From: Halichondria panicea
Lineage: Eukaryota > Porifera > Demospongiae > Suberitida > Halichondriidae
NCBI RefSeq assembly: GCF_963675165.1
Contig: NC_087377.1
Location: 3,068,978-3,132,977, forward strand
Direction: 5' to 3'
DNA: 64,000 bases
The translations under genes and the position numbers were made by a program. Shown piece by piece: positions 1 to 64,000 of the stretch. Under the pieces are notes generated by a model, which was not told where the DNA came from, ran no database searches, and saw only the letters and a list, made by a program, of their open reading frames with translations. Positions within the stretch are counted from its first letter, which is position 1, and each line of letters opens with the position of its first letter.

Positions 1-122
1 TCATTTCACAAAGAAAAAACTCACTATCAATAGTCTTTATAATTATAGGCTTAAAGTTAACATAATTATGCGTAAACCTGGCTACATTTCACTAGGGTGT
101 GTGTGTGTGGGTGTGGTCTCAC

Positions 123-257
123 CTCTCAAGTTGTGCAGGTTTTGTGTGTAGGGAGAGTCCTCAGGAATGCTGTACTGAGCACTGACTATGGCTAGAGGGT
201 TGTCACCAAATGGAGTATCCATGAAGCACAGCTTGAACAGTATAGTACGCCCAGTTC
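123..257 (-). CDS. Internal exon of unknown gene (1-1 symmetric)
   Basis: A 45-codon open segment lies between a CA-rich acceptor (..CACACACAG at 258) and a GTGAGA donor, phase 1 on both sides. The peptide contains FMDTPFGDNPLAIVSAQYSI, which has the amphipathic look of real coding sequence, but I do not recognise the domain. The Death-domain gene upstream appears to stop at 2452, so this exon probably belongs to another minus-strand gene running off the left edge. It could also be a chance open frame. Confidence 0.4.
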
Positions 258-733
258 CTGTGTGTGGGCGGGTGTGTGATGTGTGAGGGTGTGATGATAT
301 GGGTATTATTAGATTCGTCTCTTTGAGAGCTTTCGAATGAGTACCACTATACAAACGTGTTTATACTTAACATGGTTCAATGAAATTGGTTAAGTGCATA
401 CCACCACTCACTCCACAGACTTGATGACTAGACAGCCCACATTCACTACAATTGAAATGCAAACCTTATTAGTCCACCACGTATAGCTACAGTGCACACA
501 GTGGGGACCACACTATAAGCTCTGTACACTAGCTATAGTGCACACAGTGGGATCACATATAAAAAGCAATTTATGGACATTTTGCCAGGTGGTCAGAGGT
601 GTCACATTCCACCTTTTCACAGTAAACAAAGCAAAGATCCTCCACTTTTTCTATATTGAGCTTTGGGAGGGAAAGTACAATTATCAGTAATCACAACATT
701 CGAAATGTAAACCTTATTAGTCCACCACGTATA

Positions 734-1203
734 GCTACTGTGCACACAGTGGGACCACACTATAAGCTCTGTACACTAGCTATAGTGCACACAGTGGGAC
801 CACACTATAGGCTCTGTACACTAGCTATAGTGCACACAGTGGGACCACACTATAAGCTCTGTACACTAGCTATAGTGTACACAGTGGGACCACACTATAG
901 GCTCTGTACACTAGCTACAGTGGGACCACACTATAGGCTCTGTACACTAGCTACAGTTCACACAGTGGGACCACACTATAAGCTCTGTACACTAGCTATA
1001 GTGCACACGTGGGACCACACTATAGGCTCTGTACACTAGCTACAGTGTACACAGTGGGACCACACTATAGGCTCTGTACACTAGCTACAGTGCACACAGT
1101 GGGACGACACTATAGGCTCTGTACACTAGCTACAGTGCACACAGTGGGACCACACTATAGGCTCTGTACACTAGCTACAGTGCACACAGTGGGACCACAC
1201 ATA
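734..1203. repeat. 45-bp minisatellite, about 10.7 copies
   Basis: Tandem copies of a 45-bp unit containing CACACAGTGGGACCACACTA run head to tail. Copy 5 lacks 9 bp and copy 7 lacks 1 bp. One position in the unit is A or G (ATAAGCTC or ATAGGCTC), and the two forms alternate in the first four copies, which hints at expansion as 90-bp dimers. Two single units sit just upstream (about 485-555). The surrounding unique sequence (AAACCTTATTAGTCCACCAC; AGTAAACAAAGCAAAGATCC) is also duplicated at 452/703 and 622/1313, so the array sits inside an older segmental duplication. Confidence 0.9.
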
Positions 1204-1636
1204 AAGAGCAATTTATGGAAATTTCGCCCCTTTCAGCCTTGTTTCTCAGTAAACATAATCATTGCTCAGATCCTCCCCCTTTTCAGAGAGGTGTCACATT
1301 CCGCCCCTTTCACAGTAAACAAAGCAAAGATCCTCCCCTTTTTCTATATTGAATGTGGAATGCTTTGGGAAAGTACAATTATCAGTAATTAGCTACAATA
1401 AGCTGTCAAGCTATTTGGTAGAATGTCATTGAAAGGTCATAATTAGTGAAAGGTCCGACCTCCGATAGTACTACCACATGTCCATACATGCATGGATAAA
1501 TAATTATACCATACTGTGTAGTTTAAAATACTATGATATTGAAAAAAAAGTGAAATCTCTGAGCCCATGCAAACTCAGCTAGCGTATGGTTGCTCAATAT
1601 TGACCTCCCTCCACCAATAAGGTCTAACACATGGGC

Positions 1637-2027
1637 TAGTCTCGCGAGCAGACGTGGGAGGGAGGGAACGTCTGGTCACTATTGCAGCAATTCCGTGGAC
1701 CCCTGCCAGAATGTTGGCAGTGCCAATCAGATTTGTCCACGTCATAGTGGGCGGTAACACCCCGTATATTTTCCTATTATAGAACGTGAAAAGAAGGATT
1801 ATTGACTCTAGCAAAGGCTAATTTTAGTATTGAACTATACCTGGCTGTGAAGGAACTTGGTTACAAGGAGCTCACACCAAGCAAGAGCTAGCTATAGCTG
1901 CGAATGAAAATATTTGTCTACATGTGAATTAACAAATATCTTGCACGTGACTACATTCCTCAGTGCCATGGAATTGCTGCAGTAGATACCAAACGTTCCC
2001 TCTAGGACAAGTCTGCTCGCGAGACTA
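1637..2027. mobile_element. MITE with 65-bp inverted arms, mariner-like
   Basis: Inverted ends begin GTCTCGCGAGCAGAC and are flanked on both sides by TA. The arms stay similar for about 65 bp, through the AGGGAACGT and TGCAGCAATTCC blocks, with small indels. No transposase frame is present. A TA duplication and short length fit a Tc1/mariner-type non-autonomous element. Open frames inside it are not genes. Confidence 0.65.
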
Positions 2028-2451
2028 TACACACAGGTCTAAGGCATGCAATACTGATATTAATTATGAACAAAAACAGTGGAACCTCGATCATAATTAT
2101 TATTAGGAGGCTACAACAGGTACCGTCTCTACAAAGCATCTCCCCTCACCTCCATCCTTTCATGCATTCATCCATTCTTATCCTATAGCACAGCCACTGT
2201 ACTGGCATATGCTGGCAGCAGATCACATTCACGGTGAGTAGGTAATGGTCTTCATTACTGCTTTCCCTAAAGACACTAACTCTAACAAGACGCTGCAACT
2301 GAAGTGATCCCATACCAGCTACAATGGAAAAGATGTCTAGAAGAAAACTAAAATAATTCCTATATTCAATTGCACACACAAAATAAAATAAATAACAAGA
2401 GCAAGTAAACAAACTTAGAAGTAGATATATCCAGGCCATTGTCCTAAGTGT

Positions 2452-2501
2452 CTAAGTGTTGGTAGTGTATGATGGTCTTGACTGATCCATGACCTCCAGT
2501 C
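2452..2501 (-). CDS. Terminal exon of Death-domain gene
   Basis: After an acceptor CTCATGCAG the frame that continues the Death exon (phase 1 in, two bases completing the split codon) reads LEVMDQSRPSYTTNT and then TAG. The short hydrophilic tail is a plausible C-terminus. The sequence around this exon recurs imperfectly near 59485-59525 in the window, so it may be part of a duplicated block. An alternative downstream exon at 2154-2338 also has a compatible start phase but looks less like protein. Confidence 0.4.
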
Positions 2502-2688
2502 CTGCATGAGGAGGGAGGGAGACACAAGAGTCAGCAACTAGCAAACCAAGTGCACACTGACAGTTAATATACAATACCAGTTGACATTATGTATTGTTGT
2601 ACTCAGTACAATTTACTATTGAATGGCACAACTGACGAGCAAGCTCACAAAGTTAATGGTCAAAGTGACGATTCACTAGGTAACTCAC

Positions 2689-3027
2689 TGGTATGCTCCA
2701 CACAGGTCTTGTGAATGCTGCGAACTGCCTCTCCGTCCTCAATCTTTGCAGCAATTTCCACTAATCGACCGTAAGTAGCCGTTGAATTCGATGGATTGAT
2801 TTCGAAAATATTTTTACTCTTCCACTTCTTTAGAGCGGCGTGAAATCTCCCTGGGATATTAACAATGGTCAGATCGATAGCACCAATCTCAGCATCACTG
2901 AGGCCCAGCCTGTGCTTGTATCTGTCATAGCCAGCAATCTCGGTAGACAACTGGAGTAGAGCTTCATCCGAGCACTCTTGACTCAACTGAGCTGCGGTCG
3001 CTATCACTATTGTCTCATATGGTTGAA
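2689..3027 (-). CDS. Death-domain exon
   Basis: A 113-codon exon, acceptor TCTCTACAG, donor GTGAGT, phase 1 at both ends. Residues from about 15 to 105 form a Death fold typical of sponge immune-type proteins: a first helix pair around LLQLSTEIAGYDRYKHRLGL, a central RFHAALKKWKS helix, then a C-terminal half with YGRLVEIAAKIEDGEAV. Death domains are homotypic adaptor modules of the Death superfamily acting in cytoplasmic signalling. The next exon in the direction of transcription appears to be the 2452-2501 tail. The upstream partner may be the WW exon at 3517-3628, but their phases (2 into 1) do not join directly, so an exon is missing or they are separate genes. Confidence 0.75.
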
Positions 3028-3516
3028 CTGTAGAGATCAAACATGACATGCAACGCACGTAGTAGCATAATGAATACTCTGAAATGTACACCATGCAAAT
3101 ACTCGTCACATGATACACACATGTATGTACACACAATACATTGAAAGCTAGTCGAACTATAATTATATATAATACTAAAGATGGCTTCAATTTTTATAAT
3201 GATGTGATAATAACTACAGTGCATGATCACATTCCCATGCAAGTGGTTCCTTCACAATCATGTGAACAAATGCTAGGATTGGGCAGGGAAGGGCCAAATA
3301 GTGTGGAAACAAGCAAGTATAATTATACTGGGAACGAGGCTAGCTGCTGTATAGAATTATAAGCTTCCTTACTCTAGTTAAAAGTCACACGTACATGCCC
3401 AGGGAGATGACTTCTTACTCAGCTACGCATGCGTTTAGTCATAATGACGTTAAGAAATGCAAAATTAAGTAGTTGTCAAGTGCCTCCTAAGAATCCTCAG
3501 GTATACATACACACAC

Positions 3517-3628
3517 CTTTGCCATGTGTCCTGTTCACTGTAACTGATTGGTCGATCCCATTGTGTGCTTCTGGAAATGTGGTCTACATAGAAGGTACGT
3601 CCATTAGCAGCCTGTCTCTTTTCCCAAG
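3517..3628 (-). CDS. WW-domain exon
   Basis: The minus strand encodes a complete WW domain: WEKRQAANGRTFYVDHISRS followed by TQWDRP. First Trp, GR-FYVDH strand, second Trp and the Pro are all in place, close to the WW repeats of NEDD4/HECW-type HECT ubiquitin ligases. WW domains bind proline-rich PPxY-type ligands. Acceptor CTATAAAG (weak pyrimidine tract), donor GTGTGT, phase 1 in and 2 out. No HECT or C2 exon is seen in the window, so the family within WW proteins is not settled. The donor abuts a TG-rich tract. Confidence 0.7.
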
Positions 3629-3944
3629 CTTTATAGACATTGGTCTATGCAATGAAAGGTGGCACTAGAGTCAGGTTAGTTATAGTCTACATGTTCACTC
3701 ACTCTGAGGCTGAGTCTTGTCTTGCCATTGAAGGTTTGTTCAAACACACAACAATGTGCCCCTTACAAAAAAAGCAAACTGCAACATCCTCTTCCTGTAA
3801 TTTCAAGGGGCTTTCCCAGGGACTTCCCCTACTAAAACTCTACTTTCAAGACTGCAACATGCATGAGTCCCAGGCCAGTGCATGAAGGCTGGATGAAGGT
3901 TGCCTGCAGTGTCAATAATTATGCGGAGTGTATACAAACCATAG

Positions 3945-4775
3945 GTAGAGTAAGTAACCTATCTTCGCCAGATATGATACCTATAATCGGCGGCTATTGC
4001 TCGAAGCACAAGACGATTTTGCACAAAACTAACTACATGGACCTACAGATGAGTAAGAAAGTAACAGCTCCCAAAAATTTGGAAAGAATAACTCGCTTGC
4101 GGACGGAGTGGTGGTCATGAGAAGTGAGCTGCCGAATTGATCAATTGTCGTCAGTGAGACATTTATCTTCGTCTTTGCACGCTTACTAAGTACTGAAACT
4201 ACCAACACTAAACAATGCTTCTTGGCACAACTCTAACTAGTGAGCACTACTTACAGGCAAAGCAGTGTTAGCTGGCAGATCGAGCCCCACCCAGCTAGGC
4301 ATGACGAATATTTTGCAAAAAATAATGCTGATTCAGCAACAATTGTGCACAGTCAGCAATAATTAAGGGATTAGCCTCGATTACAGGCCGCACTGAAGAT
4401 TATGTGCATAATTATTGCTGAATCAGCATTATTTTTTGCAACATTTTCGTCATGCCTAGCTGGGTGGGGCTCGATCTGCAGCTAACCGCTGCTTTGCCTG
4501 CAAGTAGTGCTCACTAGTTAGAGTTGTGCCAAGAAGTATTGTTTAGTGCTGGTAGTTTCAGTACTTAGTAAGCGTGCAAAGACGAAGATAAATGTCTCAC
4601 TGACGACAATTGATCAATTCGGCAGCTCACTTCTCATGACCACCACTCCGTCCGCAAGCGAGTTATTCTTTCCAAATTTTTGAGAGCTGTTACTTTCTTA
4701 CTCATCTGTAGGTCCATGCTTCGAGCAATAGCCGCCGATTATAGGTATCTGGCGAAGATAGGTTACTTACTCTAC
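3945..4775. mobile_element. 831-bp foldback element with about 400-bp arms
   Basis: Left arm 3945-4357 is nearly the perfect reverse complement of 4390-4775. Both ends begin GTAGAGTAAGTAACC. The right arm lacks 27 bp that the left arm carries (TTTTGCACAAAACTAACTAC region). The loop contains a TTAGCCTCGATTACAGGCCG motif that recurs elsewhere as tiny hairpins. No target duplication is evident and there is no credible transposase. A second, partial copy lies at about 9306-9572. Confidence 0.85.
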
Positions 4776-4860
4776 TGCCAAATGTATAAATTATGACTTT
4801 GTAAGTGTTAATAAATAATTATTGTAACTATTGCTTACGAACAATTCATATATAGGCTTA

Positions 4861-5047
4861 GGCCTCTCCAAGTGACACTCTGGTTTCTGGTCCTGAAGTT
4901 TTTCTCACACTATTTTGTACCGCATGGACCATTCTGCGCATGTGTAGTAGAAATAATGAGATAGAAATCCAATAATGAGATAGAAATCCAAGAATAAAAT
5001 CTGATGCAGGCGGTGGACCAGAAACCAGAGTTTCACTTGGAGTGGCC
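4861..5047. mobile_element. PIF/Harbinger-like MITE, TTA duplication
   Basis: Inverted ends GGCC-TCCAAGTG...CTCTGGTTTCTGGTCC face each other and are flanked by TTA on both sides, as expected of PIF/Harbinger elements. A 19-20-bp tandem duplication (AATAATGAGATAGAAATCC) lies inside. Non-coding. Confidence 0.75.
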
Positions 5048-5066
5048 TTATATAGAGCGAGCTATA

Positions 5067-5184
5067 CACTGTAAAAATGATGTGTGGTTTTGACGCAAGT
5101 GCGTGGCAACTATCAGGAAAAAACGTACGTTTGCCACAATAGCCATGCACTCTGCGTGAAAACCACACATCATTTTTTACAGTG
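5067..5184. mobile_element. 118-bp mariner-like MITE
   Basis: Inverted ends CACTGTAAAAATGATGTGTG are flanked by TA dinucleotides. Arms extend about 45 bp with few mismatches. The CACTGTAAAA-type end and TA target fit Tc1/mariner. Non-coding. Confidence 0.75.
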
Positions 5185-5957
5185 TAGGCAACCTATTAAT
5201 ATGTGATTAGCCTCCTCCACAAAGTTAGCCCATGCACTGCATGTAGACGTGTTGTAGCCATTTCTTTGCTCATGTCTGTATATACGACGTGTTCAACATT
5301 ATTTTGTTACCCAGGTTTAATCACTGCCTCATGAATGGAGGTGTCAAGCACACACAGGTGCGTGTGCACACATGTCTCACTATGGTGACTAGTGTAATGA
5401 TGCTCATCAATACATCTCCCTCCTCCCACAGTGCCCCAACATCTCTGTGTGTGCTATTGTATCCTTCACCCTGCCTGCATGGTGTCTACTCCTAGACTGA
5501 GTGAATGGAGGTGTCAGGCACACACAGGTGCATGTGTCAGAGAGTGGGTGTCAGGAGATGCTATCACATGACCTACACCATTCTGAGCTGTACCAATATT
5601 GTTGGTGGTTCATACGATAATTACCAGCTAATAATTGCCTATTCAATTGTTCTGTTTCAGAGGATTTACAAAATCTATAGTGAAGCTCGCTTGTAAGCAC
5701 AACTTTTGAGTATCTAATTTCAACCCACCCCCTCCAGGAGTATTGACGTGACTCCCTCCAGGCCCGGTGAAATGGACCTATCGTCTCTCTATTATATATA
5801 GCATATGCAGCAGCAAAGTACAACATATCAGTCAGCAAGAAACCACCTCACCCCAGCAAGGTGTGTGTGTGTACATTTTTACATATCTGTAGCCAACATT
5901 TCTAGTAGCTATGCTCTATAATTATAATTATTGTCTATAATAATTGTACCCTCCCTC

Positions 5958-5972
5958 GATCTACACACACAC

Positions 5973-6012
<40 letters not shown>
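5958..6012. repeat. (CA)n microsatellite
   Basis: An almost pure CA run with one CG interruption. Further CA/TG runs lie at about 6226-6242, 6881-6907, 18473-18496, 19279-19350, 22081-22098, 23022-23101 and 26639-26681. Confidence 0.9.
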
Positions 6013-7009
6013 CCATGGCCCGGCCATACAAATTTCTCTCTTAGTAATAATTTGCTCTGTGTTGTAGACCTAGCAAGGTGTCAGAGTTTTTAAATTCCCT
6101 GTTAGTATTGTAAGATTGCGGAACCTAGTGGATTGTTGTTGTGGTTTTAGCTGTGTTCTCATCATACTAGTACATTTCAGGAGAGGGGGGATTTTCCCCT
6201 GTATGACCCCCTGCCTAACCTCTGCACACACACACACACACAAAGTCCTTGTCTTTCCCACTATCACATGTGTGTCAAATGTACTTGGACAACTGCCTAG
6301 GAAAATTGCAATCTCATGCAGACACTGGAATTACATTATGTGAGATTATGAACAGTACTTGACTAATGCAATTAGTGGTAATGGTTGGTTTCTCCAGCTT
6401 TGTGTACACACTATACACACTAGTGAGGTCAGTAGCATTTCTGCTCTTTGTTTTAACTAATCGGATGGAGTGACATTGGTTGTGTATGCCAGTCAGCTAG
6501 AGTAATGGTTCATGTTCAGAGTACATATCCTCCACTGTATATATAATTATAACTGTGTTCACACCTCTGCATGCCTATATAGATCTATAGTTTATAATTA
6601 GAGTTCCTTCTGTCGGTACTAGATCAATTTCACAAAGCAGTGCATGGTTGTATACTATTATTATAGCTAGGATTGAATTACCCACACAAATGGACTACTT
6701 ATTTTAGGGCCTATATACATACCATCATCTCAGATATATCTGCCCCCCCCTGCAGTTTTTTTCTAGAACTCAGCCAATTTGGTATAGCTTTTCTTTGTGG
6801 CCCGTAATTAATTTGCGTGTTGCAGTAAATTCCCACTCTCAATCTGTCATCACTCACTCCCCCACAATCTCGGTCACTTAGAGTGTGTGTGTGTGTGTGT
6901 GTGTGGGTGGATGTGGGTGTGTGTATGTATGTAACTGTACAAATATTATTATGCTCTGAAATTTTCGTGTACCATTATTATTGTAAATACGACTACTTTC
7001 TCTATAGGC

Positions 7010-7069
7010 ACGCTGTTTCTAATCATGGACACTCTGATGGGACAAGTTGAAGACATTGTCAAGAAGTAA
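7010..7069 (+). CDS. Possible terminal exon of a plus-strand gene
   Basis: After a good acceptor (TTTCTCTATAG) the frame reads TLFLIMDTLMGQVEDIVKK and stops at TAA (7067-7069). It has a hydrophobic start and a basic end. Other candidate short plus-strand exons lie upstream, for example around 5812-5862 (AYAAAKYNISVSKKPPHPSK, then a GTGTGT donor). I do not recognise the protein; a chance match to a splice acceptor is possible. Confidence 0.3.
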   Translation, partial: TLFLIMDTLMGQVEDIVKK

Positions 7070-7777
7070 ACACAAGCAAGCCCGTTACCAAGGAAACATG
7101 ACAACATTGATTACCATGGAAACCAGACAATGTTTAGCCCATGTAGTCATAAAAATTAATTGTTGTATTATTTCTACTGCTATAATTATGACATAATTAT
7201 TATTATTACGATAAAAGTTGGTAAAGATCATTAACTAAGCAATCCACTAAGAGTATAATACCCCTAAACCTTAAAGTCCCGATTTACTGGCCACACCCTT
7301 AACCACTAGGCCACACCTATTCTTCACCAATCTGTGTATTATCAGGAGCCCATAAAATATTTTTTATGAGCTCTCTTATTATGAGCATTGATATAATAAA
7401 TATTATATTCCCTCTAGATCTGGCATGCGCAATTGAAGTGTTGTTGCAGAGTAATAAGCTTAATCAACTTACTGGGTAAGTTAGAGATTGCACAAAACAC
7501 GTGTAAGAGTAAAACTAGAAATTACACTTAAATAGAACGTAACATAATCTAGAACATTCCATACAAGTGTCCATACAACTATATAAATATAAGTGTCCAT
7601 GTATTCTAACAATTGTGTCGACAGACATTGACTCAACAAAGCATTCACATCAGGTATAATTACCGTACGGGTGGGTAGAGTGGTAGTAGTGACCGCAAAA
7701 ACATTTATACAGAACAAAATAATTAAACATAAATGCCAGTATATATAGTCATAGTTTATAATGGCTAGAGGATATTG

Positions 7778-7963
7778 TCAGGCTAGAGTCACTTGCAATC
7801 TTCCCTTGAGGTCTTCAGCAATGTCAGCTCTACTGATAACGGGAGACTCTAGAGCTGTCAACAAGTCCTCCAGTTGTGGACCGCCTTGCAACCACTCAAC
7901 GAGCATGTCTGTGAAACACTTGGTGACACTGTTGGGTTTTCTGGCATTCTCCTCAGCTATTCC
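7778..7963 (-). CDS. Last exon of tandem Death-domain gene
   Basis: Acceptor ..CACTGCAG, 61 codons, TGA stop at 7778. It encodes the C-terminal half of a Death domain, with FTDMLVEWLQGGPQLEDLL and a final SRADIAEDLKGRL helix. It joins in phase 0 to the exon ending at 8313, which carries the first half. Together they make a full Death domain at the very C-terminus of the protein, a common place for this adaptor module. The split of the fold by an intron in mid-domain is unlike the single-exon Death domains of the 21-45 kb gene. Confidence 0.75.
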   Translation of the reverse strand, partial: GIAEENARKPNSVTKCFTDMLVEWLQGGPQLEDLLTALESPVISRADIAEDLKGRLQVTLA

Positions 7964-8312
7964 CTGCAGTGTACATTATTATTATTAATGGCACTATCCA
8001 AGTTCTACAGTATATCGGATGAAATTATGAATCATGTTAAGTTAATTGTTGAAAGGAATTTAGTTACCAACCAATTGCCACCCACCCAACTAAAGAAACA
8101 AACCTACTAAAAATAAGTGCGTTTGCACATCAGGATATGCCCTTGTTATGTAATTATCGATAAGGTGAATAGTGCGCAGTTAACAAAACGTGCAGTACTG
8201 CTTGCTGGCACATTCCTTAACGGATGATGCCTGACTGTATGAGCACAGGGCTATTAGTACACAGTCATCTACTGCTATACAGTGTTAAGTATACACACAG
8301 CAGAGCACTCAC

Positions 8313-8425
8313 ATCTAGTGTCCCCTCATTGACACCCAACTGCTCTCCCAGAGAACGCCATGTCCCCCTCACCTCCCAGGCAGCTGTCCTCACTACCCTC
8401 AAATGATGATCCACACTCAGTCCCT
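8313..8425 (-). CDS. Exon with N-terminal half of Death domain
   Basis: Acceptor CCTTCCAG, donor GTGAGT, phase 1 in and 0 out. The peptide has the helix-1 to helix-3 pattern of a Death domain, with VRGTWRSLGEQLGVNEGTLD giving the usual W..LG..LG. The next exon (7963) continues with the expected helix 3-6 sequence. In the other direction it joins the small exon 8580-8631 in compatible phase. Confidence 0.75.
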
Positions 8426-8579
8426 CTGGAAGGAACACACAATCAAGACAACAACATAACACTGTCATTATTCCTAAGCAATGCCTACTAACTAAAACAC
8501 ACATTACTGAAGGAAACTCTGTATTGTACAGCTACATAATTATTCGCTTCTGTTAATTAAATCAAGATTAATGGCTTAC

Positions 8580-8631
8580 CACCGTGAGTGAGATGACAAA
8601 TAACAGGAGAGATGTCGCTGGTAGCTTTAGT
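8580..8631 (-). CDS. Short linker exon between Death domains
   Basis: Acceptor CTTTACAG, donor GTAAGC, 52 bp, phase 0 in and 1 out, reading TKATSDISPVICHLTHG. It connects two Death-domain segments and matches phase on both sides, which is the main support for it. Confidence 0.5.
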
Positions 8632-8926
8632 CTGTAAAGAGAAATCAAATATCGTATTACTAGAATGTTTTGCGAGCATCAAACATTTGCGATGGTTGAT
8701 CAATTCGCAACAATACAATTCGCAAAACCTAAATTATTACTAGGAAATACACTTGCCAGAACGCAATAGCTAGATGGCAAAGGGTCAAATTTTCTGCTGA
8801 TTTGGCTCATTCGCAAAGGTTTTTCACCGGCAAAATATTCTAGTAACACAGTATTAGCTACTTGTGTTAATTATTGTAGAACAAGTTCAGAATCTGTATA
8901 GAGACTTGTATATTTTAGTTGCCAAC

Positions 8927-9082
8927 CTTAATGGTTGTTGCAATGTCCCCACGAGCAATGGCGGGAGACTCTAGTGCTCTAACAAGGGCAGACCAGGAGG
9001 GGGGAGGAGAGGAGCGCTTCACCCAGTGTGTCAGCATGGCCTCAAAGCACGGCTCAACCCAGCGATAGTGCTTCTCAAGACT
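8927..9082 (-). CDS. Exon with C-terminal half of an upstream Death domain
   Basis: Acceptor GATACAG, 52 codons, phase 0. The peptide parallels exon 7778-7963: FEAMLTHWVKRSS then SALVRALESPAIARGDIATT, i.e. helices 3-6 of a Death domain (ALESP..ISRADIAED and ALESPAIARGDIATT are clearly related). The donor GTTGGC is weak. The matching N-terminal half is not found immediately upstream, where the foldback copy, the assembly gap and the retrotransposon lie. Confidence 0.65.
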
Positions 9083-9305
9083 CTGTATCAGTACGCACAG
9101 TGAAACACAGTATTAAATACTTAGTAAGAGCTCAACATTACGTTGCTATAGTAACCTGTTAAATAGGTTGTTACTTCATACAAGACCACAAATATGCAGA
9201 GTCAGCATTGCTAGAGATACCTCATTCTAAGAATGCTTACAATTGGAACGCTCACTATTCAACCATTAAATAACAGTAGCAGTCAATTAAATAGTGCACA
9301 CATAG

Positions 9306-9572
9306 AGTAAGTAACCCATCTTCGCCAGGCACCTATAATCGGCGGCTATTGCACGAAGCACAAGACAATTTTGCACAAAACTAACTACATGGATCTACAG
9401 ATGGGTAAGAAAGTAACAGCTCCCCAAAATTTGGAAAGAATAACTTGCTTGCGGACGGAATGGTGGTCATGAGAAGTGAGCTGCCGAATGTATCGATAAT
9501 CGTCAGTGAGACACTTATCTCCGTCTTTGCACGCTTACCAAGCACTGAAACTACCAACACTAAACAATGCTT
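9306..9572. mobile_element. Partial copy of the 831-bp foldback element
   Basis: About 90% identical by eye to the left arm of the element at 3945-4775, starting at AGTAAGTAACC and running through the CGGACGGA-TGGTGGTCATGA block. It enters the run of N at 9573. The rest, including the opposing arm, is unseen. Confidence 0.85.
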
Positions 9573-9772
9573 NNNNNNNNNNNNNNNNNNNNNNNNNNNN
9601 NNNNNNNNNNNNNNNNNNNNNNNNNNNNNNNNNNNNNNNNNNNNNNNNNNNNNNNNNNNNNNNNNNNNNNNNNNNNNNNNNNNNNNNNNNNNNNNNNNNN
9701 NNNNNNNNNNNNNNNNNNNNNNNNNNNNNNNNNNNNNNNNNNNNNNNNNNNNNNNNNNNNNNNNNNNNNNNN
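9573..9772. other. Assembly gap (200 N)
   Basis: Exactly 200 undetermined bases. It begins inside a long foldback arm and ends 7 bp before a retrotransposon target duplication, so a hairpin or repeat probably defeated the assembly. The true length is unknown. Confidence 0.98.
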
Positions 9773-9784
9773 GACATACATTAC

Positions 9785-10127
9785 TGTTGAGCTCTTTCTT
9801 GTATCTAGACTAAGAACTAGACAGGCTAGTTTAGTTTGAGAGTTAGCTATTGTTGGGTGACTTCTCCTACTTATCCTAGAGTACAAGTTGACTTGACCCT
9901 TTGCAACAATTCTTAGTGAGTTTAGACAAATAACAACAACAACTGAGGAAGATAGTGGGTGATGGCAAATACAAAAACAAAGGGGGGCAGGGCCAGAGCA
10001 AGGGGCCCTGCGCACAACAAAGAAAATTGAACAAAACAACACATTTACCACAAACTCATTAAACTATGAACCTAGTAAATATTGCATAACATTAAGTAAT
10101 TAAACACCTAGCTTGTACACATCAACA
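9785..10127 (-). repeat. 3' LTR of BEL/Pao element
   Basis: A 343-bp copy of the repeat, TG...CA ends, next to the integrase end of the element and hence the 3' LTR in its own orientation. It contains a purine-rich stretch with GGGGGGCAGGGCC. Near-identity to the other LTR indicates a recent insertion. Confidence 0.95.
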
Positions 10128-10182
10128 TACCGCCGGCCAAGACCGGATGGTCTTAGGTACATTGCCATTGTTCAACAGTTAC

Positions 10183-12474
10183 TTATTGTTCGTCAATCGG
10201 TAGTATTACCGCGAGCTTGGTAATGGGACGAGTGTAGGTTCCATCGGCCGTCTTGATCTGAGCCACTCGCACTAAACCATCCTTGCCTGGATGAACGTTC
10301 AATACTTTAGCCAATGGCCATCGATTGCGTATGGGAGCATCTTCTTTAATGACCACAAGGTCACCAATGCGAATGTTTCTTGTTGGGTGTTGCCATTTGT
10401 AGAACTTTCCTATATGAGAAAGGTATTCTGTCGAGAATCTCTTCCAAAAATGCTGTACCAATGATTGACAACATTGCCATCGCTTCAAGAGTGAGAGTGG
10501 ACGAGGAGCTATAGATGAGACATCAGGTAGTGCCTTGAGTGGTCTATTGATGAGGAAGTGTCCCGGGGTGAGAGCCTCAATGCCGTCATCATCGTTCTGC
10601 AGGGGTGTCAGCGGTCGACTATTGAGGGTAGATTCAATCTGGTACAGGACTGTGGACATTTCCTCATACGTCATCTTGACTTCGCCTAAGATCTTGCACA
10701 GGTGGGTCTTGACACTCTTTACTGCAGCTTCCCATAAACCTCCAAAGTGTGGAGCACGTTGCGGTATGAACCGCCATTCTATATTTTGACTAGCAAGATG
10801 ACCACTGATGGTTTGGTGATTCGCTTGCGTTTCAAGGAATTTGTAGACATCTGATAGCTGCCTAGATGCGCCAACAAAGTTGGTGCCATTGTCGCTCCAA
10901 ATGAGTGTAGGTAGACCACGTCTAGCGATGAACCTTCTTAGGCAAGCGATGAACGCGTCCATTGTCAGATCGGTCACCAATTCCAAGTGAACTGCCTTTA
11001 CCGATAGTGATACAAAAACACAAATGTATGCCTTTACGATAGTTGGTTTCCGGACATAACCATACTTGATCAGCACTGGACCGGCATAGTCGATGCCTAC
11101 TTTGTCGAAAACAGATCCAGGAGTGATTCTTTCCGGTGGCAGCTGTCCCAACATCTGTGGTAGGGGCTTGGCTGAATACTTTCGACAAGTGACACATTTC
11201 CTTGTGACAGAGCGAATGACCTTGTATCCACCAATTATATGATACCGTCTGTTCAGAGAGCTGGCAAGCAGTGTTGGACCAGCGTGCAACAATCGAATAT
11301 GCTCTGTGAATATGATCACATGTGTCAGCTTGTGACTTCCATGCAGAATCAGAGGGTGCTTGGATTCATAAGACGATTGAGATAGTTGCTGTCTGCCTCC
11401 GACTCGAAGCAACTTGTTATCATCAAGGAATGGGTTTCGAGAGATGAGTGAGCTTGAGTTGGGCAGTGGATGGTTGCTGCTCAGGTTTTCAATCTCGGAT
11501 TTGAAGTGAGTCAATTGAACGAATTTGTACCAGTAATTCTCCGCTTGCTGGAGTTCAAGGGTGGTCAAACAGCTAGACAGGATCCTGTCTTTCCTTTTCC
11601 TTTTGGAATTGTACACAAGACGATTGATCCAGCAAGTGACACGTTTGAAGTGGTTAAAATTCGAGAATCGTTCCAAAGGGATTACTGGCAAGTGGTCAGA
11701 CTCTGCCACTACCAGCAATGAAATCTCCTTTTCTTCGTCAGCTGGGGTATTGGGCTTGATCATATTTTTCTTAGGCCATTCGGTGGAAGATTTCTTCAAC
11801 CAGTCAGGACCATTCCACCAGAGCTCGTAGTCTAGTAACTCAGTGGGATAGAGACCTCTAGAGGCACAGTCGGCTGGATTCTCTAGTCCACTCACATGTC
11901 TCCACTTGTCTGGCGGAATCAGGTCAAGAATTGCAGAGATTCGGTTTCCCACGTATGTTTTGAAACGCTTTGGGCTTCCATCCAGCCAATTTAGTACCAC
12001 CGTGCTATCTGTCCAGGCATGTATGCTGGAAAGGGGAATGTCAAATACCTTCTTCACATGACTCAGCAATTGAGAGAGTAAGTGTGCACCACACAATTCA
12101 AGCCGTGGAATCGACAGACGCTTGATTGGTGCCACTTTGGTTTTAGACATGACTAGTGAGATTTGATTGGAATTTGATGTGTTCGTTAGACGCAGGTACA
12201 CAACAGCAGAATATGCGGATTCTGAGGCATCGGAGAACCCGTGAAGTTGGATCGATGAGATGTGAGAGGCTACGTCAAAGTAGCAGCGAGGGATATACTT
12301 GTGGGAAAGTTCAGGTAGTTCAGATCTCCACTTGCACCATACATCCTTGATACTTGAAGGAACTGGATCATCCCATTCGAGTCCTTCTTCCCACAACTTC
12401 TGGAGTAAGATCTTCATCTTGATGGTAGCAGGAGAAAACCACCCGAGCACGTCATAATTATGTCTTAGCAACAT
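10183..12474 (-). pseudogene. Pol segment: RNase H, integrase, DUF5641
   Basis: An open frame of 763 residues covering the C-terminal part of Pol. It starts with the end of RT (DVLGWFSPATIKMKILLQKL). An RNase H-like region follows with FSDASESAYSAVVYL and the conserved RLELCGA, then WTDST. Next come an integrase zinc-binding H2C2 region ending CVTCRKYSAKPLP and an integrase core with D (GIDYAGP), D (WSDNGTNF) and E (GGLWEAAVKSV). A DUF5641 tail (GDLVVIKED) ends the protein. All catalytic acids are visible. It is cut off from the RT segment by a frameshift at about 12460-12466, where the reading frame moves after an apparent 4-bp insertion. Confidence 0.9.
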
Positions 12475-13240
12475 CAGAGGCTAGACCCCGTTTGGTTAGA
12501 GTCTCAATTGGAGGTTGATCGGCCACAGTTAGTCGAAAGTGATCTTTACTTGCATTCCACTCGATACCAAGGGTCTTCTTGTACTCGTCGTCAGTGGGAA
12601 GCAAGTGTGATGATTGACTATCCCTGAGCTCAGAAGATATACTGTCCAATACCGTTGCATCATTCGAGTCCCACTTTCTGAGAAGAAATCCTCCCTTGGT
12701 AAACAGATTGTGTAGTTGCCGCTGAAGAATAATTGCTTCCTCAGCAGAGTCAGCTCCTGAGAGGCAGTCGTCTACATAGAAAGACGTTTCAACAATTCTT
12801 GCGGCCTGGGGGTATTCTGTAGCATGGTTGAGAGCGTTCTGCTTAACGGACATGTTGGCAGCAAAGGATGAAGCAGACACACCAAACGTGACTCTTGTCA
12901 TTCTGTAGTCTGTCAAATTGTCGGTGGGTGTGCTTCGCCATACAAATCGGTGGAGGTCACGATCAGATTGTGTTAGCTCGACCGCTCTGTACATTTTGCT
13001 CACATCGGCCGTGAGAGCAATTCTATGGAAGCGAAATTGTAGTAATACATCAATCAACGGTGGATGTACAGTTGGTCCAACTAACAATGTATCATTTAGG
13101 GAGACTCCAGTACTAGATTTGGCGGATGCATCAAAAACGGCCCTAATCTTTGTAGTGGTGCTATGTTCTTTGTACACAGCATGCATTGGTAGATAGAACA
13201 CACAATTGCTTGATTTTCGACTGTCTGTGTCTGGTACCAC
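12458..13240 (-). pseudogene. Pol segment: reverse transcriptase
   Basis: A 260-residue frame with the RT fingers and palm of BEL/Pao elements: RAVFDASAKS, the motif A region LTADVSKMYRAVEL and the active-site YVDD within FYVDDCLSGADSAEEA. It is in a different frame from the protease segment upstream and the RNase H segment downstream. The upstream join lies near 13251, where one G seems to be missing. A programmed shift is unlikely because no slippery heptamer is visible there. The enzyme would copy element RNA to DNA if made intact. Confidence 0.9.
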
Positions 13241-14331
13241 TTCAGCGTGTCCAATTTCATGTATTCCTCCATGACTGTGGCAAAATCTTTGAATTGGTTC
13301 TTGGCACGGAGGGATCGTTCAAGAGAGAGGAATCTTCGCACAGCTTGCATTCTGGATTCTCCAAGGGGTTTGGAGTCAAGGTTCTTGGGGAGAGGCACAA
13401 CAAATCTACCATCTTTATTTAAAGTGTGAGTCTCATCAAAATGACGTATGACTGTACGCTCCTGAGGGGATAGATTGGATGCAGCCTTGGGGCTCTCTTC
13501 GATTTCCCAGAATTGTCTCAAAATGTAATCTCCAGAAGTGACAGTGACGTGATGGGTTGATACTTGACTGTTGAGGACTTGTAGCTTGTCCGTTTTGCCA
13601 GCAAGCACCCAGCCGAAGATGGTCTCGAATGCTACTGGCGAGTCAGCTGGTCCCTGCCGCCGGCCTTGCAATAGTGAATATGCACAGACATCGACGCCAA
13701 ACAAAATGTCGATCCTTCCAGGACATCCAAATTCCGAGTCAGAGAGCTCTAGGCCAGATAAATGATTCCATTTTGAATTGAAACCCACAGGCTGTGCAGG
13801 CATATCACAAGTGACCCTCGGGACAACAACCGCAGTGACTGGTATTCTTTCATCGGGTGAAAACGTTGGCGAGACGTGGAATGTGGAAATTGAATGCAAC
13901 GGTGAGTTGTGAGAGATTCCAGCTATTCCAGTGATTTGAAGATTCTTCGACGACTTTGGTAGCCCAAGTGACTGTACCAATCGTTGAGATACAAACGAGG
14001 TTGTTGAACCTGAATCGAGTAGACCACGAGCCTTGATTTGAGAGCCATCGGGGGCATGAATTAGTACTTGACAGGTCATCATGAGAGTCCTTGAACTTGT
14101 ACCTGTCTGCGCATTGGTCGAAACGATGCTGGCAGTGCATGAGTGTTCGTTTTCTGGAGTTTCTGGAGTTTCAGAAGGAGTTTGACCAGATACCTTGGTT
14201 TCAATGTGTAATAAGGTATGATGGGGTTTTTGGCATTGTTTACAACGATGGAGACTTGGGCAATTCCTGGCCATGTGTCCGGGCCTAAAACAGTTTAGGC
14301 ATAGATTGTTAGAGCGAACAGTTGACAACAT
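13096..14331 (-). pseudogene. Gag zinc knuckle and aspartic protease segment
   Basis: The frame contains two nucleocapsid-type Cys/His clusters (CLNCFRPGHMARNCPSLHRC). A retropepsin-like DUF1758 domain follows, with the active-site LLDSGSTTSFV and downstream CPGRIDILFGVD. It shares its frame with the gag segment 14548-15708 but is separated from it by a TAG at 14548-14550; the 216 bases between the TAG and the first Met are open. The frame breaks again near 13251 before RT. Confidence 0.9.
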
Positions 14332-14547
14332 CTTGTCGTGGGGTAAGCTCTTGAACTTCGGGCAGGCATACAGTGGGTGCTTCTCGACTTTACAAGTGAC
14401 GCAGTTTCCGGCTGATTCAAAAACGTTTCCAGTGTGAGCTGAAATCTTGTGAGGATTGGTGTAGGGTTTCTTGTGCTCAAATCGTCCGCTACGCCTTTCT
14501 TGAGTAAGCGAACACGTCTCTGAGGCTTGTGCTCTAAGATCGAGAAA

Positions 14548-15708
14548 CTAAAGTAGTTTTTGATAGTGTGGAACACTGGTAGAGTCCTGACTGGCCCTTT
14601 GCCATTCAAACATCGTGGCTTGGTCCAGTTTCAGTTCCAGTATAGAAGTTATAAATGCTCCAGAAGGTTCTTCACCCATTGCCTTGAGAGCACGCAAGTG
14701 CTGTTGTACAGAGTCATGCAGGCGTCTGATCTCTTTGCCACTGCCATCCTTTAGGTTTGGAGCTTCGTAGATTTTCCGAGCATGAGCTTGGTGAATTAAG
14801 CGTGGCCTGTCGTATCGTGCCTTGAGAGATTCAATAGCCTCCGCGTATTGATCACCAGATTGAGAGAGTCCTTCAATCACTGATTTGGCTTGGCCGTCCT
14901 TCAGAGAGTGTCGGAGATAAGCCAACTTTTCCGCATTAGCAACATTCTTGCGACTGTGGACAGAAATGTTAAACTGCTCCCAGAAAGTTTGCCAATTGAG
15001 CAGGTCGCCGTCGAACGAAGCAATGTCAATTCTTGGGAGTCTAACTCCATGCGGTTCAGGTGTCGTGGTGGTGAGCGATTCCAAAGTGTATCCAGGATTG
15101 TAAAGGATTTTTTTGATCTTTACTGATAGATTGAAAATGTCCTTGTCTTGATTACAAACAGCCGTGCTGAGATCATCAGATGAATCGGCGGCAATGACTA
15201 CTGCTTCCTTCCTGATGTCTGCGAGTTCTACCTTGAGGTCTGCAAGTATTTCTTGGTAGGTGTGGGCTAAGTGAACTTCTGCAGGATCTCCAGAGAGTGT
15301 CTTTGCTTCTTCTGTGACTGACAAGAGTCTCGCTTGCAACTGCGCCAGACGGCGACCAATGAGAGTACGATCAGGGAGAGGTCTAGCCTCGACAGTATCA
15401 GTGTCAGTGTTAAGAGTAGTTAGGGCTTGTAGTCTGAGTGAGATATTCATGACATCGTCGTCATGTTTATCAAGTGTTTCTTGTTCAGCTTTGACTTGGC
15501 TTTCTTCTATAACGTCAAGAATTGCCATGTTATGCGTCTTGAAGCTAGTATCAAGTGATTCCAATCTCTTAAGTAACTGTTGCGCTTGGCTTGAGACAGA
15601 TTGATCAAAGTCCATGCCTTCGAGCTCTGTTAGCTTGGAAGTCAACCTTGTGATGCTGGCCTTTACTGAGCCTCTCCTTCTTTTGAGAGTAGTGAGCTCA
15701 GACATCAT
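14548..15708 (-). pseudogene. Gag N-terminal segment (DUF1759)
   Basis: A 386-residue frame with an N-terminal coiled coil (LKRRRGSVKASITRLTSKL) followed by the DUF1759 capsid-like region, with LPRIDIASFDGDLLNWQTFW and IEGLSQSGDQY. The start is the tandem ATG pair at 15703-15708, about 290 bp below the primer site. It ends at TAG (14548-14550) inside a conserved stretch, and the same frame continues open into the zinc-knuckle segment, so the stop looks like a point nonsense mutation. Readthrough cannot be excluded from sequence. Confidence 0.9.
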
Positions 15709-15767
15709 AAGAGATAAGAATGAAGTATACTAAATGTTTTGGTTTCGTTCGTGCAGGGCAACAATTT

Positions 15768-15913
15768 TGCACCTTTGTGCAGGGCAACAATTTTTGCACC
15801 TTTGTGCAGACTTACATGCACTCTTGTGCAGCCGTCGAGTTGTGCACCGTTGTGCAGGTCGTGCAATACTATGGGTCGTGCACCTTTGTACAGAGTTCGT
15901 GCACTCTTGTGCA
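15768..15913 (-). other. Six mini-hairpins in the retrotransposon leader
   Basis: Six 14-mers of form TGCAC-NNTT-GTGCA lie at 15768, 15795, 15817, 15843, 15879 and 15900. Each folds into a 5-bp stem with a 4-base loop; the fifth has one changed base (TGCACCTTTGTACA). They sit between the primer site and gag in the transcribed leader, where retroelements keep dimerisation and packaging signals. Function is inferred only. Confidence 0.7.
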
Positions 15914-15995
15914 GACGTACGATCGAGTGTGGACTGTATGAGTGAGAGAGGGCTACAAGAGAGAGCCGTGGATGCCAATGAGTTCGGAGTCGTAT

Positions 15996-16013
15996 ATCCG
16001 GTTCGAAGGACCA
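15996..16013 (-). other. Primer binding site, tRNA-Tyr-like
   Basis: The plus strand reads ATCCGGTTCGAAGGACCA, which matches a tRNA 3' end including CCA. The acceptor strand TCGAAGG followed by A is that of animal tRNA-Tyr as I recall it. It is 5 bp (TTTAA) from the 5' LTR boundary, as expected for a minus-strand primer site. Confidence 0.65.
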
Positions 16014-16018
16014 TTTAA

Positions 16019-16362
16019 TGTTGAGCTCTTTCTTGTATCTAGACTAAGAACTAGACAGGCTAGTTTAGTTTGAGAGTTAGCTATTGTTGGGTGACAGGCT
16101 CCTACTTATCCTAGAGTACAAGTTGACTTGACCCTTTGCAACAATTCTTAGTGAGTTTAGACAAATAACAACAACAACTGAGGAAGATAGTGGGTGATGG
16201 CAAATACAAAAACAAAGGGGGGCAGGGCCAGAGCAAGGGGCCCTGCGCACAACAAAGAAAATTGAACAAAACAACACATTTACCACAAACTCATTAAACT
16301 ATGAACCTAGTAAATATTGCATAACATTAAGTAATTAAACACCTAGCTTGTACACATCAACA
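16019..16362 (-). repeat. 5' LTR of BEL/Pao element
   Basis: A 344-bp repeat next to the primer site and so the promoter-bearing 5' LTR in element orientation. Its ends TGTTGAGC and CATCAACA are flanked outside by the ATTAC duplication. It differs from the partner LTR only in a TT/AGG patch. Confidence 0.95.
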
Positions 16363-16498
16363 ATTACTGTCATAGGAACAAAGACGAGCAGGGCCTCTTC
16401 ACAACACAAGTAAACCATAGAGCCTTGCTCTACGTACATAGGGCTGAGATAGAGGTAATAAAACACACATGGAAAAAAGAACAAGTGTGTCCACAGGT

Positions 16499-16545
16499 AG
16501 CCTCGAGACCAGGCCGTATTTTAATCGGCCTGGTCTCGAGGCTAG
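16499..16545. mobile_element. 47-bp perfect palindromic element with 9-bp duplication
   Basis: Arms TAGCCTCGAGACCAGGCCG and CGGCCTGGTCTCGAGGCTA are exact complements around a 9-base loop. GTCCACAGG is repeated directly on both sides, a typical target-site duplication. It is too short to be a usual MITE. Confidence 0.75.
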
Positions 16546-16984
16546 TCCACAGGTGGCTGACTACCATGCATCCTCCACAATTTCTTGCTCTTTGATTTGC
16601 AGTTTATTCTCAACTTCGCCAGGAAAAGTTCTTGATAACAAAGTGCATGGGCTGCGGCTGCTGCTTGTATTCTCAGTAGTATATATATGCTCAGCCTATA
16701 TGAATGCATGCATGCATGTGCTGTGTATACAATGGCTATGTGCTGCCACACTGTAACGCAGGCCTAATTTTGCACATAATTATGGCAGCGTTATACTGCG
16801 CGTTATCGTCAGTGACCAAGCAGCACAGATTATAGGCTAGTAATATATTCTGTATTGGAGTTTAGATCTACATAAAAACATTTTAGCCATTGATTCTCAA
16901 CTCAACCTCCTATTACTGTTGTCAGTGCTGGCTTGACTCCACTGCTCAGAATAGACTTCTCTAGGGGGGCCCATATCGCTTCTA

Positions 16985-18050
16985 CACCGGTGTCATAAAA
17001 TTTTAGGCCCCCCATGAGATTGGGCCCCCCCGGGCCTAGAATTTTAACATTTTAGACCCCCTCTTAAAATTTTAGGACCCCCATTAACAGTGCAACAGCG
17101 GTAACATTATGTGACAGTGCATTCTCAAAATACACTTATATACAGTCTTCTATGGTCTTCACAGTCTATGCAGTGCCAGTTACTGAATGCAGCTCTCCTC
17201 ACACACACACATTTCATTATTTCATGCATGTACAGTAGTATACCACTGGTCTCACAGCCATCATACTGCACCATGTCATTCTATGAATCAGGCCTCATGC
17301 AGCACAAAGCACATATAGGTGCCAACTGTCCCGAATTGGTCAGGACTGTCCAAGATTACCCTTGTCCCAAAAGGAAACTGCTTGTGATTCCACCATAGAT
17401 ACAACAGTTTCTCTCTTGACTTCTATCTATGATTCCACATTACTTGAGAGCTGAGCCAGTGATGCTATTGGAGCATCGGATCCCCACAACAATTTACATC
17501 TTCTATGTAGGCAAACATGGAGGAAGATATGAATTGTTGTCTTTGCACTGAAAATTGTGTGCTTTATACTTTATAATTATTATGAATTCACAAAATTTTG
17601 CCTCCTTTGGCGGCCAGCCGCTTGGGGATAACGCCGCCATGTTTTGTCCTGAAATTTGGCTGAGAAAGTAAGCACGAAGTTGCAAATAATTATGGCGATA
17701 GCTATGCACAACATCGATTGTCTTACAGGCAGATCCAACATTGCAGAGCTGCATCAAAGCATTTAACTCTTATAGGTATAAGCATGAGTAACTCGAGGCT
17801 AGAGTAACGTAACTCTTCCTTCACTTTGAATTCCATGATAGAATAATAATGCAAACATTTTTGCTACTTTGATAGAGTCTTTGCATGCATGCAGTCTCTT
17901 TGATGCTTTGTCAACTAATAGAGCTAACCTTACTATATTATTATATCTCTTTGACTTTGTTCTATCGTGCAGAAAAGGATAGCAGAAGAGGGGGGCCTAA
18001 TCTCACAGTGGGGGGCCCAAAATTTTAATTTTATGACACCGGCACAGATA
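16985..18050. mobile_element. Non-autonomous element with CCGGTGTCATAAAATT ends
   Basis: Inverted ends around 16988-17035 and 18000-18047 share CCGGTGTCATAAAATT and G/C runs (GGGCCCCCC blocks with ATGAGATTGG / TGTGAGATTAGG). The interior of about 1 kb has no credible coding frame. Target duplication unclear. Confidence 0.55.
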
Positions 18051-18273
18051 ATATTAGCCTCCTTCACAAGTCCCAGGCCTCTCTTCGAGGAAGAGCGGCC
18101 TAAGCTGGGATCGAGGCTAAGATAACAAAGATAAGCACTGAACATAAAAATCCATTTATAATAATTATAATATTAATTATGCACACAGTCTCAATAGTCC
18201 AGTCATGTGATCCTACTACACACAAAACAACACTTATAATAATTAAAACACACGGAAAAATAAATATTAAAAT

Positions 18274-18462
18274 TCAGCTAAAAGGAACTGCTCCAAATTG
18301 ATCTACAGTTGTCATTGTTGTCGTAACCTTTGAACCTTCTCCAAAAGGGGGGTGCTCCAAACAAGTCTCGTCTTGCATTGTCAGCAGTATTATGAGTGGG
18401 CGGGGTAGAGGAACGTCCGTTAAATGAAGTGCTACCAAAGTCATCCGTAGGAAATGGCCAGT
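18274..18462 (-). pseudogene. Terminal exon with FGxxPF motifs, frameshifted
   Basis: After a CACACCTCACAG acceptor, one frame reads WPFPTDDFGSTSFNG..RRDLFGAPPF and a second frame continues FGEGSK..VDQFGAVPFS before TGA (18274-18276). The frames meet at a run of six C (plus strand six G, 18347-18352); five would make one frame. The DLFGAPPF / DQFGAVPF motifs resemble the C-terminal adaptor-binding tails of clathrin-linked kinases such as AAK1/BIKE, but this is weak. The break may be a sequencing error in the homopolymer or a true lesion. Confidence 0.35.
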
Positions 18463-19350
18463 CTGTGAGGTGTGTGTGTGTGTGTGTGTGTGTGTGGGGG
18501 GGAGTTGCAGTAGGTTAATGTCCTTCAATATCTCGCCATAGCATGTGTGTAGCAGACCACCCTCTATAATACAGCCAGGTTAATTAGTAGGCCACACAGA
18601 GTCCAACAAGTACGCCTCACTGTACATAAGCAAGTATACATTGTAGCTACCGTCAGGCACTTAATGTACTCCTGCTACCATTTGTGAGGAAAAAATTTTG
18701 CGTTTTTCGAGGCAGAGCAGTTAACATGAAAATGAAACACGTGAATATTACAACCCACACACATTTCTTCTGAGGGTTCTGAAGCCAAATAGAGAAAATG
18801 TGCGATTGCTAAATTTCCCTATATACAGTAGTACCAAGAGTACATGAATGTACTCCTGGTAGTACCCAAGACTATTGAGCTCCTTTTGACACACATAATA
18901 GGACTTTCTGCATGTACACATAATCATGAATATGCCTGAGAGGAGTGCCTCTCTGGGAATAAATAAATGAACTGTTTTCCAACAGTTTCTGCAAAACGTA
19001 CTTGTAACGTGTAACGGTAAATAGCAACGCCTTTAATTTGTGTGTCAAAACGGAAACGTTAAAAACCGTACTATGTAAACGCAACAGGAACAGTGCAAGT
19101 GTTGTGTGAGTACAATCTGGGGACACTTCTAACTGGCCATTTCAATAATGCAATAACAAAGGCAGCTATAGGGTCCCTTTGATAGACCTTTCAAACAGCT
19201 ACAAAGTGGATCCTTTAAATTTGTAATTGGACAGTCCCAACTCAAGCTATAGATATCCTATAGCCCATGCTATTACCGCCCACACACACCCACACACCCA
19301 CACACACACACACACCCACACACACACCCACACACCCTCACACACCCACA

Positions 19351-19453
19351 CACCTGTCAAAGTCCTGGAAGCATGGTTTGGCTAGTACCCTCCTCTGATC
19401 AGCTCTATCCCTCAGCCGTGACATGACAGAGTCTAGTAGCTCCTGATCTTGTG
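19351..19453 (-). CDS. Possible exon, EF-hand-like edge
   Basis: Between an acceptor ATGTCAG and a GTGTGT donor one frame is open and reads SSQDQELLDSVMSRLRDRAD followed by a QRRVLAKPCFQDFDR segment. The last part resembles the helix entering an EF-hand loop. Next to it on the plus-strand left side lies a long CACCCA-type repeat. No adjoining exon in compatible phase was found with certainty. Confidence 0.35.
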
Positions 19454-19802
19454 ATGAGCTGACATGTGTGGTGGTAAAAATTTGTTATTTTTGTGAGCAA
19501 GCTGACCTACACGAAATATTTTCCCACGAAAACGTACCGTATATAACGCATGCAATGCAGTCAAGCAATGAAGTCAAACGAAAATCACTGTTTTCCAAAT
19601 TTTATACCTCACAAAAATTACCCGCTATACGGTATAATATATTGATGACTATTACTTAGCTAGCTATAAAAAGCAGACCGCTTGCTAACAGCCTTCTCAA
19701 ATTTCAATTGTCTCAAGTTATTAACCATCAAAGATAGCTACTAAGTAAAGCACATCCTCCACACACACATGCATACACACCCCCCTCCAAACACACTCAC
19801 TC

Positions 19803-19930
19803 TAGGCACACAACAGAAGGTGATATTTATCTCGTCATCAAACAAGAGATGGGAATGGAAGTCAGTGAGGCGGTCCTCATCCGTGGGAAACTTGTGATCC
19901 CTTGTGAAGACATTATTCTGACACAGCTCC
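19803..19930 (-). CDS. Possible exon of unknown gene
   Basis: Acceptor CCCCACACACAG, donor GTGAGT. The open peptide contains FQHTRVEELCQNNVFTRDHK and then DEDRLTDFHSHLLFDDEINI. It looks like coding sequence by composition, but I do not recognise a family. Phase does not join directly to 19351-19453. Confidence 0.3.
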
Positions 19931-20825
19931 TCTACACGTGTGTGTTGAAACTGTGTGTGGGGGAGCATATTTATAAGATGCTCAACAATGGGAGATATTA
20001 ATATTGAGTTGAATCAAAAGCTTGTAATAAGTGAATAGTGCATTCTGTAGCTATTGGAGAGGACTATATATCACACACCTGACAACTACACCATCACTAT
20101 AATTATTATAGCATCATACTATAAAGCAATCGCTAATTTGATAGGCTTTCAAGGAGCTACAAAATGGACAATCTCTACTGTGATTATTATTTATAATGCA
20201 CCTATCAATGTGATGCCCCCCAGGAGGGGTCGGGCTAACATGAGGGAGTTGACCATACCCCAGGTCAAGCTTCCCGAGGATTCTATTTTCAAATATCCCA
20301 TTCCCCCATTCAACACTGGCCGGGGGCTTTTCAAACAGCTACAAAATGTAAAGAATTGCATGGACAATCTCAACTATAAAAGTTCTACTGAAAATTAATA
20401 AGTCCTCAATAATTATTATTGTCTATAGTAATATTAAAGGTAGTGCTCACCTTTCCCCTGAGTCAGAGTGTTGGTCCATTGCATGTGTCCAGTGCACCGC
20501 TAGCTAGTAGGACCACTCCAATGGATGTGCTCTCAGAGTGCGAACTGTAATGCACCACATAGCCAGTAGGTAAAGGATCGTTAAACTATTATATCATTGG
20601 TCAGTTAGGGCAAGAAAATTTTATTACTTCTACTCTCATAGCTAGTAAAAAGGGACACACAAAAAATATGCAAGTATAATTATAAGTAAAAATGACTTGC
20701 TACGTTACGATTCTATTACAATTTTTGAGTGCTTAATTAAGGATAGATCATAAAAACGTATTATACAAAGAATGTTACTAGTTTGTGTTGTGTGATGTTT
20801 AAAAGTTAGTTTTCTTTACTTGACA

Positions 20826-20831
20826 TTTATT
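20826..20831 (-). terminator. Possible poly(A) signal of the ROCO gene
   Basis: The minus strand reads AATAAA about 135 bp beyond the stop codon. A donor-like CAAG|GTACGT just after the stop (20949 region) suggests an intron in the 3' untranslated part. The block is partly conserved in the duplicated fragment at 56.2 kb. Confidence 0.35.
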
Positions 20832-20965
20832 CGTCCCTTTCAAGTAACTCCAGTATCTGTATGAAAGCATGAGTACAGCACAATCAACCAAAGCTATAGA
20901 GAACAAAATATAAGATTAGACTACAATCAGATTACAAACACACGTACCTTGTCAGGTTCTCATGA

Positions 20966-21342
20966 TCAATTGGTGGCACTATGAGCAACTGCAGTTGCTG
21001 TCCTCAAATACTTGTCTTCAATTTCCTCGGCTACATCGTTACGCTCAACAGTAGGCCTCCTTAGACATTCACATATGTAAGGCCATGTCATCGGATGCTC
21101 TGGATCAGTTACTTCAAGGCGCTTGGCTACCACCATCATTAGGCGGCGATTGTTATCTTGGTATCGATCTTGAATATTCTTCATCTCGTAATAGTTTATC
21201 CCGAGGGCCAGTCCCAAGTTGAACCAATTGTTGCTGGCACCTCTCAGCTTCTTTAAAATGTCTGGAATATCCACTCCAGTCAGAAGCAGTTTTGAAATTT
21301 CTACTGTTTGGTTTTTGCTACGATGCAAAAATGGTGACGATT
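20966..21342 (-). CDS. Terminal exon: C-terminal Death domain
   Basis: Acceptor GTGTATACAG, phase 1 in, TGA at 20966-20968. The Death fold spans most of the 125 residues: LLLTGVDIPDILKKLRGASN, then NWFNLGLALGINYYEMKNIQ, a KRLEV helix, MTWPYICECLRRPTVERNDV and AEEIEDKYL. The WxxLGLxLGI and CLRxPTVxRxDVAxxIE patterns are shared with exon 45179-45451, so the first and last Death domains of the chain are close paralogues. A fragment of this exon's 3' end is duplicated near 56.3 kb. Confidence 0.8.
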
Positions 21343-21738
21343 CTGTATACACAAATTCATATTTATGTTAAATTATTCCATAGGGAAAGTGAGCATGCAG
21401 TTTTAGAAATTGTATGACAAGCTGCGTATATACATGGTGTCAAGCTATAATGCGTACAAGCCAGATTCACTTAATATAAATAAAGTTGCTCACTTTATGG
21501 CAGGCCTTGATTATTATGTGGGAACAAGCACATTTTTGGGGAAAAACTTTACTAGGTGCACTAATAAAATAATAATGACATTGTGAAGTATGTGTGCTTC
21601 ATGGGGTAACAATGAAGAAATGAATGGTACTAATGAAGGCAATGGATTAGCAAACTGTGACAATTAATGAAATTCCGATTTGATAGATTTTTAATCCAAC
21701 ATAGACAGTACAGTTATAGTTGAGGTTAGATAACTGAC

Positions 21739-21982
21739 TTGACTGGTGTTTGTAGAGAGCTGTGTAGAGAGTGAGGAGCACTTTCCCAGCAGCTGCATCC
21801 TTCACCTCACACTGGTAGTGACCAAAGTCCTCCTCTCTCACACTCTGGAAACTCACAGTGTTGGGTTGATCATCAGTTGTCTTGATCTGACGTCTGGAGC
21901 CCTCTTTGCTCCAGTGGAAGGAGAAACCATCCTCAGCAAACTTTAGCACCTCTAGTTCCGTCCTGCTTCCTAGACACACGTG
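21739..21982 (-). CDS. Ig-like domain exon
   Basis: Acceptor TATGTACAG, donor GTCAGT, phase 0 in and 1 out. One Ig-type sandwich: Cys near the start (HVCLGSRTELEVLKF), the core Trp in FSFHWSKEG, and the late-strand signature EEDFGHYQCEVKDAAAGKV with D-x-G/H-Y-x-C. There is no signal peptide or membrane segment in the chain, so it is most likely cytoplasmic, as in the paracaspase MALT1, where Ig domains follow a Death domain. It bridges the third COR and the last Death domain. Confidence 0.7.
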
Positions 21983-22098
21983 CTGTACATATATGTAGGT
22001 AGGTATGGGCGTTAAAAAAATGTAAATAGTAGAACTAAGCCAATACTATATCAGAGCAGATTACAATAGCTAACGTACACAAACACACACAAACACAC

Positions 22099-23018
22099 CT
22101 TCCCCAGCCAGACTTGCTGTTCTGATTTGAGACCAACTGCTTTCTTGGAAGCCTCACAGATAAACCTGATTCGTGATTTGCTAGAGAGAGCACACAGATG
22201 GTTGACGCTGCGTTCAGTACAATCTTTGGAACAGGGACATTGGAATGCAATATGCATCACCAGATGCTGGAATAGGCACTTGATAGTGTAGAGGATTGTT
22301 TCCAGCACATATCCACAGAGGTCATGAAGAGAGGTGTCAGGGTCGTCTCGAGAGATTCGAATTTCGTAGCTCTTTTCGTGGGAGAGTAGCGTAACCGTAT
22401 GAACATCATCGATAGAAAACGAAACACAATTTCGTTTGACGCCATCTTCCACCAATTCCCACGTCAATCCGAGAATTCCATGAGGGCCTTGGGAAACTAG
22501 TCGAGTGATGAGCCCACAGAAGACTCCTGTTGGTACGTAACCAAAGCTGAATGTGATGTGGAGTGGTTCTGGGTTGTTGGTGTCTGGTGGAGGTGGGTTG
22601 GTCAGCTCCTCTTGTGAAGCACAGTCCAAAATAGCAGGCATGAGGTACGTGATTCGAGTGACCTTCGGATCATTGGCATCTTCGTGGACAATTTCGGACA
22701 GAAGGTTGAGATATTGCAGCAGTATGATGAGATGCTTGGCTGGGATAATCTCTCCTTTCTTGAGCATCTTTGTAACATCGGGACCAGTACAGTACTTGAT
22801 AATGGCCTCCAGTGAAAACTGCCCCATCTTGACCAACTCTGCTCGCTCAAACTCAGTGACGTAGCCTTCAGAATGGAGGATGCGTAAAGCAGCAAGTATC
22901 AGTTGGCTGATGCTAGTGAAGATCACTTCAGGACTGCAAAACAGGTGGTTGCTCAGCCAGCCATCGATATCATTGGGTACATTCCCGTAATGGAGTATGG
23001 ATCCAATCTTCTGTAGGT

Positions 23019-23020
<2 letters not shown>
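22099..23020 (-). CDS. COR domain exon of third ROCO module
   Basis: It begins directly after a (CA)n acceptor at 23021 and continues the preceding Roc in phase 2. COR hallmarks: a YLQKIGSILHYGNVP start (winged-helix end, loss-of-polarity LHYGN), hydrophobic helices through HLIILLQYLNLLSEI, then the beta-rich C-terminal part with HITFSFGYVPTGVFCGLITR. It ends in a Cys cluster and LKSEQQVWLGK, the same ending as the other two COR modules. COR mediates dimerisation of ROCO GTPases. Donor GTGTGTTTGTGTG lies in a TG tract. Confidence 0.8.
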
Positions 23021-23093
<73 letters not shown>

Positions 23094-23101
23094 TGTGGGA
23101 G
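22986..23101. repeat. (TG)n microsatellite abutting a splice acceptor
   Basis: About 70 bases of near-pure TG on the plus strand (23022-23092), i.e. (CA)n on the transcribed strand, ends exactly at the AG of the COR exon. It therefore replaces the usual pyrimidine tract. Confidence 0.9.
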
Positions 23102-23627
23102 TGTGTGTGTTTGGAAAGGGGATAGTAAGCAAAAGGTTAACTGCATGGGTTGGATGGAACCTCGCCCGCTGAAGCATAAAATTGACTCAAACGTTATGCA
23201 CATTTGATTTTAATGAAGGACATTCAATTGACATTTTAATTACAATTATAGTTTTTCCGGTTGGTACTGGATGTAAAAACCACGAAATAAGCTGTGACAG
23301 CATTTTATTATTCTATAGTATCTATAGTGTCCAACATAGTAGTGACCAATAGTGTACAATAGTGTCTTTTAGTGTCCTTTTAGTATCTAGAATAATGTCA
23401 ATAGTTGTTCAGTAGTGTCCGTGGTGTCTATGGTGTCCTACAGCTTCTCAGTTAGGCGTTTTGTGGCTTGTAGCTACGTACTATTAGTGTAAGATCTAAG
23501 GACAATTCAGTAATAATTATATGCCAGTTGTGTGTGCGTGTGAGTGTGAAAATTAATGTATAAGTGCATCAGTACTATACACGTACTACGATGTAATATA
23601 TAAGAAGTAGAATAATTATGAGCTTAC

Positions 23628-24873
23628 CACAGACAGAATTTGGTGTCTTCTTCATCCATTTCCAACAATCTCCCTATTTCCAGGCAGTCTTCCATCGACA
23701 CGATTGAGTACTCCATCCGCAGTAGTGTGCCCAGTAGAAGCCATTTCGGTTTGATGGGCAGAGATGCATCCTTGAAGTAACGGGCGAAAACATCGCTCAA
23801 GAAATCACGAATCGGGGCAATGTCAGACTGTTCAGTTCCAGCAAAATTGTCCACGGCAAAAAATGAAGATTCAGAATCAGACGGAGGGGATACAAGGATC
23901 TCGGAAAACTTTTGAGTGGTTGGTTTCAGAGCATGGTTGACTTGCTTGATTTTCTCTTTCGGATTCTCCAACTTGTCCACGTGAGTACCGATTAAAGCTG
24001 CTACCGGACGAACTTGTTGGAAATTTTCAAACTTCTCGTTCAATTTGAAGATGGTTTTGTACTTGGTATCTTCTCGAGAGATGTGATGGATACTGGCAAC
24101 TGCTGAGAGGATTTGAGAGACTGTGGTTTCCACTGTGTGAACAGCTTTGAATGGAGTAATGACTGTGTTGTCACGACTGAAGGGAATATCGTAGGGCTTG
24201 TCAAGTTCCTTGCTCAGATCCAAGAACACTAGATACATGGCAGGACCATTGCATAGGGCTGGTAGCATTTCTAGGAAGGCAGGTTGTCCTCCAACATCAT
24301 TGATGTTTAGCAAGGTATTGCCAAGACATTTGGCCATTTCGAAGAAGTTTCCGCTCTTTATCAGCTTTTGCAGTCGAGCCTTGATCGGTATGCGCCTGTT
24401 CTGTTGGTAAGCATCCTCTCGTCTTTCAGTGCGTGTTTCTTTTTGAGGCTTTGACCGAGGCTTTTCCAGAGAAGGTGGCTTGGGTATGCTTGTGTGCTTT
24501 TCGCTTTCGGGGACAGTTTTTGTCTTTTCCTGGCTTGTGGCACTTGGGACTTCATCGACCTTGCTACTGTACATGTAGCCAAAGAGGATCTTTGCTTCCT
24601 CTTCTACGTCTTTGGAACAAACCCAATCTGTGACATCTTTGTTCATGTAGGTGACCACTTGATGGCAATTGGCGAGTAGCGTACTGCGTAGCTTTGCCTT
24701 GTCTCCAGCAGAACTGATGTTTTCGATATCTTTCAGCAAACGACTAAGAGTTGTTGTTTTTCCCACGGATGGTGGCCCGACAAGAAAGAGGCGGAGGTAC
24801 TGCATGGAGATAGTCTCTTTGTCAGTCATCAGATCGTCCAATTTCTTCAGATATCGCTTTTGCTCTCCAATCA
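23628..24873 (-). CDS. Roc GTPase exon of third ROCO module
   Basis: Acceptor AATTATGCAG, donor GTAAGC, phase 1 in and 2 out. GTPase motifs are intact: P-loop GPPSVGKTT, G3 DVGGQPAFLEMLPAL, G4 GTHVDK. A Lys/Glu/Pro-rich insertion of about 70 residues (SQEKTKTVPESEKHTSIPKP region) sits between G1 and G3. The end, PKWLLLGTLLRMEYSIVSM, is the Roc-to-COR junction. A Roc domain of the LRRK/ROCO class, predicted to bind and hydrolyse GTP. The exon is in phase with the small exon at 28451-28621 upstream. Confidence 0.88.
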
Positions 24874-24929
24874 CTGCATAATTATAAGAAAGAGAAATAA
24901 TTATTAAAATGTACACTCAACGTTATATA

Positions 24930-25343
24930 CAGTAGACTCTCGTTAATCCGGTCACCCTTGGGACCATGCAGCTTGGCGAGGTGGCCGTATTTCGGGAAAT
25001 AGCCGGGGCTTAAAAACGACCTTACCTCGAATCTAATGACTAATTTTGTGGTTCTTGTCTCGAGGATAATGTAAGGTAATGAATCATTCTGTTCTCTAAT
25101 CCTATTTTATTTACTAAACCACACCTAAAACGTCATATCCGGCCGTAATACACATATAAAATTACATTGAAAACCTTGTTTGGGACAGCCAGCACTGGCC
25201 GATATTCAGAATAGCGAGTGGCCGTACTTCAGGGTGAGTTTTGTGCAGTAAACATAAAATAGCATTCCGTGCCAAGCCAAAATAAATGGCCGGTATATCG
25301 AGGTGGCCGTACTTCAAAGAGCCAGAATAGCGAGAGTCTACTG
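24930..25343. mobile_element. pogo/Tigger-like MITE
   Basis: Ends CAGTAGACTCTCGTTAATCC and its reverse complement near 25320-25343 are flanked by TA. Such CAGT..CTCG-TAATCCGG ends are typical of pogo/Tigger elements. The interior repeats GGCCGTA-TTC motifs. Non-coding, in an intron. Confidence 0.8.
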
Positions 25344-25912
25344 TAGTATCAATCAAAGTTTATATACACAACTACACTCCTTTTTGGCAATTTGCTAATA
25401 TAAAATTTATATATAAATACCACATGTACATCTCACATTGGAGTCCGTAGATTATATTTTTTTAGAGCTTAGAAAGAGACCTTTCAAATGGTACGAACGA
25501 CGTTCATTATTATATTGGCCTGCATGCAAGCACATACCAAAACATTACATCCCCTGACGAAGTTTGGTGCATCATTTGAAAAGTTTCCTAAAGCAGGTGC
25601 TAAAGTGAAATATGTTCACCTAAAGCACCCCCGGGCCCCTCGTTAATATTTCAATCATTACTATTCAAGAACACATATAAGCGCATGACAGTGGCGGATC
25701 TAGAAAAAGTGATAGGTAAGTGCTGAGCAAGAGTACCGGGCGCGAACATTGAGGGTATAATTATACTTTGGACGTCATTTCTGGTGGGTGTTATTTATAG
25801 ATGTGCAGTGGTTCCTTGCACTCCATATTTACTTGCCGAGTCTAGTCTGCACTGCAGTGCAGCTTTTATCACAGCTTTTAAAATACACTATACTGTTGTA
25901 ATAATTATAATG

Positions 25913-26636
25913 AAAGCACCGCGGCCTCGGTGGAGGTGCCAAAGCTACATAACATAAAGCTACTAATAGCTTTTATACACACAATGACATTATCATGATA
26001 AACTCAACATTAATATTTTTTGCAGTCATTATTTTGCATGCCATCTCAAAGAGTGGGTAATGATCGACCATGATTGTTGTTAAAATGATCGATGCCAAAA
26101 GTTCAAGTCTAAAATTAATGGATGCACATCAGGAAGCTCTCTTCTCACTCTTGCAGCTACCAATAGCTATAGCGTTCTAGTGCAGAGCTAACAACTAAGT
26201 AGAGTAGCAACACTCGGTGAACAAGTTTTGCTATACGGACTCTTCTGAAAAGGCTGCAATGGCATTCCAAGTAAGCAAAACTATAGGCATAACTCAAGAA
26301 TGAAGCTTTATTTTGCAAATCCACACACACAAACACACTACCGTATACCTCGCTAGTTTACGGTATAATTTTACAAAGGTTTACTAAAGTATTACGAGTT
26401 ACCAGGATTCTGGGTAACTCAGTTTTCGCATGTGCACTATCACCAATGCAATCATAGATACTGTACACTCCGTGGATCGATGTGAAACATAAGGTAGTAT
26501 ACGGGTAGATTACGGAATATTCGTGTTCACTCACTAGCTGCAACGGCACCCAGCTGCAGAAAATAAATACCAATCCAAGAAAACATGACTAGAAGCCTAT
26601 ACTTGCACTTCATTGATCCTTGAGCAGCTGAAACAG

Positions 26637-26684
<48 letters not shown>

Positions 26685-26735
26685 CTACCGTATACCTCGC
26701 TTGTGCATGCGCACCGAGGCATAATTATAAGTCTA
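25913..26735. repeat. Dispersed repeat family, copy A
   Basis: Starts with TGAAAGCACCGC, includes GTGGGTAATGATCGACCATG and GAGTAGCAACACTCGGT, and ends CTCGCTTGTGCATGCGCACC after a CA run. The same order of blocks is seen at 42760-43265; reverse-complement pieces lie at 57665-57865, 58460-58630 and 59060-59310. Confidence 0.8.
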
Positions 26736-26906
26736 CAGCTATAGCTATAGCTAGTACCAAGTCTGAGAGTGACTTCAACACACATCATTTCTCCAAGGTC
26801 AGGTGGGTGCTTGAGCACCCTCTGCTATACCTAGCTGCTAGATAGCCAACGGTTTCCGGCGAAGGTTTAGAACTTTGTCACAACATAATTATAATTATGG
26901 CTATCT

Positions 26907-27771
26907 CAGGGGCGGATCCAGGATTTAGGGAAGGGGGGTTCTTACTTCTTGGCCGCGCGAAGCGCGGACAAGAAGTGTCACTCTGCGCGTAGCGCCGAAA
27001 TTTTTGGGTTGACCACGCCCCCTTTTACATGCCACGCCCATTAATTAACCACATTCCCCTTCAACTATATAATGTCTGAAAGAACACAAGGCAAAGCCAT
27101 TCTCATGCTCTGGGATAGTGATTGCACTTTCTTCTCTTTCAGGAGAGCACCAATTAATGTCCATTGGCTGATCCTCAGCGGAAGATCTCGTTGCTTGCTT
27201 CGATGAACACGGAGGGGGCTGGTGGTTCCAGTGGAGAGATAGTTGTGACTGGAGGAAAGATGGTTGTGACTGGAGGAGAGACGTTGATGACTGGAGGAGT
27301 GACGATGGTGGCTGGTGGTTCTCTTGAAGAGGAGACTAGCTGTAGACTTGACGCATCATCTAGATTATTATATTAGTCAATATAATTATTATAGCAATTA
27401 TAATTAATCTATACAGTGTCTATCATTCAGTATGCAGTGCCATGAACTCTCCCTTACCTGAAACTTTACTCCAGGAGTCAATGGAGGGTTGCAATCTAGC
27501 CTTTTGTTAGGATTCATGGCCAGGCTCAATTATCACTGCTACCATGTGGCTGGATGAGTCAATATAGCCAGCCCCACCCTCATATTATGCAGAGAGTACC
27601 AGCCCCACCCTCACATTATGCAGAGAGGACTTTGTACCCTATTGTCATGACAGTAGTACAGTATAAAGCTAGCTAGCTAGCTAGCTAGCCAGGTGTATTA
27701 AATATAAAGTATCAACTTAGTGGAAGGGTAGTTCGTACGAACCCAACGAACTACCTCTGGATCCGCCACTG
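26907..27771. mobile_element. hAT-like non-autonomous element, 5-bp duplication
   Basis: Ends CAGGGGCGGATCCAG and CTCTGGATCCGCCACTG are inverted and flanked by TATCT on both sides. The interior (27210-27330) holds a 21-bp repeat that would translate as GG-VVTG-type heptads; I treat it as non-coding. It lies in an intron of the ROCO chain. Confidence 0.75.
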
Positions 27772-28450
27772 TATCTTATGATATTGCTTAAAATAGTATC
27801 TATATACATATCCTCCGCAGTGCTCAAACTTGCTAGTTTTTAGTGCCGTTTTGGTTAGGGAGAGATTTGAAGAAGATCTTACGGCTAAAGGTCCAAAAAT
27901 TATACGGAGTAAGCTTGAATAAATTGTCTAACTTTTGATAAGAAAAATTTGTCAAGAAATATTTTAGTTCTGGAGATGATTGACGTTACGTACATTTTTT
28001 ACGATCACCGCCATTATCACCTAAAATTATGTCCCACTACAATAACTTTTGGGGAAATATATTTGAATCATGTTGTAGCTTATTCTTTTACCTATAGTTA
28101 TATACAATGGTATCAGCATAATTTCTTAGAAATGTTCTAATCATTAATTTAAGTACAACTACTCACCTATTTTTGTATTCTACTCTCTAGACTGGATGCA
28201 CTGCAGTGCGAAATTTTCGAAGGGCTTTTCACTGATTTCGTGGGTTAGCAATCCTACACGAACATTAAGTCCACGAAAATTGTTGTTTAGAATTATCTGC
28301 TATAACGTCCAAAGATTAGCTTCCGCAGTCATTCCATGAACATTGTGCAACGAAGTGCTTTAAGAGGCCTAGGCCCTTCCACAAAATATAAGTGCCTCGA
28401 AAATTTCGCGCTATATACGGTATAACCATGCATTACCTACTACTACCCAC

Positions 28451-28621
28451 CTTTGTCGAGGTTTGGTCTGAGCTTTGCAGCAAGTTCCTCGTGTCCGAGC
28501 TCACGAAGGTGGTGTATAACTGTCTTATATGTCCTCTCTCCAGTCAAAGCAAATCTTTTGATGTTCTTGTCTAGAAGCAGCTTTTCTAGAGCATCAGAGT
28601 CTTCCTCAGTCAATGGAGAGC
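28451..28621 (-). CDS. Small exon of the ROCO chain
   Basis: Acceptor TGTGTTTGCAG, donor GTGGGT, 57 codons, phase 1-1. The helical peptide includes EEDSDALEKLLLDKNIKRFA and VIHHLRELGHEELAAKLRP. I cannot name the domain; the length and helix pattern could be a truncated Death-superfamily fold or a linker. It joins in phase to the CARD-Death exon upstream and the Roc exon downstream, which is the reason to place it here. Confidence 0.6.
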
Positions 28622-30384
28622 CTGCAAACACAACCAGCAATGTTTACACAGCGGACAATAATTAAGAAACACCGAACGATGGCACATTTGTGCATTATTG
28701 GCTAGTGATAACATATACTTCAGCTTTAACATTTGCAGACAATCAGAATCACTGATTCAATAGAACAATGAACACTATATACAGGGAAATAGGACATGTG
28801 CTCCTGGAAACTGTGTGTTAATTAAGTGTTCTGAGGTCAGGACAAAAGAAAAACTATGCTAACAAATGCCATCTATATCGGATATTATCAAGATCAAAAT
28901 TGATTCTGCCAGGATGTGGGGAATCAAAAATCGATTGTCTCACACGTGGAGATAAGCGTGCATGCGCATTATAGATCCACTGGGATAAGGGATGTCGATC
29001 TGCAAGAGGTTAATAGCTAGCTCCTTTAGCAGACAGACTATTGTAGCTAATAAGCTAGCGCTCTATAGCGTAAAAGGCTACTCATATAAGTTCAATAGAA
29101 ACTTTGTGCGAAGAAATGATGCTACGAAAACTTTTCGATGTGCTAATTTGAAGATTTGAGAGAGAAAACTATACAATGATATAATTATCATTGCAAGTGC
29201 AAAAAACATTTGTGAAGGGTAGGGTTGGAAGAGCATGCGCATGCACTGAAGTAACAAAAAGTTCGAAAACAAGACTATGGGTTGGTATAGTCTTTGCATG
29301 CTCCAACTAGTTGAAGGTGGGGCTCAATCTTTGCGATCTTTAACAGTTGGGTCCAGCATAGCCTTGATCCCAGGCCGAGTTTTCGCTTTTATAACGGTTA
29401 GGCGAACAACTAGGCCTGGTACTATAGTTGTCTGTGCATGCGTCAGTCGTTCGTCAGATTCTGACGAATGGATATTCTCGTGACATTTATATTTGCGTAC
29501 TATCGTGTACTATAGAAGTCAGTTCCCGTTTTATTCAAGACTGAACAACAAGCTTAGAGAAGAGGTATAAAGCTTTATCAAGCTTGTTAAGGTCAGATAT
29601 TTTTGTGTGGGCCCTATGCTATCAAGTCTTGTTCATGTTTGGAAAGATCTAGGTAGACTATAGTTTCACCATTGATCTACTTTTAATATGGTGGATCAAG
29701 TGAAGGGTGTGAGCTAGAGAACTTGGTGCTGCCATCATCAGCTCGTCGACAATGACACTATAACCTGTTTAATACGGGGAAATTTAAATATGTAGATCTA
29801 CGCGTATTTAGAATGTCTACTTCTCTGTACAGGAGCAATGGCTAACATCCAGCTATCTCAACAGTGCTCCTCTTGGCTATACTAACGGACGAGACTGGAC
29901 AGTTTGAGGTAAGGGTTTAACCGTCTTTGCTTTCTGATTCTTTTTTCACAAAATTAATGTTTTTTTACACTTTTTCTTCACAGGTACCAGCATAGATTTA
30001 GATCAGTAGGTGGCTATGATAAAAAAGGAGATTTTTATTTGCACTGTTCAGTTTGTGTCTGTTACGATAATTATCATAAAGTTCTTTTGGTCTTGTACAT
30101 GACGTATGCATCATCATAATTATAGGGGCTCTTGTAAATTCACTTGCGAGCATTAGCTGGAGCGTAAGAATTGACAGTTCAAAACACTACTGTTGCTATG
30201 GACTAAGATAAGAGGGGTGTGGCCATGCTTTCTGCTATGTCTGAGCATGCTCAGTAGGAAAACAACTGATGGCGACCTGACCTCTGCACCTATTAAAAAG
30301 AGGGCGTAGTTTCCACCCTAGCAAATTTAACTTCGAGGGAAAGTGATTAGTTTGGGACGTACTCAAGACAACAGAGGTCTGTAA

Positions 30385-30832
30385 TACCGTAATTGATGTA
30401 ATTACAGCGCCACCATGCGCCATGTCAGCATCAGCATAATTTTTTAGGTCCTAAAAAAGCGCCAACCGTTGTTGAAATTATTTTTTTCTGGCATTTATAA
30501 AAAGGCTTATTTGAGACATCAAGACAATCATCCTGCATCTTTGACTTCCTTCACTAATTCTAAACTGTTACAGTTGTTTAACCCATAGCTACAGTCAATG
30601 AATGTTGTTCACAAATCACTCAGATCTCAACGGTGCAGCTAGCTAGTGAAACTGAGCTAGACCACGCCCATTTTCTCAAAAAATTCTATACTAGCTGTTA
30701 AACATAAGCGCCACCATAATTTGGCGCCAGCTTGGGCCGGCTGAGCGCAATTTTTTGTGCTCTAAAGATGCGCCACTCAAAAGTGGAATTAATTTTTTTC
30801 TTGCGCTATAATTACATCAATTACGACATGTG
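30385..30832. mobile_element. MITE with GTAATTGATGTAATTA ends
   Basis: Inverted ends CGTAATTGATGTAATTACAG and CATCAATTACG carry GCGCCACC-like inner blocks. No transposase frame. Intronic. Confidence 0.6.
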
Positions 30833-31530
30833 ACTAGTTTGTCCTATAGTTCTCTAGACTAGCTTGCGGAAGAAGGTGAGGAGAAGATGAAGAAAAAGAT
30901 GTTGTTTTTTCATGTTCTCATAACAGTTTCACAATTCAGTTTATATTTCGACAAATACCACAAATGATATCGGCAACAGATATAATATTATTATGAACTC
31001 AAAATAACTTTGTCTTGTGTCTTGGGTGAGATCCAGAGGGGGGGGCTTTTCCTGTTTTCGACCCAACCCTACTATTAGCACTACTGTGCTAATGATAGCA
31101 TGTACAAAGTATTTTCTTCTCAGTTTCTTTTCTACTCAGTTATATACATACCGGTAGATATATTTATACACTTTCTTTGTGTGAAATTCGAAAGCAAATT
31201 TTTCATAATAGAAAAAACTTATTCCCCTTACACTCTTGAGCGAAAGCATAACATGGTGAGAAGGATTAGCACAGCGCATCTTGCAACACTCATTAGAGTT
31301 TTATCTATGGATTCTACGCATATTTTGGAGGCCGTTTAAATTTTAAGATCAGGAAGCTATTAGTGCATGTCAGTATGGATTGACTAATTACAATCTAGCT
31401 ATAGAGTCATAATTATACATTAATATTTTGCTATAACTATAACTGGAATTAGACGGCAATCTAGTATCAGTAGGACAGTATATAGGGATGTGACCCGGCC
31501 AGCTCATGTACAATGCATAGCTAGGCCAAT

Positions 31531-31867
31531 CAGGGGCGGATCCAGGAATTTTGAAAAGGGGGGGCAGTTTGAATAAAATTTTTACTAAAAAAAAGGTCAA
31601 AAGTTTTTTTAAAGCTCAATCAGTGTAGCTTTTCTGATCATGGATTGATTGATGACAGTATGACATACATAGTAGCAGGAGATAGCGGAAATGGATGGAA
31701 TCATCTTGCTCTTCAGCTTCAAAAGTCTACACTAGAGATCGTCTGCATGCGATATGCTGCAATTGATTTCTGCTCTAAGCCACACCCACTTTGTGAGCTA
31801 GTTTTATTCGAGCTGGTCAGAAAGGGGGGGCACGTGCCCCTTGTGCCCTGCACTGGATCCGCCACTG
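31531..31867. mobile_element. hAT-like MITE, 5-bp duplication CCAAT
   Basis: Ends CAGGGGCGGATCCAGGAATT and GGATCCGCCACTG with CCAAT directly repeated outside. Related by its ends to 26907-27771. Non-coding, in an intron. Confidence 0.8.
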
Positions 31868-32113
31868 CCAATGTATAGATCAGTTTGGAGGTAGCAAAGA
31901 TAACCAAACGTCGCCACACCCAATTCCGCATTCTTGAAGCGTGACATTCCTGAGCGTCAGTGAAATACATACAAAGGGGATTTCTGAGATACGATGCAGT
32001 TATATAGTTGCCTCGCGCTTAGGCGAAAGCTTGGCAAAGAAATATGAAAATTCAAGAGGGAATTTTCTGCATAATTATAAGTATAATAATTATATACACA
32101 GAATGTTGCCTAC

Positions 32114-32716
32114 TTTTTTGAGCCTTTGATTTCTTCAAGACTTCATTTAATCCACTCTCATACAAGACAGTAAAGAGTTTATCTCGAGTAGCATCTTGTC
32201 CATTTCTTCGCTTCCACTCGTAGAAAAACTGATAAATTTGCTCTTTTAGGTCTCGTTCATGGGTGTATTCAATTGATTGAATGTTAGTTTCCGTAAAACC
32301 AAGACCTCTGGCTAGGACCATCCAATCTGGTCCAATGTGGTCAGAGATTTCCCTGATGAGTGCATCCACTGACTCTACAGCATGATCAACATCTGATGAG
32401 AAGGATAGTGCACATTTGTTAAGCTCTTCAACAATTTCATCATGTCCTTGGTGCTCCTCACTGGTATTAAATAAACAATCGTAGAGTAGGTCAAAACCAT
32501 TTTCACCTCCATTTCTTTTTATTAGTTGGATAAGATTAGTTATCTTAGTTAAATTGTCAAGATACGGCGATTGTACGGAATCGACGTCAGCCATATGTAC
32601 CAGACGATATTTTAGCAAGTATGGAAGGAGTGTGGATATGCTAACAAAGAGTGTAAGGCTAGGGAGACACTCTTTAAAGACATCTTCAGTCATGTAACGT
32701 TCAATTAGGGAAGTAT
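32114..32716 (-). CDS. CARD plus Death domain exon
   Basis: Acceptor TTTATCTTCAG, donor GTAGGC, 201 codons, phase 1-1. Residues 1-100 look like a CARD, with long helices and the late motif RNGGENGFDLLYDCLFNTSE that is typical of CARD helices 5-6. Residues about 118-195 are a Death domain: LIREISDHIGPDWMVLARGL, GFTETNIQSIE, IYQFFYEWKRRNG, then LFTVLYESGLNEVLKK. A CARD-Death pair is the layout of the vertebrate adaptor CRADD/RAIDD, which links caspases to PIDD. Here it is embedded in a larger chain or, alternatively, encodes a separate adaptor with an unseen first exon. Confidence 0.8.
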
Positions 32717-33257
32717 CTGAAGATAAAAGAAAAAAGTGGTTATACAGCCTGCTAAAGACAAAACGAATCGTATACCGTACCCTCGCGAAAGTAAGCCCAT
32801 CCCCTCTTTTGCTTGCACGAGGGTATTTTGACTCGACACACCCACACAGAATGTAGAGTTTGAGTATGCATGCGCAGTAGCTAAATGCCACATGTTTACA
32901 TTAATTAGTGTAGAAAAGCAAGTTATAGGTAGTATAGCTAGTTAGACTAATATACTCCTTGCTGGACCAAGACTAGAAATATAACTTTCTCTGTGTGGAT
33001 CTGTTTGCCCTTTAAAAGATGTCAATGCAAGGGAACAACTATAGTCCTATAATTATGCTGAGAAAGGGAACAATTAACAATCTGATATCACCCAGGCCAA
33101 TTTTTCATGTTACCTTGCCTTGGTTTTCTGAAACAAAGTACCTGATAGCTCTGTAGGAATATAACCTAACATCCTTCGGCTGCTACATCTGACGAGCAAC
33201 GAATAGAGTCAGAGTCGGCTATTTATTCATTTTCATTCTTATCATGCTTTAATCATA

Positions 33258-33830
33258 CAGTGGAACCTCCGAATAACGGACAAGTTGGTGCAGGGGGTTT
33301 TATCCGCTATTCAGAGGTTTCCTACATTGGGAGGCTAGGGTTACGTTATCTCAAATGTGTTTAATGAGATAATAATGACTTCAAATACACAAATATGATG
33401 AACTGAATCAGTATACATGTAGCCGTTGTCTTGGGAACAGATCAACTACCACAAATTAATTATTGTAAAATGCAAGTGGACTGTCGTCACATGACAGTGA
33501 GTGAGAGAGACAACGGTGAACTGCAGCAGACTGAATCTCAACTGTGCATGCACACATGACAAGAATATACGTAGCTAAATAGTCAGTCACAGCAGTCCTC
33601 TTGCTAAAGAGTGTTTTTAAATAGGAGCATGACCAACAATGTCATCCTGTTTCAAGTCCACACTGGAACTGCTGTAGAGCAGCAGGCATATAGGGGATAC
33701 CATTCTTGTAGATCTATATTGACTATAACCACACCCTTCGTCCGTTATAGGAGGTTAATTCTTGCACTAAATGCGTTTCGTGCAAGGGCAATGTTCGGAG
33801 TTTAGAGGTGTCCGCTATTTAGGATTGCAA
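33258..33830. mobile_element. Degenerate Tigger-like element
   Basis: Left end CAGTGGAACCTCCGAATAAC next to TA resembles Tigger ends; GTCCGCTATTTAGGATT at about 33809 is a decayed counterpart. ORFs inside are not convincing. Confidence 0.35.
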
Positions 33831-34007
33831 GTACACTAGTTAGATAGTAAAAGCAGATTAAATGCTCTGTCCCCTAATAAGCATAAACTTCTTGCAGAAA
33901 AGGGTGGGCGTATTTTTGCGAGGGTATAAATTATAATAGTGTGATTTCTATCGCAAAAGGCCTATAATTATACTGTACGTTTACAGCCTCTAAAGTCAAA
34001 GTTATAC

Positions 34008-34244
34008 CTGATTGTTTCATATACAAGAGTACTTGTTGAACCTCCTCCCAGCTTGGGTTGTGATGAGCGTGGAACCATTTTCTGATCACCTCCATTAGTG
34101 CTGCATCTGTGTCTCGGTGGTACTGTACTGTTATGGTTTCTAGCACATCACTCTCCAAGTTGAAGAGCATCCCTACTCTGTACCACGAATTGGACCATGG
34201 GATGAGCTCAGTAAACACGTTGTGAACGGTAACTGTGCCAGCAC
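34008..34244 (-). CDS. Death-domain exon (middle of chain)
   Basis: Acceptor TAATTATAG, donor GTATAA, 79 codons, phase 1-1. The peptide WSNSWYRVGMLFNLESDVLE followed by LMEVIRKWFHAHHNPSWEEV and a final LLYMKQS helix matches a Death domain of the same type as the first and last ones (W..(L/V)G..L...S). It follows the pseudo-Roc-COR exon in phase and precedes the CARD-Death exon. Confidence 0.75.
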
Positions 34245-34291
34245 CTATAATTATACAAACATAAAATTAATATCATAAATTTGTAACTTAC

Positions 34292-36361
34292 CATTACGTA
34301 AAACATCATTGATAAACCAAATGTCTTGAACAGAAAGAAGTGCAAGTATTTCATTTGTAGCAGAACATTTCCAGTGACCCTCTGTGCTAGGAACGATCAT
34401 GTGTGTGTAGTTAACCTGACCACATGTACAGTGAAACCCCACAACAGGAAAAGCTTGGCCAGAAATGTGAAATGCTTCCGCGGCTTTGTTGAAACCATTA
34501 ACAATTGCTGCTCTGATAGATGGTAGAATTTCATGATCTTGCATTGAAGTGACATAAACAGTCATTTCAGCATCTTCCTGTCTATACAAAGTAATTAGAA
34601 CATTCAGTCCGGGTAAAATGAACTGCACACAGTTTTTGAAAACTCGAAATTGAGGAGCCTTAATTTTCCATGGCCATGGGTGACGATTGCACTGTGAGCA
34701 CAAGTAGCACATTATGTACTCAAACATGCCACGGGATAATGAATACTGGATCACAAGTGGAGCAACTTTGGTGTCTTTTGCACTGAAAATAGAGCTGAGA
34801 GTTTCAACACTGACTTCTTCCCTCAGTAAGCATGGCATCAAGAATAACGAAGTAGTTTCCAACTCAGTTAATATATGTAAATCTCTGAAGAGGGAAATAG
34901 CTTCTTTACATGTGAACAATCCTCCAGCATACATTTGTTCACAAGCTTCAAATGCAGTGAGGGGAATAATAGCTCCTTGATTATGTTGCATGGCATAAAG
35001 ATTTATCTGTGCAATCAATTCGATCAATACGGTCGAATCTTTAAATATCACATTTGGAAGGACATTGCCATAATAAAGAATCAAGCCACTCATGTGCAAG
35101 TTAAGTAAAGCAATTTCAAGATCAGTAATAGATAGTTTGAAATTGGTGGCAATAATCAATACTTCTTGTTTGCTAATAAATGACCGATTGTATTGTTGCA
35201 TAACTTTCTTGATAGCGTGACCAAGCATATGCCAGGATAGAGAGACCTGCTTCAGTTCAATCAAAGCCAACGATGATACTAGATGCTGCTCAATGTTTTC
35301 TATCTCTCTCCATGCTTTTCCGACTTCAAATATTGCTTGTTTTCCATCCTCACCTGTAATGAACTTTGCCTGTCCATTGTCCCTAAAAAGAATCTCACTC
35401 ATTCTCTCATTAGTTTCAATCGACTTAACTTCTGCGTGCTTTCCAACAACTAGCAATTTTGTTGCTAGTACACTGATGTCTTTTATTAGTTGCTTGCTAG
35501 TGAGAGATACTTGTCTAGAAACTGACATTTCCTGAAGGAATATTTCTTGTTCAAGATGTTGGCTCATACTAATAGAGTTAATGCCTATGGCAATCCCTTG
35601 AAGGAAAATTGGTAGTACATCTAACAACCAAACATCAGAGCAGCATACGCAATTAATAATAGTCAAATTATCGAAATCTGTTGTAAGCGATCGATCACGA
35701 TTGACCATTAGTTGCAAAATTTTCTCAGAAGAGACACATTGTAAGAGACTTTTCATAGGTATTGGCTCATAGATTAGAATATGATGCTGTGGGGAATTTC
35801 CAACATGTATCGGTCTTGATACTTCTTTACCAACAGATTGAATAGGGTTTTCTTCAGGATTTTCACTTGATGCTTCTTCGGGTCTTTGTTGTATAGAATG
35901 TTCATCTAACTCGTCCTTTTCAGCTTGAGCAAGCACCATTTCCAAATCATTTGATGCTTTGGGTCCTTGTTGCATAACATTTTTATCTGACTCATCATTT
36001 TCAGCTCCTTTTGGAGTCTGAACAAGCACTGTATCCACATTGCTTGATGCTTCTTTGGATGACCTGTCATTTTTAGCTCTCTTTGGAGTCTGTACTGCAG
36101 CATTACAAGCAAATAACATATCCAAATCGTCATCTTGTAGAGTTTTAAAACGTTCACCACTGACAGTGTAGCAACTAAATTGAAAGTTAGCTGGTCCAGG
36201 TTGAATGGAATCCAATGAAAGTGTTGGCGTAAACTTTTTATCCATGATCATTTGTTTGCAAGCATAGACATCTGATTCTGGCAGTCCAGTAAAAAGGATT
36301 GTTGTGAACCGCACACCAAATTTGCTTCCTTGCATTGCAGCTCCAAATCTAGCCTCAGCAT
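34292..36361 (-). CDS. Pseudo-Roc-COR exon (second ROCO module)
   Basis: A 690-codon exon, acceptor CCTATTGCAG, donor GTAAGT, phase 1-1. The P-loop position reads ILFTGLPESDVYACKQMIM, lacking GK[S/T], and the G3 region reads CCSDVWLLDVLPIFLQG instead of D-x-GGQPAFLE.LP. A charged, partly repeated stretch (VQTPK.., NDESDKN..) fills the place between. COR is well kept: LALIELKQVSLSWHMLGHAI, LNLHMSGLILYYGNVLPNVI, QFILPGLNVL, and a Cys-x-Cys...VQDIWF ending. By its residues the GTPase should not bind nucleotide normally. Probably a structural copy of the neighbouring modules. Confidence 0.75.
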
Positions 36362-36419
36362 CTGCAATAGGAATTAGTATGGGCAGTGTAGTAATACCAA
36401 AATAATTGTACTTAGTTAC

Positions 36420-38360
36420 CTTTTAGAGTAGCTATCTTTGGATGATGTTCATCGGTCAACCATATTTTGTGGGCAGCAGTGAGCTCCATTTGTTTGCCAG
36501 TATGTTCACCACATGGTACATGGTTATCAGTTGCAAATGGCAAATATTTGAGAAAGTGGATGCTAGATGAATGTTCGGAGCAAGAACACACAAATGTTAA
36601 GCGCATCGATTTCGTATTGATAACTCTTTGCAGCTGCACATTCAGAGTGGATACAATTTGAAGACATAGGTCAAGATGGGGAATATTGTTATCATTAAGT
36701 CCATCAAAGTGAGCTCGAACACAATCAATAAACTCAGTGAATACAAGCCGAAACTGGTTATTAATTTCAAACGACACCATGTTCTTACAATTTATAAAAT
36801 CGGGTGACAGTTTCCATATTATTCTGCCTTTTTTGATTCCAGAAAGTACGGTCATTAGTCTTGGAAAAAAACCTGGTGGTATAAACTTAGAGATTGGGAC
36901 CAAAAACAGTGGTGCCACTTGTAAATCGGCTGGTAATACAGAACAGGCTGAAATTCTTGTACCAAATACATGCTGATGATTAGGTAGTGCAGAACAGGCT
37001 GAAATTCTCGTATGAAATACATGCTGATGATTAGGACAAATGGGAAGCACTTGGAGCATAGACGGAATAAAGTAGCTTTCCAGTAAAGGCATATGCATTG
37101 CTAAATGGTGTTCATCAAAGAAGTTTAGAATCCATGATAGCGGGAGACCAGTCTTACTACCCTCTAGAAGCTTTTTACCAACTTGAACATTCAGAATACC
37201 CCGTGTTTGAAGACTCTTCCATTGCTTAGGATGATCAATATACACTTGGGGATCAAGAATAGTTCCAAGAATGGAAAGTAGGTTCTTAGGCTCAACAAAA
37301 ACATATTCTTGGAGCCTTTTCTTATCGTGATACCATATGAAGATACCAAGTTCATGAAAATAACAGAGAGCTGCTCTAAGGTCTGTTTTACACTTTTTAG
37401 CTATTTCACTAGCTTTTTCAAATGTCACAATTCCTGTGCAAGACTGTTGTAAACGTGATTCTCGTTCTAGATCAATCTTGAAAGCAATCCATTTCCTAGG
37501 TATCTTTGCTTTGGCACTCTTTGTGCAAGAAACTATTTGCTCTCGCAAAGTTTTCATTCCAGGATCATCATACTTTGCTCCTGATTGTGTGTTGTCTATC
37601 TCAAACATAAAAGAGTTGGGTGTAGAAGCTAAAGGCAAGATTACCTTTTCATGAAAGTTCGTTCCTAGAGAGTTCAGATTGAGTTTTAACTGAAGGAGCA
37701 TTTGATCCAAGTCTTGCTTGTCATCTATTTTAATCTGATCTTTAAAAGTACCGATAAATGCTATTTTAGGAAAAACCGTTCCGCTAGCTAATTCGAATAC
37801 TCTCTTCTTTAATATATCTGGAAGGTTGCTGAGATGCACATCCAGTGAATTAGAGTCTAAGAAGGAAAGACATCGATACAGGTAATCAGTATATGTGTAA
37901 GGAGACTCTCTCTCTATTTCAAGTGGGCAGGTAGGTCTAATGGAAGCGTTAGAATTTTCCAACAAATCACAAAGTCGAACAACAATACCATAAATGGATC
38001 TAAATTTGGCGAAGCAAGGAAGAAGATCTTGAAACATTGGTTGCCCTCCTGTATCCCAGAGAGTTAGATAAATATTATCTGGGTTGCTCTTATAAACGCT
38101 GTCGTACTTCTTAAATACCACGGCGCTTTTCTTGGAGTCTATTGTACTTTCAAATGTTTCTTGGTATAGCAGCTCTTGCTCCATTATTATTGTGCTTTTC
38201 TCCTTATCATTAAAGGGAATGTTCTGAAGATGCTTTCTGATGGACGTCTTTCCAACTCCCGTGTGCCCAATGAGAAGCATGTGCAAATGTGGTACCTCCA
38301 AATATTCAGAATCTGCTAGTTCAAGAGTAGCTTTCATTTCCAGTCTGGTTTTCTCCAACT
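36420..38360 (-). CDS. Roc-COR exon (first ROCO module)
   Basis: A 647-codon single exon, acceptor ACGATTTAG, donor GTAACT, phase 1-1. Roc motifs: LLIGHTGVGKTSIRKHL (G1), LTLWDTGGQPMFQDLLPCF (G3), IAFIGTFKDQ (G4, with Q for the usual Asp/Asn specificity position shifted). COR follows with KKCKTDLRAALCYFHELGIF, SILGTILDPQ, and a C-terminal part ending in a Cys cluster and LTAAHKIWLTDEHH. A 17-residue unit (NHQHVF-TRISACS-LP) is tandemly duplicated at 36945-37046. A ROCO GTPase expected to be active. It joins the kinase-like exon upstream and the pseudo-Roc exon downstream. Confidence 0.88.
36945..37046 (-). repeat. 51-bp in-frame tandem duplication in COR
   Basis: Two adjacent 51-bp copies with a few differences encode NHQHVFHTRISACSALP and NHQHVFGTRISACSVLP. 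The frame is kept. It lies in the loop between COR subdomains. Confidence 0.85.
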
Positions 38361-38424
38361 CTAAATCGTATGAATAATTAGATAATTGCTGTTTACTTAT
38401 ATAATATGATTTATAATTACTTAC

Positions 38425-39144
38425 CTAGTATGTGTTCTAGTTCTTTGGCAACATCTGCTGTTACAGTACTTGAGGAGCCTAGTTTATCGTCTGGGAACCA
38501 CCTGTGCTTGAAAATGTTGAAGAGAATGTGGTTTTCAGGTAGTTTGGAATTGCTGTTGCACTGTTTACGATGGACCATCAAAAGAAGACTATCGTTGAGC
38601 CAATTCAAGCTAGGTAACTCAGGTTTGATTTTGGGTTCCAATTGATGGAAGTATGATTGCTCATATATAGGTAAAAACATAGCTTTTGTGTCATTAGTAC
38701 TAGATTTGTGTACAAACAGAGATTCTGTAGTCAATTGAAGGGTAATACTTGACGAGAACCCAAGAACACTAATAGCAGCATTCGATAACAATGACAGCTG
38801 TTGTATTTCAGATATGGCCTCAGATGAAAAGCAATACTCTTTTAATGGCTGCTGAACTTCAAACAAGATAATGGGGTGGAAAGAGAGTTTAGTATCAATA
38901 TGAACACATTTTGCTGGCATTACATTGGGCTTATTCTTTTGCACATCTTCAATGTATTTGCTGAATTTCAGTATATCACTTTTGCCATTGTATACTAATG
39001 CCATATATTGCTGTCCACCGTGAAGAGCTTTCCAGAGCGAGCATGGAGACACGTTTAGATCCATTTTCTCTTGTAGTTCAAGTTTACTTTCACAAATAGT
39101 GTTGAGAATTTGGTTGTAGGTTACTTCCACTTCAGATCCAGGAC
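38425..39144 (-). CDS. Degenerate kinase-like exon
   Basis: A 240-codon exon, acceptor TTTATTGTAG, donor GTAAGT, phase 1-1. The order of blocks suggests a decayed protein kinase. YMALVYNGKSDILKFSKYIE would be strand 3 and helix C, HPIILFEVQQPLKEYC the hinge, and LLSNAAISVLGF helix E. LQLTTESLFVHKSSTNDTKA would be the catalytic loop (no HRD), followed by LPENHILFNIFKHRWFPDDK near the end. No catalytic Lys/Asp set is present, so it would be a pseudokinase. Kinase domains accompany Roc-COR in LRRK proteins, which supports the reading, but the match is by pattern only. Confidence 0.45.
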
Positions 39145-39190
39145 CTACAATAAATTATTAATTTATATACTGATTCAATAATTTACTTAC

Positions 39191-39319
39191 CTGTAAAGGT
39201 GTATTCAAGGTCTGTGGTATCAATATCTGCCTCTTCTCTATCACTTGTCTCATAGTCTACTTCACTACATGTACTGCTGATCTCACCCAGCTCACTATTA
39301 TCGAGACTAGACACAGAAC
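39191..39319 (-). CDS. Acidic Ser-rich linker exon
   Basis: Acceptor CATGCAG, donor GTAAGT, 43 codons, phase 1-1. The peptide is acidic and Ser/Thr-rich (SVSSLDNSELGEISSTCSEV). It is likely a flexible linker, perhaps phosphorylated. Exact phase match on both sides is the main support. Confidence 0.6.
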
Positions 39320-39437
39320 CTGCATGCAGAACGGGACATTAGAACTCTGTTGGCTAAGACTGTCTATAATGTATACATTTGGATAGCTAGAAAGTTGACA
39401 AGTTGACAATCAATAAAACATACTAACAATCTCATAC

Positions 39438-40400
39438 CTGTGTCTTTCAGTCTAACTTCTTCTGAGTCAACTTCGAGTAGATTTTGCTCCATTATAATAA
39501 CTTTGAGGAAGCCATGGGCCTTGAGCTGAGATTTCTGATACTTTGACAGCTGGCGGATTTCCCTAAAGTAAGGAGGTGCTCCGAATACAAGCTCAGTACA
39601 GCCTTGTCTCGCTTGTTTGAAACATACATGGTAGTTCGGTGAGCCGAGAATTTTAGCAAATACATATTTCAGATGTTTGATAACTGCATGCGAGAGCTGT
39701 TCATACTTGAAGTCTAGTTTGCACTTCACTTTAACTTGGTGTTTTGGCCAAGGACCCTCATCGTGCAGATAGATAAAGCAACGCTGACTAACATACAATT
39801 TAAATTTAGCTTTGTAGTCATCCAAAACTGAATCACTGCTAGCAAACAGATATTTAGTTCGTAGATGTTCAATCAATTCATAATCAAACCATGAACAGTA
39901 TTGCTGTTTTGTCAAATAGATTCCAATATCATCAAAACTTTCGAGACCATCCAAGCAATCTGAAACTTGTGAGCTGGTCGATGGGAAATACCATTTACGC
40001 TTTAAAATGTACTTCAAATAAATAATTAATTTCTGTATGTCTACAGACCTCTCTAGCATGTGATTAAATGTGTCCATCACTAACTCGCAAAAACTTCTGT
40101 GCAGTTTTGTTGATTGGTGAAGCAACTCCATTTCAATATAGTCGATATCGTCCGAAGGAATTCCATAGACTTCTAACTTAGGAAATGGAAAAGCTTTAGG
40201 ATTAGGGCAGGTCTCTCCAGTGATGAAACCATACACAGTGCATTGCCCACACCCACACTCAAATTGCAGGCGAGGTACTAGCTGCGATCCCAATGATGAA
40301 ACAGATTCAGTTGCATGATCACTAGATGTAAATGATTCATTTGTATCACTAAGGTCTGATGATAAAGACTCTCGAGTCAACACTCCAATGCTCTGAGTCT
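39438..40400 (-). CDS. Unnamed domain X, second copy, with Cys-rich start
   Basis: A 321-codon exon, acceptor TGTGTACAG, donor GTATGA, phase 1-1. After a Ser-rich start it has a Cys motif CGCGQCTVYGFITGETCP, a long helical part (MDTFNHMLERSVDIQKLIIY), then the block WFDYELIEHLRTKYLF, the KFKLYVSQRCF segment, and a beta-rich end LVFGAPPYFREIRQLSKYQK. The second half is recognisably homologous to exon 44263-44988. I do not know a named family; such proteins with a CGxC..CP start are, to my recollection, numerous in sponge Death-domain genes. Confidence 0.7.
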
Positions 40401-40484
40401 CTGTACACATAATTATAGCAATTCATTACTACTCTCAGACTGCACATTTAAATTTCATGCATTCATACACTCTATATAACCTAC

Positions 40485-40802
40485 CATTTTTTTCAGCCAA
40501 ATACTGACAGACGTTTCTGGCTATCTCTCCTTTCTCCAGCTTTATTAAAATTTCTAGTAGAGCTAAAAATGTTGCTTTGAAAGAATCGTGTCCTTTCCAC
40601 AGAGATAAACACTTGATCATCGCAACTTGGCTGCCTCTTGAATGCATAATTTTTTCCACGTCATCCTTTTCAGCTGAACTTAGGTTCATTAGGTCGAAAT
40701 ATAATTCAATCTTTTCAAAATGTTTAGCCAAGAGGGTGATATCATCTTGTCCTATTTCACAATTGAGTTGATGTTCAGTTAGACAGTATCTCTCCATAAG
40801 CA
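40485..40802 (-). CDS. Death-domain exon (second in chain)
   Basis: Acceptor CACCTTTCTTTAG, donor GTAGGT, 106 codons, phase 1-1. Death-fold pattern: ITLLAKHFEKIELYFDLMNL, SSAEKDDVEKIM, IKCLSLWKGHDSF, LALLEILIKLEKGEIARNVC. It is more like the 2689-3027 Death domain (a Y/LxxLxLS...D pattern and a GE/GD...A..C end) than like the terminal ones. Confidence 0.7.
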
Positions 40803-41116
40803 CTAAAGAAAGGTGAATATTGGTATAATATATACGTACATTCGTAAACCAATATATACTCATGTTACAAATCGTATAATACCACACATGCAGTTTAGGC
40901 AGTACTATAGTAACAGCTGTCGTCTCTGTTGACGTAGTATTTGCTTGTAAGAATTACCGCCTCTTTGTAGAAAGGTCAAAATATGAGACAAAGCCTATAA
41001 TTATACCCCTAAAATCATAAATATTACAAATCGTCTAGGTGATCTAGTGATCTAGTAACATTTCCCGTCCCTCCTATGCAATCATCTCAAGTAGAATGCA
41101 TATTCATTGTGCTAAC

Positions 41117-41299
41117 CTTGCATGTTAAGCGGACGTGGCGTACTATATTTTGAAGGTCGGGATGTCTCCATGGTTGTGAACGCAGAAGCACCAGAGGTAT
41201 CTCGCTTCTGCTTCTTTAAATCACCATCATTCACAGTTAGACTTAGCACAGATTCTCTGCTGTCTTCCAATACAGGCAGTTGGTCTGGTGGCCAACCAG
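41117..41299 (-). CDS. Linker exon, Ser/Pro-rich
   Basis: Acceptor CCAATGTACAG, donor GTTAGC, 61 codons, phase 1-1. It reads GWPPDQLPVLEDSRESVLSL and later RPSKYSTPRPLNMQ. Low-complexity, probably disordered. Placed by phase and splice sites. Confidence 0.5.
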
Positions 41300-41990
41300 C
41301 TGTACATTGGAAACAAGTTTGTAGTTGCATAATCATAGGTGATGAGATTGAAAGAGATGGACTATACATCATTGTCACAATCCATGTTGCGTCTCTTTTT
41401 TCATTAAAATAATAATTGTCATTTGCTTCCTTCTAATATTATGATCATATCATAGATACATGCATGCATGGTAGATACAGACCTATTACATGTTGAGAAT
41501 GAGATACATTCACACTAGATAAGACCTATTTTGAGTTTATAATGATAGTATTGTCGGCCAGATCTTTTTTTTTTATATTTATCAAATAAAAATAATGAAA
41601 GTGACAAGAATATCACCAATAAATAACACAAGTTATAGCCTGATGCACTCATGCAGACATTACAGGACCACTATACACTTAATATGCACAAAAATGTCCT
41701 AACACATGCACCCAAAGAGCTTGCACATGCGACTCTCATTTTCCAGTTAATGGACTTTGCTAATGATGGTCATGTCTTTACAGTGCATATTTATATATAT
41801 ACATGGCATGACTGAGCAGTATGCCTAATTTTTTATAAGATGAACTAATTAACTTATCCGTGTCATCTGTCATATACAACTCAGATTGCGGTTTTTTACT
41901 TATGGTTTCCAATCCATCTCTTTATACTATCCTTTCATACAGTGATACTGATGGCATGTACTTTTGTACAATGCATGCTAATGAACTTAC

Positions 41991-42062
41991 ACAATGGTAC
42001 AGTTTGTGAGAGCTCTTCCTCTGCTGAGAGATACTCGGTAGATGAGTTGGAAGATGAACAAT
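41991..42062 (-). CDS. Short Ser/Glu linker exon
   Basis: Acceptor TTGGTTCTAG, donor GTAAGT, 24 codons, phase 1-1: SSSNSSTEYLSAEEELSQTV. Disordered acidic linker; support is the phase match to 44263 and 41299 and good splice sites. Confidence 0.45.
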
Positions 42063-42759
42063 CTAGAACCAATGACACAGTGATTGTAATAAATGCCACC
42101 ATATACAGGCAACTTTCAGTCAATTTGTTGCCTATGCGCAAATTTGAAAGCAGCCCGCATGCAAATCTTTGCATACAATACTTGTACCCTGACCTCTATA
42201 ATGTTGTTGTTGCCTATTAGCTCTGTATTACAGTGGTAAAATCCAGTGCGGGCATAGTTATATAATGAACTCGCTGAGAAGAAAAGACTTATAAGAAAAT
42301 TGATTTTTCCAGGATCTGTAGTTCAGTGTATACAATATCTAAGAAGAAAAGACCTGTGTACATGCATATTGTTATCTGTTATAATCTTTATGGTAGTGTT
42401 TTGTGGCTTAGCTACCAGGCCCTAAAGAAAAAGATGATTCTGCCAAGAGGATGGATCTGGATCTTGGATATTATTTTCCCACACATGGGGAATGAGCGCG
42501 CATGCGCATTACATCCACAGAAAATTAATAATTAAAGGGTGTGTCCAAAGAGATCAATTTCACAAAACTAGAGCACTAAAGTGCAAACCCTCAGCCGGCT
42601 GGTGACATGATTAAGAAACCATATAATGCAGTGCATGTATAGTGATGAGCTGTGGATCACAGCAAACAAGCTTGAGTCTCAGAGATGTATGGCTCCTGAG
42701 AAGACGGGACTAATCGATATAGTATAAATGAGTAATATTGCTTGAATTTGTGAATCAGT

Positions 42760-43265
42760 ATTAAATGAAAGCACCGCAGGTGCTGATGCCTCGATGGAGA
42801 TGCCAAAGCTACATAACATAAAGCTACTATTTTGCAAAAACTCAGAGAGTGGGTAATGATCGACCATGATTGTTGTTAAAAACGATTGATGCCAAAAGTT
42901 CAAGTCTAAAATTAATGGCTGCATTAGCAGAGCCTTGCAGCTCTCTTCTCACTCTTGCAGCTACCAATAGCTAGCGTTCTAGTGCAGAGCTAACTACTAA
43001 GTAGAGTAGCAACACTCGGTAAACAAGTTTGACTACGTGCTCTTCTGAAAAGGCTGCAATGGCATTCCAAGTAAGCAAAACTAGCAAGAACGAAGCATTA
43101 TTTTGCAAATCCACGAATTAAAATCCAAGCAAACATGACTAGAAGCCTATAGAAACTCTTACTTGCACTTGATTCATCCTTGAGCAGCTGTAGCAGTCCA
43201 CACACACAGATACACAAACACACTACCGTATACCTCGCTTGCGCATGCGCACCGAGGCATAATGA
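42760..43265. repeat. Dispersed repeat family, copy B
   Basis: Same ordered blocks as 25913-26735 (GTGGGTAATGATCGACCATG, GAGTAGCAACACTCGGT, TACCTCGCTTGCGCATGCGC), missing the internal insertion of copy A. Confidence 0.8.
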
Positions 43266-43625
43266 CAGCCATTTTAAGAGCATGATATCTAGCCAGTGCA
43301 TGCATATAGCACACCTGTCATGCAGAGGAATTAAGGGAGCTAGAGCTGAACAGTGTGAATAAAAGTAACACCTCAGGCTCTGGAAAAGCACTGCACTGAT
43401 TTTAGGCGCATGGTTTCTTAGCCACACTTATCTATTATTTGGCCACAACGGCAATTGCTGAGTCATTAAAGATGGCGGAATTGTCTATAGATAAGATAAG
43501 TAGAGACTGAGAGGTCATCTGCCTCGTGGAAGCAGTCGCAAATCTGAAGAAGCGCTTTGTAATCCAGGTTGTTTGTTTGGAAACCCTGTGCAGAATGTCC
43601 TGGAGATGGCTGTACTTGCAAGAAA

Positions 43626-43656
43626 CTTACTTACTTACTTACTTACTCACTTACTT
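43626..43656. repeat. (TTAC)n microsatellite
   Basis: Seven to eight tetranucleotide units of TTAC with one TCAC variant. Confidence 0.9.
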
Positions 43657-44262
43657 CAGACAAAGAGCAGTGAAACATCAAAATAGTCATTCATTGAAAC
43701 GTTCATGGATTATGAAATGATAGATACAAAGAGGGAAAAGACTAAATAAACTATCTATCCAGCCAGTTTCTTGAGATGGCCTTTCGTTGCAGAGATAGAA
43801 GAGTTTGAACATGAGTGAAAATATGTGAAACACGGGAAAACCCATTCATTTGCCAATCCTATGTAAAACCTACTGGTTTACTAATGCTCCCATGAGAAAA
43901 CATATAGCTTTGTGCATTAATTTTGCTACTGAAGTGCGTGGGTGTTGGATACTCCTATTCATGTACTCTTGTAAACATTTAGTGACTAATGCTAAAACAG
44001 TTTACCCTTACAAAAGCTAGTAAAGGGTGCATCAAATAACCCGCTATGGTACGTATAATAATATAGTGAAAGTATAGCCCTATTAGTAGGCAAGGCAATG
44101 AATAAATTAATGTTATTCATTGCTTTACAAATGCAATTAAATCCAGCACATAATTATGCTATAAGTGTAGAGCGCGCTTGAATGCAGTTCAAGGTGAGTG
44201 CACCGAGAGTTAATTAAGTTAGCTTAGGCTTGTGATAAGATTTTAGGGTATAGAACTATTAC

Positions 44263-44988
44263 CTTGTAGAGAAGCCTGCCTCAGGGGGTAGACCTGAATA
44301 CCATCGATGGTGATAGATAGAAAGCCGTTGTCTGCTAAGAAATTAAATACTTTTCCTTGCTTCACCTGTTCCTCTATTGAGCAGGCCAGAGAAGGAGGGA
44401 CATATAAGATGATGGAGACACTGCTCTTGATACCACCTGCCACAAGCATAAATTCTTGCGGTAAGGAAAATCCTTTCGAAAAAAGTTTGTTAGTTGTCTT
44501 CACATCATACAAAGTACAGTCTTTCCATTTTTTGCGTACTGTAACGACTATTCGTTTCAACTTAACTATCGATTGTTTATTTGGCTTTGTGATTAAAAAT
44601 GGCCAATGGTCAACAAAATCGCAAAGTTTCGTTTCATTTAGAAATGTTTCCCTTTCACTTTCGTACTCGGCTAGCTTCCTCAGCAAAGGATCGTCTGCTT
44701 CAGTGAACATAACTCGAACCACATGTTGGAAGAGCTCATAGTTTAAGAAATCCCAGAATTGATTTAACTTGCCCCACATCTTTGCGAGCGTGTTTGCTTT
44801 CTCAAAGCATTCTTCAACATAATTTCCTGCAATGTGCTTTAACGATACACTCATGCTCGTTATAATAGCATAGAAATCTTCTACACTAATGCCAGAGTTC
44901 TTAATTCGTCGATACCCTTCGTTAGTTATCAAATTAAAGATCTCCTCCAGGTGTTTAACTTGGTCATCCAGGCTTGAGTAATCTGACC
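44263..44988 (-). CDS. Unnamed domain X, first copy
   Basis: A 242-codon exon, acceptor TTACATGCAG, donor GTAATA, phase 1-1. After a helical start (SLDDQVKHLEEIFNLITNEG) come VSLKHIAGNYVEECFEKANT, the conserved WDFLNYELFQHVVRVMF, LRKLAEYESERETFL, and a beta-rich half with SVSIILYVPPSLACSIEEQV ending LSITIDGIQVYPL. Block order and key residues (W/F-D-YEL..H, Y...F, PP) match the domain in 39438-40400. Same orientation and phase; the two probably arose by duplication of a Death-X unit. Confidence 0.75.
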
Positions 44989-45039
44989 CTGCATGTAATG
45001 AATTAACTGATTGTTCAGGTTACGAAAATCAATACTTAC

Positions 45040-45114
45040 GTATACCAATTAGGCCAGTTTCTGATAAAGGAGACGAAAATTGAGTAGTAAGAGACTGCTT
45101 TCTGCTCGTCATTC
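45040..45114 (-). CDS. Short linker exon
   Basis: Acceptor CTTTTCAATAG, donor GTAAGT, 25 codons, phase 1-1: TSRKQSLTTQFSSPLSETGL region. Ser/Thr-rich linker between the first Death and X domains. Confidence 0.5.
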
Positions 45115-45178
45115 CTATTGAAAAGCAAAAATTAAAAAAAGTGATCATTTGCTGTATAATTATCTTATATTTGGGTAC

Positions 45179-45451
45179 CTATTCTCCACTCCTCAATCTT
45201 CTTCGCCACATCCTTACGGTCCACGGTTGGAGATCGGAGACAGTCACACACATCCCTCCATGAGAGGGGAACACCAGAGTGCAGACGTTTAATCAGCATT
45301 TCACGGAGACAGGTGTCAAGATTTTGGCTGTTTATTTCGCGGATCGCACTCAAGTCGTCACTATTGATGTTCAGCTTCAATCCAATATTGTACCACGTAG
45401 TACGAGCAGGATAGAGTTGATCATACAGTGGCGACACGTCATCACACATGT
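45179..45451 (-). CDS. N-terminal Death-domain exon
   Basis: Acceptor is a CA repeat ending ..CACACACAG at 45452; donor GTACCC, phase 1 out. The first ATG (45447-45449) lies two bases inside the exon, giving MCDDVSPLYDQLYPARTTWY, a good start if a non-coding exon lies upstream. Death pattern: TTWYNIGLKLNINSDDLSAI, LREMLIKRL, LSWRDVCDCLRSPTVDRKDV, AKKIEEW. It closely resembles the terminal Death exon (CLRxPTVxRxDVAxxIE). No further coding exon was found between here and 57.9 kb. Confidence 0.8.
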
Positions 45452-45732
45452 CTGTGTGTGTGTGGGTGTGTATGTGTGTGTGCGTGTGGGTGTGTATGTG
45501 TGTGTGCGTGTGGGTGTGTATGTGTATGCATGCTGTGCAACAATAGCTTGTAATGATTCCACTAACAAAATTCATGCCCTCATACACGATTTCTTGGAAT
45601 GTGTTTTATTTGTTACACTGTACTTTCCCCCATGTTACCCCCATCCCCCATGTTGAGTAGGCCAAAGAATTTACTATAAAGAGAACAATACCTCAGTCCT
45701 GTGAATAAATTTAAAAGCTAGATGTATATATA

Positions 45733-46342
45733 CCGTAGTTAACCGTCGAACCGCCCACATGTTTTGATGGCTTCATTTAGGCTATAATGGTGCAGGATTG
45801 GATCATAATAGCAAGCAAATACCTGGTGTAAAGTATAACTGGTATAAAGTATATCCAATACTGCACAGCTCTCATTTAGGGGTGGGCGGATTTGATTATG
45901 TGGCTACTGAACCGTGCAAGCGCCCATCCAGGAGTTGTGCTGGTACTTTATGTGAAAACTACACAGCTCATCTTCTGTATACAGTTACAGATCACAGAAG
46001 ACACTCTGCCACAAGAGAGAAAGGGGCCTGAGCTGAAAGTAGACCATGTGTTCTGGTAGTTCAGAAGAAACAGTCTCATTGAACACTTAATGTCTGTTCT
46101 AGGATAGATCTAACTAGATCTTAGCTATATAGTCCTAGTAACTTTTAAAGTCTTGTTTTATGCACGTTTATGAGCTACAAGCTATTTAATAGCTCCACAT
46201 ATGCAGTGAAAATCTTGCATTGTGTTGACCTTTGACCCAATTATATGCATGCGCAATAGTGGGCGCTTCTACGATTGCAATTAGGCCTCTACAGGACTTT
46301 CAGGCAAAAGTAGGGGATGGGTGGTTCGACAGTTAACTACGG
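45733..46342. mobile_element. 610-bp MITE with TA flanks
   Basis: Ends CCGTAGTTAACCGTCGAACC and GGTTCGACAGTTAACTACGG are inverted and flanked by TA. Interior has no transposase. It lies just upstream of the ROCO chain. Confidence 0.8.
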
Positions 46343-47339
46343 TACACACAAGTGATAGTAAACTGGCACAATTGGTCAACGTGTTGAGTTGCTGTGCAGC
46401 TACAGATCTGTTATTTTAGACTAGAGTTGCTTATAGACTAGAGGTGTTGCATGCATGTTAATAAAATAACACTTTCTGTTAGCATGCATCATGGGTCCAA
46501 TCAGGAGTACATTAAGAGAGTATCCAAGTGTAGCAGTTGTAGTGTACCCCAGGTTACGGTAGGAGTATGTCATACCACGTCACTATCAGACCACATCTTA
46601 AGTGAGTGCGTAGGTGTAGTGGTTAATTACTTAAAAATGATATCAGCATACACACACATGGTCTGCTGTGGTTTGTACCTCCAGCCAACATTTAATTTTG
46701 GCTAACAGTTTATACAACTACAAGTGTTAGTGACGGATTCAGTCCTAGATGTAGAATGGAATGTGCGTGAGAGTTGGATACTCTTCTTGATATAATACTC
46801 CTGGTCCAATGAAAAGGTGTACATATATAATAGCTTCGACAACCCTAGAGAGTGGACTCAGCAGTAAAACAGTATATATCAGGCTTGGATCTGTAAACTT
46901 GCTCACTTTGTTGGAGAGCATAAGAATATTATATTGCTGGATGCTCTTCAACAAAGTGATTACTACGGATACAAGCCCCAAGTATACATAATCACTTCTG
47001 TGTAAAAAAATGCTGTTGCCACTCACGACGGAACGGTTACTAACATTTTTGCTTGAAACCACGCCCCGTGCATAACCTCTATAACGAGCTGCGCTCTTGT
47101 TATGTTTTGCTTTCGCTCAAAAAGTTATTAGAGTGATTAATTTTATCATAATTATAGCGGGTAATTTTTGAGAGGTAAAAAATTTGTTATTTTCGTGGTC
47201 ACCGACCTCCACGATATTTTAATGTAGGTGTGGCTTATTGTAACGTATGAATGCAGTGCAGGCAATGAGATTTATAATCACGAAAATCACCGTTTTTCAA
47301 TTTTTACCTCACGAAGTTATACGGTATAGAACTTGAGAA

Positions 47340-48031
47340 GTTAATAATTATAATGTTATGCTGACACTGAATCACACAGTTTTGTTTATAGAAAAGTCTA
47401 TAATCGTGATGGCTTGATGATCTTCAAGGATAGAAGCCAGAGGAAATAGGTTATTGCGTGTTTCCTGTCAATGAATTTTTACCCCACGAAAATTATCCGC
47501 TACATGTATATATACGGTATAGAACTTAATTGAGAAGTAATTAGGCCAGTGTTCGTCAATGTCTTGTTTCTGGTTTGGAAATCACCTTACCACTAGTGAG
47601 GGAGGGAGGTTATCATTATTCATTATTGTGACATCACTTCCTGTAAAACCCCATTTCCTGTTAATTAAAATAACCACACTGGATACAATAAAACCACAAA
47701 TATGACAAAGGAAAATCTTACTACCCTAATCTGCTTCAATCTATGCTATTTACCATGTGACACACCCACAAGTAGGTGTGGCTAATGAAAATAATGGAGT
47801 GATGTCATAATAATGAGTTTTTTGATGAGGCAGTGAAATTTGAGGAGGGAGGTAACCAGAAACAAGACATTGATTAACATTGGCCTTAGTATAGTAATTA
47901 TAATGTTATGCTGACACTGAATCACACAGTTTTTTTTTTTTATAGAAAAGTCTATAATTGTGATGGCTTGATGATCTTCAAGGATAGAAGCCAGAGGAAA
48001 TAGGTTATTGTGTGTTTCCTGTCAATGAATA
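47340..48031. repeat. 135-bp direct repeat flanking a MITE
   Basis: A segment with GCTGACACTGAATCACACAG and GGCTTGATGATCTTCAAGGA occurs at 47341-47476 and again at 47892-48031, with a T-run difference in the second. The Harbinger-like MITE lies between them. Confidence 0.8.
47544..47885. mobile_element. PIF/Harbinger-like MITE, TTA duplication
   Basis: Ends GGCCAGTGTT-GTCAATGTCTTGTTTCTGGTT are inverted over about 33 bp and flanked by TTA. Its ends share GGCC and TTTCTGGT with the MITE at 4861-5047. Confidence 0.8.
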
Positions 48032-48937
48032 ATGAAAAAAGGGGTGGATTTCCAATGAGGTTAGTTCACAAGGCTGTATGCTGGCAGTGAATACGTGTAT
48101 GCAGCTTGTAGCTCTTGTCTGGCTTAGCAATAGCTATAGCGCTGTAGTTCAAGGCTAACTCATAAGTTGAATAGAAACCTTACTATACTGATGAAGAAGC
48201 CTTCACTGTGAGTCAATCATAACTCGAGAAGGAAGCTTTAGTTTACTATAGTAACAAATTTACCACAAGAATGCAGATTATGGCTGCAATAATTGCACAC
48301 GCGCAATGTTTACAATCACTGCGTGTGCATTATATCTCATTAGTTGTGGCTGCGCTCGCATGTACATTGTACTACCGTACTAGCGCCTATCCTCACGTAC
48401 GAACGCACAATATCATTTGGGGGCGTGGCTTTCATTTAAGCGAGCTATTTAGCCATTACCGTAGAGGGTAAGCACTAAAACGTTCTATCTAGAGTTCCAC
48501 GTGCAGGATAGGGCCTATATTTAGCATAGTTAACCATGATGTCATATTAACAAAATTTTGATCCATATTATGGTCTAGATTTTTCTAAACTGGGTGTGTC
48601 ACAGCAAAACAAGTCTATAAATTGAACAACACAGGAAAAAACGTTCAGTAATATTGAAAAGCATTTCAAACAGCATAAAATGCAAGTCCCTAGCACTACT
48701 GGTTTTCTAGGCGGAACCATTTTTACTAAAAATGGCTTGCTGTACCTCTTCTGGGTGATATTTCTTCTTGATTCTTGAGGTAGGCACTAGTAGGATAGTG
48801 TTTTAAGTATAGCGAAGGACCCATGTCTCTACTGGCAGTAGTTTCATAGTTAGTTTTCCCTAGCAACAGCGTGTGGGCGTAGGTGGGCCAGCACCCTTTC
48901 TAAGATCTTAATATCATATCTTATCATCTTAATCTTC

Positions 48938-49201
48938 TATCATCTTGTTGCCTAAGAAATTCCGCATCATTTGGCATGTTGTATGGCTTCACTTGATACA
49001 GTTTGGTTATTGCATCTAATTAGTGTTCTTTGAACTCAGACTTCTCAAAAACATTTTTTAATGACTGTTTATAAATTATTCTCTCAAACAACAAATAAAA
49101 TTATTGCCCAAGTAACACTACATCCTACAACATATCTCGTGATATGAACTAAAACATAGCTTCAAAAGAGTTCAAGGAATTTCTTAGGCAACAAGATGAT
49201 A
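48938..49201. mobile_element. MITE with ATCTTGTTGCCTAAGAAATTCC ends
   Basis: A 23-bp inverted pair (CATCTTGTTGCCTAAGAAAT and its complement) bounds 264 bp of AT-rich, non-coding sequence. Confidence 0.65.
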
Positions 49202-50183
49202 TACAATTTTAGTCTTCAATGTTAATGGTTAGACACTCATTACAGTTTAACTAACAGCAGCCACTTCCTAAAAGTTGAGAATTTCTTCATTTTTTAATCA
49301 ACTCAATCTCAGAAGCCATATTTTTTACAAAACCCAACATTTTTTCTAAGATGTTATCATACCATACATACACCAAGTTTCGTGCAATTCTGAAGACGTC
49401 ACGTTTTAAATTTCGTTGAATTTATATGGAATGACCATATCTCTTAATTCTCTCAAGCTAGTTCGTCTGAGGCTCTACCGATTTTGTTGCAATTATAAAA
49501 GGATCAAGCTATTGGTGGTATTGGTGGTATGTAAACCCAGGAGAGCGAGTCAGTTTTACATGCCGTAAAACATAAGGCCACGTCATGTTTTAATTGACCA
49601 TGGCATTCCTCTCAGCCCAGAGGAGGTACGACAGGCGCAGTGCAGCTCTAGCAATTAGCCTTTGCCTAATTACCCGCCCACGTTGTGTTGTTATTGCTAG
49701 TACAAGTGCAATTAGTGTGCACAGCGCCTGCCGGACCTCCTCCGACAGTATGTTTACCCGAAGACCTCTAATCAAGCCTTTACCTCTAAATAAATAATTG
49801 TTGACCTCTAAAAGTAGCGACAGTTGCGTTGATAATTATTTTTACTGCCGTGTCCTAAATGGAGGCAAATATAAATTTAGCTACACTCTATAGTCGGCCC
49901 AATAGAAAATACACGTTTTTAAGCGCGCTACATGCTACTCTCTATATGCGACATTCAATACAATTTTTCAACCTCCAAAATAACCAACCTCTTGCCATGC
50001 ATTTAAATTAGGTATTGCACTGCAGTATTAGCTTGCCCCACTCACCATCTAGTGGCGATGCCTCTCCACTGTCGACACCGTGTCCACCACCGGTAGCCAT
50101 AGTCTTGTGGACCCCAGACCCTGAAAGAGGCTTGCGAGACTACAGTATAGTGAGTACAGTATCTGGTACAGTACAGGGGTGTA

Positions 50184-51875
50184 CAGGGGCGTAGCCAGGA
50201 TTTCTAAGAAAGAGGTGCTATCACAGACAAAAGAGGGCGCAAAGCGCCCCAATTTTAGCCGCTCAGCGCCGAAATGTGGTTGACCGGAAGCCACACCTCT
50301 TATTAATGACGTCATAATTAACTTATCTCCCAAGTTGGGCGTGGCTGAACGTTTATTTGCATAGCCAAGAAGCTAGCTGGCCACGATCACAAAAGAGAAC
50401 TAGTGTATAGATTTAAGCCAGAATACCTCACAGTTTAGAGACTAAATCGTTTTCCTTGCTATACCTAGCTAGCTAACAGCCTAACTGCAGCAAGATCTGG
50501 AAGTCAGACCGATTTTCATTTTTGCTATTTCTAACTCCTGTGTATTACTATCTCTTTTGAACACTCTAGGCAAACCAGAAAAACTTTACTGCACTGGATT
50601 TGGTCAAGCGAATGCAGAGATACAGCGTTTTGAAGAACACTAGTCAGGAAAAAATTCGTACAAAAATTTACTGCATTTTAATGTACTTGGGGGGGACTTA
50701 TGAAATTTGTTGTTAATACCGGAAATGATCTTAAAGTTAGCATATCTGCTGAACCGCTTGGTCTATTCTCTTTTAAAAAAGTATGAAATGGACACTCAGG
50801 ACTCAGGAGTTAACATTGTGTAACAATTTAATATCTACTATGAAGTTTACAATGTTTCTGTAATGTATATCTTTATGATGTCCCTATAATAGTATGATGT
50901 CTCCTGCTTCAGAGAGTTCTTTTGGATTTAAAGTAACCATGCTATCTTTTCTTTCTTACAGTATATTGTATCATGTTTCAGAACTCTCATATTGTGTCCA
51001 CCTTATGTTTCTTGATCTTTAAAAGCAACTTTTCTGTTAATTTCATTTGGTCTAAATAATTCGTTTTTAGTGTGGTGTAGATTTAAGGCCATACAACTAT
51101 AAATCTATGATACAACTCTGTTGACAGCTTCTAATTAATACAGTAGATTACTCTTGTCTTGTTTCGTGTGCAAATTGAATTAGTTCTTGCAATTTAATAG
51201 TTTTACATTGTTTTCCCTGGAATTCTCTCCAATCTTTCTTGTTTCTTTTCAACAGAGGCTTTCAGATTGCTTCAATAATTACTTTCAGTAACTTCTAAGA
51301 ACTTCTAAGAAATAAATACAGCTATTGGTACACTTGGCTTGATTTTACTGCATTTCTATTCTCAGCTCCACCCATCTATCCATGCAATAGTGATTCCGCA
51401 AGAAATAAAAGCTTATTGTAGCAACTTTTTGCATAATCTAGAGAGAGTTAGAGATGAAAGACATGATCACTTGTGTTTTTGTTCATTTTCATGTTTGGTT
51501 GACAAAATGATGATCACCTTTGAGAAAAAATCACACACAGAACAAGCATCAAATGCTAAAATCATAAAAAACTGTTATAAAAATCAAATTCTATGCTATT
51601 TTTTACCCCTGGGAATAGCTGTTGTTTGCTAGACTCTTCCAGGGCTTGCGGAAAGCCCTTCTTGTTCACTCACTTTCTGGTCCCGTTTCTTACCATTGAA
51701 TTTACTGTACGAAAATACGCCCACGCACTACTTTCGGTCTGACATCTCTACTGGAAGAGAAAGGGTGCTCAGCTGGACAATCAGATACATTTCTGTGTGA
51801 TTAATTTTGTATACTTGACTCAGACTGGTTGGGGGTGCTCGAGCACCCCTAGCACCCCCCCTGGCTACGCCCCTG
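50184..51875. mobile_element. 1.7-kb hAT-like element, 5-bp duplication GTGTA
   Basis: Ends CAGGGGCGTAGCCAGGA and CCTGGCTACGCCCCTG are inverted with GTGTA directly repeated on both sides. The GGTGCT/AGCACC next to the ends are also inverted. No transposase frame longer than about 97 codons is present, so it is non-autonomous. Confidence 0.85.
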
Positions 51876-51930
51876 GTGTAGCGGTGGCAGATCTTTCGAG
51901 GAGGTTATGCAGATTGGCTTTGTTCACTCG

Positions 51931-52470
51931 CAGAGGAGGTACGACACGCGGTTAAGCTCACGTGGCTGCTATTTCTTGATTGAAGGCAAGAAAGACAAAG
52001 AAGTCGTTAAAATGCATTCCAATGACGACATTCAACTGGTGGGCAAGTAAGCGCCATAAAGAGACAAGTTTAGAGCATAAAACTCAGTGAATTTGTTGCT
52101 GGCTAGTAGCTAGAGTTTTACAAGTAGAGATTAGATTTGTTGTAAGAACCAAGGCTCAGATGTTTGCAGTGATCCTATCCTGAATGCAGGCACAGAATAC
52201 TTATTGAATACTCTAAAACAGAATTACACTAAAAACAATAATATCTCAAAATCTAAGTGGTGGTTGAAACTGGTTGAAAAGCTATTTCACATCAGTATAA
52301 GCCCAGCAATCAACAATCCTGATCTTAGAAACGTCAAGTGTATTTTTTGAAAGATACACGCCAAACCAAATCCACTATCAAAGTACACAGTCTTGAATGA
52401 TATTCATGCACAAGTTAATGAGATTCATAATCCTTTTAGCTGGTCATGTGACCGTGTCGTACCTCCTCTG
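51931..52470. mobile_element. 540-bp element with 9-bp target duplication
   Basis: Ends CAGAGGAGGTACGACACG and CGTGTCGTACCTCCTCTG are perfect inverted repeats, bounded by GTTCACTCG on both sides. A 9-bp duplication suggests a Mutator-type element; hAT would usually give 8. A related hairpin piece (CAGAGGAGGTACGACAGGCG) lies at 49616-49750. Confidence 0.85.
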
Positions 52471-55400
52471 GTTCACTCGATGTCAAGAACGGAAGTTAAA
52501 TTTAACCACAACACACCCCTCGAATTCTTCTACAGTTGCAGGGGAAGGCAAACTGGGGCACTGGGCACAACAATAGGTCAATAGGTCAACATAATTATGG
52601 AGGAGTAGTGGATGATGTTGAATGCCTCCTAGAGCTGTACTATAATATGAGTATAATTATTGGTGCCAGGACTTCAGTATACGTGAGCATGCAAGGTGCA
52701 GGTGCAGGTGCATGGACGATGAACAGACTCACATTGTTACCAAAGTAAGTAATGACAGTAAGTAAAGAACATGTATCGTTAACGGTGTTTTGGAATCCTT
52801 CATTCGTTGGCATCCCACTGATTTATTGTTTTGAGCATTTAAAAGCAGTAGTTTGATCATATAGATGAAGGAAGGGATTGGAAACGCACGTCATTTGACG
52901 TCACGTTTTACTATGTTTTGTACGTTGTGTGGGCGAAACCCTTTGAAGTCTAGGCGCGTTACACCTAGGCTGCTAAGCAAGAACACTTATTTTCGTCTGT
53001 AGCCGTTTATCAGACACTAGCACATTTTCAGCTCTTGAAGACTTAGTAGTTGATATAATATATCAATTCTTTTTTTGCATACATTCATAGTAACACATTA
53101 AATTTTGATCAGATGGTGCAAAAAATTTTTTTATCACTGCTTGTTTCCTCAGAATGAGTGTCTGAACATGCATTGTGTCTGAATATAGATGCCTTACTCT
53201 AGATCGATCATTGGTAACTAACTGCAATTCTGTTTGATCCATGGTTCAGAAGCTGAAATCTGTGGATCCAATTTCTGCTGAAACCATAGAACAAGACCTC
53301 TCAAAAAGTGTCCAAACTTCATAGTAAATACATGATTGTCTATTGGCGACGTATCAATATTAGCCGTACGCGTCAGATAAGTTCCTGTTGTAAACTGCTA
53401 TTCACCTATAGTACCAGCATGCAAACATAGAGATACTATAAAGCTAGTATCTATGATGTAACGCAAGGCAACTCATTCCACATTTTATATATACCAATAC
53501 AGTTACATTCAACGAGCATGTAGCATCTATATACTGAATAAGCTCAATGAGCGCGCAGAGCCCTATTATATACAGCTCTATGCAGACTTAGAGGAGAGCA
53601 TGACTGCAAGCATGCAGGTACTATATAGGTGAGGGGTGGAGAAGATGCTCGATCAAGTGATCCTATAGGAGACTGACACATCACAATAGGAGATATAGGA
53701 ATAGCTCTATATATATATACACATACACTTCATACTTTTTATTTCACTTCTGATACATTTCAGTAATACATGATATCAAGTGATGAATGAAATGGTTCAC
53801 AGTCAATAAAGTGAGCATGTGCTATTCAATTTCTGAAAAAAAATCATGACAAGGACAATGACTCACAAAGTACACAGTGAGTGAAGTGATAGTTATTTGT
53901 AATAAACTATCTGCAAATGATACTATACAGTGGCAAGGTTAGCTTTCATTCTCAGATTATTTGTGTCCCGCTAACTCAGCAACACTTTCACCTGTTTTAA
54001 AATTGAACAACAAATCGTAATTACGGTGTATATAATTATAAATAAAACATGTACGTTCAATTCCAGTTGACAAGACATTTTCTGTTTCGTAAAAACAACG
54101 TATTAGCAGTACAGCACGAGGGCATGATCGATCGACCTAATATATAATCAACTTAATGCTTATTGCGTAGAATATACGTATTATAGTCTTGCATGCGTAA
54201 AACATTTGAGCATCTATATAATTATGCGTCATAGCATGCATGCAGGTTGCCGCTAATCCATTATTATACCTATATTAAATGAACCAATCAGATTACATGC
54301 AGGTTTCTATAGCATCACACAACTACAGCTATAATTTATAGTGTTACAATAATTATAATTATACGTCTTGCGCATTTCTTATTCAGCTATTAATTATACC
54401 CTCGGCATTAATTTTATTTGAGAAAAGCATGCATGCATGCACTTATAATTATTATATAGTAGGTAATTTTTGTTGGTGAACACTTTCGTATGAACTCCTT
54501 TAATAATTATTATTCGTACAGCTCAGGATAGTGACATTAAACATAATAAATTATTTGTATGATTTAATATAATTTTTATATAATTATTGCATTAGCCTCG
54601 ATTCCAGGCCGCATTTCACTCAGGGAAGTGGGCCTGGTATCGACTGCTTGCGCATACGCTAATATCCCCTCGGTATATCTGGGGGCTTTGGATAACATCG
54701 TATATGCTCAGTAAAACTATGATGTCACAACGAATGGAAGTGGATTGAAGGAAGTAGATACAAAGTTCGATTGAAGGTTTCTAGCCCATCGGATATAGCA
54801 TTCTCTGATAGCTACCATTAGCCTGCTATATGTTAACAAAAGACTCAAAGCCTGCAACGTACAGTGTGGAATGGACAGGCCACGTCCATTTAACACTAAC
54901 TTTGGTGAAAGTCTACTATATACTACTGCTACTGATTCTATCAGAAGAAAATAGCTGTACAACAAACCTACACAGGTCTGTCTCTAGCTATAATTATAGC
55001 TCTGCATGTGTATGACTTTTAGGATATTAATTTTTCTCTGATGTAGATACAATAATTTTGCGCATGCGCAAGCAGTCGATAGCAGGTCTTCTTTTCTGTG
55101 AAGGCCGGTGAAGGAGGCTATAGCATGCATGCTCAGTGGACAGAGTTATGAATCTGATGCTCTGGCTATATAAGGGCTCCTCCTGAGTTCATGCAAATTA
55201 AAGGAAACGAGCAAAAAAGGTTGCTCATTTGTAACAAATAATCATGACAACAGTTTCAAAGAGAGATAATTATACTGAATAAAAATGCATGCTTGCACGA
55301 ATAATTTTACGCATGTTATGTAGCAACACAACATGCACGTGTATCTTATACAAGCCATCTGATATAAATGTGCATGTGCATGGGTATATACTCTATAGAG

Positions 55401-55600
55401 AGCCGGAATAGCGAGGGTGTATATACAGAAGTAAAATTATACATGCACAAAGCCAATTACTAACAATTTTCGTATGATGCTCTACAACACAAAATAATTA
55501 TACGAACATTTCCACAATATAAAATTAACCCGCTATACGGTTGGTTGATCACCATGATTATAATTATAAGTATATATACTCATTGCTGCATGGTGGTGGT

Positions 55601-55673
55601 ATATGCATTCTCAGTTCTAAGTCCACTATAGCTATAGTCTATAGCTAGTGGACTTAGAACTGAGAATGCATAT
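55601..55673. repeat. 73-bp palindrome
   Basis: ATATGCATTCTCAGTTCTAA continues into GTCCACT and is matched exactly in reverse after a 19-base loop. Forms a 27-bp stem. Possibly a tiny foldback element. Confidence 0.8.
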
Positions 55674-55828
55674 AGAGTAACACAACATGCAGAACTTCCA
55701 TTGATGAGCTCCATGCAATTCTGATGAGCTGATTGCTAGCTCTGACTAATGGAATGATCCTCCCTCCATGCAATCACAAGGTGGCACTCTAGTCTACACA
55801 TGTTCACTCACCGGACAGACCTTAGGCC

Positions 55829-55886
55829 GATCCGTCTCCAATTGAACGCTAGGAGGCGCGACCTAGCGTTCAATTGGAGACGGATC
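55829..55886. repeat. 58-bp palindrome
   Basis: GATCCGTCTCCAATTGAACG plus CTAG pairs perfectly with its complement around a 10-base GC-rich loop; partly matching CTTAGG/CCTAAG sequences lie outside. Confidence 0.8.
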
Positions 55887-56194
55887 TGCCTGGGATCAGA
55901 CCTAAGCTCTTTGTCTCAGTTCCGCCCCTTTTTCAGTAAACAAAGCAAAGTGCCACACCCTCCTTCTGTATTTCAGGCCTTTCCGGCAACAATTGCTCAA
56001 CAAGGAAAAGCACTGCACATAAAACAATTCATATTTCTTATGCACTCAGACAATATAGTAAAAATATAAAAATAGAAGTCAAGGTGATGGTGTAGTACAC
56101 AAACACAGAACACACGCAGAGCATTATATTAATAGCCATGGCAGTATACTTATAATAGTCAACACAGAGTTAGTTCTTTACTTGTAATTCTTGC

Positions 56195-56358
56195 ATGCTT
56201 CTTTACTTGATACCTTTATTTGTCCTTTTCAGCCAGTATATCTGTATGAGAGCGCTATAAACTACGTATTATATTGTAATAATACGTTATTATATACCTT
56301 AATTTTCAGGTTCTCATGATAAATTGGTGGCACTGTGAGCAATTGCAGTTGCTGTCCT
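56195..56358 (-). pseudogene. Relic of the ROCO gene 3' end
   Basis: Matches 20815-21004 with scattered changes: CCAGTAT-ATCTGTATGA then TTCTCATGAT-AATTGGTGG and TGCAGTTGCTGTCCTC. It carries the last about 12 codons of the terminal Death exon, the stop region (TAA-like where the gene has TGA) and the 3' intron border. The rest of the domain is missing, so it is a non-functional fragment. Confidence 0.8.
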
Positions 56359-57176
56359 CGGGGGGTGTCATGTACATTTGAATATTTGATGATTGAAATT
56401 GTGGTATCGGGTGGATTCGTGACAATGGAGAGCAGTTTATTATTATTTTACTTGTTAGAGAGATGCACATGTAACAAAGCAAATTTTCTCTATAGGTTCC
56501 AAGTTGCATGTACAAGTTCACTTGGTACCATGTGGACTCCGACGTACCAGTATTGACTAATGACTACCCCCTCAACTGTTCAGGCGCGGATCCTCTAGCT
56601 GTTTGATATGGCTCGCTCAGTTTCTCCCTCCCCTACCGACAAAATGACAAAATACATATTATACACACAGTGTCACATGCACTGACTGATGCATGAGGAT
56701 TAATTATTCCTATCAGTGAGTCCTGTATAATTACGTGTGTTCTTTTGAACCGATACTAAGTTCTCTCATGCATGCAGGCATAAGTATGTTTGACGTTCAA
56801 GAGCCTGCATGCTAATCATAGTGACTGCCTGTATATACACCTGTTTCATTTGTTGACAGGCCGGTATAATATAACAAAGGAAGTAAAAAGTACACCCTAA
56901 CGGAGTAACCCTATACATACTAATTGTAATTATCTAGAATCAGTCATGATCTTCTGTGTATATATATACAGCAATTGCTGTGTATTATGATGGTTATAAC
57001 TTATTGTGAAAATAATAATTATTCATTCATTCCTATGTATAGGGTAAAAACATTCAATCGAGGCAACTAAGTGCTACATTTCAGCTACACTGAATCATGC
57101 ATTGAAAGTACGTAGCTAGCTACATACATGTATAAAAATTAATGAGCTGATGCTGGAAAGCCTTAATTCCTTTAAA

Positions 57177-57476
57177 TTCTTGGGAATCTGTGTTCATAGA
57201 TACTATAAATATGTTGTGTTTGTTGATCTGCCCTGAGAATCTCTGTGATACAAAGGAAACCATGCATGCAATAAGAATCTGAAATTACACGGTAGTGAAC
57301 AGACTGAACGGACTAAAAATGTTATAGTCTGTTCATTAAATTCCTAGTGTGTAATTTGATATTCTTTGTGCATGCATAGTTGTTTTTGTATCACAGAGAT
57401 TCTCAGGACAAATCAACAAACACAGCGTAATTCATAATTATTTATAGTACCTATGAACACAGATTCCCAAGAGTTG
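57177..57476. mobile_element. Foldback element, about 90-bp arms
   Basis: TTGGGAATCTGTGTTCATAG and GAGAATCTCTGTGATACAAA on the left are mirrored on the right (57388-57476). Middle AT-rich, non-coding. Confidence 0.7.
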
Positions 57477-57664
57477 GTGTCACCTCAGCTTTATGTTATC
57501 CCAACTCCCTAATGTCCATGCCGTTTGCATGTTGTGCTGATAATTATAGGCCTGTCAGTTATGCTGATAGCAACTCCTTGGAAATGTGCTGTTTCTGCTG
57601 CATGTATATCAGTTTCAATCAACCCATCCCCTCCAGCCCCCTCATGACGACATCACCCTGCTGA

Positions 57665-57865
57665 TGGCAGCCATTAGTTTTAGTTGAACTTTTGGCATCG
57701 ATTGTTTTAACAACAATCATGGTCGATCATTACCCACTCTTTGAGTTTGCATGCAGCAAAATAATTATTGCAAAAATGTTCATCAGTATAAAAGCTATTA
57801 GTAGCTTTATGCTATGTTGCTTTGGCATCTCCATGCACCGAGGTATCAGCACCTGCGGTGCTTTC
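57665..57865. repeat. Dispersed repeat family, reverse fragment
   Basis: Reverse complement of the first 200 bp of copy A/B (CATGGTCGATCATTACCCAC, AGCACCTGCGGTGCTTTCA). Two more fragments at 58460-58630 and 59060-59310. Confidence 0.8.
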
Positions 57866-57936
57866 ATCTTTAGTTGTGAAGCATGGTAACATGTACATTG
57901 TAGGCTACACTTGTAATTCATTTCTGTTCGCTATAG

Positions 57937-58225
57937 ACCTTGCTCGGACGGTAGGCAGGTGACAGAGGTGACCTTTGACCCCTCCCTGGTGACGGAGCTG
58001 GCGCTATCTCGTACCCTAACGTTCCTCTACACTGGAGTGGTGGAACTCAACAAAGAGAGCGACGGTATCGACGAAACAATCAAGATTTCTCAGCTGCTAA
58101 ATTTGCCTGAGTTAGGGCTCTTGTGTGAGAATGCTCGTAAAGGGGAGGAGTTTCTGAATCAGAAAATTGGAATGTGGTTGAACGATAGAAATGTCAACGT
58201 CGCAAAACAACTATTTCTCAACAAG
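57937..58225 (+). CDS. RhoBTB-like exon (BTB1 end and linker)
   Basis: Acceptor GTTCGCTATAG, donor GTACGC, phase 2 in and 0 out, 96 codons. It carries the second half of a BTB domain, ELALSRTLTFLYTGVVELNK, then ISQLLNLPELGLLCENARKG and EEFLNQKIGMWLNDRNVNVA ending in LFLNK. The FLYTG, L..L..L..(M/L).EN and E-x-x-NQ-I order, including the stretch before a second BTB, matches metazoan RhoBTB proteins (atypical Rho GTPases that are Cullin-3 substrate adaptors). The GTPase and second BTB exons are not found nearby; repeats surround the exon, so it may be stranded or the introns may be long. Confidence 0.65.
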
Positions 58226-58792
58226 GTACGCGTGTTTTTGTGGAAGTGATTTGAGGTTAGTTAATTGCACATGTAAGTGAACGCATACTAACAAAATGTA
58301 TACTCGCGAAAATCACCATTTCCCATTCAGTTAAACGAATCTCATGAAAATTTACCCACTATAATTATACGGTAGTAAGACTTTTGCTCAGAAGCAGAGA
58401 TACACACACCTGTTCACATTTCTTAAGCTCAGATGGCACCAATGCAAAACTGTGAAAATACTTTCGTTTTTAACAACAATCATCGTCGATCATTACCCAC
58501 TCCTTGGGTTTCCCAGTGCTTCTGGATTCTGCATGCAACAAAATTAAAAATGTTCATCATGATAATCATAATCAATGTGTGTATAAAAGCTAGCTATTAG
58601 TAGCTTTATGTTATGTAGCTTAATGGCTATACTATGCATGGTATAGCGGGTATTGTGTGGGGTATAATATTCGTTATTATCGTGGGGAAGCTTCATGGCC
58701 TACACGAAATTTCCCCCACGAAAACGTAGGCGTAATACAGCCATTCTTGCACGCATGCGCATTCCCTCTATTCAGATGCGACCTAGCCTCGA

Positions 58793-58866
58793 TCCCAGGC
58801 CGAGTTTTCGCTTTATAGTTGTTTGCCTAACCGTTATAAAAGCGAAAACTCGGCCTGGGATCAAGG
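58793..58866. mobile_element. Short hairpin element of the GCCTCGATCCCAGGCCG family
   Basis: CCTCGATCCCAGGCCGAGTT with TTCGCTTT is mirrored as AAAGCGAAAACTCGGCCTGG plus GATC. About 30-bp stem. A decayed relative lies at 29360-29425 and others at 16499, 18065-18120 and 54594-54645. Confidence 0.75.
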
Positions 58867-59754
58867 ACCATAGATAATAGAGCACGACCCTCCAAATGCG
58901 CAACAGCTGGACTTCAATTGAATTTTTAAACCTCCAAACGTAGCGACCTCTGGCATCGTAATTATTTTTAAGCGCCGCTTTAAATCGAATAAGTACGGTA
59001 GTTTTGCTTACTTGGAATACCATTGCATTTTCGGAAGAGCGCATAGCCAAACTTGTTTACCGAGTGTTGCTACTCAACTTAGTAGTTAGCTGAACGCTAG
59101 CTGCAAGAGTGATAAAAGAGCTGCAAGGCTCTGCATGAACTTTGGCATCGATCGTTTTTCATGGTCGATCATTACCCACTCTTTGAGTTTGCATGCAGCA
59201 TAATTATTATCATGTGCATAATATAGCTATTAGCTATAGTAGCTTTATGTTATGAAGCTTTGGCATCTCTACCGAGGTATCAGCACCTGCGGTACGTGCA
59301 TGCTTTCATTCAATTTAGTACAGTCATGTAAGTTAATTATCTCTGTAGCGATCTTTACCAGAAATACAACTTTGCTATGCATAACCAGGATTATGATTTT
59401 CACACATTATGTACATTGCACAAAATGTAAACGAGGATTAAGTGTTAGTAGTGCACAGCATGGTGAGTCTTTTGTTTTGCTTCATCCATGACCAGTCCTG
59501 CATGAGGTCGAGGGAGGGAGACACATTAATTATTTAAACACTACATCATATTTGCTACCTTGCTAATGACATAACACTTGCCTAATAACACCTAACCTAA
59601 GGAAAATGCTTGACAGACAATAACATTGGAGTACGGTTGATATTTTTCAAAATCCGTACAATGCATCAAGGATTAGAAGGCTATCAAAATAACACCGAAT
59701 ATATACAGACACATGCACTTACCCATTAATGAGCGACTCTCTGCTGACTCTCTG

Positions 59755-60528
59755 CTAACTAACAGTAGGTTCTCCAGGGAAGTTCTGGTACAGCTCAGTA
59801 TGCACAGGGTGGGGAGCATCATCATCTTGGAGCTGATACGAACCAGCAGCATGTGGAGAGGAAGGGTTCAAATGGTTTGATGCTGCAGTGGTAGGTGTTG
59901 GAGAGCTTCGACAAGGAACCACTGCACCAGGAGGAGGCGGTGACACTCTCTGTTGTTGATTATGCACTGAATTAGCAGGAGCTGGAACATTCGAAGCGGG
60001 CGTGCAAGATCCCTCAAATTGTCTACTGTAATCGTTTCGAGCTGGCTGCTGAATTGTAGGATGGTGTTCCAATACTCGTTGGTTTGGTGGGGAATGACTA
60101 AAGCTACGAGTAGCAGTGATTCCATATCTACTTGAGGCATGGGAAACGGTGGTATCGGAAATTCGTTGATTGAGAAGTGGCTCAACATTTCGTAAATTTC
60201 CATCGAAAGTTTGCGGATCTCGCATCTGTTTGTGAGTGCCGATATTCCGAGGGTTATTACTAGAATAGTCTCCGGACTCCACCTGCCTGAGTTGTGCTTG
60301 CTGACCGGCCTGTGGTGTAGTATAAGCTGCTGGAGATGGGAATTGTCGGATATAGTTCGCTCTAACAATGGGGGGAGTCCAGTTAGCTTCAAGACGGCCA
60401 TCTTGTTGTTGAGGGGGAGAATCTGAATTTACCGCTCTTGGATCACTTGATCTCGGATTTTGATCATAATGCGATGATTGTCGATAGTCTGATTGATGGT
60501 AGCCACTTTGATGCCTTCGCTGTGAACT
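59755..60528 (-). CDS. UBAN gene 1, exon 3 (Pro/Gln/Ser-rich tail)
   Basis: Acceptor CCACTTGCAG, phase 0, stop TAG at 59755-59757, 257 residues. The peptide is low-complexity and polar, with SSQRRHQSGYHQSDYRQSSH at its start, SDSPPQQQDGR, SPPPPGAV and NFPGEPTVS at the end. Disordered; many Tyr and Pro residues could serve as docking or phosphorylation sites. No zinc finger is seen, unlike NEMO and optineurin, which carry one at the C-terminus. With exons 1 and 2 it completes a 403-residue protein. Confidence 0.8.
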   Translation of the reverse strand, partial: SSQRRHQSGYHQSDYRQSSHYDQNPRSSDPRAVNSDSPPQQQDGRLEANWTPPIVRANYIRQFPSPAAYTTPQAGQQAQLRQVESGDYSSNNPRNIGTHKQMRDPQTFDGNLRNVEPLLNQRISDTTVSHASSRYGITATRSFSHSPPNQRVLEHHPTIQQPARNDYSRQFEGSCTPASNVPAPANSVHNQQQRVSPPPPGAVVPCRSSPTPTTAASNHLNPSSPHAAGSYQLQDDDAPHPVHTELYQNFPGEPTVS

Positions 60529-60873
60529 CTGCAAGTGGGAGAGAGGAAGCAAGTCATACTAAGGGGAGAAGAGGGCATGTAACTGACTATCAACCCTACA
60601 TGAGCAAAAACCAAAACCAAAGCCACAGACCGAATATACTAATAGTATGTACTGTAAACAAAAATCTATTATACGTTTCCACTGCCCACTTATAAAGTTT
60701 TTGCTCGCAAGCTGTTGCCCTCTTCTCCTTTATATTCATCTTTTATACGCCCTAGGTTACAATCAAATTTAGAACGCCAAATCTGTTCTATAATAACTCC
60801 TAGGCTACAAAGGCGCACAACCATGCATGCACCTACAATAATCATATCAAGTTTTATTTATGGAGAGCCTTAC

Positions 60874-61182
60874 ATTTTGTATTTGCTTCATTCTGGCTAT
60901 GGCGTCTCTCAGTTTAGTCAGTTCCTTATCAGCGTTTTGTTTGCTCCAAGACAGTGCCCGCAACTCCTCCCTCAGCTGACAAATCTCTTGGTTTTTGACG
61001 GCCTCCAATTTCTTCCATTCAGCCAATTGTTGGTTGCATTGCACACACTGATTTCCTGTTGTGGCGTCCAGCATGAACTGGTCCAACTGTTGGGTCAAGT
61101 GGTTCACGTCCGTCTGGTGTCTTCCATGGGCCTCTTCTCTGTCCTTGCGTTCCCTCTCAAAATCTTGTTTGTAGACAGTAGC
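60874..61182 (-). CDS. UBAN gene 1, exon 2 (UBAN-like coiled coil)
   Basis: Acceptor GTACGTACAG, donor GTAAGG, phase 0, 103 codons. It opens with ATVYKQDFERERKDREEAH, the hallmark of the UBAN/CC2-LZ region of NEMO, optineurin and ABIN proteins (xYxxDFxxERxxRE). That motif binds linear/K63 ubiquitin chains through a parallel coiled coil. The rest is a heptad-rich coil with CVQCNQQLAEW, a CxxC pair, and LREELRALSWSKQNADKELT. The same motif opens an exon of the divergent gene (62461). Confidence 0.8.
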
Positions 61183-61428
61183 CTGTACGTACGGTGAATA
61201 TTAACATAAGAGAAATTGCAGCTTCAAGTACACACAGCATACGTACGTACATGTAGCGGCTGGCTACCAGCAAACATCTAAAGATAATTATATAACGCCC
61301 CCATCCGGAACATTTCGTCTAGATTACAGCAATATTGCCTGTCATATAATTATGGTATCACATATACGTAGCAGCCCTTTATTTCAGTCACAGTTACTTA
61401 TTATCAAAGCCATATCTAGTAAACTGAC

Positions 61429-61557
61429 CTGGAGTTTAGAGACCTCCAGTTCATTCTCCAGCTGAGTCACTGTGTCCAGCACTTGGTCCTCCCATCCGTC
61501 TACCTCCTCGTGGATGAGCGCTCTCACCTGCTCTCTGAATACAGCATTCTGTGCCAT
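61429..61557 (-). CDS. UBAN gene 1, exon 1 (start)
   Basis: ATG at 61555-61557 preceded by an A/T-rich stretch; 43 codons, donor GTCAGT, phase 0. MAQNAVFREQVRALIHEEVD then a helical VLDTVTQLENELEVSKLQ, which runs as a coiled coil into the UBAN exon. The start is 231 bp from the start of the divergent gene 2. ABIN/NEMO-like proteins usually have a longer coiled N-terminus, so extra 5' exons are possible but not needed. Confidence 0.75.
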
Positions 61558-61788
61558 GTTTTTTTTATTCAAGAACAAGATTGGGTAACAAGCGCTTGCA
61601 GTCAATGTTTTATTTAGTCTGGCCCATAAGTAAGTGTATGATTTGGGGTTTTCCCGGGGAATCCCCCGTTTTATCGTGCGTAGTATGGTTTCTAATTGCT
61701 GTAAATTGCTTGTTTGCGACACAAAAATCACTTCTTTCAAGAGGTATTTGTGTGCAAACTTAGACTAGATCATCGTCTATACAAGGAC
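61558..61788. promoter_or_regulatory. Bidirectional promoter region with two kB-like sites
   Basis: The 231 bp between the divergent start codons contain GGGGTTTTCC (61645-61654) and GGGGAATCCC (61656-61665). Both fit the NF-kB consensus GGGRNWYYCC and start 11 bp apart, so they face the same side of the helix. No clear TATA box was assigned. Shared control of both UBAN genes by a Rel/NF-kB factor is a reasonable inference. Confidence 0.6.
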
Positions 61789-61941
61789 ATGGCTGAATGT
61801 CGTAATCCGGGCCAGGTGGATGGATTAGAAGACATCCTGAAAACCAAGCCGAGCGTTGAGAGGGACCAGAGAATCAGGGAACTGGTTGCTGCACTTGCCA
61901 AGGAGAGGGACACATTGAAAGACCACTTGAGTATTGTAGAG
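61789..61941 (+). CDS. UBAN gene 2, exon 1
   Basis: ATG at 61789; 51 codons, donor GTAGGT, phase 0. MAECRNPGQVDGLEDILKTK then RIRELVAALAKERDTLKDHL, an acidic helix entering a coiled coil. An in-frame ATG lies further up (61714), but the 61789 start is chosen because the upstream residues look untranslated and overlap the promoter side. Exons 2-5 follow in phase 0. Confidence 0.7.
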
Positions 61942-62249
61942 GTAGGTAATTAATTAAAGTGATCTTTCTTTATAGTGACAACTCTTACCATTCGTAAGAC
62001 TCCTTGATCTTTTTTAATTGCAACTGCACATTTCTTGTGAAGTATGCGCATATTAATTGCTTGTAGCTATTCAGTACAGTACTGATATTTATACTGCATG
62101 ATTATAATTACAATGTTTGTATAGAATTGCTAGAGCGTTTGCAGCTTTTTAGCAGCAAATACCGTGAGCATACAAAATGTAGCAAGCTTGCTAAGACAAG
62201 ACAATGCATGCTTGCACTCAACAATGTACACTTGTGTACGTGTATGCAG

Positions 62250-62339
62250 GACAAAGGCTTCGTGCTGGTGCTGGGAGATGATACTCTCAAACAACAAGTG
62301 GCAGACCTGAAAGAACAGCTTAGAGTGCTCCAAATTGCA
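62250..62339 (+). CDS. UBAN gene 2, exon 2
   Basis: Acceptor GTGTATGCAG, donor GTAAGC, 30 codons, phase 0. DKGFVLVLGDDTLKQQVADL then KEQLRVLQIA, a coiled coil leading into the UBAN motif. Confidence 0.7.
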
Positions 62340-62460
62340 GTAAGCACTTTTTTCTTGCCCCGTTTATACATTTGGAAATCTCAACTTGAACTGCACCATT
62401 ATTTTGCGTGATTATAAAAAATAACTTTTCTTATTGTAATTCACACGGTAATTATTGCAG

Positions 62461-62691
62461 GCTGACACTTACAAAGAAGATTTTCTGAGGGAGAGAAACG
62501 ACAGAGCCTCAGCTCATGGGGCAAAGGACGATTTCAAGAAAGCTATGGAAAAAACTGAAGCGGAGAATAGACAACTCAAACAGAGACTCGTAAGGAGTGA
62601 CTCGACCAATCGGTCAAACACGAATGGAGGAAACAGATCACCTGAAAACTCCACTGCTTCTGACCAGAAGTGCAGAGAACTAAGAAATCAT
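62461..62691 (+). CDS. UBAN gene 2, exon 3 (UBAN-like motif)
   Basis: Acceptor AATTATTGCAG, donor GTTAGT, 77 codons, phase 0. It opens ADTYKEDFLRERNDRASAH, parallel to gene 1 exon 2 (xYxxDFxxERxDRxxxHG), followed by a coil with AMEKTEAENRQLKQRL. A Ser/Asn-rich loop (STNRSNTNGGNRSPENST) then leads into CRELRNH. Ubiquitin-chain binding is predicted from the family. The shared exon start and phase indicate gene duplication. Confidence 0.8.
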
Positions 62692-62800
62692 GTTAGTAAA
62701 TTAATTAAGTGCTTAATTTACACATTATTTTAAGTATGAAGTTGATATCGCTTGTTATCCAAACTTAACTTTTATACTCACTTGGGTTGTGCACACTCAG

Positions 62801-62893
62801 GTCCATCAACTGGAGGAGGTGGTCCAGCAGTTACAGAGGCAGTTGGAACGAGCTCTGGCTGAATCCATTGAGCTGAATGAGCTAAAATGCCGT
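62801..62893 (+). CDS. UBAN gene 2, exon 4
   Basis: Acceptor TGCACACTCAG, donor GTAAGT, 31 codons, phase 0. VHQLEEVVQQLQRQLERALA and ESIELNELKCR: continuous heptads of a coiled coil. Confidence 0.7.
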
Positions 62894-63150
62894 GTAAGTT
62901 ATAATTTATAGTAAGCGCAAATCTATCCAATACCGTATGGCACCAATTGAACTGTACATTGTATTTATCACCAGTGTAAACAATAACCAACAAAGACCAC
63001 TAACCATTCACCTGTTAGAATATGTACAATACTTTCTATACTGTACCTTGCAACAAATGCACGCTGATCGACCGACACCTGTGTATATAATATAGCTTTT
63101 CTTGTTCAACTTAGAATAATGATATAACGTACCCCTATATATCCTCACAG

Positions 63151-63213
63151 CAAAAGCAGCAGGAAGAGTACGCTCACGCACTGGAGCAGGAGAGGGACCA
63201 ACTACGACAGCAG
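63151..63213 (+). CDS. UBAN gene 2, exon 5
   Basis: Acceptor TATATCCTCACAG, donor GTATAA, 21 codons, phase 0: QKQQEEYAHALEQERDQLRQ. Coiled coil. No stop is reached; the gene continues beyond the window edge. Confidence 0.65.
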
Positions 63214-64000
63214 GTATAACTGATTATATTAGGTGCAGTACCACCACGAAAACTTAGAGCTGTGTTTTTAACCACTAGGTACAGATGTGTTTTGATGCTT
63301 TTACCCACAACTTTCACATGACCTAGATTATGGTTGTCGTACCTGTGTACACAAACAACCTTGTGACAGTTCCACCATAGATTAGTAGTTTCACCATACC
63401 ATACACAAACAACCTTGTGACTTGCTGGTTGATGCAATAGTGGTAGACCACCCCAGGGAGATACCTGTCGTTAATGACATTAATGGCCCATGCACAATAT
63501 TGTAATAATTAAGTGCTGTGTAATTTATTGAAAAGGAAATACCACAAACGAATGTCATTTTAGTAGTGTCAATTACAGCTTTCAATGTATAAATAAAGTA
63601 CAATGGTGTGTACAGTAAATGATTCCCACCTACGTACTCCTGGTATATCGTCAAGCATGCACTATTATAGTCTTTGATATTCCTGTACCTAGCTTAAGTT
63701 GACATAATTATTTTCGCGGGTCTTCGAATGAGAGCAAAAATGTTGTACTCACAGATAATTTTAGGAATTGCAATTAAAAAACCACTTGCGAGTTATGAAT
63801 AACATTAATTTCACAATTTTAGCAGAATTGCAGCAAATTGAGCTAAACAGTGAAATCACAGACAAATCTATCCTTGTGAAAATATTACGTTCTTTTGCGG
63901 GTTGAAAAACTTTTGCAATTGAGCTAAATCACAGCAAAAAAATTGCCGCTTTGCGATTTAACTAACTGCACTCTGGCAAGGATCGTGTGTAATTGATCAA
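63214..64000. other. Intron or unassigned sequence at window edge
   Basis: I see no further exon here. The sequence is AT-rich, and a short direct repeat (ACACAAACAACCTTGTGAC) occurs at about 63350 and 63402. Probably the intron after exon 5 of UBAN gene 2. Confidence 0.5.

What the first reader, a model, noticed from the sequence alone, without database searches (positions are those of the whole stretch)
61429..61941. Divergent pair of UBAN-type genes sharing a 231-bp promoter with two NF-kB-like sites
Both genes open an exon with the same xYxxDFxxERxDRxxxHG motif seen in NEMO/optineurin/ABIN ubiquitin readers, and both use phase-0 introns. Between their start codons lie GGGGTTTTCC and GGGGAATCCC, spaced one helical turn apart. 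In vertebrates several ABIN/A20-type regulators are NF-kB targets that feed back on the pathway. A head-to-head pair under shared kB sites would be an ancient, compact feedback circuit.
Basis: partly seen in the sequence, partly recalled or inferred. Interest (0 to 1): 0.9.

Follow-up and report, generated by a model that had tools for sequence, protein, structure and literature searches.

The report
Sponge ubiquitin-reader gene pair, shared promoter
Two sponge genes that probably read ubiquitin signals in immunity sit back to back around a short stretch of DNA carrying two NF-kB-like sites, which suggests, but does not prove, that NF-kB switches both on together.

Summary
In detail: two head-to-head genes, start codons 231 bp apart (61558-61788), phase-0 introns, YxxDFxxERxDRxxxHG in both, and GGGGTTTTCC (61645-61654) plus GGGGAATCCC (61656-61665) between them. 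The genome is that of the demosponge Halichondria panicea. Both coils are UBAN type; the right gene also ends in a UBZ-like zinc finger. A relative appears to carry both genes on one 7,044-bp contig; its promoter was out of reach. No kB dyad arose in 4 Mb of simulated sequence, and similar elements precede an ADAR/Z-alpha gene pair and a TRAF-type gene. Against: of 19 non-repeat dyads looked at, 7 are coding; bidirectional promoters are common in a sponge; there is no Rel-binding, expression or sister-promoter evidence. 'Ancient' and 'negative feedback' are unproven. Verdict: partly supported; a new variant of a known kind.

The parts
61558..61788 (.). 231-bp intergenic region between the two start codons, putative bidirectional promoter
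61645..61654 (+). kB-like site 1, GGGGTTTTCC
61656..61666 (.). kB-like site 2, GGGGAATCCC(C), near-palindromic 11-mer of p50-homodimer type (type recalled)
61429..61557 (-). left gene exon 1 (MAQNAVFREQ...SKLQ), N-terminal coil
60874..61182 (-). left gene exon 2, UBAN coil ATVYKQDFERERKDREEAHG
59755..60528 (-). left gene exon 3, Pro/Gln-rich C-terminus with stop; 72% identical relative P0005
61789..61941 (+). right gene exon 1
62250..62339 (+). right gene exon 2
62461..62691 (+). right gene exon 3, UBAN coil ADTYKEDFLRERNDRASAHG
62801..62893 (+). right gene exon 4, coiled coil
63151..63213 (+). right gene exon 5, coiled coil; the gene continues beyond the window (64073-65290 with the zinc finger CPVCKKKFRYDETQKCRTHIRRC, and 65865-66074)

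Best explanation
A 231-bp bidirectional promoter drives two UBAN-type ubiquitin-reader genes of the sponge Halichondria panicea, and the tandem kB dyad in its middle makes both inducible by the animal's apparently single NF-kB. The products dimerise through the coil and read ubiquitin chains on activated immune signalling complexes (RIPK/TRAF type); the right-hand protein adds a second, UBZ-like reader. The pair would thus tune the pathway that induces it, more likely as a brake (ABIN/optineurin-like) than as an IKK scaffold. Shown: gene anatomy, UBAN family membership, the dyad and its excess over compositional chance, presence of NF-kB, A20-like and TRAF-type genes. Inferred: that the 231 bp is one promoter, Rel binding, inducibility, ubiquitin binding, sign of the feedback.
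For: Anatomy. UBAN: PF16516 is the best Pfam family of both (E 6.6e-7 and 4e-7); the best PDB hit of each is TNIP1 (E 0.0088 and 0.047); a profile of 18 sponge UBAN exons finds OPTN, TNIP2, NEMO and TNIP1 as 20 of 21 PDB matches (best E 3.2e-9; 16 of the 18 had themselves been picked by PF16516, so this test is not independent). Zinc finger: beta-beta-alpha model; the top 11 of 92 PDB fold matches are ubiquitin-binding UBZ fingers, though the best E is only 0.59. Dyad: 0 in 4 Mb simulated. Layout: P0003 (60% to the right gene) and P0005 (72% to the left gene's last exon) are each listed on one contig, longest 7,044 bp. Similar elements at innate-immune genes: a strict dyad in the 133-bp gap between an ADAR-type (Z-alpha, dsRBD, deaminase) gene and a Z-alpha gene, and a looser composite before a TRAF-type gene. 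ABIN-1 and ABIN-3 are induced by NF-kB-activating stimuli in mammals (passages of PMC8286839). LPS-regulated genes of H. panicea include ubiquitination, TRAF and RIPK1 genes (passages of PMC8242945).
Against: Both UBAN matches lie under the Pfam cut-off (30.1 and 30.8 against 35.3 bits), and an unrelated coiled coil (ELKS, E 0.057) scores between TNIP1 chains. Of 15 non-repeat dyads in the listed part, 4 lie in coding frames and 2 at 3' or other places; 3 of 4 further places looked at are coding too, so a dyad alone does not mean regulation. In the TRAF-type case the first half (GGGGTTGTCC) does not fit GGGRNWYYCC. The NF-kB gene's own GGGGGATTCCC lies in a coding exon. Of the 20 UBAN loci cut out (about 1.5 kb on each side), only this pair's (L048), L055 (repeat-borne) and L049 (one weak site) hold a kB match; the promoters of the others lie mostly outside what was fetched. 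Almost one third of Amphimedon genes appear to use a bidirectional promoter (PMC4773876 passages), so head-to-head order is ordinary. In H. panicea the LPS response relied mainly on down-regulation, NF-kB was constitutively expressed, and the terms NEMO, optineurin, TNIP and A20 do not occur in that paper's main text. HOIP-UBA and OTULIN profiles found nothing (inconclusive, no control rang).
Confidence: 0.45

Rival explanations
1. Ordinary bidirectional housekeeping promoter; the GC-rich dyad is bound by another factor (EBF/COE-like at the junction TTTTCCCGGGGAAT, Schnurri/HIVEP or Ikaros-type zinc fingers) and the genes are not NF-kB targets.
For: Bidirectional promoters are very common in a sponge (PMC4773876 passages). 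The junction resembles an EBF site with mismatches (EBF, HIVEP and Ikaros preferences recalled).
Against: A strict TCCCNNGGGA core is absent. Both halves fit GGGRNWYYCC independently, and in the L061 dyads the two sites start 16-22 bp apart, which one EBF site would not explain.
Confidence: 0.3
2. The dyad is a coincidence or the relic of a dispersed repeat, without regulatory function.
For: Three dispersed repeat families carry kB-like pairs, and 7 of 19 non-repeat dyads looked at are coding.
Against: This exact 21-mer occurs once among the 8 matches of the looser composite pattern (8 against 2 reversed); it is non-coding, between two starts, with 0 dyads in 4 Mb simulated and 5 reversed-pattern matches in 131 Mb.
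Confidence: 0.15
3. The genes are NF-kB-responsive but work as selective-autophagy receptors or IKK scaffolds (optineurin or NEMO role), not as brakes. This overlaps with the best explanation as to the promoter and differs as to the products.
For: The 18-sequence profile scores OPTN and NEMO above TNIP1; the zinc finger resembles NDP52/TAX1BP1 UBZ fingers.
Against: Single-sequence searches put TNIP1 first; no NEMO N-terminal Pfam domain appears in the right protein at E<=1.
Confidence: 0.25

Closest known systems
ABIN-1/-2/-3 (TNIP1-3)
   Same: UBAN (AHD2) coil; ABIN-1 and -3 are induced by NF-kB-activating stimuli (PMC8286839 passages); TNIP1 is the best PDB hit of both; Pro-rich C-terminus (of ABIN-1 recalled)
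   Different: AHD1 was not tested; the two genes are paired head to head and belong to a local expansion
Optineurin and NEMO (UBAN + C-terminal zinc finger)
   Same: UBAN coil followed by a C-terminal Cys-Cys-His-Cys finger in the right gene (that of OPTN/NEMO recalled); the profile hits OPTN and NEMO
   Different: A long Pro-rich region between the two and further residues after the finger; no NEMO-specific N-terminal Pfam domain; the left gene shows no finger
TAX1BP1/NDP52-type UBZ zinc fingers
   Same: Beta-beta-alpha finger, top fold matches
   Different: No significant E-value; other domains of those proteins were not looked for
Bidirectional promoters of Amphimedon queenslandica (PMC4773876)
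   Same: Short shared intergenic region, common in that sponge (passages)
   Different: The passages seen describe GC-box, E-box, Nrf-1 and other motifs; the term NF-kappaB does not occur in the main text

Membership tests
UBAN family (NEMO/OPTN/ABIN) | Core YxxDFxxERxxR of the coil | tested here: met
   Y, D, F, E, R, R invariant in 18 of 18 aligned sponge exons including both genes
UBAN family (NEMO/OPTN/ABIN) | Profile similarity to solved UBAN coils | tested here: met
   20 of 21 PDB matches at E<=10 are OPTN, TNIP2, NEMO or TNIP1; best E 3.2e-9; partly circular, since 16 of 18 profile members were found with PF16516
UBAN family (NEMO/OPTN/ABIN) | Pfam CC2-LZ score over the curated cut-off | tested here: inconclusive
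   Best family for both, E 6.6e-7 and 4e-7, but 30.1 and 30.8 bits against 35.3; none of the 38 genome matches is over it either
UBAN family (NEMO/OPTN/ABIN) | Binding of Met1/Lys63 ubiquitin chains as a parallel dimer | not testable with these tools
   Needs recombinant protein
ABIN subfamily | AHD1 (A20-binding) and further AHDs | not tested
   No profile for AHD1 was used; A20-like genes exist in the genome
NEMO | N-terminal IKK-binding domain | tested here: not met
   No such Pfam family in the right protein at E<=1
NF-kB target gene | Consensus kB sites in the promoter above chance | tested here: met
NF-kB target gene | Sites conserved in sister species | not testable with these tools
   Sister contig known only through its proteins; scans for relatives of P0003 found none
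NF-kB target gene | Rel binding and induction | not testable with these tools
   Needs EMSA, ChIP or RNA data
Bidirectional gene pair | Head-to-head starts less than 1 kb apart | tested here: met
   231 bp between ATGs
Bidirectional gene pair | Arrangement conserved in a relative | tested here: inconclusive
   P0003 and P0005 are each listed on one contig of 7,044 bp; the contig itself and the orientation were not seen

The most novel reading that the evidence does not exclude
Sponges have amplified UBAN ubiquitin readers (here 25 UBAN-like exons at E<=0.01, some in genes with a UBZ-like finger) into an immune adaptor repertoire, and use compact head-to-head promoters with tandem kB dyads as a general switch for innate-immune gene pairs (UBAN/UBAN, ADAR-Z-alpha/Z-alpha) and single genes (TRAF type).
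Probability: 0.25. Interest if true: 0.75.

Novelty: new variant of a known kind. Interest (0 to 1): 0.52.

Why it matters
In the passages read I saw no sponge NF-kB target gene defined at promoter level. A 231-bp element with two consensus kB sites and a readout in both directions is a direct, cheap test of whether NF-kB controlled ubiquitin-reader regulators in an early-branching animal. The UBAN expansion adds a second question: why a sponge has so many ubiquitin readers when mammals have about five UBAN genes (number recalled).

Tried and rejected
NF-kB autoregulation: GGGGGATTCCC near the RHD gene looked promising but lies in an RHD coding exon. Genome-wide dyad excess as proof of regulation: rejected as proof, because repeats and coding frames, several of them GKSP/GESP-like repeats, make up a good part of what was looked at. 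Sister-species promoter DNA: scans of genome contigs and viral contigs with P0003 found no relative. Linear-ubiquitin writer and eraser (HOIP-UBA, OTULIN profiles): nothing, inconclusive. kB sites at A20-like genes: one single GGGACTTTCC about 1.36 kb upstream of the inferred start of the C16 gene, none upstream of the C7 gene in the 6 kb read: too weak to use. Right-protein search of the genome: not completed. Scripts: one search failed (file name) and one search failed (syntax), both rerun; one search timed out and was replaced with a Markov model in place of shuffles. Literature: no paper holds both UBAN and Amphimedon; the listings for Porifera/optineurin (4 papers), Amphimedon queenslandica/TNFAIP3 (3) and Halichondria panicea/genome/immune (15 of 73 listed) showed no report of this pair in titles or abstract starts; most subscription papers are not covered.

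Full report
WHERE IT IS. The window is G000:C1:3068978-3132977 of a 131-Mb genome in 39 contigs. A protein named for Halichondria panicea is listed on a contig of 18,138,809 bp, exactly the length of C1, so the genome is taken to be that demosponge (taxonomy).

THE OBSERVATION. Reading the DNA and splicing by script bear out the stated details: start codons at 61557 (-) and 61789 (+), 231 bp between them, phase-0 GT-AG introns throughout, both UBAN exons starting at the same residue before Y-x-x-D-F, and the two kB-like sites 11 bp apart at 61645-61654 and 61656-61665. The left protein has 403 aa, the right 685 aa; the right gene runs 2,074 bp past the window end. The two proteins align convincingly only over the UBAN stretch (18 of 41 identical, E 2e-7), so they look like old relatives rather than a recent inverted duplication.

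IS IT MORE THAN CHANCE. In 4 Mb of first-order Markov sequence with the window's composition there were 111 GGGRNWYYCC clusters and no dyad. The window holds 7 kB clusters: two dyads, at 3807/3819 and here, and three single sites. Genome-wide counts (both strands, palindromes counted twice) are 399 against 5 for the reversed pattern at spacer 0-12, 135 against 3 at spacer 3-11, 216 against 51 at spacer 13-30, 3 against 1 for a permuted motif, and 8 against 2 for a looser composite like ours. These excesses overstate function, since three dispersed repeat families dominate the rows. After setting aside those families and their variants (among them C2:1749031 and C3:3166260), 15 distinct dyads remain in the 100 rows listed (C1 to C3:6.74 Mb; two identical copies at C1:4930060 and C1:4964846 count as one, and only the first was fetched). 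All 15 were looked at, by eye from open reading frames, without annotation: 4 are in coding frames (L032, L063, L065, L069), 2 at 3' or other places (L067, L071), and 9 at places that could be 5' flanks. Only in two of the 9, this one and the first of L061, did I place start codons on both sides. Of 4 more that I chose, not at random, are coding (L074, L075, L077) and 1 is upstream of a gene (L076).

WHAT THE GENES ARE. PF16516 ('CC2-LZ', UBAN) is the best Pfam family for both, below its cut-off. Single-sequence PDB searches put TNIP1 first for both with weak E-values: for the right protein 4 TNIP1 sequences and 1 OPTN among 17 matches, for the left 4 TNIP1 and 1 NEMO among 7, the rest being other coiled coils and unrelated chains. 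An alignment of 18 sponge UBAN exons, with Y, D, F, E, R, R invariant, retrieves OPTN, TNIP2, NEMO and TNIP1 as 20 of 21 PDB matches; 16 of the 18 were themselves found with PF16516, so this adds precision rather than independence. Three near-duplicate or truncated copies (L047, L053, L054) were left out of that alignment; they show the same motif. The right gene has A where TNIP1 and OPTN have E after the last R of the motif; the left gene keeps E. The right gene's C-terminal CPVCKKKFRYDETQKCRTHIRRC is modelled as beta-beta-alpha (mean pLDDT 78.6 for the best of five models, the others 54-63; single sequence). The top 11 of its 92 PDB fold matches are UBZ fingers of NDP52, TAX1BP1, WRNIP1 and RAD18, none with E under 0.59; by sequence, Pfam and PDB give only weak hits to UBZ and ordinary C2H2 fingers. 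A like finger (48% over 44 residues) ends an exon just downstream of a UBAN exon of the 4.9-Mb cluster (L071), presumably the same gene.

THE FAMILY. A genome search with PF16516 gives 38 matches at E<=10, of which 25 at E<=0.01: 16 at C1:4.85-5.19 Mb, 5 at C1:3.13-3.22 Mb (both genes and the tandem copy among them), 3 elsewhere on C1, 1 on C10. None is over the Pfam cut-off, and E. coli and Synechococcus also ring weakly in that search, so the weakest rows need care; the 21 that I read (20 loci and the left gene) all hold YxxDFxxERxxR. The left protein as query finds its own 3 exons and 6 weak UBAN matches (best E 5.6e-4); the same search with the right protein did not complete. The right gene's exons 3-7 are repeated downstream at 69414-72755 in extended window coordinates, open throughout, 96.6% identical over 2,903 bp with introns plus a further block of 212 bp at 86.3%, dN/dS 0.42 over 603 codons; no exon 1-2 of that copy was seen in the DNA read. 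An exon of another subfamily (L055) finds 26 proteins, one named for H. panicea and 25 without a source's name.

CONSERVATION. The right gene's big exon finds P0002 and P0003 (63% and 60%), the left gene's last exon finds P0005 (72%), besides near-identical P0001 and P0004. P0003 and P0005 are each listed with one contig, longest 7,044 bp, so the two genes most likely lie together in the relative as they do here. I could not read that contig; orientation and promoter are unknown.

PATHWAY CONTEXT. One RHD gene is found, at C6:6.22 Mb (3 exon matches). Two genes combine an OTU protease domain with A20-type fingers. The composite most like ours, GGGGTTGTCCCGGGGAATTCC, ends 110 bp before the inferred start codon of a gene with RING (best E 8.4e-5, under the cut-off) and zf-TRAF (E 1e-7, over it) domains; its first half does not fit the strict kB pattern. 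A strict dyad lies in the 133-bp gap between an ADAR-type gene (two Z-alpha exons, dsRBD, deaminase; taken as one gene from strand and order) and a Z-alpha gene, the same layout as here. The dyad at window 3807 lies about 160 bp upstream of a WW-like exon.

MECHANISM. Best reading: NF-kB binds the dyad, probably as p50-type dimers given GGGGAATCCCC (preference recalled), and raises both genes; the products read ubiquitin chains on receptor complexes and tune IKK/NF-kB output. Steps after the DNA anatomy are inference. The sign of the loop is open, and the one H. panicea LPS study seen in passages reports mainly down-regulation and constitutive NF-kB expression. The word 'ancient' is not earned: the evidence reaches only to a relative 60-72% identical in the compared exons.

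LITERATURE. Read as passages only: PMC13042239, PMC8286839, PMC8242945, PMC8677719, PMC4773876, PMC5082814. None of the passages describes this pair.

CHECK.

Noticed in passing
G000:C1:4.85-5.19 Mb, 3.13-3.22 Mb and others: Large expansion of UBAN-coil genes in Halichondria panicea, at least one with a like C-terminal zinc finger (L071).
   Followed up: partly
69414-72755 in extended window coordinates (L010:5414-8755): Tandem copy of the right gene's UBAN-to-zinc-finger exons without exons 1-2; frames intact; could be an alternative 3' cassette.
   Followed up: partly
L061 (G000:C3:2208500-2218499): ADAR-type gene (Z-alpha, dsRBD, deaminase) head to head with a Z-alpha gene, 133 bp apart, kB dyad between; a second, degenerate copy of the layout about 5 kb on with another dyad.
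   Followed up: partly
L076:1257-1277 (G000:C4:6232756): kB composite much like the window's upstream of a TRAF-type gene; its first half is off the strict consensus.
   Followed up: partly
Dispersed, (for example C1:3368569, C1:96867, C1:72389): Three dispersed repeat families carry kB-like pairs and may spread such sites.
   Followed up: no
window 3807-3828: Second kB dyad of the window, about 160 bp upstream of a WW-like exon of a minus-strand gene that may also hold a death-like domain (Pfam Death E 0.0086, under cut-off).
   Followed up: partly
window 10186-15729 (-): Long minus-strand ORFs (765, 286, 483, 393 aa) that look retrotransposon-like (impression, not tested).
   Followed up: no
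window 23627-24916 and 34254-38424 (-): Long ORFs with P-loop-like motifs (GPPSVGKTT, GHTGVGKT), perhaps Roc/GTPase-type immune genes (impression, not tested).
   Followed up: no
L072 and L073 (C7, C16): Two A20-like genes (OTU plus A20 fingers) in the sponge genome.
   Followed up: partly
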